The position numbers and the translations under genes were made by a program. Shown here one piece after another: positions 1 through 64,000 of a stretch of 64,000 bases of DNA (positions are counted from its first letter, which is position 1; each line of letters opens with the position of its first letter). Under the pieces are notes generated by a model. The model worked only from the letters and a program-made list of their open reading frames with translations. It did no database searches and was not told the DNA's origin. The DNA is from Chloroflexota bacterium (GTDB taxonomy: Bacteria; Chloroflexota; Anaerolineae; Anaerolineales; Anaerolineaceae), in assembly GCA_016887485.1 (NCBI GenBank), contig CP069394.1, positions 1,054,001 to 1,118,000 of the forward strand, read 5' to 3'.

Positions 1-2
1 GG

Positions 3-2255
3 ACGATTGGCGGCCACCCTCTCGTCGCTGAGACGCTTTGGCGGCGCGGTTTCCGCACGGTCGAAGCCGCTCAGGCCTTCATGGACCCGGACGCTTACCA
101 CCCGACCTCCGCGGATGAACTCCCTGATGCGCACATCGCCTACGAACTAATCACCAAAGCGGTCAACAATCAGGAGCACATCCTGATCTGGGGTGATTTC
201 GATGTGGACGGTCAGACCTCCACCACGATTCTTTTTGAAGGATTGCGCGGCCTGGGCGCGGATGTGCGCTATCATATCCCCATTCGGGCAAAAGAATCGC
301 ACGGCATCACAGCCGATGTATTGCAGGAATATCTGGATGAGGGCTTTGACCTGCTGATCACCTGCGACACCGGGATCACGGAATATGACAACATCCAGAC
401 GGTCAAAGACGCTGGCATTCCTGTGGTGCTGACCGACCATCACACCTTGGGGGCAACCCTGCCGCCTGCGGATGCCGTGGTCAATCCCCAGCGGCTGCCG
501 GAGGATCACACCCTGCGCACTCTGCCGGGTGTGGGTGTGGTCTGCAAGCTGATGGAGGGGCTCTATAGCTATTTAGATGAACCTTTTGACAGCGGCCCTT
601 TCTATGAGCTGGCTGCTTTGGGCATTGTGGCGGATGTTGCCCTCTTGCATGGCGATACCCGCTGGCTCCTGCAAAAGGGGCTGACCCATCTGCGCCATAC
701 CGAACGCCTGGGACTGCAAACCCTTTTCACCAACGCCAAAATCAATCCCCAACAGCTCACCGAGACCCACATCGGTTTCCAGATCGCACCACGCTTGAAC
801 GCGGTGGGCCGGCTGAGTGATGCGAATTCGATTGTTGAATTTCTGACCACAACTGATCCCGGCCGTGCCAGGGTGATCGGCTCCACAATTGAAGCCCTCA
901 ATGCCCAGCGCCAGATGATCACCCGCCAGGTGGCCCAAGCCGCCGAGAAGATCCTTCAGGATTCACCGGATGACCGCCACGCCCCAGCCATCGTCCTCCA
1001 CTATCCGGAATGGCCGGGTGGTGTGGTCGGTATTGTCGCCAACCGGCTGGTCGAGCATTTTCATAAACCCGCCATCCTGCTCACTGGTTCCGATCCATTC
1101 CACGGGTCTGCCAGGTCGGTTGAGGGCATCAATATCACCCAGGCGATTGGCTCCCAATCAGACCTCCTCCTGGGCTATGGCGGCCATCCGATGGCAGCGG
1201 GTATGGCTCTCTCGCCTGAGAATTACGCCAAATTCAAACGCGGCCTGTTCCAGGCTGTTGAAGAACAAGCCAAAACAGCTGAACACATCGCTGAAATTGA
1301 GATCAACCAGACAATCACCCTCTCAGAGATCAATTTCGACGTGATCGCAGAGATCGAACGCCTGGCGCCGTTTGGCGCGGGAAATCCCCCGCTAAATTTC
1401 CTGATCCGGGATCTTGAATACGTCTCAGCTACGGAAATTGGCCAAACCGGTGACCATCGAAAATTGATTGCCAGAGACCAGGTGGGCGATCAGCATCAGT
1501 TCATCTGGTGGAATGGTGCCAGTGAACCTCTCCCTCCGAACGAATTTGACCTGCTTTGCCAACTCTCACAAAGTGACTATCGGGGAACTGCCCAGATCAA
1601 CGCGGAATGGATGCACTCCCGCCCTGTGGCAACGGATAAAGCCAAAAAGCCAAAACATGCGTTGGAATGGGTGGATATGCGGATGAAGCCCGTCCCGATT
1701 TCTCTCTTGAAGGACATCCTAGAAATAGAAAAAGATGTTCAGGTTTGGGCTGAATCCAATCCACCAGAAGGCGTGCCCACCATCACCCGTATGGGATTGA
1801 CCGAGAGCGAGGCGTTGGTCATCTGGACCACGCCGCCCTCCCAGAGGATACTGTCTGAGGTCATCCGGCAGGTCAAGCCCCAAAAAGTCATCGTGTTCGG
1901 CATAGATCCGAGCCTGGAGGATTGGAAAACTTTTATCAAAGTGGTTGCGGGGCTGGCGAAATACACCCTTTCCAAACAAGCAGGCGAAACCACCTTACCA
2001 ACCCTGGCATCAGCTTGTGCCGCTGAGGTCAGCCCCACCCTGGCAGCCCTTCGCTTCTGGGAAGCGAAAGGCGCTTTTGACGTGTCGGTGCAGGAAGATA
2101 TCCTGCGTTTCTCCCAACCCGCCACAAATGCCAATATCGAAAACCTTGAAATTTACGAAAATATGTTAAAGATTTTATTGGGGGAGACAAAGGCATTCCG
2201 CCATTTTTTCACATCAGCAGAATTGCTAAAACTTGATCCTAATAAACGCTTTTGA
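3..2255 (+). CDS. recJ: Single-stranded-DNA-specific exonuclease RecJ (5' partial)
   Basis: RecJ degrades single-stranded DNA 5' to 3' in recombination and mismatch repair. The reading frame is open from base 3 to the window edge, and residues encoded before the first ATG (base 81), such as GGHPLVAETLWRRG, match the RecJ N-terminal region, so the true start lies outside the window. Visible DHH-family motifs in order are DFDVDG (motif I), TCDTGI, the signature LTDHHTL, GVGVVCKL, RLNAVGRLSDA and the DHHA1 motif GYGGHPMAAGM. A C-terminal OB-like region follows, ending with a roughly 180-residue extension that I do not recognise. No frameshift is seen. The family assignment is secure from the motifs; the full length is unknown. 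Confidence 0.96.
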   Translation, partial: TIGGHPLVAETLWRRGFRTVEAAQAFMDPDAYHPTSADELPDAHIAYELITKAVNNQEHILIWGDFDVDGQTSTTILFEGLRGLGADVRYHIPIRAKESHGITADVLQEYLDEGFDLLITCDTGITEYDNIQTVKDAGIPVVLTDHHTLGATLPPADAVVNPQRLPEDHTLRTLPGVGVVCKLMEGLYSYLDEPFDSGPFYELAALGIVADVALLHGDTRWLLQKGLTHLRHTERLGLQTLFTNAKINPQQLTETHIGFQIAPRLNAVGRLSDANSIVEFLTTTDPGRARVIGSTIEALNAQRQMITRQVAQAAEKILQDSPDDRHAPAIVLHYPEWPGGVVGIVANRLVEHFHKPAILLTGSDPFHGSARSVEGINITQAIGSQSDLLLGYGGHPMAAGMALSPENYAKFKRGLFQAVEEQAKTAEHIAEIEINQTITLSEINFDVIAEIERLAPFGAGNPPLNFLIRDLEYVSATEIGQTGDHRKLIARDQVGDQHQFIWWNGASEPLPPNEFDLLCQLSQSDYRGTAQINAEWMHSRPVATDKAKKPKHALEWVDMRMKPVPISLLKDILEIEKDVQVWAESNPPEGVPTITRMGLTESEALVIWTTPPSQRILSEVIRQVKPQKVIVFGIDPSLEDWKTFIKVVAGLAKYTLSKQAGETTLPTLASACAAEVSPTLAALRFWEAKGAFDVSVQEDILRFSQPATNANIENLEIYENMLKILLGETKAFRHFFTSAELLKLDPNKRF

Positions 2256-2361
2256 TTGATTTGATATGTAATCTTAATTTTAAATGAGTTTTTATATGGT
2301 ATTCTATTACCTAGCATTAATTTATATCATTTTGAGTATTGAATATTCTATAATATGAGCA

Positions 2362-4293
2362 ATGATGAGCTTTGATATCCATACCATCTGCCTAATATTC
2401 GGCCTGACGGTCCTTCTGGAAGTTTTCATCCTTTACGTTCAATTTCGGAAGGGTAAAGACTTCCCTGGTTTTCTCTGGCTGATACTTGGGACACTAACGA
2501 TTAGCTTTTATTATTTATTCCTCTTCTCGCAAGGGTTCATTTCGTATGGCATATACTCATTTGTCATCGAAGATATCTTCCTCGCAGCAAGCGGTCTGGT
2601 GCTTTTCCACGGGGTCCTTGTTTTCTTCCGAATACTCAAGAAGAAAAGCCTCCACCCCATCCTGTTCATTGCACTCTATGGCCTGGTACTACTAATTTCC
2701 CTATTATTTGATAATTACCTCATACCCAACGCCCTCTCTGCCTTTAGCTTTGCTGGCTTTTCTTTCCTAATAGCCATTATCACCTTAAAACAGAAATCCC
2801 TGGCAGATCGACCGTTCCGCCATTTTATTGGTATAGCCTTCATTGCCAATACTCTCTTTTACCTGACCCATACGCTAGCGTGGTTGATCCTTCCCGCGCC
2901 AGACTTAAATAACCTGCCCACTACCATGCAGGCGATTTCATACTTTGTTCTTTATGCTTCAATTACACTTTGGAATTTTAGCTTTATTTATTTGATGAAC
3001 CTTCGCTTAAACCAGGAAACTGTTGAAGCCGAAGAAAAATACACCCTGATGTTCAATACTATCCCGGACTCAGTCCTGATCACCAGGCTCCGAGATGGTC
3101 TTTTTAACGAAGTCAACCATGGCTTTACCAAAATGTCCGGGTATTCGCGCGAAGAAGTCCTCGGACAAACCACTTTGGATGTGGATATCTGGTTTGACCC
3201 AACCGAACGCGCCCGTTTCATCGTGCTTTTAACTGAAACCGGCGTAATTGAAGATATGGAATTCCAATTCCGTAAGAAAAATGGCCGCCCGCTTCTGGGG
3301 CTGCTTTCTTCGCGGATCATCCAGGTCAACAATGAGCCCCATATTCTCAGCGTGGTCAGAGATATCACCTCCCGTAAAAAAATGGAAGAGAAATTGCGCG
3401 AAAAAGAAGAAAAATATCGCTTCCTGACGGAAAATTCCGGTGATGTCATCTGGCACATCAATAAACGATTACGAATCGATTATATGAGTCCTGCCGACGA
3501 GAGAACTCGTGGATTCAAGCGTGAAGAAGTGATCGGCCAGCAAATTTGGGCTTTCTTCAAACCGGAAGGTGTTGAACTGGTAAGGCAAAAGATCACTCAT
3601 CACCAGGAAAAAGAAGAAGTCGGCAATAACAATATGACCACCCGCTTTGAGATCGAGCAAAAATGTAAAGATGGCAGCTGGATCTGGACGGAAGTGGTCG
3701 CGGCACCCCACTATGACAATTATGGCAACCTGATCGGATATCATGGACTTTCCCGTGATATCACCGAACGTAAACATCTGCTCGATCAGCTCTATCAAGA
3801 AGCCACTATTGATGAATTAACCAATATTTCCAACCGCCGGCATTTCATGAACCTGGCAGAGCTGGAACTCCGCCGAGCACGCCGTTATCATCACCCCCTC
3901 TCAGTGGTCATTCTGGACTTTGATAACCTTAAAGGCATCAATGACACTTATGGCCACCTGGCTGGCGACCGCGCGCTGACGGTATTCGCCAAAATCGTCA
4001 AGGAAATCATCCGAGATGTCGATATCCTCGGACGGTTTGGCGGCGATGAATTTCTTTTGTTATTACCCGAGACGGACGCGGAACATGCCCTGTTGGTCAT
4101 GGAGCGGATCCGCAGTGTGATGTCCACCTCACCTGTCTTCTACGGTGAGCGAAGCTTCATAGTCACCTTCAGTGCTGGTATTGCTTCCGTTGAGGATTGG
4201 TCCGATTCGCTTGAAGACTTGCTGAACCGGGCGGATAACGCCCTTTACCGGATTAAAGATAAAGGCGGAGACGGCGCCTCCACCAGTTCCTAA
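2362..4293 (+). CDS. Membrane PAS-PAS-GGDEF diguanylate cyclase
   Basis: Makes cyclic di-GMP from two GTP. About seven hydrophobic segments fill residues 1-215, giving a 7TM sensor-like N-terminus. Two PAS domains follow (about 226-340 and 350-470, each ending in the usual VRDIT or SRDIT motif), then a GGDEF domain from about 480 to the end. The active site GGDEF is intact at residues 560-564. An inhibitory I-site R-D-V-D lies exactly five residues before it (551-554), so product feedback inhibition is likely. The start is the first of two adjacent ATGs; the ribosome site is weak. The gene ends at a strong bidirectional terminator and faces an HD-GYP gene, so synthesis and breakdown genes converge. 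Confidence 0.93.
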   Translation: MMSFDIHTICLIFGLTVLLEVFILYVQFRKGKDFPGFLWLILGTLTISFYYLFLFSQGFISYGIYSFVIEDIFLAASGLVLFHGVLVFFRILKKKSLHPILFIALYGLVLLISLLFDNYLIPNALSAFSFAGFSFLIAIITLKQKSLADRPFRHFIGIAFIANTLFYLTHTLAWLILPAPDLNNLPTTMQAISYFVLYASITLWNFSFIYLMNLRLNQETVEAEEKYTLMFNTIPDSVLITRLRDGLFNEVNHGFTKMSGYSREEVLGQTTLDVDIWFDPTERARFIVLLTETGVIEDMEFQFRKKNGRPLLGLLSSRIIQVNNEPHILSVVRDITSRKKMEEKLREKEEKYRFLTENSGDVIWHINKRLRIDYMSPADERTRGFKREEVIGQQIWAFFKPEGVELVRQKITHHQEKEEVGNNNMTTRFEIEQKCKDGSWIWTEVVAAPHYDNYGNLIGYHGLSRDITERKHLLDQLYQEATIDELTNISNRRHFMNLAELELRRARRYHHPLSVVILDFDNLKGINDTYGHLAGDRALTVFAKIVKEIIRDVDILGRFGGDEFLLLLPETDAEHALLVMERIRSVMSTSPVFYGERSFIVTFSAGIASVEDWSDSLEDLLNRADNALYRIKDKGGDGASTSS

Positions 4294-4314
4294 CATTATT
4301 ACCCTATATAGATC

Positions 4315-4341
4315 AAAAGGCCCGAGATTCGGGCCTTTTTT
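4315..4341. terminator. Bidirectional rho-independent terminator
   Basis: The hairpin arms AAAAGGCCCGA and TCGGGCCTTTT enclose a GAT loop, with T-runs reading out on both strands. It sits between the converging diguanylate cyclase and HD-GYP genes and can end both transcripts. Confidence 0.9.
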
Positions 4342-4343
4342 CA

Positions 4344-5060
4344 TTAAGCAAATATGGTAGCATAGGCTGGGAAATAATTCGTCTCAAAAATGCCATAATC
4401 CAGAAACACATCCACAACTTCAGGGTCAAAATGTGTGCCCGATTCCGAGGTGATGATATACAAGGCCTGGCTCTCCGCCATTGCTTTGCGATATGGTCGG
4501 TCAGAAGTCAGCGCATCCCATACATCTGCAACAGCCACAATCCGTGCCAACCTGGGAATCTCATCCCCAGCCAAGCCAAATGGATATCCAGTGCCATCCC
4601 ACCACTCATGATGGTAGAGCGGGATGACCATGGCAGGCTTATATTGGGGGTATTTGGTCAGCCATTCCATCGCGAAAAGTGGATGTTCCTGAACCACCTG
4701 AAACTCATAGGGGGTTAGGCGACCCGGCTTTTGCATGATGCTCTCCGGAATACCCAGCTTTCCAATATCATGAAGCAGTGTCCCTAATTGGATATTCATT
4801 AAACCACGTTTGGGAAGGCCCAGGCTATGGGCAATCTTTAAAGATAAAGAAGTCACCCTCAGCGTATGCTCTGTGATTTCTTTATCGTAAAGATCCAATG
4901 CCTGCAACCAGCGATTTGCATCCTGGTCGTTAATCGCCAAAAGATCTCTTTTTATTCGTCTAAATTCTGTGATGAGCTTTGATCGATCAGCCTTATTCCT
5001 TTCATAGAAAGGATCTCTAAGGTCGATACTCATCTGGTCTGTTCTTCTTTGTGTGTTCAT
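4344..5060 (-). CDS. HD-GYP domain cyclic-di-GMP phosphodiesterase, stand-alone
   Basis: Predicted to hydrolyse cyclic di-GMP. From the chosen ATG (5060, MNTQRRTD) the protein has 238 residues, with an AGAAG ribosome site upstream. A longer frame from a TTG at 5087 adds nine residues but has less support. Residues 55-230 form the HD-GYP fold: the metal-binding HD pair is at 97-98 in LLHDIGK, a further histidine is in QEHPLF, then YHHEWWDGTGYP with GYP at about 158-160. There is no membrane segment or receiver domain; the N-terminal 50 residues are charged and probably helical. Its close resemblance to the HD-GYP part of the next minus-strand gene suggests a local duplication. Confidence 0.9.
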   Translation of the reverse strand: MNTQRRTDQMSIDLRDPFYERNKADRSKLITEFRRIKRDLLAINDQDANRWLQALDLYDKEITEHTLRVTSLSLKIAHSLGLPKRGLMNIQLGTLLHDIGKLGIPESIMQKPGRLTPYEFQVVQEHPLFAMEWLTKYPQYKPAMVIPLYHHEWWDGTGYPFGLAGDEIPRLARIVAVADVWDALTSDRPYRKAMAESQALYIITSESGTHFDPEVVDVFLDYGIFETNYFPAYATIFA

Positions 5061-5253
5061 TTTAATAATTCTTCTGTATAACAACAATGTGTCTTCCGCA
5101 CAGTTATAGTATCCAACTGCGTAGGCTCCAATAGTGTCTTCCAGTACATTAATCCGAGCTAAGTAAACAATTGATTACCGAGAAATCATTGCTCCTAAGA
5201 ATACCGGTGAATTAGTTGCGTCTCTCCTTTTCGATTGGTCGACAAAAATAGGT

Positions 5254-6972
5254 CTAGGCATTAATTAAAGTGTCATAAAGGAGTAGAGTCTGTTCAGATG
5301 GCTCAACATCAAATTTTTCTTCCAATTCCTGCCGGCATGCTTCGTATTGGCGGATGATTTCAGCCTTATTACCAGTCACGGCGTGGATCTTCATCGCAAG
5401 ACGGTGAACTTCTTCATTGGCATTGTCTTCCGTCAAGGCCTGATGGCAGTAACGCAGGGCAGATTTATACACTTCTCTCTCAAAATACAAGTTCGCGATC
5501 GTATACAGCGCATCAATATACATCTGCCGGAATTTCTCCCGATCCGGGATCGCCCAGTAATCGTCAACTTCTGGCAAATAATCGCCGCCATATTGCTGAA
5601 TGGCATGTGAGAGGTGTTTGATCTTCTGCCGGGGTTCATCCACTTCATTAGCCCGTTGAATGGAGGTCAGGAAGATCTCCACATCGAAGGCATATTCCTG
5701 CATGGGATTGAAGCGATACATCCCTTCCGCAAGCAAGATCACCTGCTTACCGACAGCGCTGCGCAAGCGATAAAGGGTATTCTTGAACTTAATGTCCAAC
5801 TCCTCAGTGGAGGCATCCGGCCACATATATAACCCGACCTGTTCTTTGGTCAGCCCACCGGGATGGGCCAAAAAGACAAAGAACATTTCTTTGGCGGCAT
5901 GTACCTGCCAGTCACTGGTCGTGATCAGAATATTCTGAAGCCAAACCTTCTCTCCACCAAAAGCCTGGATCCTGAGCTGATGCGGAGCATTGATCAAGTT
6001 CTCATTGGAGAGCACTTTGATAAAATGCTCAACGACTTTTGGGTCGAAGTGGGAGCCGGATTGTGAAATGATCAGGTTGAGCGCTTCTTCCTTACTCAGG
6101 GCTCTGCGATAGGGCCTGTCTGAGGTGAGTGCATCCCACACATCAACAACTGAGAACATTCTGGCAGCCAGGGGGATATCCTTCCCCTTCAGCCCCAGCG
6201 GGTATCCACTGCCATCCCATCTTTCATGGTGGTAATAGGGAATTTGCAAAGCGGGTTTGAGGAGTTCGAGCTGCGAAAGCCATTTTTTGGCAAACAGGGG
6301 ATGCCGCCGGACGACATCAAATTCTTCTTCGGTCAACTTGCCGTGCTTGGAGATAATTTCATCCGGGATGCTGATCTTGCCGATATCGTGCAGCAATGCG
6401 CCTCGGCGGATATGGACCAATTCTTCGTCGGGGAAGCCCATCTCCCGCGCCAGTTCCATTGCCAGGTTAACAACTCTTTCTGTGTGCCCGCTGGCTTCTT
6501 TCTGTTGTGTTTCAAAAGCAGCCGCCCAAGCTTCAATCGTCCGATCGTAAGCATTGAGCGCTTCATCTTTTAACTTTTCAATTTCTATGTCTTTTTCAAT
6601 AAAGGTGGAAAGAACACCAAGCCGTTCTGTGACTAGCTTGAGAATAAATCCATCATCATCCAGACCTGTCCGGCTGCATTTCGCCCCGTTTTCTGAGTAA
6701 TGAAATTCCACCTGACCAATTTGGTTCTGGAAAGTTTTAATGGGTTCAACGATCTCATGAGTAGCCCTTCCGACCTTTCCATAGGAATAGGTTTTGTTCC
6801 TATAGATTATGCGAGCCGAGGTGATATCAGGGCATGCCAAAGTTTCCGGGAGAAAACGTACGACCTTTCGAAGAGCTTTATCACTCACCTGTGATAGCTC
6901 CTCACCGGTCTCAAGTTCTTCCCAGAACGCATTGAACTTAGCCAATCTATCTTTGAACGAAGTCGTTGTCAT
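5254..6972 (-). CDS. HD-GYP phosphodiesterase fused to winged-helix and BTAD transcription-activator module
   Basis: A cytoplasmic protein of 572 residues joining cyclic-di-GMP turnover to a DNA-binding module. The start is taken at the second ATG because GAGGA lies six bases upstream; the ATG two codons earlier would overlap that site. Residue numbers below count from the earlier ATG (6978). Residues 50-135 resemble a GAF-like sensory segment often found before kinases. Residues 140-325 are HD-GYP, with HD at 197-198 and WDGSGYP at 254-260. Residues 335-425 look like an OmpR/SARP winged helix (GLTKEQVGLYMWPD then KNTLYRLRSAVG). Residues 430-574 are a BTAD tetratricopeptide domain ending with the family-typical YEACRQELEEKFDVEPSEQT. 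A direct c-di-GMP-to-transcription output is inference. Confidence 0.88.
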   Translation of the reverse strand: MTTTSFKDRLAKFNAFWEELETGEELSQVSDKALRKVVRFLPETLACPDITSARIIYRNKTYSYGKVGRATHEIVEPIKTFQNQIGQVEFHYSENGAKCSRTGLDDDGFILKLVTERLGVLSTFIEKDIEIEKLKDEALNAYDRTIEAWAAAFETQQKEASGHTERVVNLAMELAREMGFPDEELVHIRRGALLHDIGKISIPDEIISKHGKLTEEEFDVVRRHPLFAKKWLSQLELLKPALQIPYYHHERWDGSGYPLGLKGKDIPLAARMFSVVDVWDALTSDRPYRRALSKEEALNLIISQSGSHFDPKVVEHFIKVLSNENLINAPHQLRIQAFGGEKVWLQNILITTSDWQVHAAKEMFFVFLAHPGGLTKEQVGLYMWPDASTEELDIKFKNTLYRLRSAVGKQVILLAEGMYRFNPMQEYAFDVEIFLTSIQRANEVDEPRQKIKHLSHAIQQYGGDYLPEVDDYWAIPDREKFRQMYIDALYTIANLYFEREVYKSALRYCHQALTEDNANEEVHRLAMKIHAVTGNKAEIIRQYEACRQELEEKFDVEPSEQTLLLYDTLINA

Positions 6973-7757
6973 AACCATTCCTCAGCGCCCTATCACTACT
7001 AAAGGGTTGTGATGGTCTAACTTTCCATTTCACAACAGTATCTAGAGCAAGTTTTGTGCCATTATTAATCAATTCTTATTTTTTCCAATACCAAATCTTA
7101 ATTTAATCGTTAATTTCTCATCCACAGATAAATAAAATTCTATCTGGTCTCATTGCAAATTCGTTGCCAAATCCTACTCTTGGCCGAAATTCTGCCGTAA
7201 AACGCTCGAATGTCAAAGGCTTATTGTTGCAAGTGACATTTTCATCAAACATAATAACGTATACGAGGCTCAGTTGTAATTAATTATCTTTTATGTTTTT
7301 TGTTACTGTTTTGTTCCAAATTGAACATTCCATGGGAGCTTACGCCAGTATTTTAATTTCTACCCAAAAATGTGTCCAATACTGGAAAGGCCTTTCATAA
7401 ATGAGCATAATCTGAGACCTATCCTCAATATAATAGAACAGTAAAGCGGGTGTCATTGTTATGAAACTGACTTCTAAATGAAATGAAACAGAGTCATTTA
7501 CCTTAGACACAAGTCATTTACGCGTATTATTATGTTAATCTATGCTTTGATAGTGACGAATTTTGCGACGCGATCCCAGCCCCACCCTTCTTGGCTCGCA
7601 AATCATAATCGTAATATCAAGCAGACCACTATACCCTAAGAGGCAAAAACTACCAAACCTGGTTTGGCTTCTGGGGGAGTAACGAAATATACGTTATCAT
7701 TGTTCTGATCACATATCTTTAAAATAAGACGCCTGATGATCAGTCTTGAGGTGACAA
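6973..7757. other. Long AT-rich divergent intergenic region
   Basis: A gap of about 785 bp between the divergent HD-GYP/BTAD and degenerate-GGDEF genes. I find no convincing reading frame. It holds two inverted repeats (7006-7036 and 7653-7667) and a directly repeated GTCATTTAC at 7493-7501 and 7513-7521, 20 bp apart. The second inverted repeat has arms CCAAACC and GGTTTGG around a single T. It probably contains both promoters and perhaps an untranslated RNA; no known riboswitch consensus was recognised. Confidence 0.5.
7006..7036. promoter_or_regulatory. Inverted repeat in the leader of the HD-GYP/BTAD gene
   Basis: The outer arms GTTGTGA and TCACAAC and inner TGG/CCA pairs form an imperfect dyad about 35 bp upstream of the start codon at 6972. 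It could be an operator, possibly for the gene's own winged-helix domain, or a leader hairpin. The sequence alone does not decide. Confidence 0.4.
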
Positions 7758-8957
7758 ATGAAAAATAAAACCGATCTTCAAATCCGAAAACTATTTCTAC
7801 ATATCCTCCTGTTGGTCTTGTGGAACATGGTAGGGGCTTATGTGCTCATTTACTTTGCACCAACCCTCAGCCTGGTTGGGATGGCCCTCAACCTGTTCAT
7901 CATTGTATTTTCACTGACAAACCTATTCCCCTTTGCCTCATGGGTGAGTCTGATCATCGCAACGGGCGTCTTTGCAGGAACAGGATACAGTCTAATCAAC
8001 AACCAAATGGTTTTCATCGTGTCAACCGTAATGGGTACAGCTGTTTTCCTGATCACCGCCATCATCTGCAACATTTATGCACATGTTGTCCGAAAGATCG
8101 AGTTAAAATTTGCAGGGCTTCAACAAGTCGCTGATTCTCTGATGATTTACGATGAGTCCACCTCTCTGATGCGCTGGAAATTTGCGAACCAAACTCTAAT
8201 TACAGAAATCATGCGTGGGCGACGCTATCACCACGACGTTTCGTTGGTCCTTTTCGATTACCTCCAAAGAGACCAACTCTCCGAAGAAGATCTCCAAAAG
8301 GTCAATAAAAAAGTGGCTGAGGTTCTTTTGGATGGTATCCGCACGAACTTGGATATTGCCTTCATAAACGATCGAATGGGGCTGATCCTTCCCGAAACAG
8401 GCGATAAGGGTGCTCTAATCGTCACCCAACGCCTGATTCAGAAGATCAACAAAGCAAGTGATACTCAGGCCAAAGCTGGTATTGCCAGCTTCCCGCAAGA
8501 CGCCATCACAGAGGATGAAATCCTTCTTCGGGCCAAGACCGCCCTCCAAACAGCTTTAGGCTCAGATCAACAGGTGGTCACCTATCTAGGTGTGGATTCA
8601 GAATCATTAGCAGACTTAGACCAGCCAGACCTTGAAACAATGGAAGAATCAGAAGAACAAGATCAACAACAGGTCTATGTCAATATTTTGGAAAGAATCA
8701 ATTTGGATGATGACCAATGGGTTGTCTGGATTGAGGGTTTTGACAAAATGGATGATATTTCCGTGGTAGAGGAGAAGCTAAATGAAATCGACCACATCCA
8801 GGGAATTGATTTCCTCTTCCTGCAGGAAAATCACCTGGTGGTCAAGATCCGTTCCGGCTTGTCGGATCTGATCAAAGCTGAAATGCCATTCCCGGGATGG
8901 GATGTTGTGAAAACCAGCCCCAAAAACCGCTACCTCTTGATTAGGCAAGTCCAATAA
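7758..8957 (+). CDS. Membrane protein with degenerate (non-catalytic) GGDEF domain
   Basis: A protein of 399 residues. Four hydrophobic segments occupy residues 10-115. Residues about 130-275 follow the GGDEF fold: RGRRYHHDVSLVLFDY, LILPETGDKGALIV and AKAGIASFPQDAITEDEILLRAKTAL all align with cyclase landmarks. Where GGDEF should be, the protein reads N-D-R-M-G (residues 204-208), and no RxxD inhibitory site precedes it. Catalysis is therefore very unlikely; a role as GTP or c-di-GMP sensor or structural partner is inference. The last 120 residues include an acidic, Gln/Glu-rich linker and a small unrecognised domain. It stands alone, with a terminator downstream. Confidence 0.8.
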   Translation: MKNKTDLQIRKLFLHILLLVLWNMVGAYVLIYFAPTLSLVGMALNLFIIVFSLTNLFPFASWVSLIIATGVFAGTGYSLINNQMVFIVSTVMGTAVFLITAIICNIYAHVVRKIELKFAGLQQVADSLMIYDESTSLMRWKFANQTLITEIMRGRRYHHDVSLVLFDYLQRDQLSEEDLQKVNKKVAEVLLDGIRTNLDIAFINDRMGLILPETGDKGALIVTQRLIQKINKASDTQAKAGIASFPQDAITEDEILLRAKTALQTALGSDQQVVTYLGVDSESLADLDQPDLETMEESEEQDQQQVYVNILERINLDDDQWVVWIEGFDKMDDISVVEEKLNEIDHIQGIDFLFLQENHLVVKIRSGLSDLIKAEMPFPGWDVVKTSPKNRYLLIRQVQ

Positions 8958-9013
8958 CGGATACTCTAAAGTGCTTCGTGGGTGTATTTCACCCAATAAA
9001 AACTGATAACAAA

Positions 9014-9058
9014 AAAACGCCCCTCTCATCGGATCAAACCTTGAGCTTGGGCGTTTTT
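9014..9058. terminator. Bidirectional terminator
   Basis: The arms AAAACGCCC and GGGCGTTTT enclose a loop of about 25 bases, with A/T runs on both sides. It lies between the converging degenerate-GGDEF and degV genes. Confidence 0.75.
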
Positions 9059-9084
9059 ACATTTAAGGTATTAGTTGCGCTTAT

Positions 9085-9933
9085 TTATTCTTCGGCGTAA
9101 CCGCAAAGAGCCAATGCGCCAGGCCCGGTGTTGATCCCCAAAACAGGCCCGGTTACATTGACCAACAGTTCAACAGGGTTGAAATCCTTATTGATGCGTT
9201 CCACCAGCTTTTGAGCTTCTTCGAAAGCATTGCCGTGTAGAACGGCAATATGAAGCTTCTTGCCACCCGCTAATTGCTCAAAGAATTTCTTATAGAGCAT
9301 TTCCTTGAGGGCGCGCTGCGTCCGGGCCAACCCGGTGGGCTGGACGCGGCCTGATTGGTGATCAATGGAAACAAGCGGTTTCACCTTGAGGATAGTCCCC
9401 ACCCATTTGACGGCATCACCAATTCGGCCGCCGTATTGCAGATATTCCAGCGTCTCCATTGCAACCATCTGCACCATACCAGTCCGAACTTTGGCAACCT
9501 TCTCAACGATTTCATCCAGGCTCGCCCCCTCATCCCTGGCGCGGGCGGCTGTTAATACCTGCCATCCCAAGGTCATGGTAGGACCTTTTGAATCGATCAC
9601 TTCCACTCGGATGGGCGCATCAGCTGCGGCTTGCTTGGCCATGTTGTACGTACCGGACATTGCGCTGGAAACAGTGAGTATCACAGCTTCCGTCGCACCG
9701 AGTTCTATCGCCTGATTAATCGCTGCCAAGAAATCACCGGTGCTGACCTGGGCCGTGGTCGGTCGTTGCTTCTCGGTGGTTAACCGTTCATAGAATTCAA
9801 CTGGTTGAATATCCACCCGATCGCGAAGTTGTTGGTCATCCCAAATGATATATTGAGGAACAACCACAATTCCATATTCTTCAATCAATTCATCAGGGAC
9901 ATCACAAGTGCTATCAGTAATAATGGTGATCAT
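9085..9933 (-). CDS. DegV family fatty-acid-binding protein
   Basis: DegV/FakB proteins bind a fatty acid and, where a FakA kinase is present, present it for phosphorylation. The N-terminus MITIITDSTCDVPDEL, the segment TVSSAMSGTYNMAKQAA and the conserved METLEYLQYGGRIG define the family; the length of 282 residues is normal. The start has an ideal GGAGG ribosome site at 9941-9945. No fakA is nearby, so the partner would be encoded elsewhere. Single-gene transcript by its surroundings. Confidence 0.93.
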   Translation of the reverse strand: MITIITDSTCDVPDELIEEYGIVVVPQYIIWDDQQLRDRVDIQPVEFYERLTTEKQRPTTAQVSTGDFLAAINQAIELGATEAVILTVSSAMSGTYNMAKQAAADAPIRVEVIDSKGPTMTLGWQVLTAARARDEGASLDEIVEKVAKVRTGMVQMVAMETLEYLQYGGRIGDAVKWVGTILKVKPLVSIDHQSGRVQPTGLARTQRALKEMLYKKFFEQLAGGKKLHIAVLHGNAFEEAQKLVERINKDFNPVELLVNVTGPVLGINTGPGALALCGYAEE

Positions 9934-10050
9934 ACGTTTTCCTCCGGGTAAAATAACAATAACATTATAGAACAGTATTCCTTTGACACCAATGAAAAAA
10001 CTGCACTTTTTGTAAATTCTTTATTAATTTCCTTGGATTTTCAGGATACA

Positions 10051-10079
10051 TTGTCAAGCTTGGGCTTCAATGCTATATT
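10051..10079 (+). promoter_or_regulatory. Putative sigma-70 promoter of the two-component operon
   Basis: TTGTCA (10051-10056) and TATATT (10074-10079) are separated by 17 bp, 52 bp ahead of the histidine-kinase start codon. Read directly; activity not tested. Confidence 0.6.
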
Positions 10080-10131
10080 TGAGGTGAACAATCTGGCAAA
10101 GCCCATTCTCTTCGAAAGGCTATCGTAAAAC

Positions 10132-12204
10132 ATGAACCTCCGTAAACTTCGCCTTCATCTTTCACCTAAGCGATTTACGGTTCAGTTGATCGTCATCTTT
10201 GTGGCATTCACCCTCGGGACGATCCTGGCATTAGGCATTCCTGCGACTCTCGTGCTGGAGCATCAGACCCAAACCCAGCTCAAAGCCCTCTTGGATCAGG
10301 CCGATCATACCACCCAGGCCCTTTTAGATAGCAAACTTAATCAACTCGATAACCTGGCTGTCCTTCTGGTCCAGCGCCCTACCTTGAAATCTCTATTAGC
10401 AATCAATGCCGATTCAGAAACTCTTCACACCTACCTGGTAGGCATCCAAAATAGTTCTGGTTTTGACGCCATCCTGATTTGCGATGGAGAAACTCCTCTC
10501 GCCTCAGCCAGTCCAGAGGATACCGACAGACTATGCGAGAGAACTTCATCAGGCAATATCCTTTCCATTGAGGGGACAGCCTGGATGGTTACCCAGGCCC
10601 CACTGGAAAACGGAAACGATATTGTGGTCGGACAGCTATTGAGTGGGATCATAAATGAATTTACAACCCAAAGCAGACTGGATTACGCTTTTTACATTGA
10701 CAATGACCTGGTCAGCAGCAACCTAGCCGTTCACCCCACGGAACTTGATCACATCAAACCAAAAAACCTGACCAATTACCAAATCCTATCCCTGCCTGCT
10801 GAAGGTCAGGGAAACCAAATAGTGATGGTCAAGACACTAACCGGGCTCGACAATCCCGATCAGCAGTGGCTGGCTTTCCTCCATGTTGCGCCGTATATCC
10901 AGGCGAATCGGCAATTACGCTGGATCATTATTCTAGTCCTATCGCTCATCAGCCTCCTGGCGGCTTTCCTTGCGGTCATCATTTCCAGAAAGATCAGTAA
11001 GCCCCTCAACAAACTTGCTCAATCCGCGGTTCGGCTCCGTGAAGGAGATCTCACCACCCAATTAACCACAGTCTCCGACCTTTGGGAAATTGACCAACTC
11101 GCCAATGCGCTTGAAGATGCGCGGGTCAGCCTAAAACACTCCCTGGATCAGCTCCAGAAGGAAAAAATCTGGATCGAAGGGCTGCTCAACGCCATTGTGG
11201 AAGGCCTGCTCACGCTGGACAATCGCCATTATGTGACCTTTGCCAGCGCCTCCACCTTCCGGCTCACCGGCAAAACACCCTCAGAGATCATCGGTGCACC
11301 CATTGACGAGATCCTCACAACCATGCCCGGCGAGGATCGTTTCAGCCAACAGATCCCCCTGGCGGATCAGGTCCGCCGGATACCGGTCCTGATTGGTGAG
11401 AAAGAAGTCCTGCTGGCCGTATCCCGCTCCGAATTTATCCCACCCGATGCCGGCAACGCCACCACAGCCCTGGTAATCCGGGATGTTTCCGACGAAGAAC
11501 GCATCCATCATCTGATCGGCGAGTTCATGGCCAACATCACCCATGAATTCCGGACGCCATTGGCAGCCCTCTCGGCATCGGTTGAGCTTCTGGTCGACCA
11601 GCTCCCAGATCTCACGCCACCTGAAATTGAACAGCTCCTCCATACGATCAATATCGGCATCGTCAATCTCCAATCCCTGATCGACAACCTGATCGAAGCT
11701 GCCAGCATTGAAGGCGGTCGCTTCAAAGTCAATCCACAGCCGGTTGCCTTCAGTCAGATTGTGGAAGAGGCCGTACTGACGATGGAGCCAATTGCCCGCC
11801 TGCATCACGTTTCCATCAAAAGCCCCGAAACGAAACAAGATATCATCGTGAGAGCGGATAAACGCCGGACAATCCAGGTGCTGATCAATCTGCTTTCCAA
11901 CGCCATCAAGCACAGCCCGCAGGAAAGTCAGATTACCATTCGCTCCCTTTTGATTGAGAAGGCCATCCTGGTGGAAGTGCAGGACCAAGGTTCGGGCATT
12001 CCTGAGAATCTGCAAAACCAGGTCTTCAACCGTTTCCTCACGCCAAAATCCGCAGAAGATGCCCCCCAATTGGGGCTTGGGCTGGGCTTATCGGTAGTAA
12101 AAGCCATTATCGAATCCCAATCCGGTCAGGTGGGGTACTGCAACCCTGAAACCGGTGGCGCCCTTTTCTGGTTTACCCTGCCAACCACCTCTGGAGGTGA
12201 ATGA
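10132..12204 (+). CDS. Membrane sensor histidine kinase (CACHE-HAMP-PAS-HisKA-HATPase)
   Basis: Senses an external or envelope signal and phosphorylates the regulator encoded next. It has 690 residues: a membrane segment at about 18-42, an extracytoplasmic sensor of about 215 residues resembling a double CACHE domain, a second membrane segment at about 262-285, HAMP to about 345, a PAS domain to about 440, HisKA with MANITHEFRTPLAAL (phospho-acceptor His471) and a HATPase with NLLSNAIKHSP, DQGSGIP and LGLGLSVVKAI. It overlaps the response regulator by four bases (ATGA), indicating translational coupling. Its position directly ahead of a sulfate-type ABC operon suggests, without proving, that it senses sulfur status. 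Confidence 0.94.
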   Translation: MNLRKLRLHLSPKRFTVQLIVIFVAFTLGTILALGIPATLVLEHQTQTQLKALLDQADHTTQALLDSKLNQLDNLAVLLVQRPTLKSLLAINADSETLHTYLVGIQNSSGFDAILICDGETPLASASPEDTDRLCERTSSGNILSIEGTAWMVTQAPLENGNDIVVGQLLSGIINEFTTQSRLDYAFYIDNDLVSSNLAVHPTELDHIKPKNLTNYQILSLPAEGQGNQIVMVKTLTGLDNPDQQWLAFLHVAPYIQANRQLRWIIILVLSLISLLAAFLAVIISRKISKPLNKLAQSAVRLREGDLTTQLTTVSDLWEIDQLANALEDARVSLKHSLDQLQKEKIWIEGLLNAIVEGLLTLDNRHYVTFASASTFRLTGKTPSEIIGAPIDEILTTMPGEDRFSQQIPLADQVRRIPVLIGEKEVLLAVSRSEFIPPDAGNATTALVIRDVSDEERIHHLIGEFMANITHEFRTPLAALSASVELLVDQLPDLTPPEIEQLLHTINIGIVNLQSLIDNLIEAASIEGGRFKVNPQPVAFSQIVEEAVLTMEPIARLHHVSIKSPETKQDIIVRADKRRTIQVLINLLSNAIKHSPQESQITIRSLLIEKAILVEVQDQGSGIPENLQNQVFNRFLTPKSAEDAPQLGLGLGLSVVKAIIESQSGQVGYCNPETGGALFWFTLPTTSGGE

Positions 12205-12893
12205 TGAAAGCTCTGATCGTTGATGATGATCGCACCTTATCAGATCTCCTGGCCTTCACGCTCCGCAGGGCTGGATTTGAGACTTTATTGGCCTTTGATA
12301 CCCCCGAGGCCATCCGAGTTTTCCATCAGGAACCGGTCGATATCATCATTCTGGATGTCAATTTGCCGGGTGAAAGCCAGCTACGGGACGGCTTTGATGT
12401 TTGCTGTGAGATCCGCAAGACCTCCAATGTCCCCATCATCCTGCTCACCGTGCGCGATGAGGAAGAGGACATCATCAAAGGCCTAAACCTGGGTGCAGAT
12501 GATTACATCCTCAAGCCCTTCAGTCCCCGTCAGTTGGTCGCCCGGGTGCAAACAGTCCTCCGCCGTGCGGGGGAAGGTCAAATACTCTCGTCAGCCCCCT
12601 TCACCATCAAAGATATCTGCTTTGATCCAAACCGGCATGAATTTACCCGCGGGGATTCTGATCCCGTGGTACTCACACGTCTGGAGAGCCAATTGATGGA
12701 AGTGTTATTCCTGAATATCAACCAGGTGCTCCCGACCACCAGCCTGATTGATCATGTTTGGGGTCCCGGCGGTGCCACACAGGAAATGTTGCGGCAGTTG
12801 ATTCGCCGCTTGCGTCAAAAGATTGAAATTGACCCCAGTAATCCCAAGATGATCCAGAATCATCCCGGAATCGGCTACAGTTTCGCTCCCTAG
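12201..12893 (+). CDS. OmpR/PhoB-family response regulator
   Basis: A receiver domain (residues 1-118: acidic pair in VDDD, phospho-acceptor Asp52 in ILDVNLPGE, conserved Lys in LKPF) is joined to a winged-helix DNA-binding domain (about 130-230: LTRLESQLMEVLF, DHVWG, LIRRLRQKIE, HPGIGYSF). GGAGGTGA lies just upstream of twin ATGs. Regulators of this family bind tandem direct repeats about 11 bp apart, which is the spacing found downstream at 12919-12956, so it likely controls the following ABC operon and perhaps its own operon. Confidence 0.95.
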   Translation: MMKALIVDDDRTLSDLLAFTLRRAGFETLLAFDTPEAIRVFHQEPVDIIILDVNLPGESQLRDGFDVCCEIRKTSNVPIILLTVRDEEEDIIKGLNLGADDYILKPFSPRQLVARVQTVLRRAGEGQILSSAPFTIKDICFDPNRHEFTRGDSDPVVLTRLESQLMEVLFLNINQVLPTTSLIDHVWGPGGATQEMLRQLIRRLRQKIEIDPSNPKMIQNHPGIGYSFAP

Positions 12894-12918
12894 ACCCCTT
12901 TTTTTACCCCAAAATATA

Positions 12919-12972
12919 TCACACGTTTGTCACATAGCTATCACGATGCCGGTCACATCCTCTGAGTAGAAT
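12919..12972 (+). promoter_or_regulatory. Candidate response-regulator operator and -10 of the sulfate ABC operon
   Basis: The tetramer TCAC occurs at 12919, 12930, 12941 and 12953, i.e. at 11, 11 and 12 bp spacing, on one face of the helix. A TAGAAT -10 lies at 12967-12972, and the last repeats occupy the place of a -35 box. This layout matches promoters activated by PhoB-type regulators, and the regulator gene is immediately upstream. Binding is inference. Confidence 0.6.
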
Positions 12973-12986
12973 TTAATGGAAATCAA

Positions 12987-13014
12987 AGCCAGGCTCCAAT
13001 GCTTGGCTCTTTTT
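12987..13014 (+). promoter_or_regulatory. Leader hairpin with U-run before the ABC ATPase gene
   Basis: The arms AGCCA and TGGCT enclose a 12-base loop and are followed by CTTTTT, in the predicted untranslated leader, 16 bases before the start codon. It could be an attenuator or a weak terminator. The stem is short, so confidence is limited. Confidence 0.4.
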
Positions 13015-13029
13015 CAGTCAGAGGATTTA

Positions 13030-14931
13030 ATGTCGATTCGCTTGGAAAATATCAGTAAATATTACGGCCGCCAGGTTGTCGTCAATAATGTGAACCTGGA
13101 AATTGACAACGGCGAGTTTTTTGTGCTGCTGGGTGCCAGCGGCAGTGGAAAGACCACCGTTCTAAACATCATCGCCGGGCTGATCGAACCGGATCAGGGG
13201 CGGGTCTGGCTGCATGGCCGGGATGTTTCCCACGAATCACCTCAGAAGCGCAATATTGGGTTTGTCTTTCAAAATTACGCCCTTTTTCAATCCATGACCG
13301 TTGCTCAGAACATCGAGTTTGGTCTGCGGGTTCGAAAAGTTCCAATGGAACAACGCCAGCGAAGGCGGGATGAACTTCTGGAAATGGTCGGTCTGGTTGG
13401 CTTGGGAAACCGAATGACAGCCCAACTCTCCGGGGGACAGCAACAGAGAGTCGCCCTGGCAAGAGCCCTGGCCATTGAACCGGATGTTCTGCTATTGGAC
13501 GAACCTCTCGGTGCACTGGATGCCAAAATCAGGGTTGAACTGCGCAGAAGTCTTAAGAAGATTCAGCGGCAACTAGGGGTTGCCGCAATATTGGTAACGC
13601 ATGATCAGGAAGAGGCCTTTGACCTGGGGGACCGGATCGGCGTAATGAACTATGGAAGGCTGATCGAGGTTGGAACGCCACATGAGCTCTATCAATTCCC
13701 CAAAACGGAATATGTGGCCTCCTTCCTCGGATCAGCTAATTTGCTGCTTGGACAACGCAATGGTCATGAGGTCTTCCTGGGCTCTCATGGCTTTCCTATT
13801 CCAGCGGAGACCTACGATCTTCATGCCGGCCATCGGGCGCAAATTCTCTCCCGGCCTGAGGACATTGACCTGGCCAAGGCTGAGACCAATCTAAGCGGTC
13901 TGCCACTTGGTCAGGGCAAGGTCATTGAGATGGGTTTCAATGGCCCCAATGAACATCTCCGCGTAGAGATGCCTCCAATTAAAGGTGTCCGGGCTATATC
14001 ACCGGTTACACCATATGGCATCCCCGGCTTCGTGATGGATGTCAATCGTTCACCAGAACAAAGCACCAGTTTTCCAATCGAAATGAACCAACAAGTATGG
14101 GTCGGGATTCGGCGTTTGCATGTACTCTCCCACCCTGGTTTAAATTTCCTAATTCTCTCCGATGGTACCCTACGCAGCCAATCCGCGCTGATCCAGGGCG
14201 GCTATTTGGGCCGCATGGCACATGCCCAGGTGACGATTCTGGGGATTGGTCAGGACCAGGCCAAATTGGAAGATCATTTGCTGGATGCCCGTAAGGAAGT
14301 CGGCAGCGGAATGGCCTCCCTGGAGGTTGAACTCTCCGATCAGCCGTTCAATAAAGCTGTGACCAAAGTGGCAGATGAAAAACCTTACGACCTGGCTGTT
14401 CTGGGATGGCGCCCTACGGCTGGCATTGAACAGCCTGAGCAAATTCTGCAAACCGGCGAGCAGCACCTTTTCCTGGCAACCCAACCCACGGCTCAGTTAC
14501 AAAAGGCATTGATCCTTTTGGCAAGCGGCGAACCTGGCAAAGACAATGTCTTCTTCGCCGGCCGCTTCTTGCGCCACTTTGGGGCCGAAGCCACCCTGCT
14601 CACCGTGCTGCCTGAGACAGATGTTGATGATTATGAATACACGCGTGTGGAGCGCTTCCTCAATGATGGACAAAACAGCCTGGCCCGGTTCGGTGTGCAA
14701 TCCAACGTTTTGATCCGGGAAGGTGACATTCTCTCAGCAATCCAGGCAGAAATGCAGCAACAGGATTATGACCTGGTTGTGTTAGGGGCGCCGTTGCCTG
14801 GCCGCTCTGGACATTTTGAGTTGGAAGGTTTGATCAAATCCATCCTGACAACGGTGGAGGATTGTTCTTTCCTAATCGTTCGCTCACATCAACTGCAACG
14901 CTTGCAGGAAAACATCAGGAGATCGAAATGA
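13030..14931 (+). CDS. cysA: Sulfate/thiosulfate ABC ATPase fused to two C-terminal universal-stress (USP-like) domains
   Basis: Energises sulfate import with the permeases encoded downstream. Residues 1-235 are the ATPase: GASGSGKTT (Walker A), LSGGQQQRVALARAL (signature), LLLDEPLGALD (Walker B) and the switch histidine in VTHDQ. Residues 240-375 look like a TOBE-type domain. From about 382 to 633 two segments resemble universal stress domains, each ending in a pattern like YDLAVLGW or YDLVVLGAPLPGRSGH. That places the protein well above the usual 350 residues of CysA. The start is 13030 (GAGG five bases upstream) rather than the ATG at 12976, which falls at the predicted transcription start. 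It overlaps the next gene by ATGA. The fusion is unusual; its role is unknown. Confidence 0.87.
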   Translation: MSIRLENISKYYGRQVVVNNVNLEIDNGEFFVLLGASGSGKTTVLNIIAGLIEPDQGRVWLHGRDVSHESPQKRNIGFVFQNYALFQSMTVAQNIEFGLRVRKVPMEQRQRRRDELLEMVGLVGLGNRMTAQLSGGQQQRVALARALAIEPDVLLLDEPLGALDAKIRVELRRSLKKIQRQLGVAAILVTHDQEEAFDLGDRIGVMNYGRLIEVGTPHELYQFPKTEYVASFLGSANLLLGQRNGHEVFLGSHGFPIPAETYDLHAGHRAQILSRPEDIDLAKAETNLSGLPLGQGKVIEMGFNGPNEHLRVEMPPIKGVRAISPVTPYGIPGFVMDVNRSPEQSTSFPIEMNQQVWVGIRRLHVLSHPGLNFLILSDGTLRSQSALIQGGYLGRMAHAQVTILGIGQDQAKLEDHLLDARKEVGSGMASLEVELSDQPFNKAVTKVADEKPYDLAVLGWRPTAGIEQPEQILQTGEQHLFLATQPTAQLQKALILLASGEPGKDNVFFAGRFLRHFGAEATLLTVLPETDVDDYEYTRVERFLNDGQNSLARFGVQSNVLIREGDILSAIQAEMQQQDYDLVVLGAPLPGRSGHFELEGLIKSILTTVEDCSFLIVRSHQLQRLQENIRRSK

Positions 14932-15971
14932 AAATTAATTTTAAAACGCTCTTAATAATTGCCATACTGGCTGTTTCGCTTGGGGCCTGCTCCTCAGTGG
15001 CCGAAGAACCCACTGGTGATCAGATCAACCTGATCCTGGCCGCGTATACCACACCCCGTGAAGCCTATGGTGAGATCATCCCCCTCTTCCAGGCTTATTG
15101 GTTCGAAGAAACCGGTCAGCAAGTCATTTTTGAAGAATCCTACCTTGGCTCCGGGGCCCAATCCCGGGCAGTGGTGGAGGGCTTTGAAGCGGATGTGATT
15201 GCCCTCTCTTTGGAAGCGGACGTAAACCGCATTCAGAATGCCGGCTTGATCACTCACGACTGGAAAACGGCGAAAAACAATGGCATCGTCACCACCTCCG
15301 TCGTCAGCCTTGCCGTCCGGGAAAGCAATCCTAAAGGCGTCAGCAATTGGGCGGACCTGACCCAGCCGGGACTGGAAGTTCTGACCCCCAACCCCAACAC
15401 CAGCGGTGGTGCGATGTGGAATGTACTGGCTGTTTATGGCGCTGCTCTGCGCGGTCAGGTCGATGGTGTGCCGGGGGATGACCCGGATGCCGCCTATGAC
15501 TTCCTCGTTCAGGTCCTCCAAAATGTCAGCGTGATGGACAAAGCCGCCCGAGATAGCATCCTCAACTTCGAAATGGGGATCGGTGATTTGGCAATCACCT
15601 ATGAAAATGAGATCCTGGTTGGGCGTCAATCCGGCCAGACTTATGAACGTGTCATTCCATCTTCCACTATTCTGATCCAGAATCCCGTTGCGGTTGTGGA
15701 TGCCTCAGTGGATGAACACGGTACCCGCGAAGTGGCCGAAGCTTTCGTGAACTTCCTCTTCACCCCGGAAGCTCAGGCAATTTTTGCAAAATTCGGCCTG
15801 CGGGTGGTCAATGAAGATGTCGCTGCTGAAAATGAAGCTGAATACCCACCAGTGGAGGATATATTCACAGTGGATTACTTCGGTGGCTGGGATGCCATCA
15901 TGACAGATATCTTTGGCGAAGACGGTATTTATAACCAAGCAATTGCATCTGCTCAAGGGGACGCGCAGTAA
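14928..15971 (+). CDS. Sulfate/thiosulfate-binding lipoprotein
   Basis: Captures sulfate or thiosulfate outside the membrane. A lipoprotein signal ends in LGACSS, with the lipidated Cys about residue 20. Family landmarks are ESYLGSGAQSRAV, ADVIALSLEADVNRI, TPNPNTSGGAMWN and ITYENEIL, matching Sbp/CysP proteins; the length of 347 residues is typical. The chosen ATG has AGGAG at 14917-14921 and overlaps the stop of the ATPase gene. Sulfate versus thiosulfate, or another tetrahedral oxyanion, cannot be separated by eye. Confidence 0.9.
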   Translation: MKINFKTLLIIAILAVSLGACSSVAEEPTGDQINLILAAYTTPREAYGEIIPLFQAYWFEETGQQVIFEESYLGSGAQSRAVVEGFEADVIALSLEADVNRIQNAGLITHDWKTAKNNGIVTTSVVSLAVRESNPKGVSNWADLTQPGLEVLTPNPNTSGGAMWNVLAVYGAALRGQVDGVPGDDPDAAYDFLVQVLQNVSVMDKAARDSILNFEMGIGDLAITYENEILVGRQSGQTYERVIPSSTILIQNPVAVVDASVDEHGTREVAEAFVNFLFTPEAQAIFAKFGLRVVNEDVAAENEAEYPPVEDIFTVDYFGGWDAIMTDIFGEDGIYNQAIASAQGDAQ

Positions 15972-16813
15972 TGAACCTGGCATTAAATCAGGGAGGCCGG
16001 GAAACCGGAGTGTCAAAATGGTTCTTGCGCGTCCCCGCCCTCCTCTATGTCACGTTGATGATCCTTGTACCCTTAATCGTCATCGTGGAGGATGGGTTTC
16101 GGGAAGGCTTGAGCGGCCTGGTCCATCAGATCAGTGTTCCGATCGCTCAACACGCCATCCTGCTGACCTTATGGACGGCAGCCCTCATGACCCTAATCAA
16201 TGCCATCATGGGACTGGCAACCGCCTACGTTCTCGTACGTTATGAATTCCCTGGCAAGCGGCTCCTGAATGCGATCGTCGACTTGCCGCTTGCCATCCCA
16301 ACCCTGGTGACCGGTGTGATGCTGGTGATGCTCTATGGCCCACAAAGCGCGCTGGGCGGTTTCCTTTCACAGAAAATCGAACTGGATATCATCTTCGCCC
16401 CACCCGGGATCGTGGTCGCACTGCTGTTCATTTCCTTCCCCTTTGTCGTCCGAAGCATCCAGCCCGTCCTGATGAACCTGGACCTCTCTCAAGAAGATGC
16501 CGCAGCAACACTGGGCGCTAAGCCCTGGTACACCTTCCGCACTGTCGTCCTGCCAACCTTACTCCCCCCATTAATCAGTGGGTCGCTGCTCAGTTTTTCG
16601 AGGGCTGTCGGTGAATTTGGCGCGGTCGTCATTGTGGCAGGAAACATCCCCCTGAAAACCCAGACAGCGGCAGTTTATGTTCTGGGCGCCGTCGAATCTG
16701 AAAACAGGCTTGGCGCAAGTGCCGTCTCCTTATTGCTCCTCGCCATTGCGATCATCATTCTGATGGTTGCCAATAAAATTCAAAAATCCTGGGGAGCACG
16801 GCATGAAAACTAA
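15971..16813 (+). CDS. cysT: Sulfate ABC transporter permease CysT-like
   Basis: One half of the membrane channel. It has 280 residues and about six hydrophobic segments. The CysT/CysU-typical stretch DLPLAIPTLVTGVMLVMLYG is present. The EAA loop reads QEDAAATLGAKPWYTFRTVVLP, followed by LSFSRAVGEFGAVVIVAGNI. It starts one base into the stop codon of the binding-protein gene (TAATG), so translation is coupled. Confidence 0.92.
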   Translation: MNLALNQGGRETGVSKWFLRVPALLYVTLMILVPLIVIVEDGFREGLSGLVHQISVPIAQHAILLTLWTAALMTLINAIMGLATAYVLVRYEFPGKRLLNAIVDLPLAIPTLVTGVMLVMLYGPQSALGGFLSQKIELDIIFAPPGIVVALLFISFPFVVRSIQPVLMNLDLSQEDAAATLGAKPWYTFRTVVLPTLLPPLISGSLLSFSRAVGEFGAVVIVAGNIPLKTQTAAVYVLGAVESENRLGASAVSLLLLAIAIIILMVANKIQKSWGARHEN

Positions 16814-17615
16814 CATCCGCAGCTTAGGCGGCTGGCTGTTACTGACGCTGGTCATTGCCTATCTCGGCTTCTTGATCGCGGCACCCATCGGCGCATTAAT
16901 CAAAGGCGCTTTCCAGAATGGTCTGGAGGCTGCCTGGCAGAGCCTTATCTCGATCCCCTTCCTGCAGTCGGTTTGGCTTTCCTTCAGGATTGCGATAGTT
17001 GTTGTGCTTGTACAGGCTGTGTTCGGCTCACTGACCGCCTGGGTTCTCGTCCGCCAGGAATTTTTTGGTAAGGCACTGATCAACGGTCTGCTGGATATCC
17101 CCTTTGCCCTCTCACCGGTTGTGGTCGGTTATATGCTTCTGCTGCTTTTTGGTCGCAACGGTCATCTCGGTTCGCTTCTGGATGCACTCGATATCCAGGT
17201 GGCCTTCGCAGTGCCAGGCATGTTCCTGGCCACGTTGTTCGTCAGCCTGCCCTTCATGGTTCGCGAGATGGTCCCCGTCATTCAGCAATTGGACCTTTCA
17301 CAGGAGAGTGCCGCTGCCACTCTCGGCGCATCAAAGTGGCGGATCTTTTGGCAGGTGATTATCCCCCAACTCAAAACTGCCCTCATCTATGGCATGACAC
17401 TCACCTTTGCCCGGGCCCTGGGAGAATTTGGCGCTGTGTTAGTCATCGGCGGCGGCGTGCAGGGACGCACGGAAACCGCAACCCTCTACATCTTCCGCTC
17501 GTTGGACGAACGCCAATATACGGATGCTTATGTCGCTGCAATTGTCCTGGGGTTGTTTTCCGTCCTGTTGGTCCTGATCGCCGATGCGCTCAAGCGAAAA
17601 CGCAGTCAAGTCTAA
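16803..17615 (+). CDS. cysW: Sulfate ABC transporter permease CysW-like
   Basis: The partner permease of CysT, with 270 residues and about six membrane segments. The EAA loop is QESAAATLGASKWRIFWQVIIP, then LTFARALGEFGAVLVIGGG. The start at 16803 has GGGGAG upstream and overlaps cysT by 11 bases; the longer frame from 16767 is unlikely. It ends the operon, two bases before the end of a converging gene, with no clear terminator. Confidence 0.92.
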   Translation: MKTNIRSLGGWLLLTLVIAYLGFLIAAPIGALIKGAFQNGLEAAWQSLISIPFLQSVWLSFRIAIVVVLVQAVFGSLTAWVLVRQEFFGKALINGLLDIPFALSPVVVGYMLLLLFGRNGHLGSLLDALDIQVAFAVPGMFLATLFVSLPFMVREMVPVIQQLDLSQESAAATLGASKWRIFWQVIIPQLKTALIYGMTLTFARALGEFGAVLVIGGGVQGRTETATLYIFRSLDERQYTDAYVAAIVLGLFSVLLVLIADALKRKRSQV

Positions 17616-17618
17616 TGC

Positions 17619-18353
17619 TTATAAGCTGCCATGTGACTGCAGCCGGCTAATCAAATCTTCCAGATCATCCTCAGAAACAAATTGGTCAAATCCGCTGCCG
17701 GGCATCAGCCTCGCAGCTTGATAAATTTCCTTCTTCATTGCTTCGGAATAAGGCGAAGTCATCTCGAGAGCCTCATCAAAAGCCGCGATGATCCGAGCCG
17801 CCAGGTCACTGACCCCTTGCGCCATCGCCTGTTTTTCAATCCTAATTAATTCACCAAAGCCAAGTGGATCCTGTTTCTCAGGTTTGATCTTTTCCCAACG
17901 ATTCAGATAATCCGTTAGCGAATCGATATGTAAAACCACAGTTCTCGGGTAATTCTTGAGCATCAGGTTATAGGGCTCATCAAACCCGGCGTTCTCCATC
18001 CGGCGCGAATCGCTGCGCAGGATCACAGTTGGTTTTGCCAGGAATTTCGCCATCATATACTCCGCCACCGTTCCTGCGTCCAACTCCAGGCCGTCGAATT
18101 GTGCCAGCAGCAAGTCCGTCCGCATCACATGCCAGAGATCTGTATTTCGGATCTGGATTGACACATCCGGATGCTCAAATCCCTCCGGTTGTTCCGATTG
18201 CGGCAGGATCAATTGATATTTCCCGCTGGATTGTTCCCAAATCGCTTCCTTTATGGCAAGGTTCATCGCCAATTCACGATAGGTGAAAAGGCCGCCAGCG
18301 GCGTAAATCGTATAGGGTTCATTCTTTGGATGGGATTGTGTCGTTTTGGGCAT
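17619..18353 (-). CDS. Nucleoside 2-deoxyribosyltransferase-like protein
   Basis: The N-terminal half carries the fold landmarks of nucleoside 2-deoxyribosyltransferases, which exchange bases between deoxyribonucleosides: TIYAAGGLFTYRELAMN, then NTDLWHVMRTDLLLAQFDG and the active-site-type stretch ELDAGTVAEYMMAKFLAKP with a conserved Asp, GT and Glu. The C-terminal 110 residues are helical and not recognised. The start at 18353 has AGGAG seven bases upstream; in-frame ATGs further upstream lack this. The gene is convergent with cysW. The exact substrate is unknown. Confidence 0.72.
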   Translation of the reverse strand: MPKTTQSHPKNEPYTIYAAGGLFTYRELAMNLAIKEAIWEQSSGKYQLILPQSEQPEGFEHPDVSIQIRNTDLWHVMRTDLLLAQFDGLELDAGTVAEYMMAKFLAKPTVILRSDSRRMENAGFDEPYNLMLKNYPRTVVLHIDSLTDYLNRWEKIKPEKQDPLGFGELIRIEKQAMAQGVSDLAARIIAAFDEALEMTSPYSEAMKKEIYQAARLMPGSGFDQFVSEDDLEDLISRLQSHGSL

Positions 18354-18533
18354 TTTCACTCCTGAGCCTGCTCTCATGTATGATAAAAACAGCGAAAAAA
18401 TTCTAGGTTTCCTAAGTATAACCAAAAAAAGCCTCAGGTAGATTTTTCCGCTATTAATTTTGATGTTTGGTTAATATTTCATTAAATTTTTATTTATTCT
18501 AATCTATTTTTAATTTTTACTAGGTTATACGGC

Positions 18534-18563
18534 TAGACATAATTTTTATGCCTGGTATATAAT
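18534..18563 (+). promoter_or_regulatory. Putative sigma-70 promoter of the subtilisin gene
   Basis: TAGACA (18534-18539) and a perfect TATAAT (18558-18563) are 18 bp apart, 30 bp before the start codon, in a very AT-rich upstream region. Confidence 0.6.
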
Positions 18564-18593
18564 TAACTATCAATTCTTTACTTGGAGGTAAAA

Positions 18594-20540
18594 ATGATGT
18601 TACGTCAACGAACTAAATGGTTCACTTTCGCCATGATCGTGATAATGCTATTTATCGCGGTCACACCGGTTACGGCGGCTCCGAAAGACACCGTGCGAGT
18701 CTGGGTGTCCTATCAGAGCGGCAAGAAAGCGGAAGTGTTCCAGGCCCTCGACAAGGCCAAAGCTCAACTCCACTATGACTTCCCTGAACTGGAAGCCTAT
18801 GTGGTCACCCTTCCTGAAGCGGCCCTCAATGGCATCGTGAACAATCCCTTTGTGATCGATGTTGAAGAGGATCCGGTTCGCTATGCTATCGACCCCGTAG
18901 AAGTAGCCGTTGCCCCCGGTCCCGATGATACCGTGGATGTCAATGGCCAGGTTATTCCCTGGGGTATCGATGCCGTTCAGGCCCGTGAAGTCTGGGATGC
19001 AGATTATGACGCCGTTGTTGACGATGGTGCTCCTGATGGTTCCGGTATCACCGTCTGCATTATCGACACGGGTTACTATGCTGACCATGAGGATTTGATC
19101 GATTCAACCACTGGTCTGTCCCAGGTAGACGATGACTACACTCGGGATGGCGAAGGTCATGGTTCCCATGTTGCAGGCACCATTTCCGCCCTCAACAACA
19201 GCATCGGCGTTGTCGGTGTGACCCCCGGTACAGTTAATTTGACCATTGTCAAGATCTTCAATGATGATGGCGTTTGGACCAGTGCCTCAAACCTGGTTAG
19301 CGCTATTTACACCTGCCGTGACAACGGCGCTGATGTTATCAGCATGAGCCTGGGAGGCGTGACCTCCAGCCGGAAAGAACAGCGCGCCTTTGATGAACTT
19401 TATGCTGCTGGCATCCTTTCCATTGCTGCAGCCGGTAATGAACAGCAAGAAACCCCCGGCGCTTATGAATATCCCGGATCTTATGATTCCGTCGTCTCTG
19501 TAGCAGCAGTCGATTCTGCGCTGAATATAGCCGATTTCTCCCAACAAAATGATCAAGTGGAAATTGCTGCTCCCGGTGTGGGCGTTCTATCCACCATTCC
19601 TTATGTTGACACTAACCTGGTCAGTGTGGCTGGCGTGGATTACATCGCCAATCATATTGAATACAGTGCTCTAGGGACAGCATCCGGCGCTTTCGTTGAT
19701 GGTGGTCTCTGCACCACCACCGGCCCTTGGTCCGGTCAAGTCGTTCTCTGTTCCCGCGGCGACATCTCCTTCTATGACAAGGTGATGAATGTTCAGAATA
19801 GTGGCGGCGCAGCTGCCGTGATTTATAACAATGAACCTGGCAATTTCCTGGGTACCCTGGGCGATGGCGCTTCATCCAGCATCATCGGTGTATCCCTCAG
19901 CCAGGAAGACGGCCAATATCTAGTCGCCAATGAACTGGGCAACGTTGCGACAATCACCAGCACCCATGACTGGCCAACCAGTGGCTACGAAGCTTGGGGC
20001 GGCACATCCATGGCTACCCCGCACGTTTCCGGTGTGGCAGCTCTGATCTGGTCCGCGAATCCCTCCTGGACCAACGTTCAGATCCGCGAAGCATTGAACG
20101 CAACTGCGATTGATCTCGGTGCCGCTGGCCGTGATTCGGTCTTTGGCTATGGTCTGGTACAGGCTGCGGCTGCTCTCGAGTATCTGCAGGGCGGCGTGAC
20201 ACCTCCGCCACCCCCGCCACCAACTGGCGCACTCATTGCTGAAATTGTGGCCCCCGCCGAAGGCACCGTCTTTGCCAACCGCCAAACAGCGACCATTGAA
20301 GTTGCCGTGGTGGATGACAATAGCGATCCGGTTGCCGGCGCATCAGTTTCCGTGGTCGTGACCGGCTCCACCGGCAAGACCGTGAGCCTCTCCGGCACCA
20401 CTGGCGCAGATGGTATTGCTAGCATGTCCTTCAAGATCAACGCTGGCAAGACAGGTTACGGCACTTATCTCGTGAACGCAACCGCCTCAATGACAGGCTA
20501 TGATGATGGTACAGCGTCCAGCACATTTATCGTTCAATAG
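18594..20540 (+). CDS. Secreted subtilisin-like (S8) serine protease with PA and Ig-like domains
   Basis: An extracellular protease of 648 residues. GGAGG (18584-18588) precedes twin ATGs. A signal peptide ends near TPVTAAP. An I9-type propeptide (about 35-105) ends before the catalytic domain. The triad is Asp158 in IIDTGY, His189 in GHGSHVAGT and Ser472 in GGTSMATPHVSG; the oxyanion Asn is in AAAGNEQQ. A protease-associated (PA) insertion lies about 345-440. After a run of prolines (about 543-549) comes a C-terminal Ig-like domain of about 100 residues that may anchor or bind substrate. It is followed by a strong terminator. A broken second copy of its last codons lies at 22351-22466. Confidence 0.94.
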   Translation: MMLRQRTKWFTFAMIVIMLFIAVTPVTAAPKDTVRVWVSYQSGKKAEVFQALDKAKAQLHYDFPELEAYVVTLPEAALNGIVNNPFVIDVEEDPVRYAIDPVEVAVAPGPDDTVDVNGQVIPWGIDAVQAREVWDADYDAVVDDGAPDGSGITVCIIDTGYYADHEDLIDSTTGLSQVDDDYTRDGEGHGSHVAGTISALNNSIGVVGVTPGTVNLTIVKIFNDDGVWTSASNLVSAIYTCRDNGADVISMSLGGVTSSRKEQRAFDELYAAGILSIAAAGNEQQETPGAYEYPGSYDSVVSVAAVDSALNIADFSQQNDQVEIAAPGVGVLSTIPYVDTNLVSVAGVDYIANHIEYSALGTASGAFVDGGLCTTTGPWSGQVVLCSRGDISFYDKVMNVQNSGGAAAVIYNNEPGNFLGTLGDGASSSIIGVSLSQEDGQYLVANELGNVATITSTHDWPTSGYEAWGGTSMATPHVSGVAALIWSANPSWTNVQIREALNATAIDLGAAGRDSVFGYGLVQAAAALEYLQGGVTPPPPPPPTGALIAEIVAPAEGTVFANRQTATIEVAVVDDNSDPVAGASVSVVVTGSTGKTVSLSGTTGADGIASMSFKINAGKTGYGTYLVNATASMTGYDDGTASSTFIVQ

Positions 20541-20563
20541 AATAACTAGCTAGTAAAAAAATT

Positions 20564-20593
20564 AGAGGCTGACCAATTGGTCAGCCTCTTTTA
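20564..20593. terminator. Bidirectional terminator (copy A of a duplicated element)
   Basis: The arms AGAGGCTGACC and GGTCAGCCTCT enclose an AATT loop, with an A-run before and a T-run after. It ends the protease transcript and, on the other strand, the acr3 transcript. A near-identical copy is at 22490-22518. Confidence 0.92.
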
Positions 20594-20638
20594 TTGTCAG
20601 AAATCCATTAAATCAATTGCATAGAGAATGAATCCTTA

Positions 20639-21688
20639 TCAGACTGCTTCTTCAATCTCAACCTTTGTTGAACCTGCCCAAAAGCCCTTCGAGTTAAGCC
20701 ATTTTCCAAAAGCAACCAGGCTCAACATAACTGGCACCTCCCAGAACAATCCCATTGTCGTTCCCAAAGCAGCTTCGGAACCGACACCATACAGTGCAAC
20801 GGCAGATGCAATCGCAATTTCAAAATGGCTGGATGATCCAATTAAGACCGTGATAATTGCTTCCCGATATTTAAGCTTGAACAACTTGGTCATCAAGATG
20901 TTATAGCCTACGACAAGAACAAAACCTAACAATAGAGGGATTGAAACAAGCAACAACTTATCAAAATTCTGCAAAAGCACTTGACCATTTAAAGAGAAGA
21001 GAATCACCAAAGTTGATAACAAGGCAATAGTAGATATTTTTCCAACAACAGGGCGATATTTTTGGGTAAACCAGGAATCACCTTTCCATTGGATTAGTAC
21101 TCTCTTGGTGAAAATTCCAAGCACCATAGGTAAACCTATGAATACTAAAGCGGAAATCAATAGCAAACCTCGATCCAAAGGGATACCTTGGATGCCAGTC
21201 AATAAACTGACCACTGGAACATAGAAGAACATAATCGTAATTGTGTTTAAACTGGTGTTGATTACATTTTGCTCTTGGTTGCCATCAGCCAGCTTTCCCC
21301 ATACCAACACCATGGCAGTACAGGGACTCGAGCCCAACAAAATGACAGCAACGAGTAATTGCGGGTTATCTTGTAAAAACAAATTTGCCAGTACTGCAGT
21401 TAATAATGGCGCTACAAGCCAGTTGGAAATCATTGTGAGCAAAATGGGTAAAGGATTCTTTCGCAGCTTTCTGATTTCTGAAAATTGGATATTCAACATG
21501 GCGGGATACATCATTAGGAATAGACATATACCTATTGGTATGGAAATACCCCTAATCTGCCATGAATTGATTTTCTCCCCAATTCCAGGCAACAGTATTG
21601 ATAATAAGATGCCAGCGCCCATACAAAGCGCGACCCAAATGGCAAGAAATTTTTCAAACGTACTTATGTGTTTTTCTGCAGATTCCAT
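20639..21688 (-). CDS. acr3: ACR3-family arsenite efflux permease
   Basis: Exports arsenite (and possibly antimonite) across the membrane. It has 349 residues and about ten hydrophobic segments. Family landmarks are LLGSSPCTAMVLVWGKLADGN, with the conserved Cys of the PCT motif, and LIGSSSHFEIAIASAVALYG in the C-terminal half. It is co-directional with and 46 bases downstream of arsR, so the two form an arsR-acr3 operon. No arsC reductase is next to it. Visibly lower GC than the flanking housekeeping genes. Confidence 0.93.
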   Translation of the reverse strand: MESAEKHISTFEKFLAIWVALCMGAGILLSILLPGIGEKINSWQIRGISIPIGICLFLMMYPAMLNIQFSEIRKLRKNPLPILLTMISNWLVAPLLTAVLANLFLQDNPQLLVAVILLGSSPCTAMVLVWGKLADGNQEQNVINTSLNTITIMFFYVPVVSLLTGIQGIPLDRGLLLISALVFIGLPMVLGIFTKRVLIQWKGDSWFTQKYRPVVGKISTIALLSTLVILFSLNGQVLLQNFDKLLLVSIPLLLGFVLVVGYNILMTKLFKLKYREAIITVLIGSSSHFEIAIASAVALYGVGSEAALGTTMGLFWEVPVMLSLVAFGKWLNSKGFWAGSTKVEIEEAV

Positions 21689-21734
21689 AATTATCAGTCC
21701 TCACAATGATTGAATGGTGCACTTGATGAACATT

Positions 21735-22091
21735 TCAACATACAGTATTTTTCGGACCACAAATATCCTTACAGGGCTGAATTCTGTCCTTATCAAAGAA
21801 TTCATCAAAGAATAATTTGATCTGATCAAACGCCTCTTCATTGATCGAATAATAAATCCAGCGCCCATCATCTTCATCCCTCTTTGCCTTCACAAGACCT
21901 GAATCACATAGGATTGCCAAGTGATGAGAAACCAAATTAGCAGATAAGGATAATGATTTGCCTAACTCACAGTTACACTGAATACCTTCGATGATTTTGT
22001 TCAGCAGCAATAAACGATTCGGCTCCCCGAGAACTTTTAATACAGTTGCTAGCTGATCTATCGGTTGATTTAAACTTTCTTCCGCTCTCAT
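21735..22091 (-). CDS. arsR: ArsR/SmtB-family metalloid-responsive repressor
   Basis: A winged-helix repressor released from DNA by arsenite. It has 118 residues from the ATG at 22091; an in-frame TTG at 22100 is possible. The helix-turn-helix is SLSLSANLVSHHLAILCDSGLVKAKRD, cited here only as landmarks around residues 50-78. The metal site is CNCELG in the third helix, as in arsenite-responsive members. The C-terminus adds three more Cys (PCKDICGPKNTVC), which may contribute to binding. A consensus promoter and a dyad lie upstream. Confidence 0.92.
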   Translation of the reverse strand: MRAEESLNQPIDQLATVLKVLGEPNRLLLLNKIIEGIQCNCELGKSLSLSANLVSHHLAILCDSGLVKAKRDEDDGRWIYYSINEEAFDQIKLFFDEFFDKDRIQPCKDICGPKNTVC

Positions 22092-22144
22092 ATTTCCCAA
22101 CCTGTCTCTTTTGACAACAACATAAAAAACCGTTTACCTGACCC

Positions 22145-22157
22145 TCAAAGACTTTGA
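22145..22157. promoter_or_regulatory. Candidate ArsR operator dyad
   Basis: TCAAAG and CTTTGA flank a single A, downstream of the predicted transcription start and ahead of arsR. It is the right kind of place and symmetry for autorepression; binding is inference. Confidence 0.45.
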
Positions 22158-22195
22158 TGTTCAAATAAATCCTCAATTAGTTCAATGCAGATTGA

Positions 22196-22223
22196 ATTAT
22201 ATAGTTAATAGCTCTTCTGTCAA
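22196..22223 (-). promoter_or_regulatory. Consensus sigma-70 promoter for arsR-acr3
   Basis: Read on the minus strand, a perfect TTGACA (22223-22218) and a perfect TATAAT (22201-22196) are separated by 16 bp, about 105 bp upstream of the arsR start. Such a strong promoter fits a tightly repressed detoxification operon. Confidence 0.8.
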
Positions 22224-22350
22224 GTGATCACCTTTTTATCAGGCCGAAATTCATCCCCCAGCGATGTTCTGCCATCTCCATAAAAGTCTTTCGCCAACCA
22301 TTGAACACCAAAATCGAATAAATTAACTAAGATTGTTTCTTTCCATCAAT

Positions 22351-22466
22351 GTCACCTTCAAGGTTAAAACTGACTTCATAGTAAGGGCACCTACACCATC
22401 GACTCAACCGCCTCGATGACCGGCTATGATGATACTTCAGCGTCCAGCACATTTATCGTTCAATAG
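22351..22466 (+). pseudogene. Remnant of the 3' end of a subtilisin-type gene
   Basis: From 22386 the frame reads GTYTIDSTASMTGYDD then ASSTFIVQ and a stop, matching the last 26 residues of the protease ending at 20540. The upstream part (TFK at 22354-22362) is out of frame by one base and meets a TGA at 22371, so it is not translatable. The copy continues through the stop, the ACTAGCTAGT spacer and the terminator. Substitutions in the coding part show it is not a very recent copy. Confidence 0.85.
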
Positions 22467-22489
22467 AATAACTAGCTAGTATAAAAATT

Positions 22490-22518
22490 AGAGGCTGACC
22501 AATTGGTCAGCCTCTTTT
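22490..22518. terminator. Terminator (copy B of the duplicated element)
   Basis: The same AGAGGCTGACC/GGTCAGCCTCT hairpin as at 20564, following the pseudogene remnant. On the other strand it can end the lipoprotein transcript finishing at 22535. Confidence 0.88.
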
Positions 22519-22534
22519 ACTTCAATTTAATTAA

Positions 22535-23605
22535 TTATCGAGTTCTATAACTCGATTCTATTGGTCCACATAATTTATAATCTGAATGCCCCCCTCCCAA
22601 CATCAAATATCCTTGATAGACGATATTCCATCCGCTAATTCTTTTTATACTGCCAAAATTCGATAGACTTCCACGACGATAATCAAGGACAAATAAATCC
22701 GACCCCTCTTTACCAACAGCGGAAATCCCTATTTCTCTTGGATTTGAAGAAAAATAAACATTCAATGCCTCACTTGGAAAGTCAAAAGATCCTATTACAG
22801 ACATGTCTTCAAGGTCATACAGCCAAAGGGTGCTATTTAATCCATCTTGCATGACCATCAGATCATATTCATTGCTGAAACCAACCAACACAAGCCTATT
22901 AGGTGTCTTCAGTATATTGTTGGTGCTGCCATCTTCAAGGTTGACTAAATTTACTTTGGTTATCGCACCCTTTTTATGAATGAAGTACAATCCCCTGTCT
23001 CCCCAAAACATTTGCGAACTATACCCATCAGGCAGGGCATACGTAAGTTCGTTTTGTAATTCTCCGCTCCTGTCGAGGATATAAATTGTATCTGGGTCCA
23101 CATGGACAGCAATTTGAGTTTCATCCGGTGACCAGGATTTTTGCGTGCATCCGCTGTGCTCAAACTGGAAAGCATTGGTAGTCAGAACCTCATTTTCCGG
23201 ATCGATTTTGTAGATGACTACCTTATTTTTATTTGGACAATACCCCGGTTGATCATATCCATCTGAAATAAAGGCAGTACTATCAGCAGCCCACTCAGCG
23301 CCATAGACAATGCCAACCTCCTCATCTTGATAGAGAATGAGATCTGGATTGATCAGCGAATAGCCCACAAAAGCCCAGGGATCTTCTGAGTCATCGGATA
23401 TCTGGGTTTGCACAACAAACCATTCTCCATTGGGAGAAAATTGATCGGCATTCAGAATGAACGGATCGCCGTCTTTTATTGCCATCAGTTGGGAGGTTAT
23501 TGCCTCTGCGGCATCCTCAACCTCACTAACCTGTGGCCGACACGAGGTCAGTAGAAAAAGACATCCGAATAAGAAAACCAGTAAGCTGTGCAGTTTAATT
23601 TTCAT
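22535..23605 (-). CDS. Lipoprotein with beta-propeller-like repeats, function unknown
   Basis: A protein of 356 residues from the ATG at 23605, which has GGTGGTG just upstream; a slightly earlier start exists. The signal ends in the lipobox LLTSC. Repeated segments such as ADSTAFISDG, SPDETQIAVHVDPDTIYILDRSGE and NPREIGISAVGKEGSDLFVLD resemble TolB/WD40-like blades. It is probably exposed on the outer face of the membrane. No enzyme motif is seen. Together with the next two minus-strand genes it forms a lower-GC block. Confidence 0.65.
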   Translation of the reverse strand: MKIKLHSLLVFLFGCLFLLTSCRPQVSEVEDAAEAITSQLMAIKDGDPFILNADQFSPNGEWFVVQTQISDDSEDPWAFVGYSLINPDLILYQDEEVGIVYGAEWAADSTAFISDGYDQPGYCPNKNKVVIYKIDPENEVLTTNAFQFEHSGCTQKSWSPDETQIAVHVDPDTIYILDRSGELQNELTYALPDGYSSQMFWGDRGLYFIHKKGAITKVNLVNLEDGSTNNILKTPNRLVLVGFSNEYDLMVMQDGLNSTLWLYDLEDMSVIGSFDFPSEALNVYFSSNPREIGISAVGKEGSDLFVLDYRRGSLSNFGSIKRISGWNIVYQGYLMLGGGHSDYKLCGPIESSYRTR

Positions 23606-23702
23606 CACCACCAACTTTGAATCATCCAGGAATAATCCACCGCGCTTGATTCACAAAGGGGCCAAGAAGTGTAACTGAACATAAAACGGTCGGATGCATT
23701 CC

Positions 23703-24086
23703 TTACCAGTCACAATTGTTGAAACAGTAACCGCAATCCCAAATTCTACCCAAGGTCGAATGCACCCAAGAATTACAGGAATAACTCTTGCGGAAATGTC
23801 GGAAAATATCAAAAGAAACCTCAGGTGTTCCATAGATCGATATCTTGTATTCAAACCGGCCATGAGGTGCTTTCGGAATTTCATCCAAGTAATCCGGTAC
23901 CAGGCTATCGAGATCTTCCGGATATACGCCTTGATCTGCGTTGTATACATCAATCACGGCAATGATCAAATCACCATCTCGCTGCCCCTGCTGAAGCTCA
24001 TCCTGATAATGAAGAGGGTTGTTATCACAGGAAACCAGCAGCAGGCAAATCACGAGGAGCGCGAACATTCTTAAAGCTGTTCTCAT
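23703..24086 (-). CDS. Small lipoprotein with a pseudopilin G-like domain
   Basis: A protein of 127 residues with a lipoprotein signal ending LLVSC. The middle (DLIIAVIDVYNADQGVYPEDLDSLVPDYL, residues about 39-67) resembles the C-terminal part of type II secretion pseudopilins (GspG), where a helix precedes the GxYP motif. The last 25 residues contain four cysteines. It lacks the pseudopilin N-terminal helix, so it is not a pilin. Function unknown. Confidence 0.6.
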   Translation of the reverse strand: MRTALRMFALLVICLLLVSCDNNPLHYQDELQQGQRDGDLIIAVIDVYNADQGVYPEDLDSLVPDYLDEIPKAPHGRFEYKISIYGTPEVSFDIFRHFRKSYSCNSWVHSTLGRIWDCGYCFNNCDW

Positions 24087-24127
24087 TTCACTTACCTCAT
24101 TGGGTCACGTTGCAGTGTTTAGACAGT

Positions 24128-24715
24128 TTAATCTTTCATTATTTTCTTAACATCGTTGACGCACTGTTCAAGCAATTCATCCGGATCAATCCCATCCCTT
24201 GATACGATCCTACCGTACCGGTCCATCCCCTCAACCCGGTAATAGCCCTGCGATATTTCATCAATGCGGAATGCCCAACCGTCAACTTTTCCCTTGATTG
24301 GAAAATTGATTAATTTGTCATCACACTTTTTGGTAATTTCCTTCGTAAAGCTCGTTTTCGGCTTATCGCCTTTTTGAGAATATTTAAAAATAGTCTGAAG
24401 CTTCTCCTTGTTTATTCCCAAAATCTCCTCGCCATTCATGATTCGTTCTATTGCTCGAGTCACCAAAAAACTTGATAACCCAAGTAGCAGACAACAACCA
24501 AAGAAATATGGCACAAGTATGTTACTTGCCTCAGAAGACGGTTGAGACATCATTAATAACTCAGAACTGAAGTACAAAATGATGAACATTAGTAATGGCT
24601 TAACGATGCATGAGAGGATTTTGTCCTTCGGATACCGCCAAAGATAATAAACCAACCTAAATGCAATAATGATTATGACTAAATATATTATCCCTGTGAG
24701 TATTTTTATAAACAT
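24128..24715 (-). CDS. Hypothetical membrane protein
   Basis: A protein of 195 residues. There are three hydrophobic segments in the first 90 residues (about 5-25, 37-55, 68-88), then a soluble C-terminal part ending in a charged helix (CVNDVKKIMKD). No family recognised. Lower GC than the neighbouring core genes; lies between two small lipoproteins and tRNA-Val. Confidence 0.6.
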   Translation of the reverse strand: MFIKILTGIIYLVIIIIAFRLVYYLWRYPKDKILSCIVKPLLMFIILYFSSELLMMSQPSSEASNILVPYFFGCCLLLGLSSFLVTRAIERIMNGEEILGINKEKLQTIFKYSQKGDKPKTSFTKEITKKCDDKLINFPIKGKVDGWAFRIDEISQGYYRVEGMDRYGRIVSRDGIDPDELLEQCVNDVKKIMKD

Positions 24716-24826
24716 GGTAATTTCTCTGAAAGACTCCCCGTTTTCCTGACAGCTTTTGTAATCCAGTTCATGCTAGACTTAATTCTTCATCACCTTCTCG
24801 AAATTCACCCCCATTCGAAGGTATAA

Positions 24827-24900
24827 TGGGCGGAACAGGGCTCGAACCTGCGACCTCATCTGTGTAAGAGATGCGCTCTAACCAACTGAGCTACCCGCCC
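24827..24900 (-). tRNA. tRNA-Val (anticodon TAC)
   Basis: Read on the minus strand it is 74 nt: a 7-bp acceptor stem (GGGCGGG with TCCGCCC), D arm, anticodon stem CATCT/AGATG with loop CTTACAC, and T arm GCAGG TTCGAGC CCTGT. Discriminator A; no encoded CCA. Its 3' end faces the low-GC block to the left. Confidence 0.96.
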
Positions 24901-24945
24901 AACGAGAATATTATACCGCAGAACATCTGAATTGATATCTAAATT

Positions 24946-25713
24946 ATGAAAATTCTTCGCTTCTCAACCCCCGATCTCTCCCCCCGGTATGGCTGGCTGC
25001 ACGAAGCCCTTGTCGGTCAGCTGGATGGCGACCCCTTCAGCGCCTATCGTCGGCTCGACCCGGAATTCCCGGTCGAAACGGTCACGCTCCTGCCCCCTGT
25101 TCGGCCATCCAAGATCATCTGTGTGGGCCGCAACTTTGAAGCCCATGCCCGAGAGATGGATAACCCCGTGGATGAGATTCCATTGCTCTTCCTCAAGCCG
25201 CCCAGCAGTTTGACCGCACCGGGCAACCCGATCATCCTGCCACCCCAATCCCGCCAGGTGCAACACGAAGCTGAACTGGCTGTGGTGATTGGTAAACAGG
25301 GCCGCTGGATCCATCCGGATAACGCCATGGACCACGTCTTCGGTTACACCATCGCCAATGACGTCACCGCCCGTGACCTGCAGCGTTCGGACCGCCTCTT
25401 CACCCGCGCCAAGGGCTTCGACACTTTCTGCCCCCTCGGCCCCTGGATCGAGACGGATTTCGACCCCTCCGATGCCCTCATCACCTGCCATGTCGGTGAC
25501 GAATTACGCCAAATGGCCTCCACCCGCGATATGGTCTTCACTATCCCGCAGCTGATCGTTTTCGCCTCCTCGATCATGACCCTCGAACCCGGCGACCTGA
25601 TCCTGACAGGCACACCAGCAGGTGTCGGCGACCTGACGGCGGGCATCAGCGTCAGCATCACCATTGAAGGCCTGGGCACGCTGACCAACCCCGTCCTGAG
25701 CGAAGCAGACTAA
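24946..25713 (+). CDS. Fumarylacetoacetate hydrolase family protein
   Basis: Members cleave or rearrange C-C bonds in dicarbonyl acids. The family core is present: KIICVGRNFEAHAREM, FLKPPSSLTAPGNPI, the metal-binding EAELAVVIGK, GYTIANDVTARDLQ, and GDLILTGTPAGVG. Its 255 residues are typical of the bacterial 2-hydroxyhepta-2,4-diene-1,7-dioate isomerase-like branch. The substrate cannot be told from sequence; no aromatic-degradation genes are adjacent. First gene of a co-directional run. Confidence 0.9.
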   Translation: MKILRFSTPDLSPRYGWLHEALVGQLDGDPFSAYRRLDPEFPVETVTLLPPVRPSKIICVGRNFEAHAREMDNPVDEIPLLFLKPPSSLTAPGNPIILPPQSRQVQHEAELAVVIGKQGRWIHPDNAMDHVFGYTIANDVTARDLQRSDRLFTRAKGFDTFCPLGPWIETDFDPSDALITCHVGDELRQMASTRDMVFTIPQLIVFASSIMTLEPGDLILTGTPAGVGDLTAGISVSITIEGLGTLTNPVLSEAD

Positions 25714-25758
25714 CCCCAATCAATTGACATTTGCCCCACCTCCGGTTAAATTTAGACC

Positions 25759-26046
25759 ATGAGTGTCGGAATTCTGCGTCTCTCGTTTCGCCTGCCGGAA
25801 TGTCACTCCCTCAAGGAAAAACGCGGCCGGATCAAGCCTGTGATCGCCCGTCTGCACCGGGAATTTAACGTCTCGGTGGCGGAGGTTGACGACCAGGACC
25901 TCTGGCAGAGCTGTGGATTGCTGGTGGCGTGTGCCTCGGGCAGCGGTCGCCAGGCAGAGATCGTCCTGACCCGTGTGCTTCAATATCTCGAGACGCACTG
26001 GCCCGACCTGCCGCTCACGGATGAACAAATCGAAATTATCAACTAA
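25759..26046 (+). CDS. DUF503 (YlxP-like) family protein
   Basis: A small protein of 95 residues matching the DUF503 pattern: LPECHSLKEKRGRIKPVI, then FNVSVAEVDDQDLWQS. The family fold is ferredoxin-like; in Firmicutes it neighbours rbfA/infB and is thought to be linked to ribosome maturation. Here it lies eight bases before an SDR gene. Confidence 0.88.
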   Translation: MSVGILRLSFRLPECHSLKEKRGRIKPVIARLHREFNVSVAEVDDQDLWQSCGLLVACASGSGRQAEIVLTRVLQYLETHWPDLPLTDEQIEIIN

Positions 26047-26054
26047 GGATCATT

Positions 26055-26843
26055 ATGGACCTGGGATTAAAAGGAAAGATTGCCCTGCTCACGGGTGCCA
26101 GCAGCGGGCTTGGCTTCGCCACGGCAAAGACTCTCGCTGCCGAAGGTGTCCGGCTGGCCATCAACAGCCGCAATCTAGAGAACCTGGAACGGGCTAAAGC
26201 CGAACTGACAGCACTCGGAGCAGAGGTACTGACCCTGCCTGCCGATGTCAGCGACCCCGCCACACCCCAAAAGTTGGTTGAGGCGACCGTCTCAGCCTAT
26301 GGCGGGCTGGACCTGCTCTTCACCAATTCAGGCGGTCCACCGCCAATGCGTTTTGAGGATGTGGATGACGCTGCCTGGCAATCCGCTGTGGAACTGGCCT
26401 TCCTCAGCCACGTGCGCCTGATCCGCGCTGCCCTGCCGGCCCTGCGCCGGTCAGACACCCCTTCAGTCCTCACGGTCACCTCAGTCTCGGTCAAACAGCC
26501 GATCCCTGCTCTGGTGCTCTCCAACAGCGTCCGGGCAGCCACCGTCGGGCTGACCAAAACCCTTGCGCTGGAATTGGGTGAGGACGGGATCCGCTTCAAT
26601 TCGATCCTCCCCTCGTGGACCCAAACCGAACGGGTTGAGAAACTCCTGGCGGACCGTGCCCAGCGTAACGGCACCACCCGCGAACAGGAGATTGAAAAAC
26701 AAAACCAGCAGAGTGCGCTGGGTCGCATGGCATCCCCTCAGGAATTCGCCAACGCCGCCGCCTTCCTGCTTTCACCCGCTGCCTCCTACATCACCGGCGT
26801 CATGCTCACAGTGGATGGCGGCAGCTATAAAGGAACTTTCTAA
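26055..26843 (+). CDS. Short-chain dehydrogenase-like protein lacking the catalytic Tyr and Lys
   Basis: A Rossmann-fold SDR of 262 residues. The cofactor motif TGASSGLG is at about 14-21, and the usual NAG is replaced by NSGGPPP. From the presumed catalytic Ser in VTSVS, the position expected to hold Tyr (13 residues on) is Ser and the Lys four further is Arg (SNSVR). A recognised sub-branch of 3-oxoacyl-reductase-like SDRs shows this pattern, so it may be functional by another mechanism. The C-terminus GVMLTVDGGSYKGTF is normal. The next gene starts on a GTG two bases after its stop. Confidence 0.85.
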   Translation: MDLGLKGKIALLTGASSGLGFATAKTLAAEGVRLAINSRNLENLERAKAELTALGAEVLTLPADVSDPATPQKLVEATVSAYGGLDLLFTNSGGPPPMRFEDVDDAAWQSAVELAFLSHVRLIRAALPALRRSDTPSVLTVTSVSVKQPIPALVLSNSVRAATVGLTKTLALELGEDGIRFNSILPSWTQTERVEKLLADRAQRNGTTREQEIEKQNQQSALGRMASPQEFANAAAFLLSPAASYITGVMLTVDGGSYKGTF

Positions 26844-26844
26844 C

Positions 26845-28719
26845 GTGCCCAATTCATCTCAAGAGACCCTCTGGCGGAGGGTCGAACGCATCCTGCCTAC
26901 CGTAACCAAACCCGGGCGCTATGTCGGCGGCGAACTGAACCAGGTTATCAAAGCCTGGGACTCAGTCCGCACCCATATAGCGCTGGTCTTCCCCGATATC
27001 TACGACCTCGGCCAATCCAACCTCGGCCTGATGCTGCTCTATGACATCCTCAACCAACGGGAGGACATCGCTGCGGAACGGGCCTATTCACCCTGGCTCG
27101 ATATGGAAAGCGCTCTGCGGGAGAACGATATTCCGCTCTACAGCCTGGAAAACAAGCGCGCCCTGGCGGATTTCGACATCCTCGGCATCAGCCTGCCCTA
27201 TGAAACGCTCTACACCAACTTCCTAAACATCCTCGACCTGGCCCACCTGCCCCTGCGCAGTGCGAACCGGGACGAATCCCATCCCCTGATCATCGCCGGC
27301 GGCCAGTCGGTCTACAACCCCGAACCCGTGTCACCTTTCGTGGACGCTTTTGTGGTTGGTGAGGGCGAAGAAGCTATTGTGGATGTGGTAAACACTCATC
27401 AGGCCTGGAAAACCGCTGGCGGTAGCAAGCAAGAGCTTCTGGCAGCCCTGGCGAAAATCCCGGGGGTTTACGTCCCATCTCTCTATCAGATGGATTTCAA
27501 CGCCGACGGCACGATTGCCGCTGTCACGCCCGAAAGCCCGGACCTTGCGCTGCCGATAGTCAAGCGGATCAACGCCAAATTGCCCCCACCCCTCACCCGC
27601 TTCCTGGTCCCCAATGTGGAAGTAGTGCAGGAGCGCGTTAGCGTGGAAATCATGCGGGGCTGCACCCGCGGCTGCCGCTTCTGCCATGCGGGGATGGTCA
27701 ACCGCCCGATCCGTGAGCGACCGCTGGATGAGATCCTCACCGCCCTGAAAACCGGGCTGGACCAGACAGGCTATGAAGAAGTCAGCCTGCTCTCGCTTTC
27801 ATCATCAGACTATTCCCAGATCATCCCATTGATCAATGGGCTACGCGAATTGCTTCAGGAACGCCAGGTCAATATCACCCTGCCCTCCCTGCGGATCGAA
27901 TCCTTCACCGAAGACCTGATGGACGAACTCCAGTCCCTCACGCCTGGCGGTGGATTCACCCTGGCCCCCGAGGCTGGTACGGAGCGCATGCGCGCCATCA
28001 TCAATAAACCGATCAGCGACGAAGCCTTCATGGATACCGTCCGCTCCGTTTTCAAACATGGCTGGAAGACCATCAAGCTCTACTTCATGATCGGCCATCC
28101 TCAGGAAACGCTCGAGGACGTGGCCGCGATCGCTGAACTCTGCAAGGCTGTGCTCTATGAAGGCCGGCAGATTGCCGGCGGACGCACCCGCGTTCATGCC
28201 GGGATCAGCACCTTCATTCCCAAGCCGCATACGCCTTTCCAGTGGGTCGGCTTTGACTCGCTCGAGTCCATCCAACAGAAGCTGGATATCCTCCACCAGG
28301 GCTTGCACGGCGCCAAGGTCAAGATGACCTGGAATGACCCTGAAGCCTCCCTGCTGGAATCCTGGCTCTCCCGTGGTGACCGGCGGCTTTCGGAGGTGAT
28401 CCTCAAAGCCTGGCAGAATGGCGCAAGGTTTGATGCCTGGTCGGATCAGTTCAACATGGCGCATTGGCGGGCAGCCTTCACAGAGGTAGGTCTGGACCCC
28501 GATTTCTACAGTCACCGCGCTCGCGGGCTCGATGAAATCCTCCCCTGGGATCACATAAACGCCGGTGTGAAAAAATCTTTCCTCAAAACCGATTACCAAT
28601 GGAGCCTGCAGGGCAAAACCCGCCCGGATTGTCGGGGCGGCTGCTATGGCTGCGGGATACTCTCCGCCTTCAATGAACTCCGCCTGGTTGCCCCCGATGG
28701 GGGCTGGAAGTGCCCCTAA
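26845..28719 (+). CDS. B12-binding-type radical SAM protein (TIGR03960-like)
   Basis: A protein of 624 residues starting at GTG 26845, preceded by AAGGAA. The N-terminal part (about 1-240) resembles the cobalamin-binding-like domain of this family. The radical SAM cluster motif is RGCTRGCRFCHAG (CxxxCxxC), and the C-terminus has a second Cys cluster RPDCRGGCYGCG. It is separated by one base from a DUF2344 gene, its constant partner (fused in some species), usually beside ribosomal protein or RNase E/G genes. A role in RNA or ribosome modification is inferred from that association only. Confidence 0.9.
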   Translation: MPNSSQETLWRRVERILPTVTKPGRYVGGELNQVIKAWDSVRTHIALVFPDIYDLGQSNLGLMLLYDILNQREDIAAERAYSPWLDMESALRENDIPLYSLENKRALADFDILGISLPYETLYTNFLNILDLAHLPLRSANRDESHPLIIAGGQSVYNPEPVSPFVDAFVVGEGEEAIVDVVNTHQAWKTAGGSKQELLAALAKIPGVYVPSLYQMDFNADGTIAAVTPESPDLALPIVKRINAKLPPPLTRFLVPNVEVVQERVSVEIMRGCTRGCRFCHAGMVNRPIRERPLDEILTALKTGLDQTGYEEVSLLSLSSSDYSQIIPLINGLRELLQERQVNITLPSLRIESFTEDLMDELQSLTPGGGFTLAPEAGTERMRAIINKPISDEAFMDTVRSVFKHGWKTIKLYFMIGHPQETLEDVAAIAELCKAVLYEGRQIAGGRTRVHAGISTFIPKPHTPFQWVGFDSLESIQQKLDILHQGLHGAKVKMTWNDPEASLLESWLSRGDRRLSEVILKAWQNGARFDAWSDQFNMAHWRAAFTEVGLDPDFYSHRARGLDEILPWDHINAGVKKSFLKTDYQWSLQGKTRPDCRGGCYGCGILSAFNELRLVAPDGGWKCP

Positions 28720-28720
28720 G

Positions 28721-29371
28721 ATGAGCGAACAAGAACAAATCACCCGTATCCGTCTGAAATATGCCAAAGGGCCCAGCCTGCGTTTTACCGGGCACCTGGA
28801 CATGCAGCGCCTCTGGGAGCGCCTTCTGCGCCGCAGTGGGCTGCCCATCCGCTATTCGCAGGGCTTCAACCCCCGCGCCAGGCTTAACCTGGCCTCTGCG
28901 CTACCCCTGGGCGTGATCAGTGAATCTGAGATGTTGGATTTCTGGATGGACGTCCCCCTCCCAACCGAGACTGTCAGGAAGCATCTGGCAGAAAACGCAC
29001 CGCCTGGGCTGGATATTCAGGAGGTGACCAGCGTCTCCCGGCAGGAAATAGCCCTGCAGGAACAGATGAGCGCCAGTGAGTATCAGATCACCTTTTATGA
29101 TCCCCAGCCGCAAAGCGAACTTGAGGACAAAGTGGCTGCCCTGCTGGCAGCCGATCAACTCCCCCGTGTGCGGCGCAATAAAACCTATGACCTGCGGCCG
29201 CTGATCCTCGATCTGAAAGTCACCAAAGCAGATGACGGTGAAATTGGGCTGTGGATGCGGCTCAACGCCGAACCCGGCGCGACCGGTCGCCCCGATGAGG
29301 TTATGGAAGAGCTGGGATTTACCAACACCCAATATTTGGCCTGCCGGACGGGACTGATCCTTAAGGCCTAA
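28721..29371 (+). CDS. Radical-SAM-associated DUF2344 (TIGR03936) protein
   Basis: A protein of 216 residues. The family N-terminus RIRLKYAKGPSLRFTGHLDMQRLWERLLRRS and GFNPRARLNLASALPLGV are read directly as separate landmarks. The start is the ATG one base after the radical SAM stop. The two proteins are predicted to act together; their substrate has not been established to my knowledge. Confidence 0.9.
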   Translation: MSEQEQITRIRLKYAKGPSLRFTGHLDMQRLWERLLRRSGLPIRYSQGFNPRARLNLASALPLGVISESEMLDFWMDVPLPTETVRKHLAENAPPGLDIQEVTSVSRQEIALQEQMSASEYQITFYDPQPQSELEDKVAALLAADQLPRVRRNKTYDLRPLILDLKVTKADDGEIGLWMRLNAEPGATGRPDEVMEELGFTNTQYLACRTGLILKA

Positions 29372-29387
29372 GTTGTATCAACTTATG

Positions 29388-29459
29388 GCTCTATAGGGTG
29401 TGCTCCGCTCTGTAGGGTGTGCTCCGCTCTGTAGGGTGTGCTCCGTAGTTGAGCGCACC
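29388..29459. repeat. Three tandem 19-bp repeats ending in a palindrome (REP-like)
   Basis: The 19-mer GCTCTGTAGGGTGTGCTCC occurs at 29388-29406 (one mismatch), 29407-29425 and 29426-29444. The last copy runs into a dyad, GGTGTGCTC (29435-29443) and GAGCGCACC (29451-29459) around a 7-base loop. The GTAGGG lead is shared with repeats near 33.9-34.3 kb and 44.9 kb. Confidence 0.85.
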
Positions 29460-29485
29460 ATTAACTAATAACTGGAGAATTACCC

Positions 29486-30484
29486 ATGGAAACCTCTGGC
29501 ATTCTCGCATCAATCGTCATCAGCTTCACCTCAGCGCTGCTCTTCGCCTATCTGCTGCACTGGTTTGACCGCTATGAAAAGGAACCCTTCATCCTGCTGG
29601 CTGGGGTCTTCCTTTGGGGCGCTGTGGTGGCAGCGGGAGGGGCGTTCATCGTCAACACCGTCCTGGGCCTGGGCCTCTTCGTCGTCACAGGTTCCGAAGC
29701 AGCATCCAACCTGGTCACCACCTCCCTGACAGCCCCCTTCATCGAGGAGATCCTCAAGGGCTTCGCTGTTCTAATGGTCTTCTTTGCCTTCCGGAATCAA
29801 TTCGACTCGCTTCTGGATGGCATCCTCTATGCCGGCGTGGCTGCATTGGGTTTTGCCGCCACCGAGAACGCCTATTACATTTACGCCTATGGTTTTGCCG
29901 AATACGGATGGGCCGGGTTCTGGGAATTGGCACGTATCCGCATCCTGCTGGTTGGCTGGCAGCACCCCTTCTATACCGCATTTTTCGGGATCGGGCTGGC
30001 CGCTTCCCGCTTGAACCGCAGCCTCTTCGTCAAGATCACCGCCCCGATTGCCGGTCTTGCAATAGCTATCTTCGCCCACTCCCTCCACAACACCATTGCC
30101 AGCTTCCTACCCGGCACAGCATTGATCCCGCTCTCTGCGGTTTTGGATTGGGTAGGTTGGTTCGCCATGCTGATCTTTATCCTGATCGCCATGGCACTGG
30201 AGAATCGCGAAATCAAGACCTACCTGGCGGATGAAGTCGCCCTTGACACGCTGACGGAAGCACAATATCAAAACGCCATCGCCGCCACCCGTGTGAACCG
30301 GCAAAGGGCCAAAGCGCTCTTCACCGGGCACTACCAGCCGGTCAACCGCTTCTACCGGACAGCAGCCAGATTAGCGATCAAGAAGAAACTGCTGGCTCGG
30401 GTGGGTGAAGAAAAGGGTAACGCCCAGAAGGTGGAAAAACTACGTGAAGAAACCAAACAGCTCTCGCAAGCCCTATTAAAATAA
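29486..30484 (+). CDS. PrsW-family intramembrane metalloprotease
   Basis: An integral membrane protease of the PrsW (M82/CAAX-related) family; PrsW of Bacillus cleaves an anti-sigma factor. It has 332 residues, about eight membrane segments and the family motifs FIEEILKG (Glu87, Glu88), TENAYY (Glu127), WQHPFYTAFFG (His160) and AHSLHN (His198, His201). The C-terminal 70 residues are a charged helix. GGAG lies nine bases upstream of the ATG. No anti-sigma factor gene is adjacent, so the substrate is unknown. Confidence 0.92.
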   Translation: METSGILASIVISFTSALLFAYLLHWFDRYEKEPFILLAGVFLWGAVVAAGGAFIVNTVLGLGLFVVTGSEAASNLVTTSLTAPFIEEILKGFAVLMVFFAFRNQFDSLLDGILYAGVAALGFAATENAYYIYAYGFAEYGWAGFWELARIRILLVGWQHPFYTAFFGIGLAASRLNRSLFVKITAPIAGLAIAIFAHSLHNTIASFLPGTALIPLSAVLDWVGWFAMLIFILIAMALENREIKTYLADEVALDTLTEAQYQNAIAATRVNRQRAKALFTGHYQPVNRFYRTAARLAIKKKLLARVGEEKGNAQKVEKLREETKQLSQALLK

Positions 30485-30551
30485 GCCAAACTCTAGCCGT
30501 TTAGAGAATTTTAGGTATAATTGTTCTGCTTGAATGCTAAGCCATTCGCAT

Positions 30552-30623
30552 GTTCCCGTGGCCTAATGGATAAGGCGGCGGCCTCCGGAGCCGTAAATCT
30601 GAGTTCGAGTCTCAGCGGGAATA
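30552..30623 (+). tRNA. tRNA-Arg (anticodon CCG)
   Basis: 72 nt including the discriminator A: acceptor GTTCCCG with CGGGAAT (a G-U first pair), D arm GGCC...GGC, anticodon loop CTCCGGA, and T arm CTGAG TTCGAGT CTCAG. It lies 67 bp before ligA. Confidence 0.93.
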
Positions 30624-30690
30624 TTTTTATTTAAGGTCTCTTCGTGTAAAATTAATTATCCCATTCGACAATGATTTAAAAGGAATTCTC

Positions 30691-32718
30691 ATGCCAGAAA
30701 ATAATGAGCGGAAAGAATATGAGAAACTCCAAGAAGATCTACGTAAATATGGATACTATTATTACGTTCAAGACTCCCCAATCGTAAGTGATTCTGAATA
30801 CGATTCAAAATATCGAAGACTTCAAGAAATAGAAAAATTACATCCTGATTGGATAACTTCAGGCTCTCCCAGCCAACGCGCCGGGGCAGAACCTCTTTCA
30901 AGTTTTAAGAAGGTCACCCACCCTGCACCAATCCTCAGTCTGGCTGCAGTCTATAACAAGCAAGCCCTGCTGGATTGGTATAACCGGATCGCCAAACTGG
31001 ATGATCGGGTCACTCAGTCCGCCTTCACGGTGGAACCCAAGTTGGACGGCCTGACCGTGGTCCTGCGCTATGACAACGGGGTTTTCACCCAGGGCGCAAC
31101 GCGCGGTAACGGTGAAATTGGCGAGGACATCACGACCAACCTGCGGACGGTCAATGTCCTGCCGCTTCGGATCCCCGTCAGCCCCGACGGCCCCGCCGCA
31201 CCGGAAGTGCTCTATGTGCGCGGTGAGGCGCTTATTTATAAGGCGGACTTCGACAAACTCAACAAACAATTGGAAGAAGCAGGCGAAAAGACCTACCTCA
31301 ACCCCCGTAACACAGCAGCCGGCTCCCTGCGCCAGCTTGACCCTAAGATCACGGCTCAGCGGCCACTCAGGATGCTGGTTTATACGATTGTAGATCACGA
31401 AAATGGCGATATCCCCACCACCCAATGGAAAACGCTTGAATACCTGAGAAAACTCGGTTTCCCCGTGGCAGCCGCCTCCAAAAAAGTGGACACGATCCAG
31501 GAAGCAATTGACGCCACCGTCAATACCGACCCGGACAAGTTCCCCTTTGAGGTGGACGGCATGGTCATCAAGCTCAACGACCTGGATCTCATGGCGTCCC
31601 TGGGTGTGGTCGGAAAGGACCCCCGCGGCGCAATCGCCTATAAGTTCCCGGCCGAGGTTGTCAGTACCAAGCTGGAGAATATCGAGGTCAGCGTGGGACG
31701 CACCGGTGTGCTCACGCCGAATGCGGTCCTCAAACCCGTGGAAATCCGGGGCGCCATCATCAAACAGGCCACCCTGCACAACTTCGATTACATTGCCGAG
31801 AAAGATATCCGTATCGGTGACCGGGTGATGATCAAACGAGCCGGGGAAGTGATCCCCTATGTAATTGGGCCGGTTGTGGATGCCCGTGATGGCTCGGAAA
31901 AGCCCTATGTCCCCCCCAAGGTCTGCCCCTCCTGCGGCGAACCGGTGGTCAATCCCCCCGGTGAGGTCGCCTATTACTGCGTCAACAGTTCCTGCCCTGC
32001 TCAGCTGGTCCGCAACCTGGAGCATTTCGTCTCGCAGGGTGCGATGGACATCGTCGGGATGGGGATCAACACCGTCCGCCAGCTGGTGGATGCCGGGCTT
32101 CTGCATGACCTCTCAGGAATTTACCACCTGACTAAGGCCGATCTCCTGAAACTTGATGGCTTCGGTGAAAAGAAAGCCGATAATTTAATAGAAGCGATTG
32201 AAGCTTCCAAGTCCCAACCCCTGGCCCGTCTGATCAACGCCCTGGGCATTCACGGGGTCGGCGAAGTTGCCGCCCAGGATCTCGCCAGGCGCTACCATGA
32301 CCTTGACGCACTCAGCCAGGCCACCAGCGAACAGATCGAATCAATTGAAGGTTTCGGACCTTCCATCGCTGAGGACCTGACGGAATGGTTCGCCTCGCCC
32401 GATAACCATGAAATGCTTGCCAAACTCAAGGCCAGTGGGGTTTGGCCTGTGAGCAAACAACAAGCCCCCAGCGGACCTCAACCCCTTGACGGGCTGACCT
32501 TCGTGATCACTGGCACCCTGCCCTCATTGAGCCGGAACGAAGCTAAAGATCTGATCGAGAGCGCGGGCGGCAAGGTGACCGGCAGCGTCAGCAAAAACAC
32601 AAGCTATCTGGTCCTGGGTGCCGATCCCGGTTCCAAGTTCACGAAAGCCCAGCAGCTCAATATCCCCACGCTTTCCGAAGCGGACCTTCAACAATTAATC
32701 AAAGATAAAGCCCAATGA
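30691..32718 (+). CDS. ligA: NAD-dependent DNA ligase LigA
   Basis: Seals nicks in DNA using NAD. It has 675 residues, the usual length. Domain Ia has YYYYVQDSPIVSDSEYD; the adenylated lysine is Lys117 in VEPKLDGL; GATRGNGEIGEDIT follows. The zinc finger is CPSC...YYCVNSSCPAQ, then helix-hairpin-helix repeats and a C-terminal BRCT domain (PLDGLTFVITGTLPSL). The first 60 codons are strikingly AT-rich compared with the rest, though the protein is well conserved. The last four bases overlap the next gene. Confidence 0.97.
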   Translation: MPENNERKEYEKLQEDLRKYGYYYYVQDSPIVSDSEYDSKYRRLQEIEKLHPDWITSGSPSQRAGAEPLSSFKKVTHPAPILSLAAVYNKQALLDWYNRIAKLDDRVTQSAFTVEPKLDGLTVVLRYDNGVFTQGATRGNGEIGEDITTNLRTVNVLPLRIPVSPDGPAAPEVLYVRGEALIYKADFDKLNKQLEEAGEKTYLNPRNTAAGSLRQLDPKITAQRPLRMLVYTIVDHENGDIPTTQWKTLEYLRKLGFPVAAASKKVDTIQEAIDATVNTDPDKFPFEVDGMVIKLNDLDLMASLGVVGKDPRGAIAYKFPAEVVSTKLENIEVSVGRTGVLTPNAVLKPVEIRGAIIKQATLHNFDYIAEKDIRIGDRVMIKRAGEVIPYVIGPVVDARDGSEKPYVPPKVCPSCGEPVVNPPGEVAYYCVNSSCPAQLVRNLEHFVSQGAMDIVGMGINTVRQLVDAGLLHDLSGIYHLTKADLLKLDGFGEKKADNLIEAIEASKSQPLARLINALGIHGVGEVAAQDLARRYHDLDALSQATSEQIESIEGFGPSIAEDLTEWFASPDNHEMLAKLKASGVWPVSKQQAPSGPQPLDGLTFVITGTLPSLSRNEAKDLIESAGGKVTGSVSKNTSYLVLGADPGSKFTKAQQLNIPTLSEADLQQLIKDKAQ

Positions 32719-33902
32719 ACACACTCACGCTCAAACGCGGCCGTGAAAAAGCCGTCCTCCGCCATCACCCCTGGATCTTCTCCGGGGCCATTCAGTCCCT
32801 CAGCGGTCAGCCTGCCCCAGGTGAGACAATTGCCGTCCATGACGCCGAAGGCAGCTTCCTGGCCCAGGCCGCATTCAGCCCGGAATCGCAAATCCGAGCC
32901 CGAATTTGGAATTGGGACGCAGAAACACCCATCGACCCGGCATTTTTCAAGGCCAAACTGCAAAACGCCATCCAATTGCGTGAAAAATGGATCGACCAAC
33001 GGCACACCAACGCTTATAGGTTGGTGCATGCCGAATCGGATGGCCTGCCCGGGCTAATTGTGGATCGCTATGGCGATGCGCTGGTCATGCAGGTGCTCTC
33101 TGCGGGTGTGGAAGCCTGGCGGGAGGATATTCTCAACCTGCTTGAAGAGCTTCTCGCTCCTCAGGCCATTTATGAGCGCTCGGATGTGGCTGTGCGCACC
33201 CTTGAAGGCCTCCCGGAGCGCACAGGGCTGCTGCGTGGCACTCTACCAGACCAGCCGTTGATCATCACGGAAAACGACCTGTCCTACCAGGTTGATTTGG
33301 TGGCTGGACAAAAGACCGGCTTCTACCTCGACCAACGCGATAACCGCCAGATGTGCCGGGAGATCGCCGAGGGCAAATCAGTGCTCAACTGCTTTGCCTA
33401 CACCGGCGGTTTCACCCTCTCTGCGCTGGCCGGCGGTGCGGAATCGGTCGTCTCAATCGATTCCTCCGCAGAAGCACTGGAAGCCGCCCAGAAGAACGTC
33501 GCGCTCAACGGATTGCCCGAAGACCGCTGTGAGTGGATCGTGGGCGATGCCTTCCATGAGCTGCGTGCCCAGCGTGACAGGGCTGCCCAGTTTGACCTGG
33601 TGATCCTGGACCCGCCCAAGTTCGCCCCCACGGCCGCTCAGGCGAAAAAAGCAGCCCGAGGCTATAAGGATATCAACCTGCTCGGCTTCAAGCTGCTCAA
33701 GCCCGGCGGCACGCTGATGACCTATTCTTGCTCCGGCGGGATTGATGCGGGCTTCTTTCAGAAGATCGTGGCCGATGCTGCGCTGGACGCCGGAGTGGAC
33801 GCCAAGATCCTCTATCACCTCGGTCAGGCCCCCGACCATCCAACCGATCTGGCCTTCCCTGAGGGGACGTATTTGAAGGGGTTGGTCGTTCACAAAGCAT
33901 AA
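32715..33902 (+). CDS. RlmI-like 23S rRNA (cytosine-C5) methyltransferase
   Basis: A class I SAM-dependent methyltransferase of 395 residues, likely modifying 23S rRNA. An N-terminal PUA-type region begins LKRGREKAVLRHHPWIFSGAI; then come GFYLDQRDNR, the SAM site NCFAYTGGFTLSALAGGA, FDLVILDPPKFAPT, and the motif MTYSCSGG, with the Cys expected to be catalytic in m5C enzymes. ATGA overlap with ligA implies coupling. A second copy of its 3' 190 bases lies at 34046-34237. Confidence 0.92.
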   Translation: MNTLTLKRGREKAVLRHHPWIFSGAIQSLSGQPAPGETIAVHDAEGSFLAQAAFSPESQIRARIWNWDAETPIDPAFFKAKLQNAIQLREKWIDQRHTNAYRLVHAESDGLPGLIVDRYGDALVMQVLSAGVEAWREDILNLLEELLAPQAIYERSDVAVRTLEGLPERTGLLRGTLPDQPLIITENDLSYQVDLVAGQKTGFYLDQRDNRQMCREIAEGKSVLNCFAYTGGFTLSALAGGAESVVSIDSSAEALEAAQKNVALNGLPEDRCEWIVGDAFHELRAQRDRAAQFDLVILDPPKFAPTAAQAKKAARGYKDINLLGFKLLKPGGTLMTYSCSGGIDAGFFQKIVADAALDAGVDAKILYHLGQAPDHPTDLAFPEGTYLKGLVVHKA

Positions 33903-33932
33903 ATCTTGGATATCAGGATAAGAAATTATTCG

Positions 33933-34042
33933 TAGGGTGGGTTCCGCCTTTGAACCCACCATCTTGAGCATTATCCTTTGGTCACTACCAAAGACATGAA
34001 GAGAACTAACCGGGTGGATGGTGGGTTGGCAACCCACCCTAC
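33933..34042. repeat. REP-like palindrome pair, first copy
   Basis: The forward element at 33933-33966 has a GTAGGG lead and a dyad GGTGGGTTC (33937-33945) / GAACCCACC (33953-33961). The element at 34017-34042 is in the opposite orientation (GGTGGGTT GGC AACCCACC, ending CCCTAC). They form a BIME-like doublet just after the methyltransferase gene. Confidence 0.85.
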
Positions 34043-34045
34043 AAA

Positions 34046-34237
34046 CTGATGACCTATTCCTGCTCCGGTGGGATTGACGCTGGCTTCTTCCAGAAGATCG
34101 TGGCCGATTCCGCCCTGGACGCCGATGTGGACGCCAAGATCCTCTATCTCCTTGGCCAGGCCCCCGACCACCCGACCGATCTGGCCTTCCCTGAGGGAAC
34201 ATATTTGAAGGGGCTGGTTATTCACAAAAACGAGTAA
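34046..34237 (+). pseudogene. Duplicated 3' fragment of the RlmI-like gene
   Basis: Aligns over its whole length with 33714-33902, from the codons for LMTYSCSGG to the stop (one extra codon at the end). Most differences are at third codon positions, with only a few amino-acid changes, so the source was a functional gene that diverged under selection. The fragment retains the catalytic Cys motif but lacks the SAM-binding fold and begins immediately after a palindrome, so it is unlikely to be a functional gene. Confidence 0.88.
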
Positions 34238-34242
34238 ACGTT

Positions 34243-34341
34243 GTAGGGTGGGTTCCGCCTTTGAACCCACCATCTTATGGATTAAGCGTTCCCCCCCATA
34301 GAGAACAGGTATTTTGAACGGCGGGTTGGCAACCCAAGTAC
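34243..34341. repeat. REP-like palindrome pair, second copy
   Basis: The element at 34243-34276 repeats the 33933-33966 element base for base. A shorter opposite-orientation element lies at 34320-34341 (GGCGGGTT GGC AACCC). It follows the duplicated methyltransferase tail exactly as the first pair follows the full gene. Confidence 0.82.
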
Positions 34342-34364
34342 AATCAAAAACCAAATAATATCCA

Positions 34365-34395
34365 ACAAAAAACCGCCTTTGCAGGCGGTTTTTTG
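34365..34395. terminator. Bidirectional terminator after tmRNA
   Basis: AACCGCC (34371-34377) and GGCGGTT (34384-34390) enclose TTTGCA, with A and T runs on both flanks; on the minus strand it follows the tmRNA 3' end. Confidence 0.88.
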
Positions 34396-34401
34396 TTAAG
34401 G

Positions 34402-34797
34402 TGGAGATGGCGGGAATCGAACCCGCGTCCGAAAGAATCGACCCTCGAATATCTACGAGTGTAGTTGACTTATTCAATCTCGCTTAAGGTTAGCCAGCCA
34501 ACGGGGCGACCCTTTCGCAAGCTGTTAGGACCCGAAAGCCCTTCTTTCATGCCATTAACAGCGTCCGGCATGGCATCCTGACTTTGTGTCGCCACACTCA
34601 TGCCCGGCCAGGAAAACGGACGATGAGGGACGTGACCTCTTATGAGATCAGAGCTCTTAGCTCACAGCTTAGGCTGCGAGGGGGAGAGCCGCGTATTCAG
34701 TGCGATTGGCACTTAATTGGTGTACTGAGTTAACGAGTTCGGTACCTCTCGACTCGCAATCCGGGACCAGCCTCTCCCGTCGAAGCCAGTCATCCCC
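34402..34797 (-). ncRNA. ssrA: tmRNA (transfer-messenger RNA)
   Basis: Rescues stalled ribosomes. On the minus strand the 5' end GGGGATGACTGGCTTCGACG starts at 34797 and the 3' tRNA-like end TTCGATTCCCGCCATCTCC A finishes at 34402; the ends pair as a 7-bp acceptor stem. The tag frame lies at 34710-34669 and encodes ANRTEYAALPLAA followed by TAA, so the tag ends LPLAA instead of the common ALAA. The 3' end continues CC then T, so the complete CCA is not encoded. Length about 396 nt, in the normal range for a one-piece tmRNA. Confidence 0.95.
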
Positions 34798-34809
34798 GAA
34801 TGGAATATC

Positions 34810-34815
34810 ATTATA
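34810..34815 (-). promoter_or_regulatory. Putative -10 box of tmRNA
   Basis: A perfect TATAAT on the minus strand, 12 bases upstream of the mature 5' end. No good -35 was found at the usual distance. Confidence 0.5.
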
Positions 34816-34841
34816 CTCTATCCGTGTTAACCCTGCATAAG

Positions 34842-34874
34842 AAAAAGGCCGTCCCATAAGGGACGGCCTTTGGT
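34842..34874 (-). terminator. Terminator of the sugar ABC operon
   Basis: AAAGGCCGTCCC (34844-34855) and GGGACGGCCTTT (34860-34871) around an ATAA loop; read on the minus strand it ends in a T-run. It follows the binding-protein gene ending at 34897. Confidence 0.88.
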
Positions 34875-34896
34875 TTACTTCTTAGAACCCAGCAGC

Positions 34897-36255
34897 TTAT
34901 TCAGCAGCAGGTTCGATTTGGGCCAACTGATCGGCCAGGATGTCATTAGCAACTACATTGAAGTCTGTCAATGCGGTGGCGACGTCCACGGTCGGATCAT
35001 CAACGATGGCAGCCATCACGGCTTCGATTTCGTCACGGACGAAGTCGTAACCAGGAACGTTGGGTTCGGCAATACCGTACTGCAGCATGTCGAATGCTGT
35101 GGCGTAGGCAGGATTGGCATCGAAGTAATCCGTAATCATGTCGGCAACACTCGCCCGGGTCGGGAAGTAGTTGCTGGCTTTCACCCAAGCAGCCTGTGGA
35201 TCGGGGCTGGTGTAGTATTTCAGCCAAATCCAGGCAGCCAATTGGCGTTCGGGAGTGGACTTCGGGATGCTGACGCTGGCGCCGTAGATGTTCTGAACCG
35301 GATCGCCAGTGTGGGGCAGCGCAGCCACTGACCAGTTGAAGCCAGCGCCTTCGGCAACGGCCGAATCATAATAGGGCAGACCGGAGGATGAACCAACGGT
35401 GAAGAGGAGTTTACCAGCGCCGAAATCGGTCTGATCGCCATAGCGTTCGGTCACGATTGTGGCACAGCCATCAGCGAACAGGCTCTGGACAAATTCCCAG
35501 GCTTCGATGCCAGCGGGATCATCATAGGTAAACTCGTTGTCAGCGGTGCTGAAAACGTTACCACCAAAAGCGAATGACCAGGAGGCAAAGCGAGAAGCAT
35601 CAATGCTCAGCTCGTAACCAATGGAACCTTCAGCGGTGGCACCGGAATAGGGATTAGCAGTTGCAGCACAGGCCATTTCCTTGAACTCTTCAGGGGTGGC
35701 GGGTGGCGCATCATAGCCCAATTCGTTCAGCCAGTCCATGTTGTAATACAACACTTCCATGGAGCGGTTTGGCGGCAAGCCCAAGCGGGCATTGTCGAAG
35801 GTGGGGTAAATATCCTGTGCAAAGAAGCCAGGGAAGAAATCATCCTGATCTTCCTGGGGCATACCCCATGTGGGATCATCAATAATCTCGTTCATGTCCC
35901 AGAGGGCATCAGCGAGTTGATAGGTTGCAGCCTGGTTCTGATAGGCCACCACAATGTCCGGAACCTCAGCGGTGTTGAGGATGGGGAGCATCTTGGTGAA
36001 AATATCACCATAGCCGCCGGCGTATTCAGCCGTCAGTGTGATACCGTATTCGTTGGTGGCGTTGAATTCTTCAACAACACGCAACAACTCGGTCTCACGA
36101 TCGCCACTGTGCTGATGCCAGAAGGTGATTTCTGTGGCAGGTTCGACTTTGGACCAATCTACGGCGCCAGTCTCGCCACCAGTCTGCTGGCAAGCAGCCA
36201 GAATCATTGCAGAAATAACGATCACTGCAAGGATCCAATAACTGTGCTTCTTCAT
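34897..36255 (-). CDS. Sugar ABC transporter substrate-binding lipoprotein
   Basis: A family 1 extracellular solute-binding protein of 452 residues. The signal ends in the lipobox ILAAC. Features include ATEITFWHQHSGDRE, FEATN-type FNATNEYGITL, NRSMEVLYYNMDWLNELG and a C-terminal ATALTDFNVVANDIL. The ATG at 36255 has GGAGG eight bases upstream; the longer open frame is not needed. It is the third gene of a permease-permease-binding protein operon. The sugar is unknown; no ATPase gene is adjacent, so a shared MsmK-type ATPase is likely. Confidence 0.92.
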   Translation of the reverse strand: MKKHSYWILAVIVISAMILAACQQTGGETGAVDWSKVEPATEITFWHQHSGDRETELLRVVEEFNATNEYGITLTAEYAGGYGDIFTKMLPILNTAEVPDIVVAYQNQAATYQLADALWDMNEIIDDPTWGMPQEDQDDFFPGFFAQDIYPTFDNARLGLPPNRSMEVLYYNMDWLNELGYDAPPATPEEFKEMACAATANPYSGATAEGSIGYELSIDASRFASWSFAFGGNVFSTADNEFTYDDPAGIEAWEFVQSLFADGCATIVTERYGDQTDFGAGKLLFTVGSSSGLPYYDSAVAEGAGFNWSVAALPHTGDPVQNIYGASVSIPKSTPERQLAAWIWLKYYTSPDPQAAWVKASNYFPTRASVADMITDYFDANPAYATAFDMLQYGIAEPNVPGYDFVRDEIEAVMAAIVDDPTVDVATALTDFNVVANDILADQLAQIEPAAE

Positions 36256-36362
36256 ATCTTGTGCCTCCGTTAAATAAGGATTGAATAGAGAGAAACTTTT
36301 GATAAACGCGACCAACAAAGGTCCCGTGATATCCTATTTAAGAACAGCTGCAAGGACAATAA

Positions 36363-37253
36363 TTATCCTTTCAAACCCGTTGTTGCAATTCCTTCGGTGA
36401 ATTGCTTTTGTGTTATGAAGTAAATAATTAAAATCGGGATCAGCGAGATCACAGCCCCCGCCATCAACAAGTGTGTCTGCGGACCAGCTTCCTGCACAAA
36501 GGTCCACAAGCCTACCATCATCGGCCGCCAGGTATCATTGGTGGTCACCAACAGAGGCCAGGTAAAGGCATTCCACGAAGCCGTGAAGCCAAAGAGCAGC
36601 ACGGTCATGATCGGCGCCTTACTGATTGGGAGAACGATTTGGACCAGGAACCGTATATGGTCACAGCCATCTATTCTGGCTGCATCCCAAAGGTCTTTTG
36701 GCACCTGTGCAAAAAACTGCCGCAGCAGGAAAATACTAAACGCATTCGCGATAAATGGAATCGTCAAAGCCCAATAGGAATTCAGCCAACTTCCACCCGG
36801 GAGGGGAATGATCGCGCCTCGGATCATCAGGAAGTTCGGGATCCAGGTGACCGATTCGGGCATCATCATTGTCGCAAGAAACAGCGCAAAGATGGCATCT
36901 CGGCCCTTGAACTCGATCCGTCCAAAGGCATAGCCGGCCAAGATGGAAGTGAACAACAAACCCAGCAGGGTGCCTGCGGTAATCATAACGCTATTGATAA
37001 AGTATTTACCAAATTTAGCCGTGCTCCAGGCTTCCACGAAGTTTACGAATTGAGGGGCTTTTGGTAAAAGCTGCTTATTGATTGTCTCACCCAAGGTCAT
37101 TAGTGAGGTTGAGACCATCCAGAAGAAGGGAAAAACAGCGATGAGAGCCCCGGCGATCAGGATAATATAAATAAGGAAACGGCTAATGATCCGCCTGGCC
37201 TGGCCCTTGTGGCTAACGGAACGTTTTGAGATGGAACCGGAAAGGCTAGCCAT
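36363..37253 (-). CDS. Carbohydrate ABC permease, MalG type
   Basis: An inner-membrane permease of 296 residues with about six membrane segments and the EAA motif DLWDAARIDGCDHIRFLVQIVLP. The C-terminus QKQFTEGIATTGLKG is typical of MalG-type proteins. The ATG at 37253 overlaps the preceding permease by eight bases and has GAGAAGG upstream. Confidence 0.93.
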   Translation of the reverse strand: MASLSGSISKRSVSHKGQARRIISRFLIYIILIAGALIAVFPFFWMVSTSLMTLGETINKQLLPKAPQFVNFVEAWSTAKFGKYFINSVMITAGTLLGLLFTSILAGYAFGRIEFKGRDAIFALFLATMMMPESVTWIPNFLMIRGAIIPLPGGSWLNSYWALTIPFIANAFSIFLLRQFFAQVPKDLWDAARIDGCDHIRFLVQIVLPISKAPIMTVLLFGFTASWNAFTWPLLVTTNDTWRPMMVGLWTFVQEAGPQTHLLMAGAVISLIPILIIYFITQKQFTEGIATTGLKG

Positions 37254-38415
37254 AAAAAACCTTCTCTCCCATGATCTTGTTTTGAACAAAGGTAAGTCCC
37301 AGGATCACAAGGAACAGGACAATCGCTTGTGCGGTAGCCACTCCATACATATTGGCTTTATAAAACGAATCAAAAATCCGGATGCTTGCGGTTATTACTG
37401 AATCTTGCGCAGAAGGCACCCGGAGGACATAGATATGGTTGAATGCTTTAAAAGTACCGATGAAAGCAACCAACGAGAGGTAAAAGGTCACCGGCGAGAG
37501 CAGCGGCATAGTGATATGCCGGAACATGTGCACTCGGTTAGCGCCATCAATCTCAGCGGCTTCATAAATCTCCGTCGGGACATTTCCGAGCCCCGCCAGG
37601 AAGATGACGGCGTTATACCCAACATAGACCCAAATACCAAAAATGACAATGGTAATAAGGGCCAGGCTAGGTCCTGCCAGGAAACCGCTCAGGTCCATCC
37701 CCAGGAGAGTGGTCACTGCTTTCGGTTCAAAGCGCCACTTCAATGGGTCCATCCCAATCACACCCAGCAGCATATTGGCAATGGATGTCTCCCTGGAGCT
37801 GAAGATGATTTGGAACACTACAGCGGTTGAAACCGTCGGCATGATATAGGGTAAGAAATAAATCACACGGAAGATTTCTTTGCCTTTGATATTTTGGAAA
37901 AGAACATAGGCCAAAACCATGCCCATAATAATCTCTGCTGGGACAGTCCCCAAGGCATAATAGAGCGTGATGATCAGCGAGTTCAGAAAATCTGAATTCC
38001 CAGCTGCGATCATCCTTCCCCACCCTGATGTCAGCACGAAGCCGGCAACGATCAGAATCACCGCTGCCAGCAACTTCGCAATCAAACCGCCTGTGGATGA
38101 GGAACGAAACGCCTTATTCCAAACCCAGTAGGCCAGCAAAAATAGCGCAATCCCAGCCAGAAACATAAGGAGACCTAAAAGGTCTCCAAAGATATCGATA
38201 TAATGCCCTAAGCCAACAAAACTGCCGCGACGAACACGCCAATTGAAGAGGCTCATATAGAAGGAATAACCGATAGGGAAAAGGCCAAATAAGAAAATAA
38301 TTAAGAAAGCAGGTAGGATAAACAGGAATCCAGTTCTTTGTTCCCGCCGCTTCAGCCACTTGATGCCTCGCTGCGGTTTAGTGGATTCCCCCTGCGGTGA
38401 CGTTGTTCTTGCCAA
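37246..38415 (-). CDS. Carbohydrate ABC permease, MalF type
   Basis: A partner permease of 389 residues, longer than usual because an extra membrane segment pair (about 70-125) is inserted after the first. The EAA motif is EIYEAAEIDGANRVHMFRHITMP. The start is a TTG with a near-perfect AGGAGGAG site (38419-38427), so the TTG is credible. First gene of the operon, with a good promoter 58 bp upstream. Confidence 0.92.
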   Translation of the reverse strand: MARTTSPQGESTKPQRGIKWLKRREQRTGFLFILPAFLIIFLFGLFPIGYSFYMSLFNWRVRRGSFVGLGHYIDIFGDLLGLLMFLAGIALFLLAYWVWNKAFRSSSTGGLIAKLLAAVILIVAGFVLTSGWGRMIAAGNSDFLNSLIITLYYALGTVPAEIIMGMVLAYVLFQNIKGKEIFRVIYFLPYIMPTVSTAVVFQIIFSSRETSIANMLLGVIGMDPLKWRFEPKAVTTLLGMDLSGFLAGPSLALITIVIFGIWVYVGYNAVIFLAGLGNVPTEIYEAAEIDGANRVHMFRHITMPLLSPVTFYLSLVAFIGTFKAFNHIYVLRVPSAQDSVITASIRIFDSFYKANMYGVATAQAIVLFLVILGLTFVQNKIMGEKVFYG

Positions 38416-38472
38416 GTTCTCCTCCTAGGAAAACCAGTAGGATAAATATGCTGACATCGCAACTACCCCTTT

Positions 38473-38501
38473 ATTATAAACAATGAATCGTCTAGAGGCA
38501 A
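38473..38501 (-). promoter_or_regulatory. Putative sigma-70 promoter of the sugar ABC operon
   Basis: On the minus strand, TTGCCT (38501-38496) and a perfect TATAAT (38478-38473) are 17 bp apart, just upstream of the MalF-type gene. Confidence 0.65.
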
Positions 38502-38530
38502 AGGATTCTCAAACATTTAAGATACATTAA

Positions 38531-39580
38531 TCACTCATTAACCCCAGCGACGTACCCCAGTATGGTTGTCGGGTATTCATCCGTAACAACCAGGAATCCG
38601 TCGCCCAACTGGACCAATCCCTCCCAGTTGTTCGCTTCCTCGCTATCCAGCTCGAGGTAAATGGGGGCGGTGTCTAATAATATCACGCCTGCATCGGTGA
38701 TTTGCATTTCAACAAGGCGCTCCACTTGTTCCGCGGTCTGATGAGTCACCCCAATGCCATAAGCCAAAGCGATCTGATCCTCACCGGGCAGCAATTTCGT
38801 ATCACCTGGATAGAAGTAATTGATCACCCAAAAGGTCCCATCCTCTGCCACCGTCGTGGCGTCCGTCACTCTGTATTCAATACTGGGAAAAGCCACCGTC
38901 CCCACCGGATCAAGCGCGAGATCAAAGACCGAGGCTGTCGGATCTGGATTAATATTCTCACCATTCGCTTCATAGACCGTGTAGATTTGATCCTGATAAA
39001 ACAGGATGGTTTCATCGGTCATATTGCTAAGGTCCGCCTGAGGTGGCAGTTCCGTCCGGGTGCTGGCATCCAGAGTTATCGCAGAACAATCATCCGCCAC
39101 GGTTCCCCGGACAAGATAGCCCATCATGCCTCCCGATTGGTGGGTTTCAATGGTGACATAGACCTCATCCTGCACAAAGGTAATGGCCTCAAACCCTTCA
39201 AAACCCGAGAGTTCCTTTGGCAGCCCATTGGTATCAAAAACGATCTGAACCGGTTCAATCGCTTCCGCTGAATCCCCGCCTAAGTAAGCAGACAATGCGG
39301 ATTTTGGAATGGAGAACACCCTGCCCGCCCCACCTTCTGAGAATTGATCAGGAAATTGAGGCAGCAGTATTAGGTTGTCTCCACACCAAGCCATCCCGGA
39401 CACTTCTGCCTGAGAAGAGGCCACCGGGCCAGTAAGGGCAATCTGCGTGACGGGATGTTCCTCAACAACCGCCAATGCCGGCGCCGCTGTCTCTGTCACA
39501 GTTCCAGACTGGCAGGCTCCTAACGTCATCACGGCGAAAAACAATCCAAGACAGATGATTCGGGATATTTTTCGGTTCAT
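38531..39580 (-). CDS. Lipoprotein with esterase/phytase-like propeller, function unknown
   Basis: A protein of 349 residues from the ATG at 39580. The lipobox is TLGAC. Segments such as EVSGMAWCGDNLILLPQFPD, LSGFEGFEAITFVQDEVYVTIE and NNWEGLVQLGDGFLVVTDEYP have the pattern of the phytase-like-esterase beta-propeller family. Probably surface exposed. It shares orientation with, and lies 58 bp after, the extracellular nuclease gene. Confidence 0.68.
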   Translation of the reverse strand: MNRKISRIICLGLFFAVMTLGACQSGTVTETAAPALAVVEEHPVTQIALTGPVASSQAEVSGMAWCGDNLILLPQFPDQFSEGGAGRVFSIPKSALSAYLGGDSAEAIEPVQIVFDTNGLPKELSGFEGFEAITFVQDEVYVTIETHQSGGMMGYLVRGTVADDCSAITLDASTRTELPPQADLSNMTDETILFYQDQIYTVYEANGENINPDPTASVFDLALDPVGTVAFPSIEYRVTDATTVAEDGTFWVINYFYPGDTKLLPGEDQIALAYGIGVTHQTAEQVERLVEMQITDAGVILLDTAPIYLELDSEEANNWEGLVQLGDGFLVVTDEYPTTILGYVAGVNE

Positions 39581-39638
39581 CAACAGACCTTTCAAATCCA
39601 CACTAGAGATACGAAAACGAGTTTAACTCTGAAACAGC

Positions 39639-41459
39639 TTAATTCAAATCAAACACAGCCAAGGCTGGGTCGTGATCGCTAAAGCGATTTTGATAATCAA
39701 ACTCGCAGTTGATATGCAGGATGTCATACTCAACCAATTTCTCAAGCATATTCGAACTGATCAACATCTGGTCCAGGATCTGGCTGTTCCCATCATAAAT
39801 ATAGGAATAACGTTCTTCCACTGGCAGCGTGTTGACCAGGTTGGTCAGCAGATCCCCCTGCAACAGCAGGACAGGTGCTGAAAACTGGAAGTCGTTGAGG
39901 TCACCCATCACAACAATATTCGCATCCGGGTCAACTGCCAGCATCTCCGCCACAAAGTCATGCACAACCTGAGCCTGTAACAATCGCTGTACTTCAGATT
40001 CCAACACCGGCGGCTGTTCATCGCCAAATAGCGCAGAATCACCACCCTTGGAATTGAAGTGGTTATTGATCAGATAAAGGGTCTCACCATTGACCTCAAA
40101 CGTCACCACGAGGGGCTTACGGCTGTCCCCAAACGCGGCATTGGTCGGGTCAATCCGACCGGGATTAAGTGAGAGGGCTAGCTCACCATCGACATTCAGC
40201 ACTTCCGTTGCTGTTCTGGCGTCACCTTCCACGCCCTCCGCCAGGCTGATCCCGTGATCCAGACGATAAATGAAGCCCACCCGGATGTTTCCACCGGGGA
40301 TACCGCCGTCTCGATTCAATTCGGGGTCAATATCAACGAAGCCATATTCCGGACCGCCCGCAGCGAGGATCGCATCAATAATGATCTGATAAGTGCCATC
40401 CGCTGAAAGCGATTGGGTGCTGGTGCTGCCGTCCTCATCCTGGATTTCCTGGAAGCCGATGATGTCAGGCGCTCCCATCTGATTGACGATCTGATCCGCC
40501 AGGGTTTCAGCCCGGTCAAGGTCCTTCCCGGACATATTCAGGATGTTATAGTCCGCAATCCTAATCTGGCCAGCTGCCAAATCAGTCACAACGCTTTCAC
40601 GTTCCAGACCGGCAGCGGAAAATTTTACACTTTCAGTGGCCTGCAATTTATAATTACCAAAGGTGTAGTCAATCACGCCAATGATGGGGCCTTCCGCCTT
40701 GTCACCTGTGGTCACAAACGGGATCTGCCGCATGCCATCATCCAAAATGATCCGTTCCGGGTTGAAGTCATCCACCTGGATGACCAGGCCGCCGCGAGCT
40801 GTCATCCCGCTGGCATAAGCACCGTTATCACCAACAACGGCAATCTCCTTATATTGACTCGTGCCGGAAACGGCCACAGCATCATTCACCTGCACCCGCA
40901 TCCCCTCCAGGCTCTCAAAGAAGTCCAGCCCGTCATTCTCAGGGTCAAAATCATTATTGGCCGCAACGGAGCCATTGGCATCATCTTCAATGATCTGGTT
41001 TGGCGGGATACGACCATCTTCTCCCAGGATAACAGGCTCCGGCAAGTCGTTGCCGCTTGAGAGTACCTCAATATAAGGGTTTTCAAGCTGGGTAATGGTC
41101 AGGTAAGTTGAGCCAATCCCCCCGGCATTAAATTCTTCCACGACTGCGTTGATCAAAACCTCATCGCCAGCTTTAACTCTCGGCACCATCCCCTTGAAGA
41201 CGAAAACACCATCCGAGGTGGCGGGGTCATCATCGGGGTTCGGGTCCTGCAGATAGAACCCGTCAGCCCGAACGGCTGTCACGATGCCGTGAACGTTGTA
41301 TACCGGGCGACCCTTGAGGGGTGAAATGTGGCCTGCCCCCTGAATATCACTGATCTTGTCGCCTTCCGGCAGAGGTGTTGCCTTTGAAAACGCGTCACAC
41401 CCCGCAAGGATAACAGAGACGACAACCAATATGATGAGGATTTTAGCTTGTTTGGTCAT
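39639..41459 (-). CDS. Extracellular endonuclease/exonuclease/phosphatase lipoprotein (ExeM/NucH-like)
   Basis: A lipid-anchored nuclease of 606 residues likely degrading extracellular DNA for nutrients. The signal ends ILAGC. An OB-like lamin-tail/DUF domain region (about 40-310) precedes the EEP nuclease: RIADYNILNMSG, DIIGFQEIQDEDG (metal-binding Glu), NNHFNSKGGD, VVMGDLNDFQ and FSDHDPALAVF hold the catalytic Asp, Asn and His residues. Length and layout match the ExeM/NucH family. Confidence 0.9.
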   Translation of the reverse strand: MTKQAKILIILVVVSVILAGCDAFSKATPLPEGDKISDIQGAGHISPLKGRPVYNVHGIVTAVRADGFYLQDPNPDDDPATSDGVFVFKGMVPRVKAGDEVLINAVVEEFNAGGIGSTYLTITQLENPYIEVLSSGNDLPEPVILGEDGRIPPNQIIEDDANGSVAANNDFDPENDGLDFFESLEGMRVQVNDAVAVSGTSQYKEIAVVGDNGAYASGMTARGGLVIQVDDFNPERIILDDGMRQIPFVTTGDKAEGPIIGVIDYTFGNYKLQATESVKFSAAGLERESVVTDLAAGQIRIADYNILNMSGKDLDRAETLADQIVNQMGAPDIIGFQEIQDEDGSTSTQSLSADGTYQIIIDAILAAGGPEYGFVDIDPELNRDGGIPGGNIRVGFIYRLDHGISLAEGVEGDARTATEVLNVDGELALSLNPGRIDPTNAAFGDSRKPLVVTFEVNGETLYLINNHFNSKGGDSALFGDEQPPVLESEVQRLLQAQVVHDFVAEMLAVDPDANIVVMGDLNDFQFSAPVLLLQGDLLTNLVNTLPVEERYSYIYDGNSQILDQMLISSNMLEKLVEYDILHINCEFDYQNRFSDHDPALAVFDLN

Positions 41460-41587
41460 GAAAGTCTTTCTTTCTGAGTCTGCTTATTTATCTGATTGGA
41501 AAGTTCTAATGTCACGTCCTCATTATATCGCAAGCTTATCTCCACAATCGACCTCCAGATCAAATCGAATTGCAGTAAAATAGGATT

Positions 41588-42289
41588 ATGGAACTACAAA
41601 TTGCTGTTGCGAAAATAAACAATGCTTTCTCAGCCAAGAGCGGTGATACGGTTGAGATCATCGAGCGGCCCAACGGCGGGCTTTCCGCTGTCCTGGCAGA
41701 TGGTCAGGTCAATGGTCAGAGCAACAAGGGTATCTCAACCATGATTAGCCACCGAGTGATCGGCAATATCAGTGAAGGCGTTCGGGATGGCTCCGCGATT
41801 CGGGCCGTCTCCAGCCGAATTTATGCAGAACACAACGGAATGGTCCAGGCCGACCTAACCGTGATCAGCGCCGATATGCAATCCAACACAATTCTGATCT
41901 CCCGCAATAACCCAGTCCCGGCCTTCATTGTCAGCGAAGGCCAGGTGGATTGTCTTACCACGGAATGCGAACCTATCGGGCTTCAACCTGACGGCACGCC
42001 AGCCATCGTGGAATTACCCATCCGGGCCGGCCTGATTGTCGTAGCCTTCTCAGATGGCATCTATAACGCTGGGCATCAATCACAGCAGACCTTCGAGATA
42101 TCCACCACCCTGGAATCCTTCCTGGATGAACAGGAACCCACCGCCCAGGAAATCGCCGACTTTCTACTCAACCAGGCGATCCGGATGGATAACAGCCGGC
42201 CGGTGGATGATATGAGCGTGTTGGTGATGGCAGTTTCCCACCAATCCCCGGACCAAATTCGGCGGATGAACGTCACCATGACTGTTTAA
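41588..42289 (+). CDS. PPM/SpoIIE-type protein phosphatase
   Basis: A serine/threonine phosphatase-like protein of 233 residues. Metal-binding aspartates are seen in VLADGQVNGQSNKG, FSDGIYNAG and DDMSVLVMAV, as in the SpoIIE/RsbU branch. No sensor domain is attached. Bacterial members reverse kinase action on anti-anti-sigma factors or other proteins. No partner kinase is adjacent, though two kinase-like genes lie 10 kb away. Confidence 0.82.
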   Translation: MELQIAVAKINNAFSAKSGDTVEIIERPNGGLSAVLADGQVNGQSNKGISTMISHRVIGNISEGVRDGSAIRAVSSRIYAEHNGMVQADLTVISADMQSNTILISRNNPVPAFIVSEGQVDCLTTECEPIGLQPDGTPAIVELPIRAGLIVVAFSDGIYNAGHQSQQTFEISTTLESFLDEQEPTAQEIADFLLNQAIRMDNSRPVDDMSVLVMAVSHQSPDQIRRMNVTMTV

Positions 42290-42387
42290 CATTTGTCCTG
42301 CCCTAATTTCACAAATATCTAAAAACTTACGATAAAATAGTCTCATCGTCAATTGACGTACTCTCACCATCACCTTAGGAGGAACCT

Positions 42388-43410
42388 ATGCGTCAAAAGG
42401 TCGTGCTTGTCACCGGTGCGAACGGTGAAATTGGGCATGGACTGATCCGGTATCTTGCCGAAAATACCGATGTAAATATTGTTGCTCTCGATGTCGTCCC
42501 TTTGGATAAATCCCTGCGTCCGTTTTGCAGTGCTTATATCGTAGGAGATATCCTCGACCAAATGCTGCTGGGTCGAATGGTCGTTGAGCATGAAATTTCC
42601 ACCATTTTCCATCTTGCTTCCATCTTATCCACCAAAGCTGAATACAACCCGGAGACAGCGCATCGAATCAACGTCGAGGGGACACTGAACCTGCTGCGTC
42701 TGGCAGTGGAACAATCCCAATGGCAGGGAACATCGGTTAAATTCATCTATCCCAGCTCGATTGCCGCCTATGGCATCCCCACCTTGGAAGAGAAGAAAAA
42801 AGCCGGTGCAGCGAAAGAAGATGAATGGCACCACCCTACCACGATGTATGGCTGCAATAAGCTCTACTGCGAAAACTTAGGTCATTATTATGGAGCCTTC
42901 TATCGCCAGCTGGCAGCAGACTGTGGCACATCTGAGACGGTTGATTTCCGCTCCCTGCGTTTCCCCGGGCTGATCAGCGCTGAGACAATCCCCACCGGTG
43001 GTACCAGCGACTACGGCCCTGAAATGCTGCATGCCGCAGCCCAAGGTGAACCCTATTCCTGCTTTGTCAGACCCGACACGACAATACCCTTTATGGTCAT
43101 GCCGGATGCCGTCAAGGCCCTGGTGAAACTGGCCGAAGCGCCGCGGGAACGAATCTCCCAAATTGTGTACAATGTGACCTCGTTCTCCCTCTCGGCTGAG
43201 GATATTTATAAGATCGTTCTGAAATCCTTCCCCGAGGCCCAAATTGACTTCAATGTGGATACCTGCCGCCAGAAGATCGTGGACACCTGGCCGGAAGTGG
43301 TGGATGATTCCGCCGCCTGTCGAGATTGGAATTGGAAACCGGACTATGACTGCGACCGGGCTTTCAATGAGTACCTGATCCCCGCGATCCGAGGTCGGTA
43401 TCAGAAATAA
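42388..43410 (+). CDS. NAD-dependent epimerase family, L-threonine 3-dehydrogenase-like
   Basis: An extended SDR of 340 residues. The cofactor motif is TGANGEIGHGL; catalytic YxxxK is MYGCNKLYCE; SLRFPGLIS with PTGGTSDYGPEM is characteristic of the UDP-galactose-epimerase-like L-threonine dehydrogenases and close relatives. It could instead be a sugar epimerase, but the GGTSDY motif favours the threonine branch. The ribosome site AGGAGG precedes the ATG. It ends at a clear terminator. Confidence 0.85.
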   Translation: MRQKVVLVTGANGEIGHGLIRYLAENTDVNIVALDVVPLDKSLRPFCSAYIVGDILDQMLLGRMVVEHEISTIFHLASILSTKAEYNPETAHRINVEGTLNLLRLAVEQSQWQGTSVKFIYPSSIAAYGIPTLEEKKKAGAAKEDEWHHPTTMYGCNKLYCENLGHYYGAFYRQLAADCGTSETVDFRSLRFPGLISAETIPTGGTSDYGPEMLHAAAQGEPYSCFVRPDTTIPFMVMPDAVKALVKLAEAPRERISQIVYNVTSFSLSAEDIYKIVLKSFPEAQIDFNVDTCRQKIVDTWPEVVDDSAACRDWNWKPDYDCDRAFNEYLIPAIRGRYQK

Positions 43411-43422
43411 CATAAAGAAACC

Positions 43423-43450
43423 AAAACCGGAGCAAATGCTCCGGTTTTAC
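43423..43450. terminator. Terminator after the epimerase gene
   Basis: AAAACCGGAGCA and TGCTCCGGTTTT around AA, followed by further T-rich sequence. Confidence 0.9.
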
Positions 43451-43628
43451 TTTTTAAAACAGCAAGATAAAAAACATATATTGGTATATCGCCCTGCCTA
43501 TTGTTTTTCAGACGCACCTTTTATCCAACAATTGTGTTTTCTTCATTAGGTAACCGATCAAATTGACCAGCCCCATTGCTTGCGATACAATGGAACGATT
43601 AGTGTCATTTTATCAAGAAATGGTGCCT

Positions 43629-43850
43629 ATGCCGATCTATGAATACCGCTGCCAGGATTGTACACATACCTTTGAACTTATCCGTTCCATAAAGGACGCG
43701 GACGCCAATCTCAGTTGTCCTCATTGCCAGAGTGAACAGATCAAACGACAGCTATCCCTATTCAACGCATCCAGCGGCGGCCAATCGCTGACATCCGGCG
43801 GCGGATGCAGCGGTTGTTCCGGTGGATCCTGCAGCTCCTGTGGAGGTTAA
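43629..43850 (+). CDS. FmdB-family zinc ribbon protein
   Basis: A small protein of 73 residues starting MPIYEYRCQDC, the defining N-terminus of FmdB regulators, with the second pair CPHC completing a zinc ribbon. The C-terminal 20 residues are rich in Gly, Ser and Cys (five Cys), which is common in this family. In-frame ATGs upstream would give a non-family extension. The ribosome site of the next gene lies within its last codons, implying coupling. Confidence 0.9.
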   Translation: MPIYEYRCQDCTHTFELIRSIKDADANLSCPHCQSEQIKRQLSLFNASSGGQSLTSGGGCSGCSGGSCSSCGG

Positions 43851-43852
43851 TA

Positions 43853-44686
43853 ATGGTAAAACGCTATCAACTCGCAATCATCACAGGGGGATCTAGCGGT
43901 ATCGGCCTGGCAATCGCCAGGCAACTCGTTCGAGAAGGAACCAGTGTCTGTCTGCTTGCCCGCCACGAAGAAAAGCTGGAAACGGCAAAAGCCGAACTAT
44001 CCCAATATAAGATAGACGAAAATCAAACCATCGACATCCTTCAATGTGACGTCACGGACTATGTTTGTCTCAAAACAAAACTGACAGCATATGTTGACGA
44101 ACATGGTCAGCCAGACCTGGTGGTCAATTCTGCTGGCGTTACTTATCCTGGTTATTTCCAGGAACTTGATGTGGAAATCTTCCACTGGCTGATGAACATC
44201 AATTATTACGGAACGGTGCATGTCCTGAAAATCCTGGTACCCGGGATGATCGAACGTGGTTCCGGCACGATTTTGAACATTTCATCCCAGGCTGGTTTTG
44301 CCGGTATCTTCGGCTATTCGGGCTACAGTGCCTCCAAATATGCCGTGCGCGGCTTCAGCGACGTGATCCGCTCCGAGCTCAAGCCGCTGGGTATTCAAGT
44401 TTCAGTTGCTTTCCCGCCGGATACAGAAACGCCCCAGTTGGCCTTTGAAGAGCCACTCAAGCCTTATGAGACCCGTTTCATTGCCGGCGCGACCAAAGTG
44501 AAATCCGCGGATGATGTAGCTGGAGATATCCTCAGAGCGATGAATAGAGGAAAATACATTATCATCCCTGGCTTTGATGGCAGATTTTTCTACCATCTGA
44601 TCAATCTCCTGGGGAACATCACCTACACCATAATAGATATTCTGGTGAATATCGCCCAGAAGAAAAAAGCAAAAGAAGGAAAATAA
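43853..44686 (+). CDS. SDR resembling 3-ketodihydrosphingosine reductase
   Basis: A reductase of 277 residues. The cofactor motif is TGGSSGIGLAIA; NSAGVTYPG, ISSQAGFAGIFGYSGYSASK hold the catalytic Ser, Tyr and Lys. The segment VAFPPDTETPQLAFEE followed by KPYET closely resembles the FPPDTDTPGF motif of ketosphinganine reductases (KDSR/Tsc10). A hydrophobic C-terminal segment ending in KKKAKEGK suggests membrane association. GGAGG lies six bases upstream of the ATG. No serine palmitoyltransferase is nearby, so a sphingolipid role is unproven. Confidence 0.82.
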   Translation: MVKRYQLAIITGGSSGIGLAIARQLVREGTSVCLLARHEEKLETAKAELSQYKIDENQTIDILQCDVTDYVCLKTKLTAYVDEHGQPDLVVNSAGVTYPGYFQELDVEIFHWLMNINYYGTVHVLKILVPGMIERGSGTILNISSQAGFAGIFGYSGYSASKYAVRGFSDVIRSELKPLGIQVSVAFPPDTETPQLAFEEPLKPYETRFIAGATKVKSADDVAGDILRAMNRGKYIIIPGFDGRFFYHLINLLGNITYTIIDILVNIAQKKKAKEGK

Positions 44687-44691
44687 GATAA

Positions 44692-44720
44692 CAAAAAAGC
44701 AGCCGGAGGCTGCTTTTTTT
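44692..44720. terminator. Terminator after the SDR gene
   Basis: AAAAAGCAGCC and GGCTGCTTTTT around a short GGA loop, ending in a long T-run. Confidence 0.92.
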
Positions 44721-44770
44721 CTCTCCCAAAACTATACCTTATAGGCGGCCACAGAGAGCTGCCACTACGG

Positions 44771-44950
44771 GGGATATTTATTGTTATCTTCAAGTCGTAG
44801 AGGTGCCTCTCCATGGGCACCCAATCTTCGCAGACACAGAGGACTGCCAATACGGGGATATTGGTTGTAATGTTCAAGTCGTAGGGGTGCCTCTCCGTGG
44901 GCACCCAATCTTGGCAGACATAGAGGACCGCCACAACAGGAGATATTGCA
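44771..44950. repeat. 84-bp tandem repeat with internal palindrome
   Basis: Two near-identical units with CAAGTCGTAG at 44791 and 44875 (period 84) and partial units on both sides (about 44750-44775 and 44941-44957). Each contains the dyad GGTGCC / GGCACC around TCTCC[AG]TG and a GTAGRGGTGCC lead related to the other GTAGGG repeats. With the preceding terminator it fills the 316-bp gap before mrfA. Confidence 0.82.
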
Positions 44951-45002
44951 ATCGTCCGGAATTCAGATTATCATTAGTGAAACAAATATTCGAAGAATTC
45001 CG

Positions 45003-47525
45003 ATGACCGATAAAGTAAAATCCATCCTCAGCCGCTGGCGGACCCACCCAACTATCGCAGAAAATGTAGTGGAATGGCGCGTCCTGGCCCAGAAGCCCGC
45101 TGATTTGATGGATTATCCCCCCCAACTCTCCCATGAATTGGCAGATATCCTCAGAGTGCAGGGCATCGCTTCCTTATATACCCACCAGGCTCTCGCCTAT
45201 GAAAAGGTCACAAATGGCGAAAATCTCGCGGTGATCTCAGGAACGGCCAGCGGAAAAACTTTCTGCTATAACCTCCCGGTCATTGACAGCCTGCTCAAAC
45301 ACTCGGAAGGCAAAGCGCTCTATCTTTTCCCCACCAAGGCCCTGGCGCAGGACCAGCTTTCAGGGCTACGGTCCATTTTGCACCAGTTGAACCGCCCGGA
45401 CGTCAACCGGGCCAACATTTACGATGGCGACACCCCGCAGCATATCCGCTCCACGGTTCGCCAGGAATCCTCAATCGTGCTCACCAACCCCGATATGCTC
45501 CACACCGGCATCCTGCCCCATCACACAAGCTGGAAGGATTTCTTCACCGCGCTGCGCTTCATTGTGATTGATGAAATGCACGCCTATCGGGGAGTCTTCG
45601 GCTCACATGTCGCCAATGTGATCCGCCGGCTCAAGCGGATCAGCCTCTTCTATGGCAGCCAGCCCCAATTCATCCTCACATCCGCCACGATCAGCAATCC
45701 CAAACAGCTAGCTGAAAAGCTGATCGAGAAACCCGTAACTGTAATTGATCAGGATGGCTCACCCCACGGTGAAAAGCACTTCCTAATCTATAACCCACCC
45801 ATTCTGGACAAGAAAACAGGCATCCGGCAAAGCTCCCTCCTGGAAGGTTCAATGTTGGCAGGAGAACTGCTGGCTGAGGATATCCAAACGATCATCTTCG
45901 GTCAAACCCGGCGCGGGATTGAGCTGCTCCTGACCTACCTGCGTCAGCGAGACCCGAACGGCAACCCCAACCAAATCCGAGGCTACCGCAGTGGTTACCT
46001 GCCGCGTGAACGCCGCGCCATTGAAGAGGGCTTGCGACGGGGAGAGGTCAAAGGGGTGGTCGCCACCTCAGCGCTCGAACTGGGCATCGACATCGGTGGC
46101 ATGGACGCCGCCGTCCTGATCGGCTATCCCGGCAGCATCGCCGGTACGCGCCAGCAGGCAGGCCGGGCGGGACGTAAGCTGGCCCCCTCGCTCTCCGTGC
46201 TGGTCGCCTCAGCCAGGGCCATGGACCAATACCTTGCCCGTCACCCCGATTACTTCTTTGGCCGTTCGCCGGAGCGTGCTCTGATCGCCCCCGATAACCT
46301 CCTGATCCTCCTGCAGCATATCCGTTGCGCTGCCTTTGAGCTGCCTTTCCGTACCAATGAAGGTTTCGGCGCTATCCCGGCCAATCGCCTTCAGGCTTTT
46401 CTGGAACTCCTGAGCAACAACGGCGAATTGCACCAACAGGCCGACCGCTTCTTCTGGATGGCGGACCAATACCCGGCCGCAGATATTTCGCTGCGCAATG
46501 CCACCCCACAGCAAGTCAGCCTCTTGCTAAAGGGTGAATACAACCAGGAAACTATCGGTCAGGTGGACCTGAACAGCGCCTATTGGATGGTGCACCCCGA
46601 TGCCATTTACCTCCACGAAGGCGCGTCCTATCTGGTGGAAAATCTGGATCTGGAAGCGGGCGTGGCTTATCTGAAACCCGCCTATGTCGATTATTACACC
46701 CAGGCTCAGGAAGAAACCAAGGTCGAAGAGAAATCGCTGCTCAAATCCGAGCCGGTTACCGGTGCCCAAAAGAACCTGGGTGAGATCCTCGTGACCAGCA
46801 AAGTGATCGGCTACCGGCGAGTCCGCTGGTTCACCCATGAGACTCTGGGAAACGGCAAGGTGGATTTGCCTCCCAGTTTCCTGAATACGGTGGGCTACTG
46901 GATCACCATCAATGAAGAAACCATCGCAAAACTGAAAGACCAGATGCTCTGGAACGGAGAACCGAACGACTACGGTCCGGGCTGGGATGATATCCGCCAA
47001 AAGGTGCTGAACCGGGATGGCGAACGCTGTCAGGTCTGCGGTGCAGGCGGTACTCACCAACCGCTGCATGTCCATCACATCCAACCCTTCCGCAATTTCA
47101 CCAGCCGGGAAGCGGCCAATCAGCTCCAAAACCTGATCACCCTCTGCCCCACCTGTCACCGCCTGGCTGAGACCAGGGTCCGTATCCGCAGCGGGATGGC
47201 TGGCTTCAGTTACGCGCTGGCGAACCTTGCCCCGCTGCTGATCATGTGCGATGGCGAGGATATTGACGTACATTACGACCCAAATTCAACCCTGGGCGGC
47301 GGTCTGCCCACGGTGGTTTTATTCGATAACATCCCCGGTGGACTGGGACTGAGCGAGAACCTCTATGAGCTGCATCATGAGCTCCTCATGCAGGCCTATG
47401 AGACCATTGCCTCATGTGAATGTGAGGATGGCTGTCCCTCCTGTGTGGGACCGGTGGGTGAAGAAGGCTCCGGCGGCAAAACGGAGACCCTGGCCCTATT
47501 GAAAGCGTTGATCGGTCATGGCTGA
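45003..47525 (+). CDS. mrfA: MrfA/YprA-like DExH helicase with DUF1998 and an inserted HNH domain
   Basis: A superfamily 2 helicase of 840 residues; MrfA of Bacillus acts with MrfB to remove mitomycin C lesions. Motif I is GTASGKT (about 80-86), motif II is DEMH (about 189-192), and motif VI is QQAGRAGR. The C-terminal DUF1998 region contains NLAPLLIMCD and the four-cysteine zinc site CECEDGCPSC. Between the helicase core and NLAPLL sits an HNH-type domain (about 665-725) with RCQVC, HVHHIQPF and CPTCH. The standard protein lacks it as far as I know. It overlaps mrfB by eight bases. The start is the first ATG before the conserved region; longer frames run into the repeat. Confidence 0.88.
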   Translation: MTDKVKSILSRWRTHPTIAENVVEWRVLAQKPADLMDYPPQLSHELADILRVQGIASLYTHQALAYEKVTNGENLAVISGTASGKTFCYNLPVIDSLLKHSEGKALYLFPTKALAQDQLSGLRSILHQLNRPDVNRANIYDGDTPQHIRSTVRQESSIVLTNPDMLHTGILPHHTSWKDFFTALRFIVIDEMHAYRGVFGSHVANVIRRLKRISLFYGSQPQFILTSATISNPKQLAEKLIEKPVTVIDQDGSPHGEKHFLIYNPPILDKKTGIRQSSLLEGSMLAGELLAEDIQTIIFGQTRRGIELLLTYLRQRDPNGNPNQIRGYRSGYLPRERRAIEEGLRRGEVKGVVATSALELGIDIGGMDAAVLIGYPGSIAGTRQQAGRAGRKLAPSLSVLVASARAMDQYLARHPDYFFGRSPERALIAPDNLLILLQHIRCAAFELPFRTNEGFGAIPANRLQAFLELLSNNGELHQQADRFFWMADQYPAADISLRNATPQQVSLLLKGEYNQETIGQVDLNSAYWMVHPDAIYLHEGASYLVENLDLEAGVAYLKPAYVDYYTQAQEETKVEEKSLLKSEPVTGAQKNLGEILVTSKVIGYRRVRWFTHETLGNGKVDLPPSFLNTVGYWITINEETIAKLKDQMLWNGEPNDYGPGWDDIRQKVLNRDGERCQVCGAGGTHQPLHVHHIQPFRNFTSREAANQLQNLITLCPTCHRLAETRVRIRSGMAGFSYALANLAPLLIMCDGEDIDVHYDPNSTLGGGLPTVVLFDNIPGGLGLSENLYELHHELLMQAYETIASCECEDGCPSCVGPVGEEGSGGKTETLALLKALIGHG

Positions 47526-48762
47526 TTGGAATTCTCTGGAAGATCAATTGAAAGCCCTGGGCGTGCAAATGGGGAAAGATAAACGCCTGACCAATAAACG
47601 CGCCAAAAGGTATCCCATCGAAAAGGTGGTTTCAGGCGAATACTGGCAAATGGTCACCGGGGAAGTCTTCTGTCACGAAGAATTCTATCCAATGGATTAC
47701 ATCCACGGCAGCAAGCCCCTCACCCCCAGCGAGCCGATCGAAGTCCTTTGCCATTGGGCTGGTGCGCAGCAACTTTCTTTAGGTGACCTGCAGGATTTCG
47801 TCTTTCTGGATACAGAGACGAGTGGACTGGCCGGCGGCACGGGCACTTATGCCTTCGAGGTGGGCCTAGGACGCTTCACACCGGAAGGCTTCCGGCTGGC
47901 ACAGTTCTTCATGCGGCACCCCGGCGAGGAACCCACCCTCCTGGCTGGATTGAACGCCTTTATGGACGGGATGAAGGCCGTGGTAACCTATAACGGCAAA
48001 TCCTTCGACATTCCCCTTTTGAACACCCGCTACACGATGATGGGCATGGATACCCCCTTCACCGGGATTGACCATTTTGACTTGTTACCCCTCGCACGGC
48101 GTTTATGGAAGATCCGCCTGGAAAGCCGCACGCTGGGAAACGTGGAACAACAGATCCTGGGCGTGGCACGCGGTGAAGAGGAAGTCCCCGGTTATATGAT
48201 CCCGCAGATGTATTTCGATTTTTTGCGGACTCAGGATGCGCGCCCCATGGCGGGGATCTTCTATCACAACGCCATCGACATCCTCAGTCTGGCGGGACTT
48301 TTTGGTCACATGGCCTTTTTGCTGGATGACCCGCATTCAGACCGAATCCGTCACGGGGAAGATATCGTAGCCCTGGCGAGGTTCTTTGAATCGATGGGAG
48401 AAATCTCTGAAGCCGAAGCACTCTACAACAAGTCCCTGACGGTGGACCTCTCAGAAGAAATCCACTGGGACACTGTTCAGCGGCTCTCATTCCTCGTCAA
48501 GCGCAAAGGTGACTGGCAAGCCGCAATTGCTCTCTGGAAGCAAGCCGCAGAGAATGAACACCTCTACGCTTTCGTAGAGATTGCCAAATATTACGAACAC
48601 CGGGTAAAGGACATTGAGGAAGCCCATCGCTGGACAGTCGGCGGAATCACTGTCCTCAACAGCCGCCACTTCCCTGCCTATCAATACCGCTTCTGGCAGG
48701 AGAGCCTCTCCCACCGCCTTGAGCGACTAGAAACACGATTAGCCCGGGAAAATCCAGACTAA
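47518..48762 (+). CDS. mrfB: MrfB/YprB-like DnaQ-fold exonuclease with TPR tail
   Basis: The exonuclease partner of MrfA, 414 residues. The DEDDh nuclease is seen as FVFLDTETSGLAGG (first Asp and Glu), VVTYNGKSFDIPLL (Asp), and YHNAIDILSLAGL (His and final Asp). The region SRTLGNVEQQILGVAR is typical of YprB. The C-terminal 130 residues form TPR-like helices. The eight-base overlap with the helicase gene supports a shared complex. Confidence 0.9.
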   Translation: MADWNSLEDQLKALGVQMGKDKRLTNKRAKRYPIEKVVSGEYWQMVTGEVFCHEEFYPMDYIHGSKPLTPSEPIEVLCHWAGAQQLSLGDLQDFVFLDTETSGLAGGTGTYAFEVGLGRFTPEGFRLAQFFMRHPGEEPTLLAGLNAFMDGMKAVVTYNGKSFDIPLLNTRYTMMGMDTPFTGIDHFDLLPLARRLWKIRLESRTLGNVEQQILGVARGEEEVPGYMIPQMYFDFLRTQDARPMAGIFYHNAIDILSLAGLFGHMAFLLDDPHSDRIRHGEDIVALARFFESMGEISEAEALYNKSLTVDLSEEIHWDTVQRLSFLVKRKGDWQAAIALWKQAAENEHLYAFVEIAKYYEHRVKDIEEAHRWTVGGITVLNSRHFPAYQYRFWQESLSHRLERLETRLARENPD

Positions 48763-48811
48763 TCCTTGCGTTTCATCCAACTTTACTATATTATTAATCG
48801 TTCTTGTAAAA

Positions 48812-48820
48812 TGGTATAAT
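48812..48820 (+). promoter_or_regulatory. Extended -10 promoter of yebC
   Basis: TGGTATAAT: an extended -10 (TG, one base, TATAAT at 48815-48820), 57 bp before the yebC start. No strong -35, as expected for this promoter type. Confidence 0.6.
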
Positions 48821-48877
48821 CGTACTATAAACCAGGCAGAAATCTAGACAACCTAGGTTTTGAAGGAGAATCAATAT

Positions 48878-49633
48878 ATGTCAGGACATTCGCATTGGGC
48901 GACAATTAAACGTAAGAAAGGTGCAGCCGATGCTAAGAAGGGTAAGATCTTTACCCGGTTAGCTCGGGAAATCGTCATTGCTGCCCGCGAAGGCGGTGGT
49001 GATCCAGGCATGAATGTTCGGCTTGGCTTGGCAATTGAAAAGGCCAAAGCAGCCAACATGCCGAAAGACAGCATTGAACGCGCAATCAAACGGGGCACTG
49101 GCGACGATAAAGAAGGTGAAACCTACGAAGAGATCCTTTATGAAGGTTATGCCGCAAATGGTGTTGCTTTGATGATCGAATGCGTCACTGAAAATCGAAA
49201 TCGAACCGTTGCAGAGCTTCGTCACCTCCTCACCAAAGGCGGCGGCGGGTTAGGCGACCCTGGTTCGGTGAACTGGCAATTTGATCGGATGACCTATTTC
49301 TCGTTTCCCGCTGAGGGGAATGATTTCGACACGATCTTCGAGATGGCTGTTGAAGCCGGTGCGGATGATGTCCGCGAAGATGATGATCTGATTGAGGTCA
49401 TCGGTGCGCCATCCAGCTTCCAGGCCATTGCCGATCACTTCAGCAAGGCCAACATCGTTCCTGAGGAATCCGGCGTGCGATTCATGCCCAAGCAGGAAAT
49501 CAGTCTCAATGTGGAACAGACCCTCAAGGTCATGAAAACCATTGAGAACCTCGAAGAGCTGGACGACGTTCAGAACATCTATTCAAATCTGGATATCTCC
49601 GACGAAGCCGTCCAAGCCATGGAGAACGAATAG
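48878..49633 (+). CDS. yebC: YebC/PmpR family (TACO1) protein
   Basis: A protein of 251 residues with the invariant start SGHSHWATIKRKKGA and the landmarks KGKIFTRLAREI, EGYAANGVALMIE and LTKGGGGLGDPGSVNW. Long described as a transcription regulator; recent work links the family to translation of difficult sequences such as polyproline runs. GGAG nine bases upstream selects this ATG over one six codons earlier. Heads the yebC-ruvC-trmH-ruvA cluster; yebC next to ruv genes is common. Confidence 0.95.
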   Translation: MSGHSHWATIKRKKGAADAKKGKIFTRLAREIVIAAREGGGDPGMNVRLGLAIEKAKAANMPKDSIERAIKRGTGDDKEGETYEEILYEGYAANGVALMIECVTENRNRTVAELRHLLTKGGGGLGDPGSVNWQFDRMTYFSFPAEGNDFDTIFEMAVEAGADDVREDDDLIEVIGAPSSFQAIADHFSKANIVPEESGVRFMPKQEISLNVEQTLKVMKTIENLEELDDVQNIYSNLDISDEAVQAMENE

Positions 49634-49640
49634 ACCGGAC

Positions 49641-50129
49641 ATGCTTGTCCTCGGCATTGATCCCGGCATTGCCATCACCGGATACGGTCTGGTCCAAACC
49701 GACCAGCGCAATGACTATGAATGCGTGACTTATGGCGTCATCACGACCCAGGCAGGTCTCCCGGATGCCGAACGGCTGAATATCCTTTTTGACGAATTAA
49801 CGCAATTAATCCTTCTCCACCGACCTGATGTCAGCGCGGTGGAGAAGTTGTTTTTCCAGAAGAATGTCAAGACCGCCATTTCCGTCGGTCAGGCGCGCGG
49901 CGTTACCATGTTAACCCTGGCCCAGGCCGGGCTGCCAATCGCTGAATACACCCCCAATGAGGTCAAACAGACCGTCTGCGGGTATGGCAGCGCCGGAAAG
50001 AGCCAGGTGCAGCGAATGGTCCAGGCCCTGCTCAGCCTGGATGAACTCCCCAAGCCGGACGATGCCGCCGATGCCCTGGCTGTCGCCATCTGTCATATCC
50101 ACCACCAATCCTCCCCACTAATCGGGTAA
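49641..50129 (+). CDS. ruvC: Holliday junction endonuclease RuvC
   Basis: Resolves Holliday junctions. It has 162 residues; the acidic residues are Asp7 in GIDPGIAITGYG, Glu in AVEKLFF, and the C-terminal pair in KPDDAADALAVAICH. The start MLVLGIDPG is seven bases after yebC. Confidence 0.96.
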   Translation: MLVLGIDPGIAITGYGLVQTDQRNDYECVTYGVITTQAGLPDAERLNILFDELTQLILLHRPDVSAVEKLFFQKNVKTAISVGQARGVTMLTLAQAGLPIAEYTPNEVKQTVCGYGSAGKSQVQRMVQALLSLDELPKPDDAADALAVAICHIHHQSSPLIG

Positions 50130-50134
50130 ACACC

Positions 50135-50944
50135 ATGATCACCAGCTTTGCCAACGCAACCGTCAAAGAAATCCGAAAACTCGAACAGAAAAAATACCGT
50201 CAACAGAGCGGCACCTACTTCATTGAAGGCCTGCGGACTGTGGGTGAAGCGGTTCAAACCCAAGCGCCGATCAAAGCGCTGGTGGTTGCACCGGACCTGC
50301 TCGTGAGCGATTTCGGCCAATCGCTGCTCACCGAACCCCACCTGAGGGATGTGGAGCGGATTGAGGTCAGCGCGGAGATCTATGAAAAGCTGGCCCATAA
50401 GCAAGGCCCACAGGGGATTGGCGCGATTGTGCAACAATCCTGGCAGGACCTGATAGCGCTTCAACTGGCGCCCGATGACCTCTGGGTGGCATTGGATGCC
50501 GTTGCAGACCCCGGCAACCTTGGCACAATCATGCGGACTGCCGATTCCGTCGGAGCGCGGGGAATCATCCTGCTGGAGCATTCCACTGACCCCTATGACC
50601 CCGCAGCCGTCAAAGCCAGCATGGGCGCGATCTTTTCACTGGCCCTTGCCAGCGCGTCCTGGGAAGATTTCCATTCCTGGCAAAAACAACAAAAAGCACA
50701 ACTGGTAGGCACCTCCGATCATGGTGCAACCGATTACCAGCAGATCGAATATCAACGCCCTTTGATCCTTCTGATGGGCAGCGAACGCCACGGTCTGCCG
50801 GATGAGATGATGGCTGCCTGTAACCACCTGGCCCGGATACCAATGGCCGGCCGCAGTGACTCACTCAACCTGGCGATTGCCACAGCGGTAATGTTGTATG
50901 AGATTTACAATCAATCCCGAAATGCTGTTAAAATAGAACCATGA
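50135..50944 (+). CDS. TrmH/SpoU-family RNA 2'-O-methyltransferase
   Basis: Methylates a ribose in rRNA or tRNA. It has 269 residues: an N-terminal substrate-binding domain (KYRQQSGTYFIEGLRTV) and a SPOUT domain with DAVADPGNLGTIMRTADSVG, LLMGSERHGLPDEMM and RIPMAGRSDSLNLAIATAVMLYE, the knot motifs of the family. Six bases from ruvC and overlapping ruvA by four. The target nucleotide is unknown. Confidence 0.93.
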   Translation: MITSFANATVKEIRKLEQKKYRQQSGTYFIEGLRTVGEAVQTQAPIKALVVAPDLLVSDFGQSLLTEPHLRDVERIEVSAEIYEKLAHKQGPQGIGAIVQQSWQDLIALQLAPDDLWVALDAVADPGNLGTIMRTADSVGARGIILLEHSTDPYDPAAVKASMGAIFSLALASASWEDFHSWQKQQKAQLVGTSDHGATDYQQIEYQRPLILLMGSERHGLPDEMMAACNHLARIPMAGRSDSLNLAIATAVMLYEIYNQSRNAVKIEP

Positions 50945-51516
50945 TTGCAAGCGTCAGTGGAGAAATCAGCCAAATTCTGGATGGTCAGGTTGTTGTCAGC
51001 CTGAGCGGCTTAGGTTTGCTGATCAATGTGACCGAAAACACCTGCCTCAATTGCCATCTCGGCATGCCGCAGACCTTCCACACCTATCTGGTGGTGCGGG
51101 AAGATCAATTGGCACTCTATGGCTTTGCCACCGCAGAGGAGCGAGATCTCTTCGTGCATCTGATCGGCGTGGCCGGCATTGGGCCGAAAACCGGTTTGGC
51201 TGCCCTTTCTACCCTCACACCGGAAGCTGTCCGCCGGGCCATCACCGCAGACCAGCCGGAAATCTTTGCCAGGGTCCCCGGAATCGGGAAAAAGACCGCT
51301 CAGAAGATCATCCTCGACCTGCAGGGCAAGATTCAGCCTCTGGAGCCGCTGGAAGCCGCCTTCCGGCTGGACGATGTCGACACCGAAGTGCTGGAAGCCC
51401 TCACTGCCCTGGGATATTCCGTCGTTGAAGCTCAGGCCGCACTGCAATCCATTAGCCGGGAAGAAAACCCGGATGTCGAAGAACGGTTACGGAAAGCCTT
51501 GCAATTCTTTAGCTAA
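50941..51516 (+). CDS. ruvA: Holliday junction branch-migration protein RuvA
   Basis: Binds Holliday junctions and loads RuvB. It has 191 residues: an OB domain starting MIASVSGEISQIL, helix-hairpin-helix motifs GVAGIGPKTGLAAL and VPGIGKKTAQKIILDL, and domain III at the C-terminus. ATGA overlap with the methyltransferase gene. ruvB does not follow, so it must be elsewhere. Confidence 0.95.
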   Translation: MIASVSGEISQILDGQVVVSLSGLGLLINVTENTCLNCHLGMPQTFHTYLVVREDQLALYGFATAEERDLFVHLIGVAGIGPKTGLAALSTLTPEAVRRAITADQPEIFARVPGIGKKTAQKIILDLQGKIQPLEPLEAAFRLDDVDTEVLEALTALGYSVVEAQAALQSISREENPDVEERLRKALQFFS

Positions 51517-51681
51517 AATGGGGTAAAATCATCCAATCTTTGGCATTATCCGTTACTTGTTTATCCTGGAAGTAGAATCCTGAAGAGTGTCTGAGTTCTA
51601 GCATCGAATCTGTCCAAATCCACGCCGGGTTGACAGATAAATGTTCGATGTTGTGTTTTAATGTTACCTGGACGTATTAGG

Positions 51682-51716
51682 TTAAAATTCTAAGAGCCAT
51701 CTTGCTCAAATTTTAA
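51682..51716. promoter_or_regulatory. Inverted repeat upstream of the kinase-like operon
   Basis: The outer arms TTAAAATT (51682-51689) and AATTTTAA (51709-51716) and inner GAGC/GCTC pairs enclose CATCTT. It lies 53 bp before the first gene, in an otherwise featureless 252-bp gap. No T-run follows, so an operator or leader structure is more likely than a terminator. Confidence 0.4.
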
Positions 51717-51768
51717 TCTAGGCTGGGTAAAATTAGGCGATTATTGACCATAAAATATTGGAGACATT

Positions 51769-54552
51769 TTGGCAAAGACTGTTCAAGGCAAGACCTATCA
51801 ATGGAGACTGGGCGACACACCCATCGGCAGCGGTGATGCGGGTGAGGTGTATGCCGTGGTATGCGTTGAGCAGCCGGAATTGAGCGGCGTCCTGAAGAAG
51901 CCCTCCCGGATTGCCACCGGTGGAACCATCCAGCGCCAGGCCGGGCAGATCGCGCAGGAAGGGCTGGCTCTGGTCCAACTGGAAGGCCTGCCGGAATGCA
52001 AGGCCCACCCCCCACAAGTGCTGGATCGTGCGCCTGAGTTCACGGTGGGTACCGCCAACTTCTTCATCGTCAGCGAGACCGCCTCAGGTGAAGATATGGC
52101 ATCCATACTGGTCCGCACCCGTCAGGAAGGTATCCCCTTCCCGCGCCGGGTGATCCTGACCGTGCTCGATTCCCTCTTTGATCTTTTCGCCCGGGCTCAC
52201 CGCTCCGGCGTGTTGTGGAATGACGTCAAACTTGAACACATCTATTGGGATAACGCCTCAGGCGGTGTAGCCGTGATTGACTGGGGTAATGCCCAATTCC
52301 TGAACCAAACCAACGGCCAGCCACGCGCCCTGCCCCGTTGGGAGGACTATCGCCAGCTGGTGGATACTCTGGGGTTATTCCTTCAACAAACAGCCCCCGA
52401 GCTCTATGATGACCTGGGCTGGTCTGAATTTCAAAGCACGGAACTGGACCGGCCGCGGATTTCAGTTCTGGCCCGCCGGATCGCCTACCAACATGAGGTG
52501 ATCGCCCTGCGCGTGATGGAATATCAATCCCTGATCCGGGTCATCCTCAACAGCGACCCCACAATTGACGGCCTGCAGAAAATCCAGACCTATCAAAAGG
52601 TCCTGCTGCAGATCGGTGCACCCTGGGAAGCTGACCGAGTGCTGGTATATGGTCAGCAACTGGTTGAAGCCTCCCTGGCCACCAGTGACTTCCAATCCGC
52701 CATCCGGGCCACCACCATCATTTGGGACCTTTGCGGTGAAAGGCTGGACCTCGGTTGGCACCTGCTTCGTGAATATTTCCGTAATTCGGATATCCTCACC
52801 CATCCGGCGTTGAAAGACCTGGTCATAGCTACCCTCCATGACAATTGGAACCGAGCCCTTTGGCATCTGGCCCAAATTGCGCGTGATAATGAGCCCAATT
52901 CCTGGTGGAACCAGCTCATCCCGGTTATCCGGCAAAAAGCGCTGGGTACCGCCACAGCTCTCCCCCGTCAGATTGGCCAAAGTCTGCTGGAATGGGTTCA
53001 ATCCGGACCTTCCGCCGATCCCGTGGAAGTTGCTGAACTGCAATCGACCATCAATCACTGGCGAGACAAAGGCGCTGACCTGGCGGAAAGCCCCTTTGAA
53101 TACACTTTATTGGATATGGTTCGCACCCGGGCTAACCTCCCCCGAAGACTGCGAACAGAATTAAAAGTTGGTTTCGCCGGTGGTGAAGATGCCATCCGAA
53201 CCCTGCTGCAATCCTGGGTCAATATGGACTGGGAAAACCTGCCAAAGGCTTTCCGCCAGGCGCTCGCCTGGGACCCTGACCGCTGGGGCATTCTCCATCT
53301 GGCGGATGAAGTGAGCTCTTTCCAGAAATGGCTTGAAGTACTATCCGCCGGCCCAGCCACCCGCAACGAATCGGCTAGGTTTATCGAGTCACAATTAAAT
53401 TCACGCCCTCAACTGGAACGTCTGATGGGTGCGCCACCCTGGCTTGAGGCTTTACTATCCATGCTGGAACAAATCCACGCCGGCGACTACCTGGCTGATT
53501 TGCAGGTAGGCATTGAGAGCTGGTGTCCGTGGCTGTTAGGCTATGAGACCATTCATGACACCGAACCCAAGCTGGCCTCACCTGATGATGAGACCATCGC
53601 CAGAGTGCTGACGAATTTCAGCCAGCATATCAAGACCTGGTCCGATCTGGATGCCGGTCTGGCAAGCGTTAAAAGCATTGCCCCAGCCTTCTACCTGCCA
53701 TGCAAACGGCTCTCGGAAGGCTTCCAAAGCATTTTCCACCTCAATCTGGACCTCGCTGAACTGAAAACTGACTGTCAGGTCTCCGGTCAGCCCGCTTTGG
53801 AAGAGTGCTGTGCCGTTCTCGAACATTTAATCGCCTGGCGTGAGGCTTTGGAAGCACAAGACCTGAACAAAGCCCTGGGCTGCCTGGAAACCGAAGCCTA
53901 TCCCGGTTGGCGGATTCTTGAACACACCCGGCATACCACCTCACAGTGGACGGTGCAAACCCAGCCCTGCCTGAAGGCCATCTCCAATCTGGAGACTGCA
54001 GAATGCCCCCTGGCCGAATCTCATCTCCAGAGATTACTTACAGTCCTGAATGAAATGAAGGACAAATGGGAACAGATCTATACAACCAGCCCTCATCAGG
54101 TTCTCCTGGAATATCTGGAGACCAGCAGCGATACACTCCAATCTGAATATTTAGCCTGGCGCAAAGACATGGATCACGTCTCGGATGAAACCTTCCGGCT
54201 GATCTATCATGCCCAATTGCGTCAGGTCCGGGCCATTTCAGACAGCTTCCTGAAATTAGCCCAGCACAGCCGCCAGGCCCGCCTGAGTTACGCCAGCCTG
54301 GAAGAAGATAATGCCCTACCCTACATGCGGCAGTTACAGGCAGGTGTGAACCTTTTGGATCACCTTGCCGCCATTGAGGCCATCTTGATCAGAGACGAGG
54401 CTGCCCACCGCTTCCCAGCCTGGCATGATGCCTTTCAAACCATTGCCAGCCTGGGTCCCATCGCCGAACAGCGGGATACGATCCTGGAAATGGATCGTTC
54501 CCACCCCCTCTATGCCTGGCTGGTACAATCAACGCTTGGATCTGAGCATTAG
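51769..54552 (+). CDS. Divergent protein-kinase-fold protein with long helical C-terminal region
   Basis: A protein of 927 residues starting at TTG with GGAG a few bases upstream; no nearby ATG fits. Residues 1-210 follow the protein kinase fold: glycine loop GSGDAGEVY (20-28), candidate ATP lysine Lys43 or Lys44, helix-C Glu64, catalytic loop WNDVKLEHIYWD with Asp152 and Lys154, and DWG (171-173) in place of DFG. The Mg-binding Asn of ordinary kinases is His157. Residues about 230-927 are rich in Trp, Leu and Gln, look mostly helical, and match no family I know. First of three closely spaced co-directional genes. Kinase activity is possible but uncertain. Confidence 0.65.
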   Translation: MAKTVQGKTYQWRLGDTPIGSGDAGEVYAVVCVEQPELSGVLKKPSRIATGGTIQRQAGQIAQEGLALVQLEGLPECKAHPPQVLDRAPEFTVGTANFFIVSETASGEDMASILVRTRQEGIPFPRRVILTVLDSLFDLFARAHRSGVLWNDVKLEHIYWDNASGGVAVIDWGNAQFLNQTNGQPRALPRWEDYRQLVDTLGLFLQQTAPELYDDLGWSEFQSTELDRPRISVLARRIAYQHEVIALRVMEYQSLIRVILNSDPTIDGLQKIQTYQKVLLQIGAPWEADRVLVYGQQLVEASLATSDFQSAIRATTIIWDLCGERLDLGWHLLREYFRNSDILTHPALKDLVIATLHDNWNRALWHLAQIARDNEPNSWWNQLIPVIRQKALGTATALPRQIGQSLLEWVQSGPSADPVEVAELQSTINHWRDKGADLAESPFEYTLLDMVRTRANLPRRLRTELKVGFAGGEDAIRTLLQSWVNMDWENLPKAFRQALAWDPDRWGILHLADEVSSFQKWLEVLSAGPATRNESARFIESQLNSRPQLERLMGAPPWLEALLSMLEQIHAGDYLADLQVGIESWCPWLLGYETIHDTEPKLASPDDETIARVLTNFSQHIKTWSDLDAGLASVKSIAPAFYLPCKRLSEGFQSIFHLNLDLAELKTDCQVSGQPALEECCAVLEHLIAWREALEAQDLNKALGCLETEAYPGWRILEHTRHTTSQWTVQTQPCLKAISNLETAECPLAESHLQRLLTVLNEMKDKWEQIYTTSPHQVLLEYLETSSDTLQSEYLAWRKDMDHVSDETFRLIYHAQLRQVRAISDSFLKLAQHSRQARLSYASLEEDNALPYMRQLQAGVNLLDHLAAIEAILIRDEAAHRFPAWHDAFQTIASLGPIAEQRDTILEMDRSHPLYAWLVQSTLGSEH

Positions 54553-54578
54553 ACCAAAAACGAATTGAAAGAAGGACC

Positions 54579-55595
54579 ATGGAAACACTCTCCGTTGGAC
54601 CCAATGAAAAAATGCAATTTACTGAACCTCTGGACACCTGGCTTTCCGCCGGCCTTAGGGATTTCGCCGTGCCGGAAGCCGTAGGTTCCTCTGCGCGGGT
54701 ATTTAGTCTTTCCTATGCCCCGCTCTCGGGTGACTACGCGAATTCGCCGGCCATCAAGGTGATGCGGCCGGATAAGCTTCAATATGCCCTGCCCCTATTC
54801 CGAACCGAGATCCAGATTCTGGATCGGCTCAAAGACATCCCCGGCATCACCCCGATGCTGGGTATGGGGTTCCTCAAACCCACCGAATTCCACTGGCCGG
54901 ACGAGATCGCCCCATTGACAACCTCCCTCGAACAGGCCGCCTCCGCCAGTAATTTAACCGGCGCCTTCGACCTTTATGGACCGGAGGAAACTGAGGCTGT
55001 GCTGGCTGAGTTGGAAGAGCGCACGGCTGAGGGCTGGCTGGCCGCGATCATCTTACCCCGCCGCTGGGAAGATAACCTCTATATGCGCGCCGACGCCGGT
55101 TACACTCGTGGTGACTTCCACCGCAGCTACCCGCTGATTGACGCGCTGCAAGCATCCATCCAGATTTGCGGGATCATGGCAGCCGCCCATGAAAACAATG
55201 TCATCTACCTGGATCATAAGGTGCTTCACTATTATTGGAACGAGCCGCGCAAACAGGTTTATGCACTCGACTGGAACATCGGCCGCCTGATCACTAATGG
55301 CAACTCCGAAGAGGTCTATGCCTTTGACGTCCTGCAATTCAGCGCCCGTGCCCTGCACCACCTGCTCACGGGCCGTCAGGCGCCTGGCTCAGTCAAGGTT
55401 GGCCCTAACCGGCCCGAGGATATCCAGAACGCACCGGAAAAATATGACCCGATTTGGACCTATGATGACCAGAAACGCTTGACGGAAGACGAACTCAACG
55501 TTCTGGGCGATGCCATTCAAGGGAAATACCAGACCCCTGGCGCATTGGCGGAAGACCTGCAATCCCTGTATAATCAACGTCAATCCCAAAGTTAA
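54579..55595 (+). CDS. Second divergent protein-kinase-fold protein
   Basis: A protein of 338 residues, 26 bases after the previous gene, with AGAAGGA before the ATG. Kinase landmarks: a glycine-poor loop AVGSSARVF (34-42), AIKVM with Lys60, helix-C Glu77, catalytic loop YLDHKVLHYYW with Asp212 and Lys214, and DWN (231-233) in place of DFG. As in its neighbour, the Asn is replaced by His (His217), so the two belong to one unusual sub-branch. An insertion of about 75 residues (103-180) sits near the hinge. No membrane segment. Probably forms a functional pair with the upstream protein. Confidence 0.65.
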   Translation: METLSVGPNEKMQFTEPLDTWLSAGLRDFAVPEAVGSSARVFSLSYAPLSGDYANSPAIKVMRPDKLQYALPLFRTEIQILDRLKDIPGITPMLGMGFLKPTEFHWPDEIAPLTTSLEQAASASNLTGAFDLYGPEETEAVLAELEERTAEGWLAAIILPRRWEDNLYMRADAGYTRGDFHRSYPLIDALQASIQICGIMAAAHENNVIYLDHKVLHYYWNEPRKQVYALDWNIGRLITNGNSEEVYAFDVLQFSARALHHLLTGRQAPGSVKVGPNRPEDIQNAPEKYDPIWTYDDQKRLTEDELNVLGDAIQGKYQTPGALAEDLQSLYNQRQSQS

Positions 55596-55616
55596 CTTTG
55601 CGGTGAAAGGAACGTT

Positions 55617-57434
55617 ATGCTGAAAAACCTCATCCTACGGGCAAAGACAGTTTTAGACGAGCCCCATCCATCAGAACAGGAATTGGTGGAGGTTGAAAAC
55701 GCGCTCAGTGCCTTTCTGGAAGCGCTGGCCACTGAACGCATTGCCGAACCCGTGGATTTCACCGAACTCGAACATGCCAACCGCTTGCTGCGGGAAGTCC
55801 GCCGGGAACGCTCTCGTCGGCTGGCAGAAATGCAATATCAGGACCAGGCCGCGAAGCCTATCCAACCTCAAAGCATCCCTAACGGCCAGCCGCAAACATC
55901 CGTAAACGTGTCACCTCAATTCAACGACGACGATACCTACGATCCTTTGCGGAAATTCCTCAGCTCGAGCCACGATCCGGAAGCTGAAGCGATCATGGAC
56001 TCGGCTGAAGAGGCTTTTTATGCCGGCAATTACCAAAAAGCCATCCCGCTCTATGAGAATGTGCTCCAGGTTGAACCCGGCTGGTCCCGTGCCAAAGAAC
56101 ACCGTGACGAAGCTGAAGAATTCCTGCGGACCGGGAACATCCCCTCGGTAGCGCTGCCACCAGAAGCCGGTAAGGCTTATGGGAAGGCCCAATCCGCTGC
56201 TCGTGTGTTCCGTTATCAAACCGCCCTGGATTACCTCGATGAAGCTTTTACCAGCCTTCAGGAAGCCGGCATCAACCGCTGGCGTGAGGGTGAAGACCTG
56301 CGTCAGGACCTTGAAAACCAGATGCAGGCCCATGACGTCTTTGAAGAAGGGCTGGCACTGCTCCTTCAGGGCGATCTTCAAGGCGGGCTCGCTAAAGTAC
56401 AGACAGCGGCCAGTGCCGTGGCTTTGCCAGAATATGTTGATAAAGCGGCTGAAATCCGCAGTGATATCTCTGCACTCGATGAAATTGCCGATGTGATGAA
56501 CCTCAGCGGCAACATTCCGCCGGACAAATTGGCGGAAGCACGCACCCGGATTGACCGCCTGTCGGTTAAATATGGCGAGGTGCCCCAAATCTCCCGTCTA
56601 CGGAACCGGATGGATATCGTCCTCCCCGCCGTCACTGCTTCTCTCCTGGATAAGATCAACCGGATGAAGCGCCAGGGAGATGCCGCCACAACGCTCAAAT
56701 CAGCCAAATCGTCTTATGATGAAGCGGTTGAAGCCCTGGAAACGCTCCAGATCCTCACTCCCGATAATGCTCAAGGGAAAACGCTGCAAGCCGAATCCCA
56801 GGAATCCCAGCATGTGATGGGCAACCTGGAAGACAGCCTCAAACGGGCTGTTCAGGCACTCAACACTGAAAGCCGGTTCTTCCCGCGCAACGCCTATCTG
56901 ATCAGCAAAGACGTCCGAACCCGCTTCCCCCACGATCCGGAAGTGTTGGAACTCAAACGCCGTCTGCGTTGGTATTATGTCACCCTCTATGGCGGCGGCG
57001 GCATTGCCGGTATCATCGTGATCCTGGCTCTGTGGTTCGGTGGACGTGGAATCGTAGGTGCGGTACGTACCCGCCAGTTAGCACTGACCCCTTCCCCCAC
57101 CATGACAGCGACGATCACCCAGACGCCCACGATTACACCCACGCCCACCATCACACCCACTCCGACACCGGACTATACGCCGACACCGAACTTCACGCCG
57201 ACCAGCACCCCGGTCATCACCGGCACGCTGCTTCGAACCGTTTGGGTCCGTGAGGGCTGCTATGAAAATCAGGTCGCCAAGAGCCGGATCCCGGAGGGTG
57301 CAGTTGTGACCCTGATTTCCATCCCCGAGCGGGTCTTTGATACTCTCAACCGGGAATGCGTCCTGGTTGAATATCGGACGGAAGATGCCTCAGCAATCGG
57401 CTATATCCTCCTGATGGATTTGACCATCCCCTAA
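55617..57434 (+). CDS. Single-pass membrane protein: cytoplasmic helical repeats, Thr/Pro linker, extracellular SH3-like tail
   Basis: A protein of 605 residues, 21 bases after the second kinase-like gene. Residues 1-100 are charged helix; 120-180 contain a TPR-like unit (EEAFYAGNYQKAIPLYENVLQVEPG); helical segments continue to about 445. One membrane segment lies at about 455-476. Outside it is a Thr/Pro-rich linker (about 491-536, repeats of TPTITPTPT) and a final domain of about 65 residues (TVWVREGCYENQVAKSRIPEGA) resembling bacterial SH3-like wall-binding domains. The layout suggests a receptor or scaffold for the two kinase-like proteins; this is inference. Confidence 0.68.
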   Translation: MLKNLILRAKTVLDEPHPSEQELVEVENALSAFLEALATERIAEPVDFTELEHANRLLREVRRERSRRLAEMQYQDQAAKPIQPQSIPNGQPQTSVNVSPQFNDDDTYDPLRKFLSSSHDPEAEAIMDSAEEAFYAGNYQKAIPLYENVLQVEPGWSRAKEHRDEAEEFLRTGNIPSVALPPEAGKAYGKAQSAARVFRYQTALDYLDEAFTSLQEAGINRWREGEDLRQDLENQMQAHDVFEEGLALLLQGDLQGGLAKVQTAASAVALPEYVDKAAEIRSDISALDEIADVMNLSGNIPPDKLAEARTRIDRLSVKYGEVPQISRLRNRMDIVLPAVTASLLDKINRMKRQGDAATTLKSAKSSYDEAVEALETLQILTPDNAQGKTLQAESQESQHVMGNLEDSLKRAVQALNTESRFFPRNAYLISKDVRTRFPHDPEVLELKRRLRWYYVTLYGGGGIAGIIVILALWFGGRGIVGAVRTRQLALTPSPTMTATITQTPTITPTPTITPTPTPDYTPTPNFTPTSTPVITGTLLRTVWVREGCYENQVAKSRIPEGAVVTLISIPERVFDTLNRECVLVEYRTEDASAIGYILLMDLTIP

Positions 57435-57457
57435 AGTGATAAATAAATGATTAAATT

Positions 57458-57496
57458 AATAACTCCCGAAATAAATACCTCGGGAGTTATTTTTAT
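57458..57496. terminator. Bidirectional terminator after the kinase-like operon
   Basis: AATAACTCCCGA (57458-57469) and TCGGGAGTTATT (57480-57491) around a ten-base loop, then TTTTAT; also serves the converging binding-protein gene. Confidence 0.9.
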
Positions 57497-57511
57497 ATGT
57501 CAATTAGCTGA

Positions 57512-58633
57512 CTAATCGGACAAATCGAAAGTTACCGGACCATAGCCTCCAAAGTCCGCAGCCATCTGGTCATAAACGGCAATTCCCACCATTGCCATAT
57601 AGATCTCATCCGCTTTCGCCATCGGGTCAATATCTGCAAAGGCCTCCGGATAGAGAATTGTCCCCAGATAGTAAGCATCCGCAATGGCAGTGTCCAGATT
57701 CGTGCTGTAATAATTATATGGGAGTTGGCCATAAACCTGACCATTTTGTAAAGCCGAAAGGGTCTCATAGAAAATCGGGTTCTTCTCGACATCCTCTAGA
57801 ACAGAAGCCATCCCGCCCTCATCAATTACAATCACGTCCGGGTCCCAATCCAATAGGGCTTCCTTATCAACCATGATAGAGCCTGCCTCACCCGTCACAT
57901 CCACCACGTTCACAGCACTGATCACATCCAGAAGGGCATACTGACCTTGGGTGCTCTCAATCCCATGAGTGCCTTTCGAACCAAGCGCGCCAACATAGAT
58001 GGACAGCTTACCCTCATCAGGAATTGAAGCTGTGCGTTTTTCCAAATCCGCCTTGGCCCCCAGGATGAAATCAATGGTCTCCTGAGCTTTATCCTCGGTT
58101 CCCAAGGTCTGCCCAATCAGGGCAAGCGAATTCTGGATAGGTTCGCCAAAGATAGCCGTGATCCCAAAGCCGATTGAGCCATAGCTGACAACAACTACCG
58201 GAATGCCGGTCTTTTCCTGCAATTCATCCGCAGAAGCCGCATCTGTAGCATAGGTGCTGAAAATCACATCGGGATTGACAGAGAGCAATTTTTCCGGGTC
58301 AGGAGCGTTATTAGAGCCACCCTGTCCAATTGCTGGAAGGTTTGCCAGATCCGGGTTGGCAAGCCAATACGGGCGGCCAACAACGGAGTTCAGTTCAAAT
58401 TGTTCCACCCCTACAACGGATGGTGCGCCCCCCGCATAGATCACCAGGCGCAGGGCACCGGGTCCAATCGCCACGACACTGTCGACCTCAGCAGGCACTT
58501 CTACTTCCCGGCCAATCAGGTCTGTAACGGTAATGGTACCCCCCGACCTTGAAACAGGTGTGCTGCAAGCGCTCAATACCATTGTGCTTATTAATATCCC
58601 CACAATAAGCCACATCACTTTTTTATTTTTCAT
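57512..58633 (-). CDS. Iron/cobalamin-type ABC substrate-binding lipoprotein
   Basis: A class III periplasmic-type binding protein of 373 residues. The lipobox is VLSAC. ITVTDLIGREVEVPAEVDSVV and PEKLLSVNPDVIFSTY are standard for BtuF/FepB/FhuD-like proteins; long connecting helix in the middle. The ribosome site GGAGGAAGA directly precedes the ATG. The ligand (siderophore, haem, cobalamin or other metal complex) cannot be told by eye. It has its own promoter-like sequence and a hairpin upstream. Confidence 0.9.
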   Translation of the reverse strand: MKNKKVMWLIVGILISTMVLSACSTPVSRSGGTITVTDLIGREVEVPAEVDSVVAIGPGALRLVIYAGGAPSVVGVEQFELNSVVGRPYWLANPDLANLPAIGQGGSNNAPDPEKLLSVNPDVIFSTYATDAASADELQEKTGIPVVVVSYGSIGFGITAIFGEPIQNSLALIGQTLGTEDKAQETIDFILGAKADLEKRTASIPDEGKLSIYVGALGSKGTHGIESTQGQYALLDVISAVNVVDVTGEAGSIMVDKEALLDWDPDVIVIDEGGMASVLEDVEKNPIFYETLSALQNGQVYGQLPYNYYSTNLDTAIADAYYLGTILYPEAFADIDPMAKADEIYMAMVGIAVYDQMAADFGGYGPVTFDLSD

Positions 58634-58650
58634 TCTTCCTCCATGAAGAT

Positions 58651-58700
58651 CCGGTTTTTTCTCAAACCGGTTAATATAACTTGATCAGTAACTTTATCAA
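58651..58700 (-). promoter_or_regulatory. Internal promoter and leader hairpin for the binding-protein gene
   Basis: On the minus strand TTGATA (58700-58695), a 16-bp spacer and TATATT (58678-58673). Downstream is a hairpin CCGGTTT / AAACCGG (58670-58664 and 58657-58651) just before the ribosome site. This could raise binding-protein levels over the permease and ATPase. Confidence 0.5.
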
Positions 58701-58718
58701 GGTAAGTAATTGGCCATC

Positions 58719-59477
58719 CTAATCGCCCAAAGGGATAACGACCTTGTCACCGTTATACTCTTCCACGGCAACTTCAACCCCATAAACGGCCTGTAAATTC
58801 TCCGGTGTCATTATTGTCTTATCACCTGCTGTAAAAATCTGCCCGTCTTTAAGCAGGATATACCGATCTGCATAACGCAGCGCCTGATTAATATCATGCA
58901 TGGCTGCGATGACAGCAATCCCTTCCGAATGACAAATTTGACGGGCAATTTTCAACACTTCAATTTGGTTACGCAGGTCAAGGCTGCTGGTGGGCTCATC
59001 CATCAACAGCACTTCCGGCTGTTGGGCCAAAGCGCGTGCGATAAAGATCTTTTGAAGCTCGCCACCACTTAGTTCATCCAGATATCGCAGAGAATAATCG
59101 GTCAGATTCATCCTATTCAGAACCTGACTAACAATTTCCAGATCTTTCCGGGTGGCATCCCAATTGATATAGGGTTTTCGTCCCATCAGGACAGCATCAA
59201 ACACCGTCATCCGGTTCCCCTGGCGCTGCTGCTCCACATAGCCGATTTTTTGGGCCAATATCCGCCTGGTCAGTTCCAATACAGGTTGGCTCTCAATCAA
59301 CACCCCACCGGATTGCGGTTCCAGGATGTGGTTAATACACTTCAGCAGGGATGTCTTGCCTGTGCCATTTGTCCCCAGCAGGGCTACAAATTCTCCTCGC
59401 TGCACATTGAAGGTGATATCCTGCAGAACCGGTCGGCTGGGATAAGCGAAATCAACCTTTTCCACTGAGAGGATCAT
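58719..59477 (-). CDS. Iron/cobalamin-type ABC ATPase
   Basis: An FepC/BtuD-type ATPase of 252 residues: LLGTNGTGKTSLLK (Walker A), LSGGELQKIFIARALAQQPEV (signature), LLMDEPTSSLD (Walker B) and AAMHDINQA (switch His). Its start overlaps the permease stop by four bases. Confidence 0.94.
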   Translation of the reverse strand: MILSVEKVDFAYPSRPVLQDITFNVQRGEFVALLGTNGTGKTSLLKCINHILEPQSGGVLIESQPVLELTRRILAQKIGYVEQQRQGNRMTVFDAVLMGRKPYINWDATRKDLEIVSQVLNRMNLTDYSLRYLDELSGGELQKIFIARALAQQPEVLLMDEPTSSLDLRNQIEVLKIARQICHSEGIAVIAAMHDINQALRYADRYILLKDGQIFTAGDKTIMTPENLQAVYGVEVAVEEYNGDKVVIPLGD

Positions 59478-60565
59478 TTTAATTTCCTCCCTCTGGAAAG
59501 CACGAACAGGAAAAGAGGGGCACCAAAGAAAGATGTGATCGCCCCAACTGGGAGCACAACCGGTGAGACAACTGTCCGTGCCACTGTGTCAGCAATCAGG
59601 AGTAAAGCCGACCCGGCCAGCGCAGAGGCCGGCAGGAGGTACCGATGGTCAATACCCAAAATCCGACGCATCATGTGCGGGGCGATCAACCCAATGAAGC
59701 CGATGATACCCATAAAAGACACGGCAACAGCCGTCACCAGGGCAGAGATCAGCAAGGTCCAAAACCGAACCCGGGAGACATCCACACCTAAACCCCGAGC
59801 TGTGTCCTCACCGCCATCCATTGCGTTGTAATCCCACCGGTGAAAAAAGAAGTATACGATCGCCACCACGGTCACCAGCGCCAGGATTCCCACTTCTCGC
59901 CAGGAGACCCGGCCCAGATCGCCAAAGGTCCAGAAGACCATGGATGCCACCTGCACATCATCAGCGAAATATTGGATCAGGGTGGTCCCAGCGGTAAATA
60001 GTGATCCCAGGGCAACCCCAGCCAGCACGACCGATTCAGGGGTGAACCCCCGCAACTTTGCCAGCAGGAGAATTAATAACATAGCCAGGATCGCAAAAGA
60101 GAAAGCGCTGAAACTCACTGAATAGGGATTGGCGATAAACACGGCGTCGTGAGTTGAGCTGTGCAGGGTGCCGGCACCGAAGAACACAATCGCCAGATTG
60201 GCCCCAAACGCAGCCGCGTTGGCGATGGATAAGGTGAAAGGAGAGGCCAAAGGGTTCCGCAGGCTGGTTTGCATCACCGTGCCTGCCACCGCCAGGCCCA
60301 TCCCGGCCACCAGGGCTGTGATCACCCGCGGCAAGCGGATATTCCAGATCACAATCCCAGAATTATCTTCTGCCAGACCGAGTAAAGCCCGAAGAACATC
60401 CATCGGGCTGGTGTTCGCCGCCCCCGCGTTAATCGCCACCCCAATCATGGCCAGGGTCAATGCCAATAAGCCCATGATGATGGCGATCTTCCGACGCGAG
60501 TGGCGCAGAAAATTATCGACAGTGTTCAGGCTGTCCGAAGGCGACATTTCGTTCTTAATGCTCAT
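59474..60565 (-). CDS. FecCD-family ABC permease
   Basis: A permease of 363 residues with about nine or ten membrane segments. Family landmarks: RLPRVITALVAGMGLAVAGTVMQ near the N-terminus, AGVALGSLFTAGTTL and GFIGLIAPHMMRRILGIDHRYLLPASAL in the C-terminal half. It overlaps the upstream TrmO-like gene by 11 bases. Confidence 0.94.
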   Translation of the reverse strand: MSIKNEMSPSDSLNTVDNFLRHSRRKIAIIMGLLALTLAMIGVAINAGAANTSPMDVLRALLGLAEDNSGIVIWNIRLPRVITALVAGMGLAVAGTVMQTSLRNPLASPFTLSIANAAAFGANLAIVFFGAGTLHSSTHDAVFIANPYSVSFSAFSFAILAMLLILLLAKLRGFTPESVVLAGVALGSLFTAGTTLIQYFADDVQVASMVFWTFGDLGRVSWREVGILALVTVVAIVYFFFHRWDYNAMDGGEDTARGLGVDVSRVRFWTLLISALVTAVAVSFMGIIGFIGLIAPHMMRRILGIDHRYLLPASALAGSALLLIADTVARTVVSPVVLPVGAITSFFGAPLFLFVLSRGRKLK

Positions 60566-61028
60566 GGGAAGAGGCTAAATATGCCGGGGGAATAAGATCC
60601 GTTCGTACATCTGGAACGCAGTCAATCTGTGTAGAATATACTTTCATATCCAGCAAAGGGCTGTTATCCAGAGCATCCAGGCCCCGAACAGTGATTATAT
60701 TCCCTTTGATTTCAACAATTTCGGCCACACAAAACGCAATCGGATTGGGTCGGTTGGGTGAACGGCTGGCAAAAATACCAACCATATCTTCACTAAATGG
60801 CGTACACGATTTAAGCATAGTTCGATCCGAGCGATCCTGCCAGTAGAGCACAATCAAATGCGAGAGGTGTTCCACTGAAATTAGCGCATCGCCAAATTCC
60901 GGATAGACCTCAATCTCACTGAGCGCTTCTGCCAGCCTGCCCTGCCGGGGAGCGTCACCCCGCTGTTTATATGGACTGTGAATAATGCCAATTGTTGTTA
61001 ATTTAATCTCATTCGATGTCAATGTCAT
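60555..61028 (-). CDS. trmO: TrmO-like SAM-dependent methyltransferase (UPF0066)
   Basis: TrmO methylates the t6A37 base of tRNA-Thr. It has 157 residues; the landmarks are IGIIHSPYKQRGDAPRQG, FASRSPNRPNPIAFCV and GLDALDNSPLLDMKVY. It is the first gene of the metal-type ABC operon, and anaerobe genomes often pair UPF0066 proteins with such transporters, so a role linked to metal or cofactor use is possible. The promoter region contains the 12-bp inverted repeat. Confidence 0.88.
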   Translation of the reverse strand: MTLTSNEIKLTTIGIIHSPYKQRGDAPRQGRLAEALSEIEVYPEFGDALISVEHLSHLIVLYWQDRSDRTMLKSCTPFSEDMVGIFASRSPNRPNPIAFCVAEIVEIKGNIITVRGLDALDNSPLLDMKVYSTQIDCVPDVRTDLIPPAYLASSHEH

Positions 61029-61125
61029 TGAATTTCCTTAATATCAAATAATTACGCTCATGATCCAGCCCGCAAAAGGGAAATCGCAGTACAATGGGGT
61101 AGATCAGTGGTTAACTAAGCTAGGA

Positions 61126-61151
61126 TTATAACGCAAAAATTTGCGTTATAA
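61126..61151. promoter_or_regulatory. Perfect 12-bp inverted repeat, candidate Fur-family operator
   Basis: The arms TTATAACGCAAA and TTTGCGTTATAA are separated by two bases. The dyad lies between the divergent trmO-ABC operon and the Fur-family gene, 13 bp before the latter's ATG. Its ends contain TATAAT (minus strand) and TATAAA (plus strand), which could be the -10 boxes, so a bound protein would block both promoters. Confidence 0.75.
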
Positions 61152-61164
61152 ATACATAATTCAT

Positions 61165-61554
61165 ATGAGAAAAAGCATTATTCAACATTACATTCTTCAG
61201 CTCTTGGAAGAAGAACACGCCCATCTAACTGCGAAGGAAGTCTTTGAGAAGCTTCATTTCCGGCAGCCTAAACTGGTTCCATCTACGGTTTACCGCGCGC
61301 TTGAACAACTCACCCTGGCTGGAGAGGTCTCTGTATCAGACATGGGATTGGGTGCGTCCGTTTATGAGATCGTATCTGCGAAGCCGCATCATCACATTGT
61401 TTGCCAAGATTGTCACAAGATACTCACTCTCGAAAATGATCTGATCCAGCCGATGTTTGATCGGGTGACTGGCCAAACCGGGTATGAAATGACCACCAAT
61501 CATCTGGTTTTGTTTGGATACTGCCCGGAATGTAGAAAAGAACATCAGGAATAA
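61165..61554 (+). CDS. Fur-family metalloregulator
   Basis: A metal-dependent repressor of 129 residues. An N-terminal winged helix (LTAKEVFEKL, VPSTVYRALEQL) is followed by the dimer/metal domain with KPHHHIVCQDCHKI and a C-terminal CPEC, giving two CxxC zinc pairs. Fur, Zur and PerR cannot be separated with confidence. The ATG at 61165 is chosen because a longer TTG frame runs into the operator. Divergent from the ABC operon, which it likely represses along with itself. Confidence 0.9.
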   Translation: MRKSIIQHYILQLLEEEHAHLTAKEVFEKLHFRQPKLVPSTVYRALEQLTLAGEVSVSDMGLGASVYEIVSAKPHHHIVCQDCHKILTLENDLIQPMFDRVTGQTGYEMTTNHLVLFGYCPECRKEHQE

Positions 61555-61606
61555 AAATAGCATCTATCCCCCGAATACTGTCAAAATTAACCTTTCTATT
61601 AGTATA

Positions 61607-61632
61607 AAAGGGCGGAAAAATTTCCGCCCTTT
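61607..61632. terminator. Bidirectional terminator after the Fur-family gene
   Basis: AAAGGGCGGAAA and TTTCCGCCCTTT around AA; lies between converging genes. Confidence 0.88.
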
Positions 61633-61665
61633 ATTGTAGTAAATTTCCTAGTAACATGAGCCAGC

Positions 61666-62181
61666 CTATTGTAAAAGCCTGACGACGCCCACCCCAGCCA
61701 CACAGAACAGACAAGCCATCACCACCACAAAGATGATGCCCACAACCAACCCGGCGGTCATGCTGCGCATGGTTTGGGTCAGCACCGATTCTTCCGGTTT
61801 TTCAGGGTTATAAAAGACTGTAACGCTCGCGCCTTCGATATATGGCGTGAGGAACTCCTCGGCTTTCCGATTTGAGTTGAAGCTGGGTGTGCTGCCAAAA
61901 GCAACGCGGTGCGATTCGTAGACAGCTCCATTGGCCGTATAGGAATAAGTGACCTGCGGCAGGTAAGAGGTGCTCGAGATCCCATCCTCATCATAGCTGG
62001 TGTCCACTTTGACCTTTCGTTCCACAATCTGCCCCATCACCGAAGGCCAGGATTGGCTGGCTTTTGATTTGGCTTTATTGCGAAAGTATAAAATGATCAG
62101 AACAATACCGATGATCCCTAATACCCCGCCAATGCCAACAGCGATCATCGGACCAACCCATCCAGTAGATGTTGAAGTCAT
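61666..62181 (-). CDS. DUF3592 membrane protein
   Basis: A protein of 171 residues from the ATG at 62181 (AGGATGAG upstream). One membrane segment at about 10-32 and another at about 140-165 flank an extracytoplasmic beta-rich domain with SWPSVMGQIVERKV and VTVFYNPEKPEESVL, which is the DUF3592 pattern. Function unknown; stands alone. Confidence 0.82.
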   Translation of the reverse strand: MTSTSTGWVGPMIAVGIGGVLGIIGIVLIILYFRNKAKSKASQSWPSVMGQIVERKVKVDTSYDEDGISSTSYLPQVTYSYTANGAVYESHRVAFGSTPSFNSNRKAEEFLTPYIEGASVTVFYNPEKPEESVLTQTMRSMTAGLVVGIIFVVVMACLFCVAGVGVVRLLQ

Positions 62182-62329
62182 ATTAATCTCATCCTTTCCT
62201 AATAAGCTATATGCTGCACGCTTAATTTGTGGATATTGAAAGTTATTATTGGTTTCGAGGAATTTCTGTGATGATAGCAACAATGACCTAACCCATTATA
62301 CATCTGGAACACCCACTGATTAACTATAA

Positions 62330-62359
62330 AAAAAAGGCTATGGATTTCTTCATAGCCTT
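62330..62359 (-). terminator. Terminator of the amylase-family gene
   Basis: AAGGCTATG (62334-62342) and CATAGCCTT (62351-62359) around eight bases; on the minus strand it ends in nine T. Confidence 0.88.
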
Positions 62360-62422
62360 AACTATGTTTCAAATTGATCTGTTCCAGAACACCTTGATTA
62401 TCAACGAAATTCCTCCGTGGTG

Positions 62423-64000
62423 TTATTCTGCAGATAGGACCATCCCTGTCATAGGAGGTATTAAGACCCGCACCTGGTGATCCGAGTAGGGATATCTTTC
62501 ACCTGTGAGCAGATCCAGATACACAGCTTCGTCATATGCCACGGGGATATCCACTGACTTCGGCTGATCTGAGCGATTCATCACAAGTAACGACTTGGTT
62601 TTCACAGTTGCTAAAACCAGAACTTGCTCTTGTTCATCCAAGACAAGCACTTTCCATGACTCGGTGGCATAAAAGGCTTCCTGCAACCGGATGTCAGCTA
62701 ATTTCTTCAAGTAATCATTCAGCTTAAAGCCCCTTTCCTCAGCCCAATCCATCTCCAAACGGGCTTCATCAAAACCCAAACCGCCGCCTTCATGCAGCAG
62801 GTGATTCTGAGATAGGGGTATTTCCGAACCATAATAAATGATCGGTGGCCCCGGAAGGACATAGAGAACGAGGAGCGCTAACCTGAGCCGCTGAATATTG
62901 TCCTTGGCAATGGTGAAGAAACGATCCATGTCGTGATTGTCAATAAAACTTGGTAGGCTATGACCCACAGGAAAATAGTGGTAATGGCTGTTAAGAAAAC
63001 CTGCAAATTGGGATAATGACCAGATCTCTGTCGCGAATGTGGAACGAAGGGCCTGACAGAGCAGGAAGTCCAAACTGCCGCCCAGGCTGTCCGCGTAACT
63101 GGCCTGGATATCCGCAGGCAGGACCAATTCACCAAACGTCCACACATCAGGGTTAACGGCCAGGCAAGTCTTTCGGAAGTCTACCCAAAAATCATGTTCA
63201 GGCCCGTAGGCATAATCCAGTCGGTAAGCATCCACACCCAACTCAAGCCAATATTTTGCCACCGAGAGTAAGTGATCTCTCGCAGGGCTGCCATAAGCCA
63301 GGTTGATTTTGGGCATCGTCCCGACATCAAAAAAGCTATCATAGGCTGGCCACTTCTTCCAGACAAACCAATCATGATAGCTGCTATTATTATTTTTCAA
63401 AGCATCCTGAAAATACGGGTGTTTATTCGAGCAGTGATTGGCAACAAAGTCCAGGATGATCCTGATTCCAAGCTGATGGGCTTCTGACACCATTTGGTTA
63501 AATTCTTCCAGTGTCCCAAACTCGGGATTAATCCGGAAATAATCCGATGCATCATAGCCATGATGCGAGGGTGAAGCGAAGATCGGTGTCAGCCAGATGG
63601 CATTGAACCCCATATCCTTGATAAAAGGAAGTCTTTCAGTTACACCAACGATCGTTCCCCCAAAGGGCTGGCAAACATCAGATGTCTGCTTCCAGTCTTT
63701 TCCGTCTCCGCGATTGAAACGGTCCACAAAGACCTGGTAAACAATGGCCTGTTTTGACCATTCCGGGTTGCAACTGCCGCCATACCAAATCGAATAATGC
63801 GTGGCTTCGTCAAAAGAATGAGCCTGATTATCCGTAAAGGTCACTATTTCAGAGTTATCTGTTTTTGCGCCAATTTTGTAACGCAACATTACCCCCTCAA
63901 GCCGAGGGGGTAATGTAACTTGCCATTCCTGGATATAGGACCAGGTAATACTGTTCCACTTGAGATCCGCTTTTTCAAACGGCATCTCGTGGGTGGTTTG
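62423..64000 (-). CDS. GH13 alpha-amylase family enzyme, neopullulanase-like (5' partial)
   Basis: Hydrolyses or transfers alpha-glucans. The frame is open from the ATG at 63985 to the window edge (codons for QTTHE precede it), so the start probably lies outside. An N-terminal beta domain (CBM34-like, about first 75 residues) leads into the barrel: YQVFVDRFNRGDG, IWLTPIFASPSHHGYDASDY, DFVANHCS, DAYRLDYA (nucleophile Asp), FGELVLP (acid/base Glu) and FIDNHDMDRF (third Asp). No signal peptide is visible in the part present. Confidence 0.92.
   Translation of the reverse strand, partial: QTTHEMPFEKADLKWNSITWSYIQEWQVTLPPRLEGVMLRYKIGAKTDNSEIVTFTDNQAHSFDEATHYSIWYGGSCNPEWSKQAIVYQVFVDRFNRGDGKDWKQTSDVCQPFGGTIVGVTERLPFIKDMGFNAIWLTPIFASPSHHGYDASDYFRINPEFGTLEEFNQMVSEAHQLGIRIILDFVANHCSNKHPYFQDALKNNNSSYHDWFVWKKWPAYDSFFDVGTMPKINLAYGSPARDHLLSVAKYWLELGVDAYRLDYAYGPEHDFWVDFRKTCLAVNPDVWTFGELVLPADIQASYADSLGGSLDFLLCQALRSTFATEIWSLSQFAGFLNSHYHYFPVGHSLPSFIDNHDMDRFFTIAKDNIQRLRLALLVLYVLPGPPIIYYGSEIPLSQNHLLHEGGGLGFDEARLEMDWAEERGFKLNDYLKKLADIRLQEAFYATESWKVLVLDEQEQVLVLATVKTKSLLVMNRSDQPKSVDIPVAYDEAVYLDLLTGERYPYSDHQVRVLIPPMTGMVLSAE

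Follow-up and report, generated by a model that had tools for sequence, protein, structure and literature searches.

Two kinase-fold proteins with a conserved histidine at the metal site and a TPR-like membrane protein form a conserved gene set in Anaerolineae

Three consecutive genes encode K1, K2 and R3

The window analysed here is a stretch of 64,000 nucleotides (contig CP069394.1, positions 1,054,001 to 1,118,000 of the forward strand) from the 2.9 Mb genome of a Chloroflexota bacterium of the family Anaerolineaceae. It harbours three consecutive open reading frames, designated K1, K2 and R3, which all reside on the + strand and are separated by spacers of 26 and 21 bases, confirming the co-directional, closely spaced genes noted in a preliminary description of this DNA:

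51760..51763, + strand: GGAG, probable ribosome-binding site of K1, as judged from the sequence
51769..54552, + strand: K1, 927 aa; N-terminal kinase domain (approximately aa 1-240) and a long helical C-terminal part
54579..55595, + strand: K2, 338 aa; kinase-fold protein
55617..57434, + strand: R3, 605 aa; TPR-like helices, one membrane segment, Thr/Pro stalk and a small outer beta domain

K1 starts with a TTG codon at 51769, preceded by the GGAG element; its long helical C-terminal part had gone unmentioned in the preliminary description. A gap of 252 bases separates K1 from yebC-, ruvC-, RNA methyltransferase- and ruvA-like genes on its 5' side, and a convergent, ABC-transporter-like set follows 3' of R3 (all assigned by eye). 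The place of the three-gene set after ruvA is conserved within the genus. Scanning for sigma-70 promoters returned 7 promoter-like sites as compared to 3.9 (sd 1.9) expected, and a terminator scan 6 sites as compared to 6.9 expected. The window also contains a tmRNA gene (34400-34797, - strand) with the tag ANRTEYAALPLAA.

Kinase homology of K1 and K2

In Pfam and NCBIfam scans, no window protein reached the curated cut-off of any family. K1 matched Pkinase (PF00069) with E 2.2e-4 and 21.2 of 31.7 bits, and the APH phosphotransferases (PF01636) with 17.7 of 23.2 bits, both under the gathering score, while K2 had no Pfam listing at E 1. PADLOC, which gives no cut-offs, returned kinase-domain matches only for the window proteins. 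Homologues from distant families, that is, from genomes of the same class outside the own family, exceeded the PF00069 gathering score, with 33.5 and 33.8 bits for K1 and 35.2 bits for K2. Profile searches led to the same assignment: the K1 profile matched PDB kinases at E 2.8e-9 and the K2 profile at 1.1e-3, and the two profiles matched each other (hhalign 96%, E 4.5e-9).

For the fold, we modelled a protein of 993 residues from Anaerolinea thermolimosa in which K1 and K2 are naturally fused, using an alignment of 67 rows and obtaining a pLDDT of 92.1 and a pTM of 0.68. The K2 half superimposed on PknB (5u94) with Z 21.2 and rmsd 2.9 over 233 residues (VIA), and Foldseek gave E 1.8e-7 for the same pair. 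As the VIA rows span only fusion residues 677-993, which is the K2 half, the absence of WaaP and APH from them is uninformative. Judged from this fused homologue's model, K2 is predicted to adopt the bilobal kinase fold, and K1 appears homologous to kinases, its fold being assigned from the sequence profile and the secondary structure of the model. Profiles, hhalign and fusion model thus bear out the two kinase-fold proteins of the preliminary description, whose idea of a system would have fallen had the folds not been kinase-like.

Altered residues at the active site are conserved

The catalytic loops and metal sites map as follows:

52216..52290, + strand: K1 catalytic loop and metal site, W150 N151 D152 K154 H157 ... 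D171 W172 G173 N174, in 50/50 near relatives
55206..55277, + strand: K2 catalytic loop and metal site, D212 H213 K214 H217 ... D231 W232 N233, in 56/56 near relatives

The K1 motif reads W150-N-D152-V-K154-L-E-H157 followed by D171-W-G-N174, and the K2 motif D212-H-K214-V-L-H217 followed by D231-W-N233. Five residues past the catalytic Asp, both proteins carry His where an Mg-binding Asn would be expected, namely His157 in 50/50 near relatives of K1 and His217 in 56/56 of K2, representing 50 and 55 distinct catalytic cores, respectively. The D-x-K-x-x-H loop highlighted in the preliminary description is invariant in these near relatives. Control kinase domains, five of which came from the own genome and the rest from the phylum, had Asn and DFG in 17/17 cases when aligned to K1 and in 21/21 when aligned to K2; in these controls only the catalytic-loop and DFG columns were usable, as the N-lobes were unaligned or misaligned. 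Among the near relatives, every row that reaches the columns of the beta3 Lys and alphaC Glu has these residues (49/49 for K1, 55/55 for K2), and the catalytic and metal Asp residues are present in all rows of both proteins. Indeed, the Lys-Glu pair and both Asp are kept in every covering row, near or distant. K1 also keeps the glycine loop, which in K2 has one glycine, and near K1 proteins have the catalytic-loop Lys in 50/50 cases.

Chance or decay as the source of the motif oddities is ruled out by this column conservation. The preliminary description had likewise held that K1 and K2 are not decaying kinases, which gains support from the conserved columns and from WaaP, an enzyme active with His at the same position. 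One could still argue, given that the Asn, DFG and HRD positions are altered, that K1 and K2 are catalytically dead scaffolds in a purely structural system, but retention of Lys, Glu, Asp and Asp in the covering rows would be hard to explain without nucleotide use, and we consider this reading very improbable.

A second oddity singled out earlier, DW instead of DF at the metal site, is present as stated but turns out to be no real departure from the kinase norm, since PDB chain 9av6, the best PDB match of K1, has DWG in its alignment as well. In this alignment the metal site of 9av6, unlike that of K1, contains Asn. CK2, a eukaryotic kinase with a full activation segment, also has DWG in place of DFG.

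Both proteins further possess short activation segments, a trait absent from the preliminary description. The alphaF Asp follows the metal Asp at a distance of 19 residues in 20/20 K2 proteins and of 20-23 residues in 19/19 K1 proteins, as compared to 36-41 in the controls (22/26 control loci fitting the pattern).

In the distant families, rows were counted as distinct cores, which reduced K1 from 39 to 26 and K2 from 12 to 11. The His is present in 25/26 K1 cores and replaced by Gln in one genome (G864), and Asp-Trp-Gly-Asn occurs in 26/26 for the columns counted. The catalytic-loop Lys of distant K1 is replaced in 26/26 cores, by Asp in 25 and by Ala in one. Distant K2 retains His and Lys in 11/11 cores, and the Trp of DWN is exchanged for Phe in two and for Leu in one. 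Given the loss of the loop Lys from distant K1, K1 could serve as regulator and K2 as enzyme, that is, K1 would be a pseudokinase activating K2, like in the pseudokinase/kinase pairs of eukaryotes. The K1-K2 fusions described below would suit such an arrangement. However, near K1 proteins have retained the loop Lys throughout, K1 preserves the glycine loop, beta3 Lys, alphaC Glu and both Asp, and WaaP, in which Tyr occupies the position of the loop Lys, is an active enzyme. On balance, we regard a purely regulatory K1 as decidedly unlikely.

Comparison with the LPS heptose kinase WaaP

The closest precedent for the metal site is WaaP (RfaP, PF06293), the LPS heptose kinase, which has a kinase fold and a His metal site as in K1 and K2. 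According to the WaaP study (PMC6147952), the second Mg is coordinated by His168, where PKA uses Asn171, the activation loop is shortened and free of regulatory elements, and an H168A mutant showed no growth, for which a table gives 'substrate binding' as rationale. The segment from D188 to the alphaF D206 measures 18 residues (PMC6147952), and the E. coli WaaP motif reads HRDCYICH. More generally, Kannan et al. (PMC1821047) state that almost all of ten key kinase residues are replaced in at least one family. In light of the WaaP His and of these replacements, the active-site oddities of K1 and K2 are compatible with activity. WaaP differs in being an enzyme of LPS synthesis with acyl-ACP bound to its C-terminal subdomain (PMC6147952), whereas the window set comprises two kinase-fold proteins and a TPR membrane protein. 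In the PF06293 search, the cut-off was not reached: window proteins were unlisted, and one distant K1 scored 19.0 of 21.3 bits (E 1e-3).

R3 combines TPR-like helices, a membrane segment and an outer domain

56970..57038, + strand: R3 membrane segment, approximately aa 452-474, from sequence and within a long helix of the model
57087..57218, + strand: R3 Thr/Pro-rich stalk, approximately aa 491-534, from sequence, with low pLDDT
57213..57416, + strand: R3 outer beta domain with only two Cys (Cys548, Cys581), strands in the model

The R3 model (pLDDT 83.9; its numbering is one below protein numbering) comprises 18 helices, a long helix 440-488 containing the membrane segment, the stalk and six strands between 533 and 597. 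The best Foldseek matches were TPR proteins, namely P58(IPK) and a designed TPR, with probability 1.00 and E 5e-4 to 7e-4 but low TM-scores of 0.09-0.22. Pfam TPR scored above cut-off in a distant R3 and below it in window R3. Collectively, model and matches predict a TPR-like fold. Exactly two Cys occur past residue 480 in 46/47 R3 rows and none ahead of residue 450 in 45/47, the window protein included in both counts; this pair would fit a disulphide on the outer side. Thus, the TPR-like helices, the single membrane segment and the Thr/Pro stalk of the preliminary description hold, but an SH3-like nature of the outer domain is tentative: the sole Pfam listing for this part of window R3 was HlyD_D23 at E 0.17, SH3_3 was not listed, and a distant R3 reached 21.6 of 27 bits against SH3_3, under the cut-off.

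Gene order and fusions in near relatives

Among 147 genomes of the own family, K1 found a match in 51 and K2 in 47; the R3 query matched 145/147, a number inflated by stalk matches and of no use as a count. K2-derived patterns searched across 84,980 species retrieved 57 loci, all in Chloroflexota and two of them (L109 and L112) from one genome. R3 follows K2 in 54/57 loci, and K1 lies ahead of K2 or is fused to it in 50/57. All loci missing a partner sit at contig ends: in the three loci without R3 the contig ends 0, 18 and 0 bases past K2, and in the seven without K1 the contig end is at most 1385 bases before K2. K1 and K2 are fused in 16/57 loci, two of which are cut by contig ends. In two apparent fusions (L094, L100) K1 and K2 occupy different frames, and in L077 K1 is split.

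Individual loci showed additional features. In one Brevefilum MAG, approximately 5 kb are inserted near the K1 3' end (L062:2970-7926), leaving K2 and R3 intact; the insert holds a transposase-like and a large mannosidase-like ORF, both assigned by eye. Fragments matching only the first 40 K1 residues were detected at G017:C27:3771-3890, where the fragment follows R3, and at G015:C57:5425-5544. In four genomes of one genus (g3), a gene for a metallo-beta-lactamase-fold hydrolase (by eye) immediately precedes the fused K1-K2 gene:

L036:8614-9474, hydrolase gene, by eye
L037:7155-7913, hydrolase gene, by eye
L038:12290-13036, hydrolase gene, by eye
L039:11794-12540, hydrolase gene, by eye

Joint presence and absence in distant genomes

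A search of 396 genomes of the class identified 37 outside the own family with a strong K1 match (E < 1e-19). In 33 of these 37, K1 is an open frame of 1300-1570 aa, and at the loci examined a simple hydropathy scan indicates that it carries a hydrophobic segment of its own. K2 was present in 36/37 of the strong-K1 genomes (E 1e-66 or better) and R3 in 37/37 (E 1e-46 or better). The exception, G688, has K1 and R3 without K2, its listed K2 match being its K1. The three genes are adjacent and in the same order in distant families at loci L176-L181 and L193. The distant family f13 accounts for 27 of the 37 genomes, and in every one of them the best matches are scattered, either over separate contigs or at long range; in G820 of this family the separation of K1, K2 and R3 is evident within one contig.

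Conversely, among 68 genomes that lack a strong K1 and were picked by hand, neither K2 (0/68) nor R3 (0/68) was found at a threshold of 1e-10. This choice, made among genomes in which K1 matched weakly (E > 1e-8) or not at all, was not blind: 12 of the 68, from the own family, had been searched earlier for K2 and R3, and others belonged to an earlier sample. In 13 genomes of the K2 search and 11 of the R3 search, part of the first-look candidates was left unscored. The queries do match in strong-K1 genomes, and all presence and absence counts ignore phylogeny. In a sample of 400 genomes from the phylum, with at most four candidates scored per genome, K2 was detected at 1e-10 in nine, eight from the own family and one from elsewhere in the class. 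All nine belong to one class of Chloroflexota, probably the Anaerolineae. The preliminary description had made the idea of a system depend on homologues co-occurring as a set, which they do, both at the 57 loci and in the 37 distant genomes.

A second, diverged set exists in one genome (L182:154-7969; G755:C2), with a K1-like protein of 1553 aa, a K2-like protein of 389 aa (motifs DHKLSH and DFN) and, in R3's position, an ORF of 647 aa that contains a hydrophobic segment.

Neighbours of the distant copies

Further partners were sought at 21 loci of distant genomes by clustering the neighbours rather than annotating them singly; 18 of these loci yielded the centre gene. K1, K2 and R3 themselves aside, no further conserved partner emerged, the commonest neighbour clusters occurring in 5 of the 21 loci, and the unlinked copies have no partner gene common to most genera. 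In two distant genera, PP2C phosphatase genes are divergent to K2 (L143:6648-7646, - strand; L214:7997-9067, + strand), and it is possible that they encode a counter-enzyme. At L143, an ORF with TIR and FHA-like parts (by eye; 11828-12727, - strand) is located a few genes from K2.

At L143 and L208, a penicillin-binding-protein-like gene, recognized by eye, lies near K2. This gene may point to an alternative role of K1 and K2, in which they would be WaaP-like kinases of a non-protein envelope molecule, such as a glycan or lipid, recruited to the membrane by R3. The His in place of Asn and the short activation segment, both common to WaaP, fit this scenario, as does the weak PF06293 match of one distant K1. 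Yet this same K1 stays below the PF06293 cut-off and above that of Pkinase, the K2 half superimposes well on PknB, and no neighbour family exceeds 5 of the 21 loci examined. We therefore rate a WaaP-like role as unlikely.

K1 and K2 form two ancient clades

A tree was calculated from 70 kinase cores, comprising 10 near and 13 distant K1, 10 near and 11 distant K2, 25 ordinary kinases and WaaP. Near and distant K1 group together (support 98/85), as do near and distant K2 (100/99), and the ordinary kinases are set apart from both (98/99). As the root is the midpoint and the WaaP branch is very long, the tree is read for the two clades rather than for the relationships among K1, K2 and WaaP. Since near and distant members share clades, K1 and K2 both predate the split of the families. 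The shared substitutions had been taken in the preliminary description as a sign of one dedicated family; one dedicated system is indeed what fusions, gene order and joint presence and absence indicate, but K1 and K2 constitute two separate, well-supported clades.

Relation to known kinase systems

K2 resembles Ser/Thr kinases of the PknB type (PF00069) in its bilobal fold, as modelled in the fused homologue, and distant K1 in combining a kinase domain with one hydrophobic segment within a single protein. Unlike these kinases, K1 and K2 lack the Asn and a full activation segment, and in the window the membrane part is on a separate protein. The best PADLOC match of K1 was the kinase-domain model PD-T4-6 (E 3.2e-8), limited to the kinase domain and partial (model positions 39-192 of 372); K2 matched at E 0.041. 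In contrast to PD-T4-6, K1 and K2 belong to a three-gene set with a conserved place after ruvA within the genus, and K2 had no plasmid match. Among the open-access PMC papers listed, none was recognised as describing the K1/K2/R3 system, which is weak evidence of novelty. Membrane-linked kinase signalling in bacteria is itself known; K1 and K2 would add to it kinase-fold families with an unusual active site.

A candidate membrane-anchored signalling unit

Taken together, the genes occur in three arrangements, that is as three genes, as a K1-K2 fusion plus R3, and as K2 and R3 together with a K1 that carries a hydrophobic segment. Together with their joint presence and absence, this makes a functional, probably also physical, unit the best reading. 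We consider it rather probable that the three proteins K1, K2 and R3 make up a dedicated phospho-signalling system that is anchored at the membrane and belongs to one class of Chloroflexota, probably the Anaerolineae. For such a system we infer a physical complex, ATP turnover, a membrane topology, an envelope signal, a signal direction and a target. R3 would anchor the complex at the membrane, with its TPR-like part directed to the cytoplasm and the Thr/Pro stalk presenting the small outer domain to the envelope. K1 and K2 would be ancient kinase-fold proteins with a WaaP-like metal site that act jointly and have become fused in some genera. Their short activation segments suggest that they are switched by partner contact, probably, rather than by phosphorylation of the activation loop. 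A change outside the cell would be passed through the membrane helix of R3 to the K1-K2 pair, leading to phosphorylation of a target. Going further, these proteins could represent a new kind of receptor kinase, with an obligate His-metal-site pair working as one heteromeric enzyme or as a couple of kinase and regulator, bound to a transmembrane receptor of TPR type and inherited as a unit in one Chloroflexota class, its families absent from Pfam and NCBIfam; this broader proposal is tentative, and we hold it to be possible rather than probable.

To our knowledge, signalling in this class of Chloroflexota has been little studied, and the gene set would provide it with a defined signalling unit that has a named carrier strain, Anaerolinea thermolimosa IMO-1. 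It may also offer natural tests of whether kinases beyond LPS synthesis can use His instead of the Mg-binding Asn, and of how two kinases are controlled without a long activation loop.
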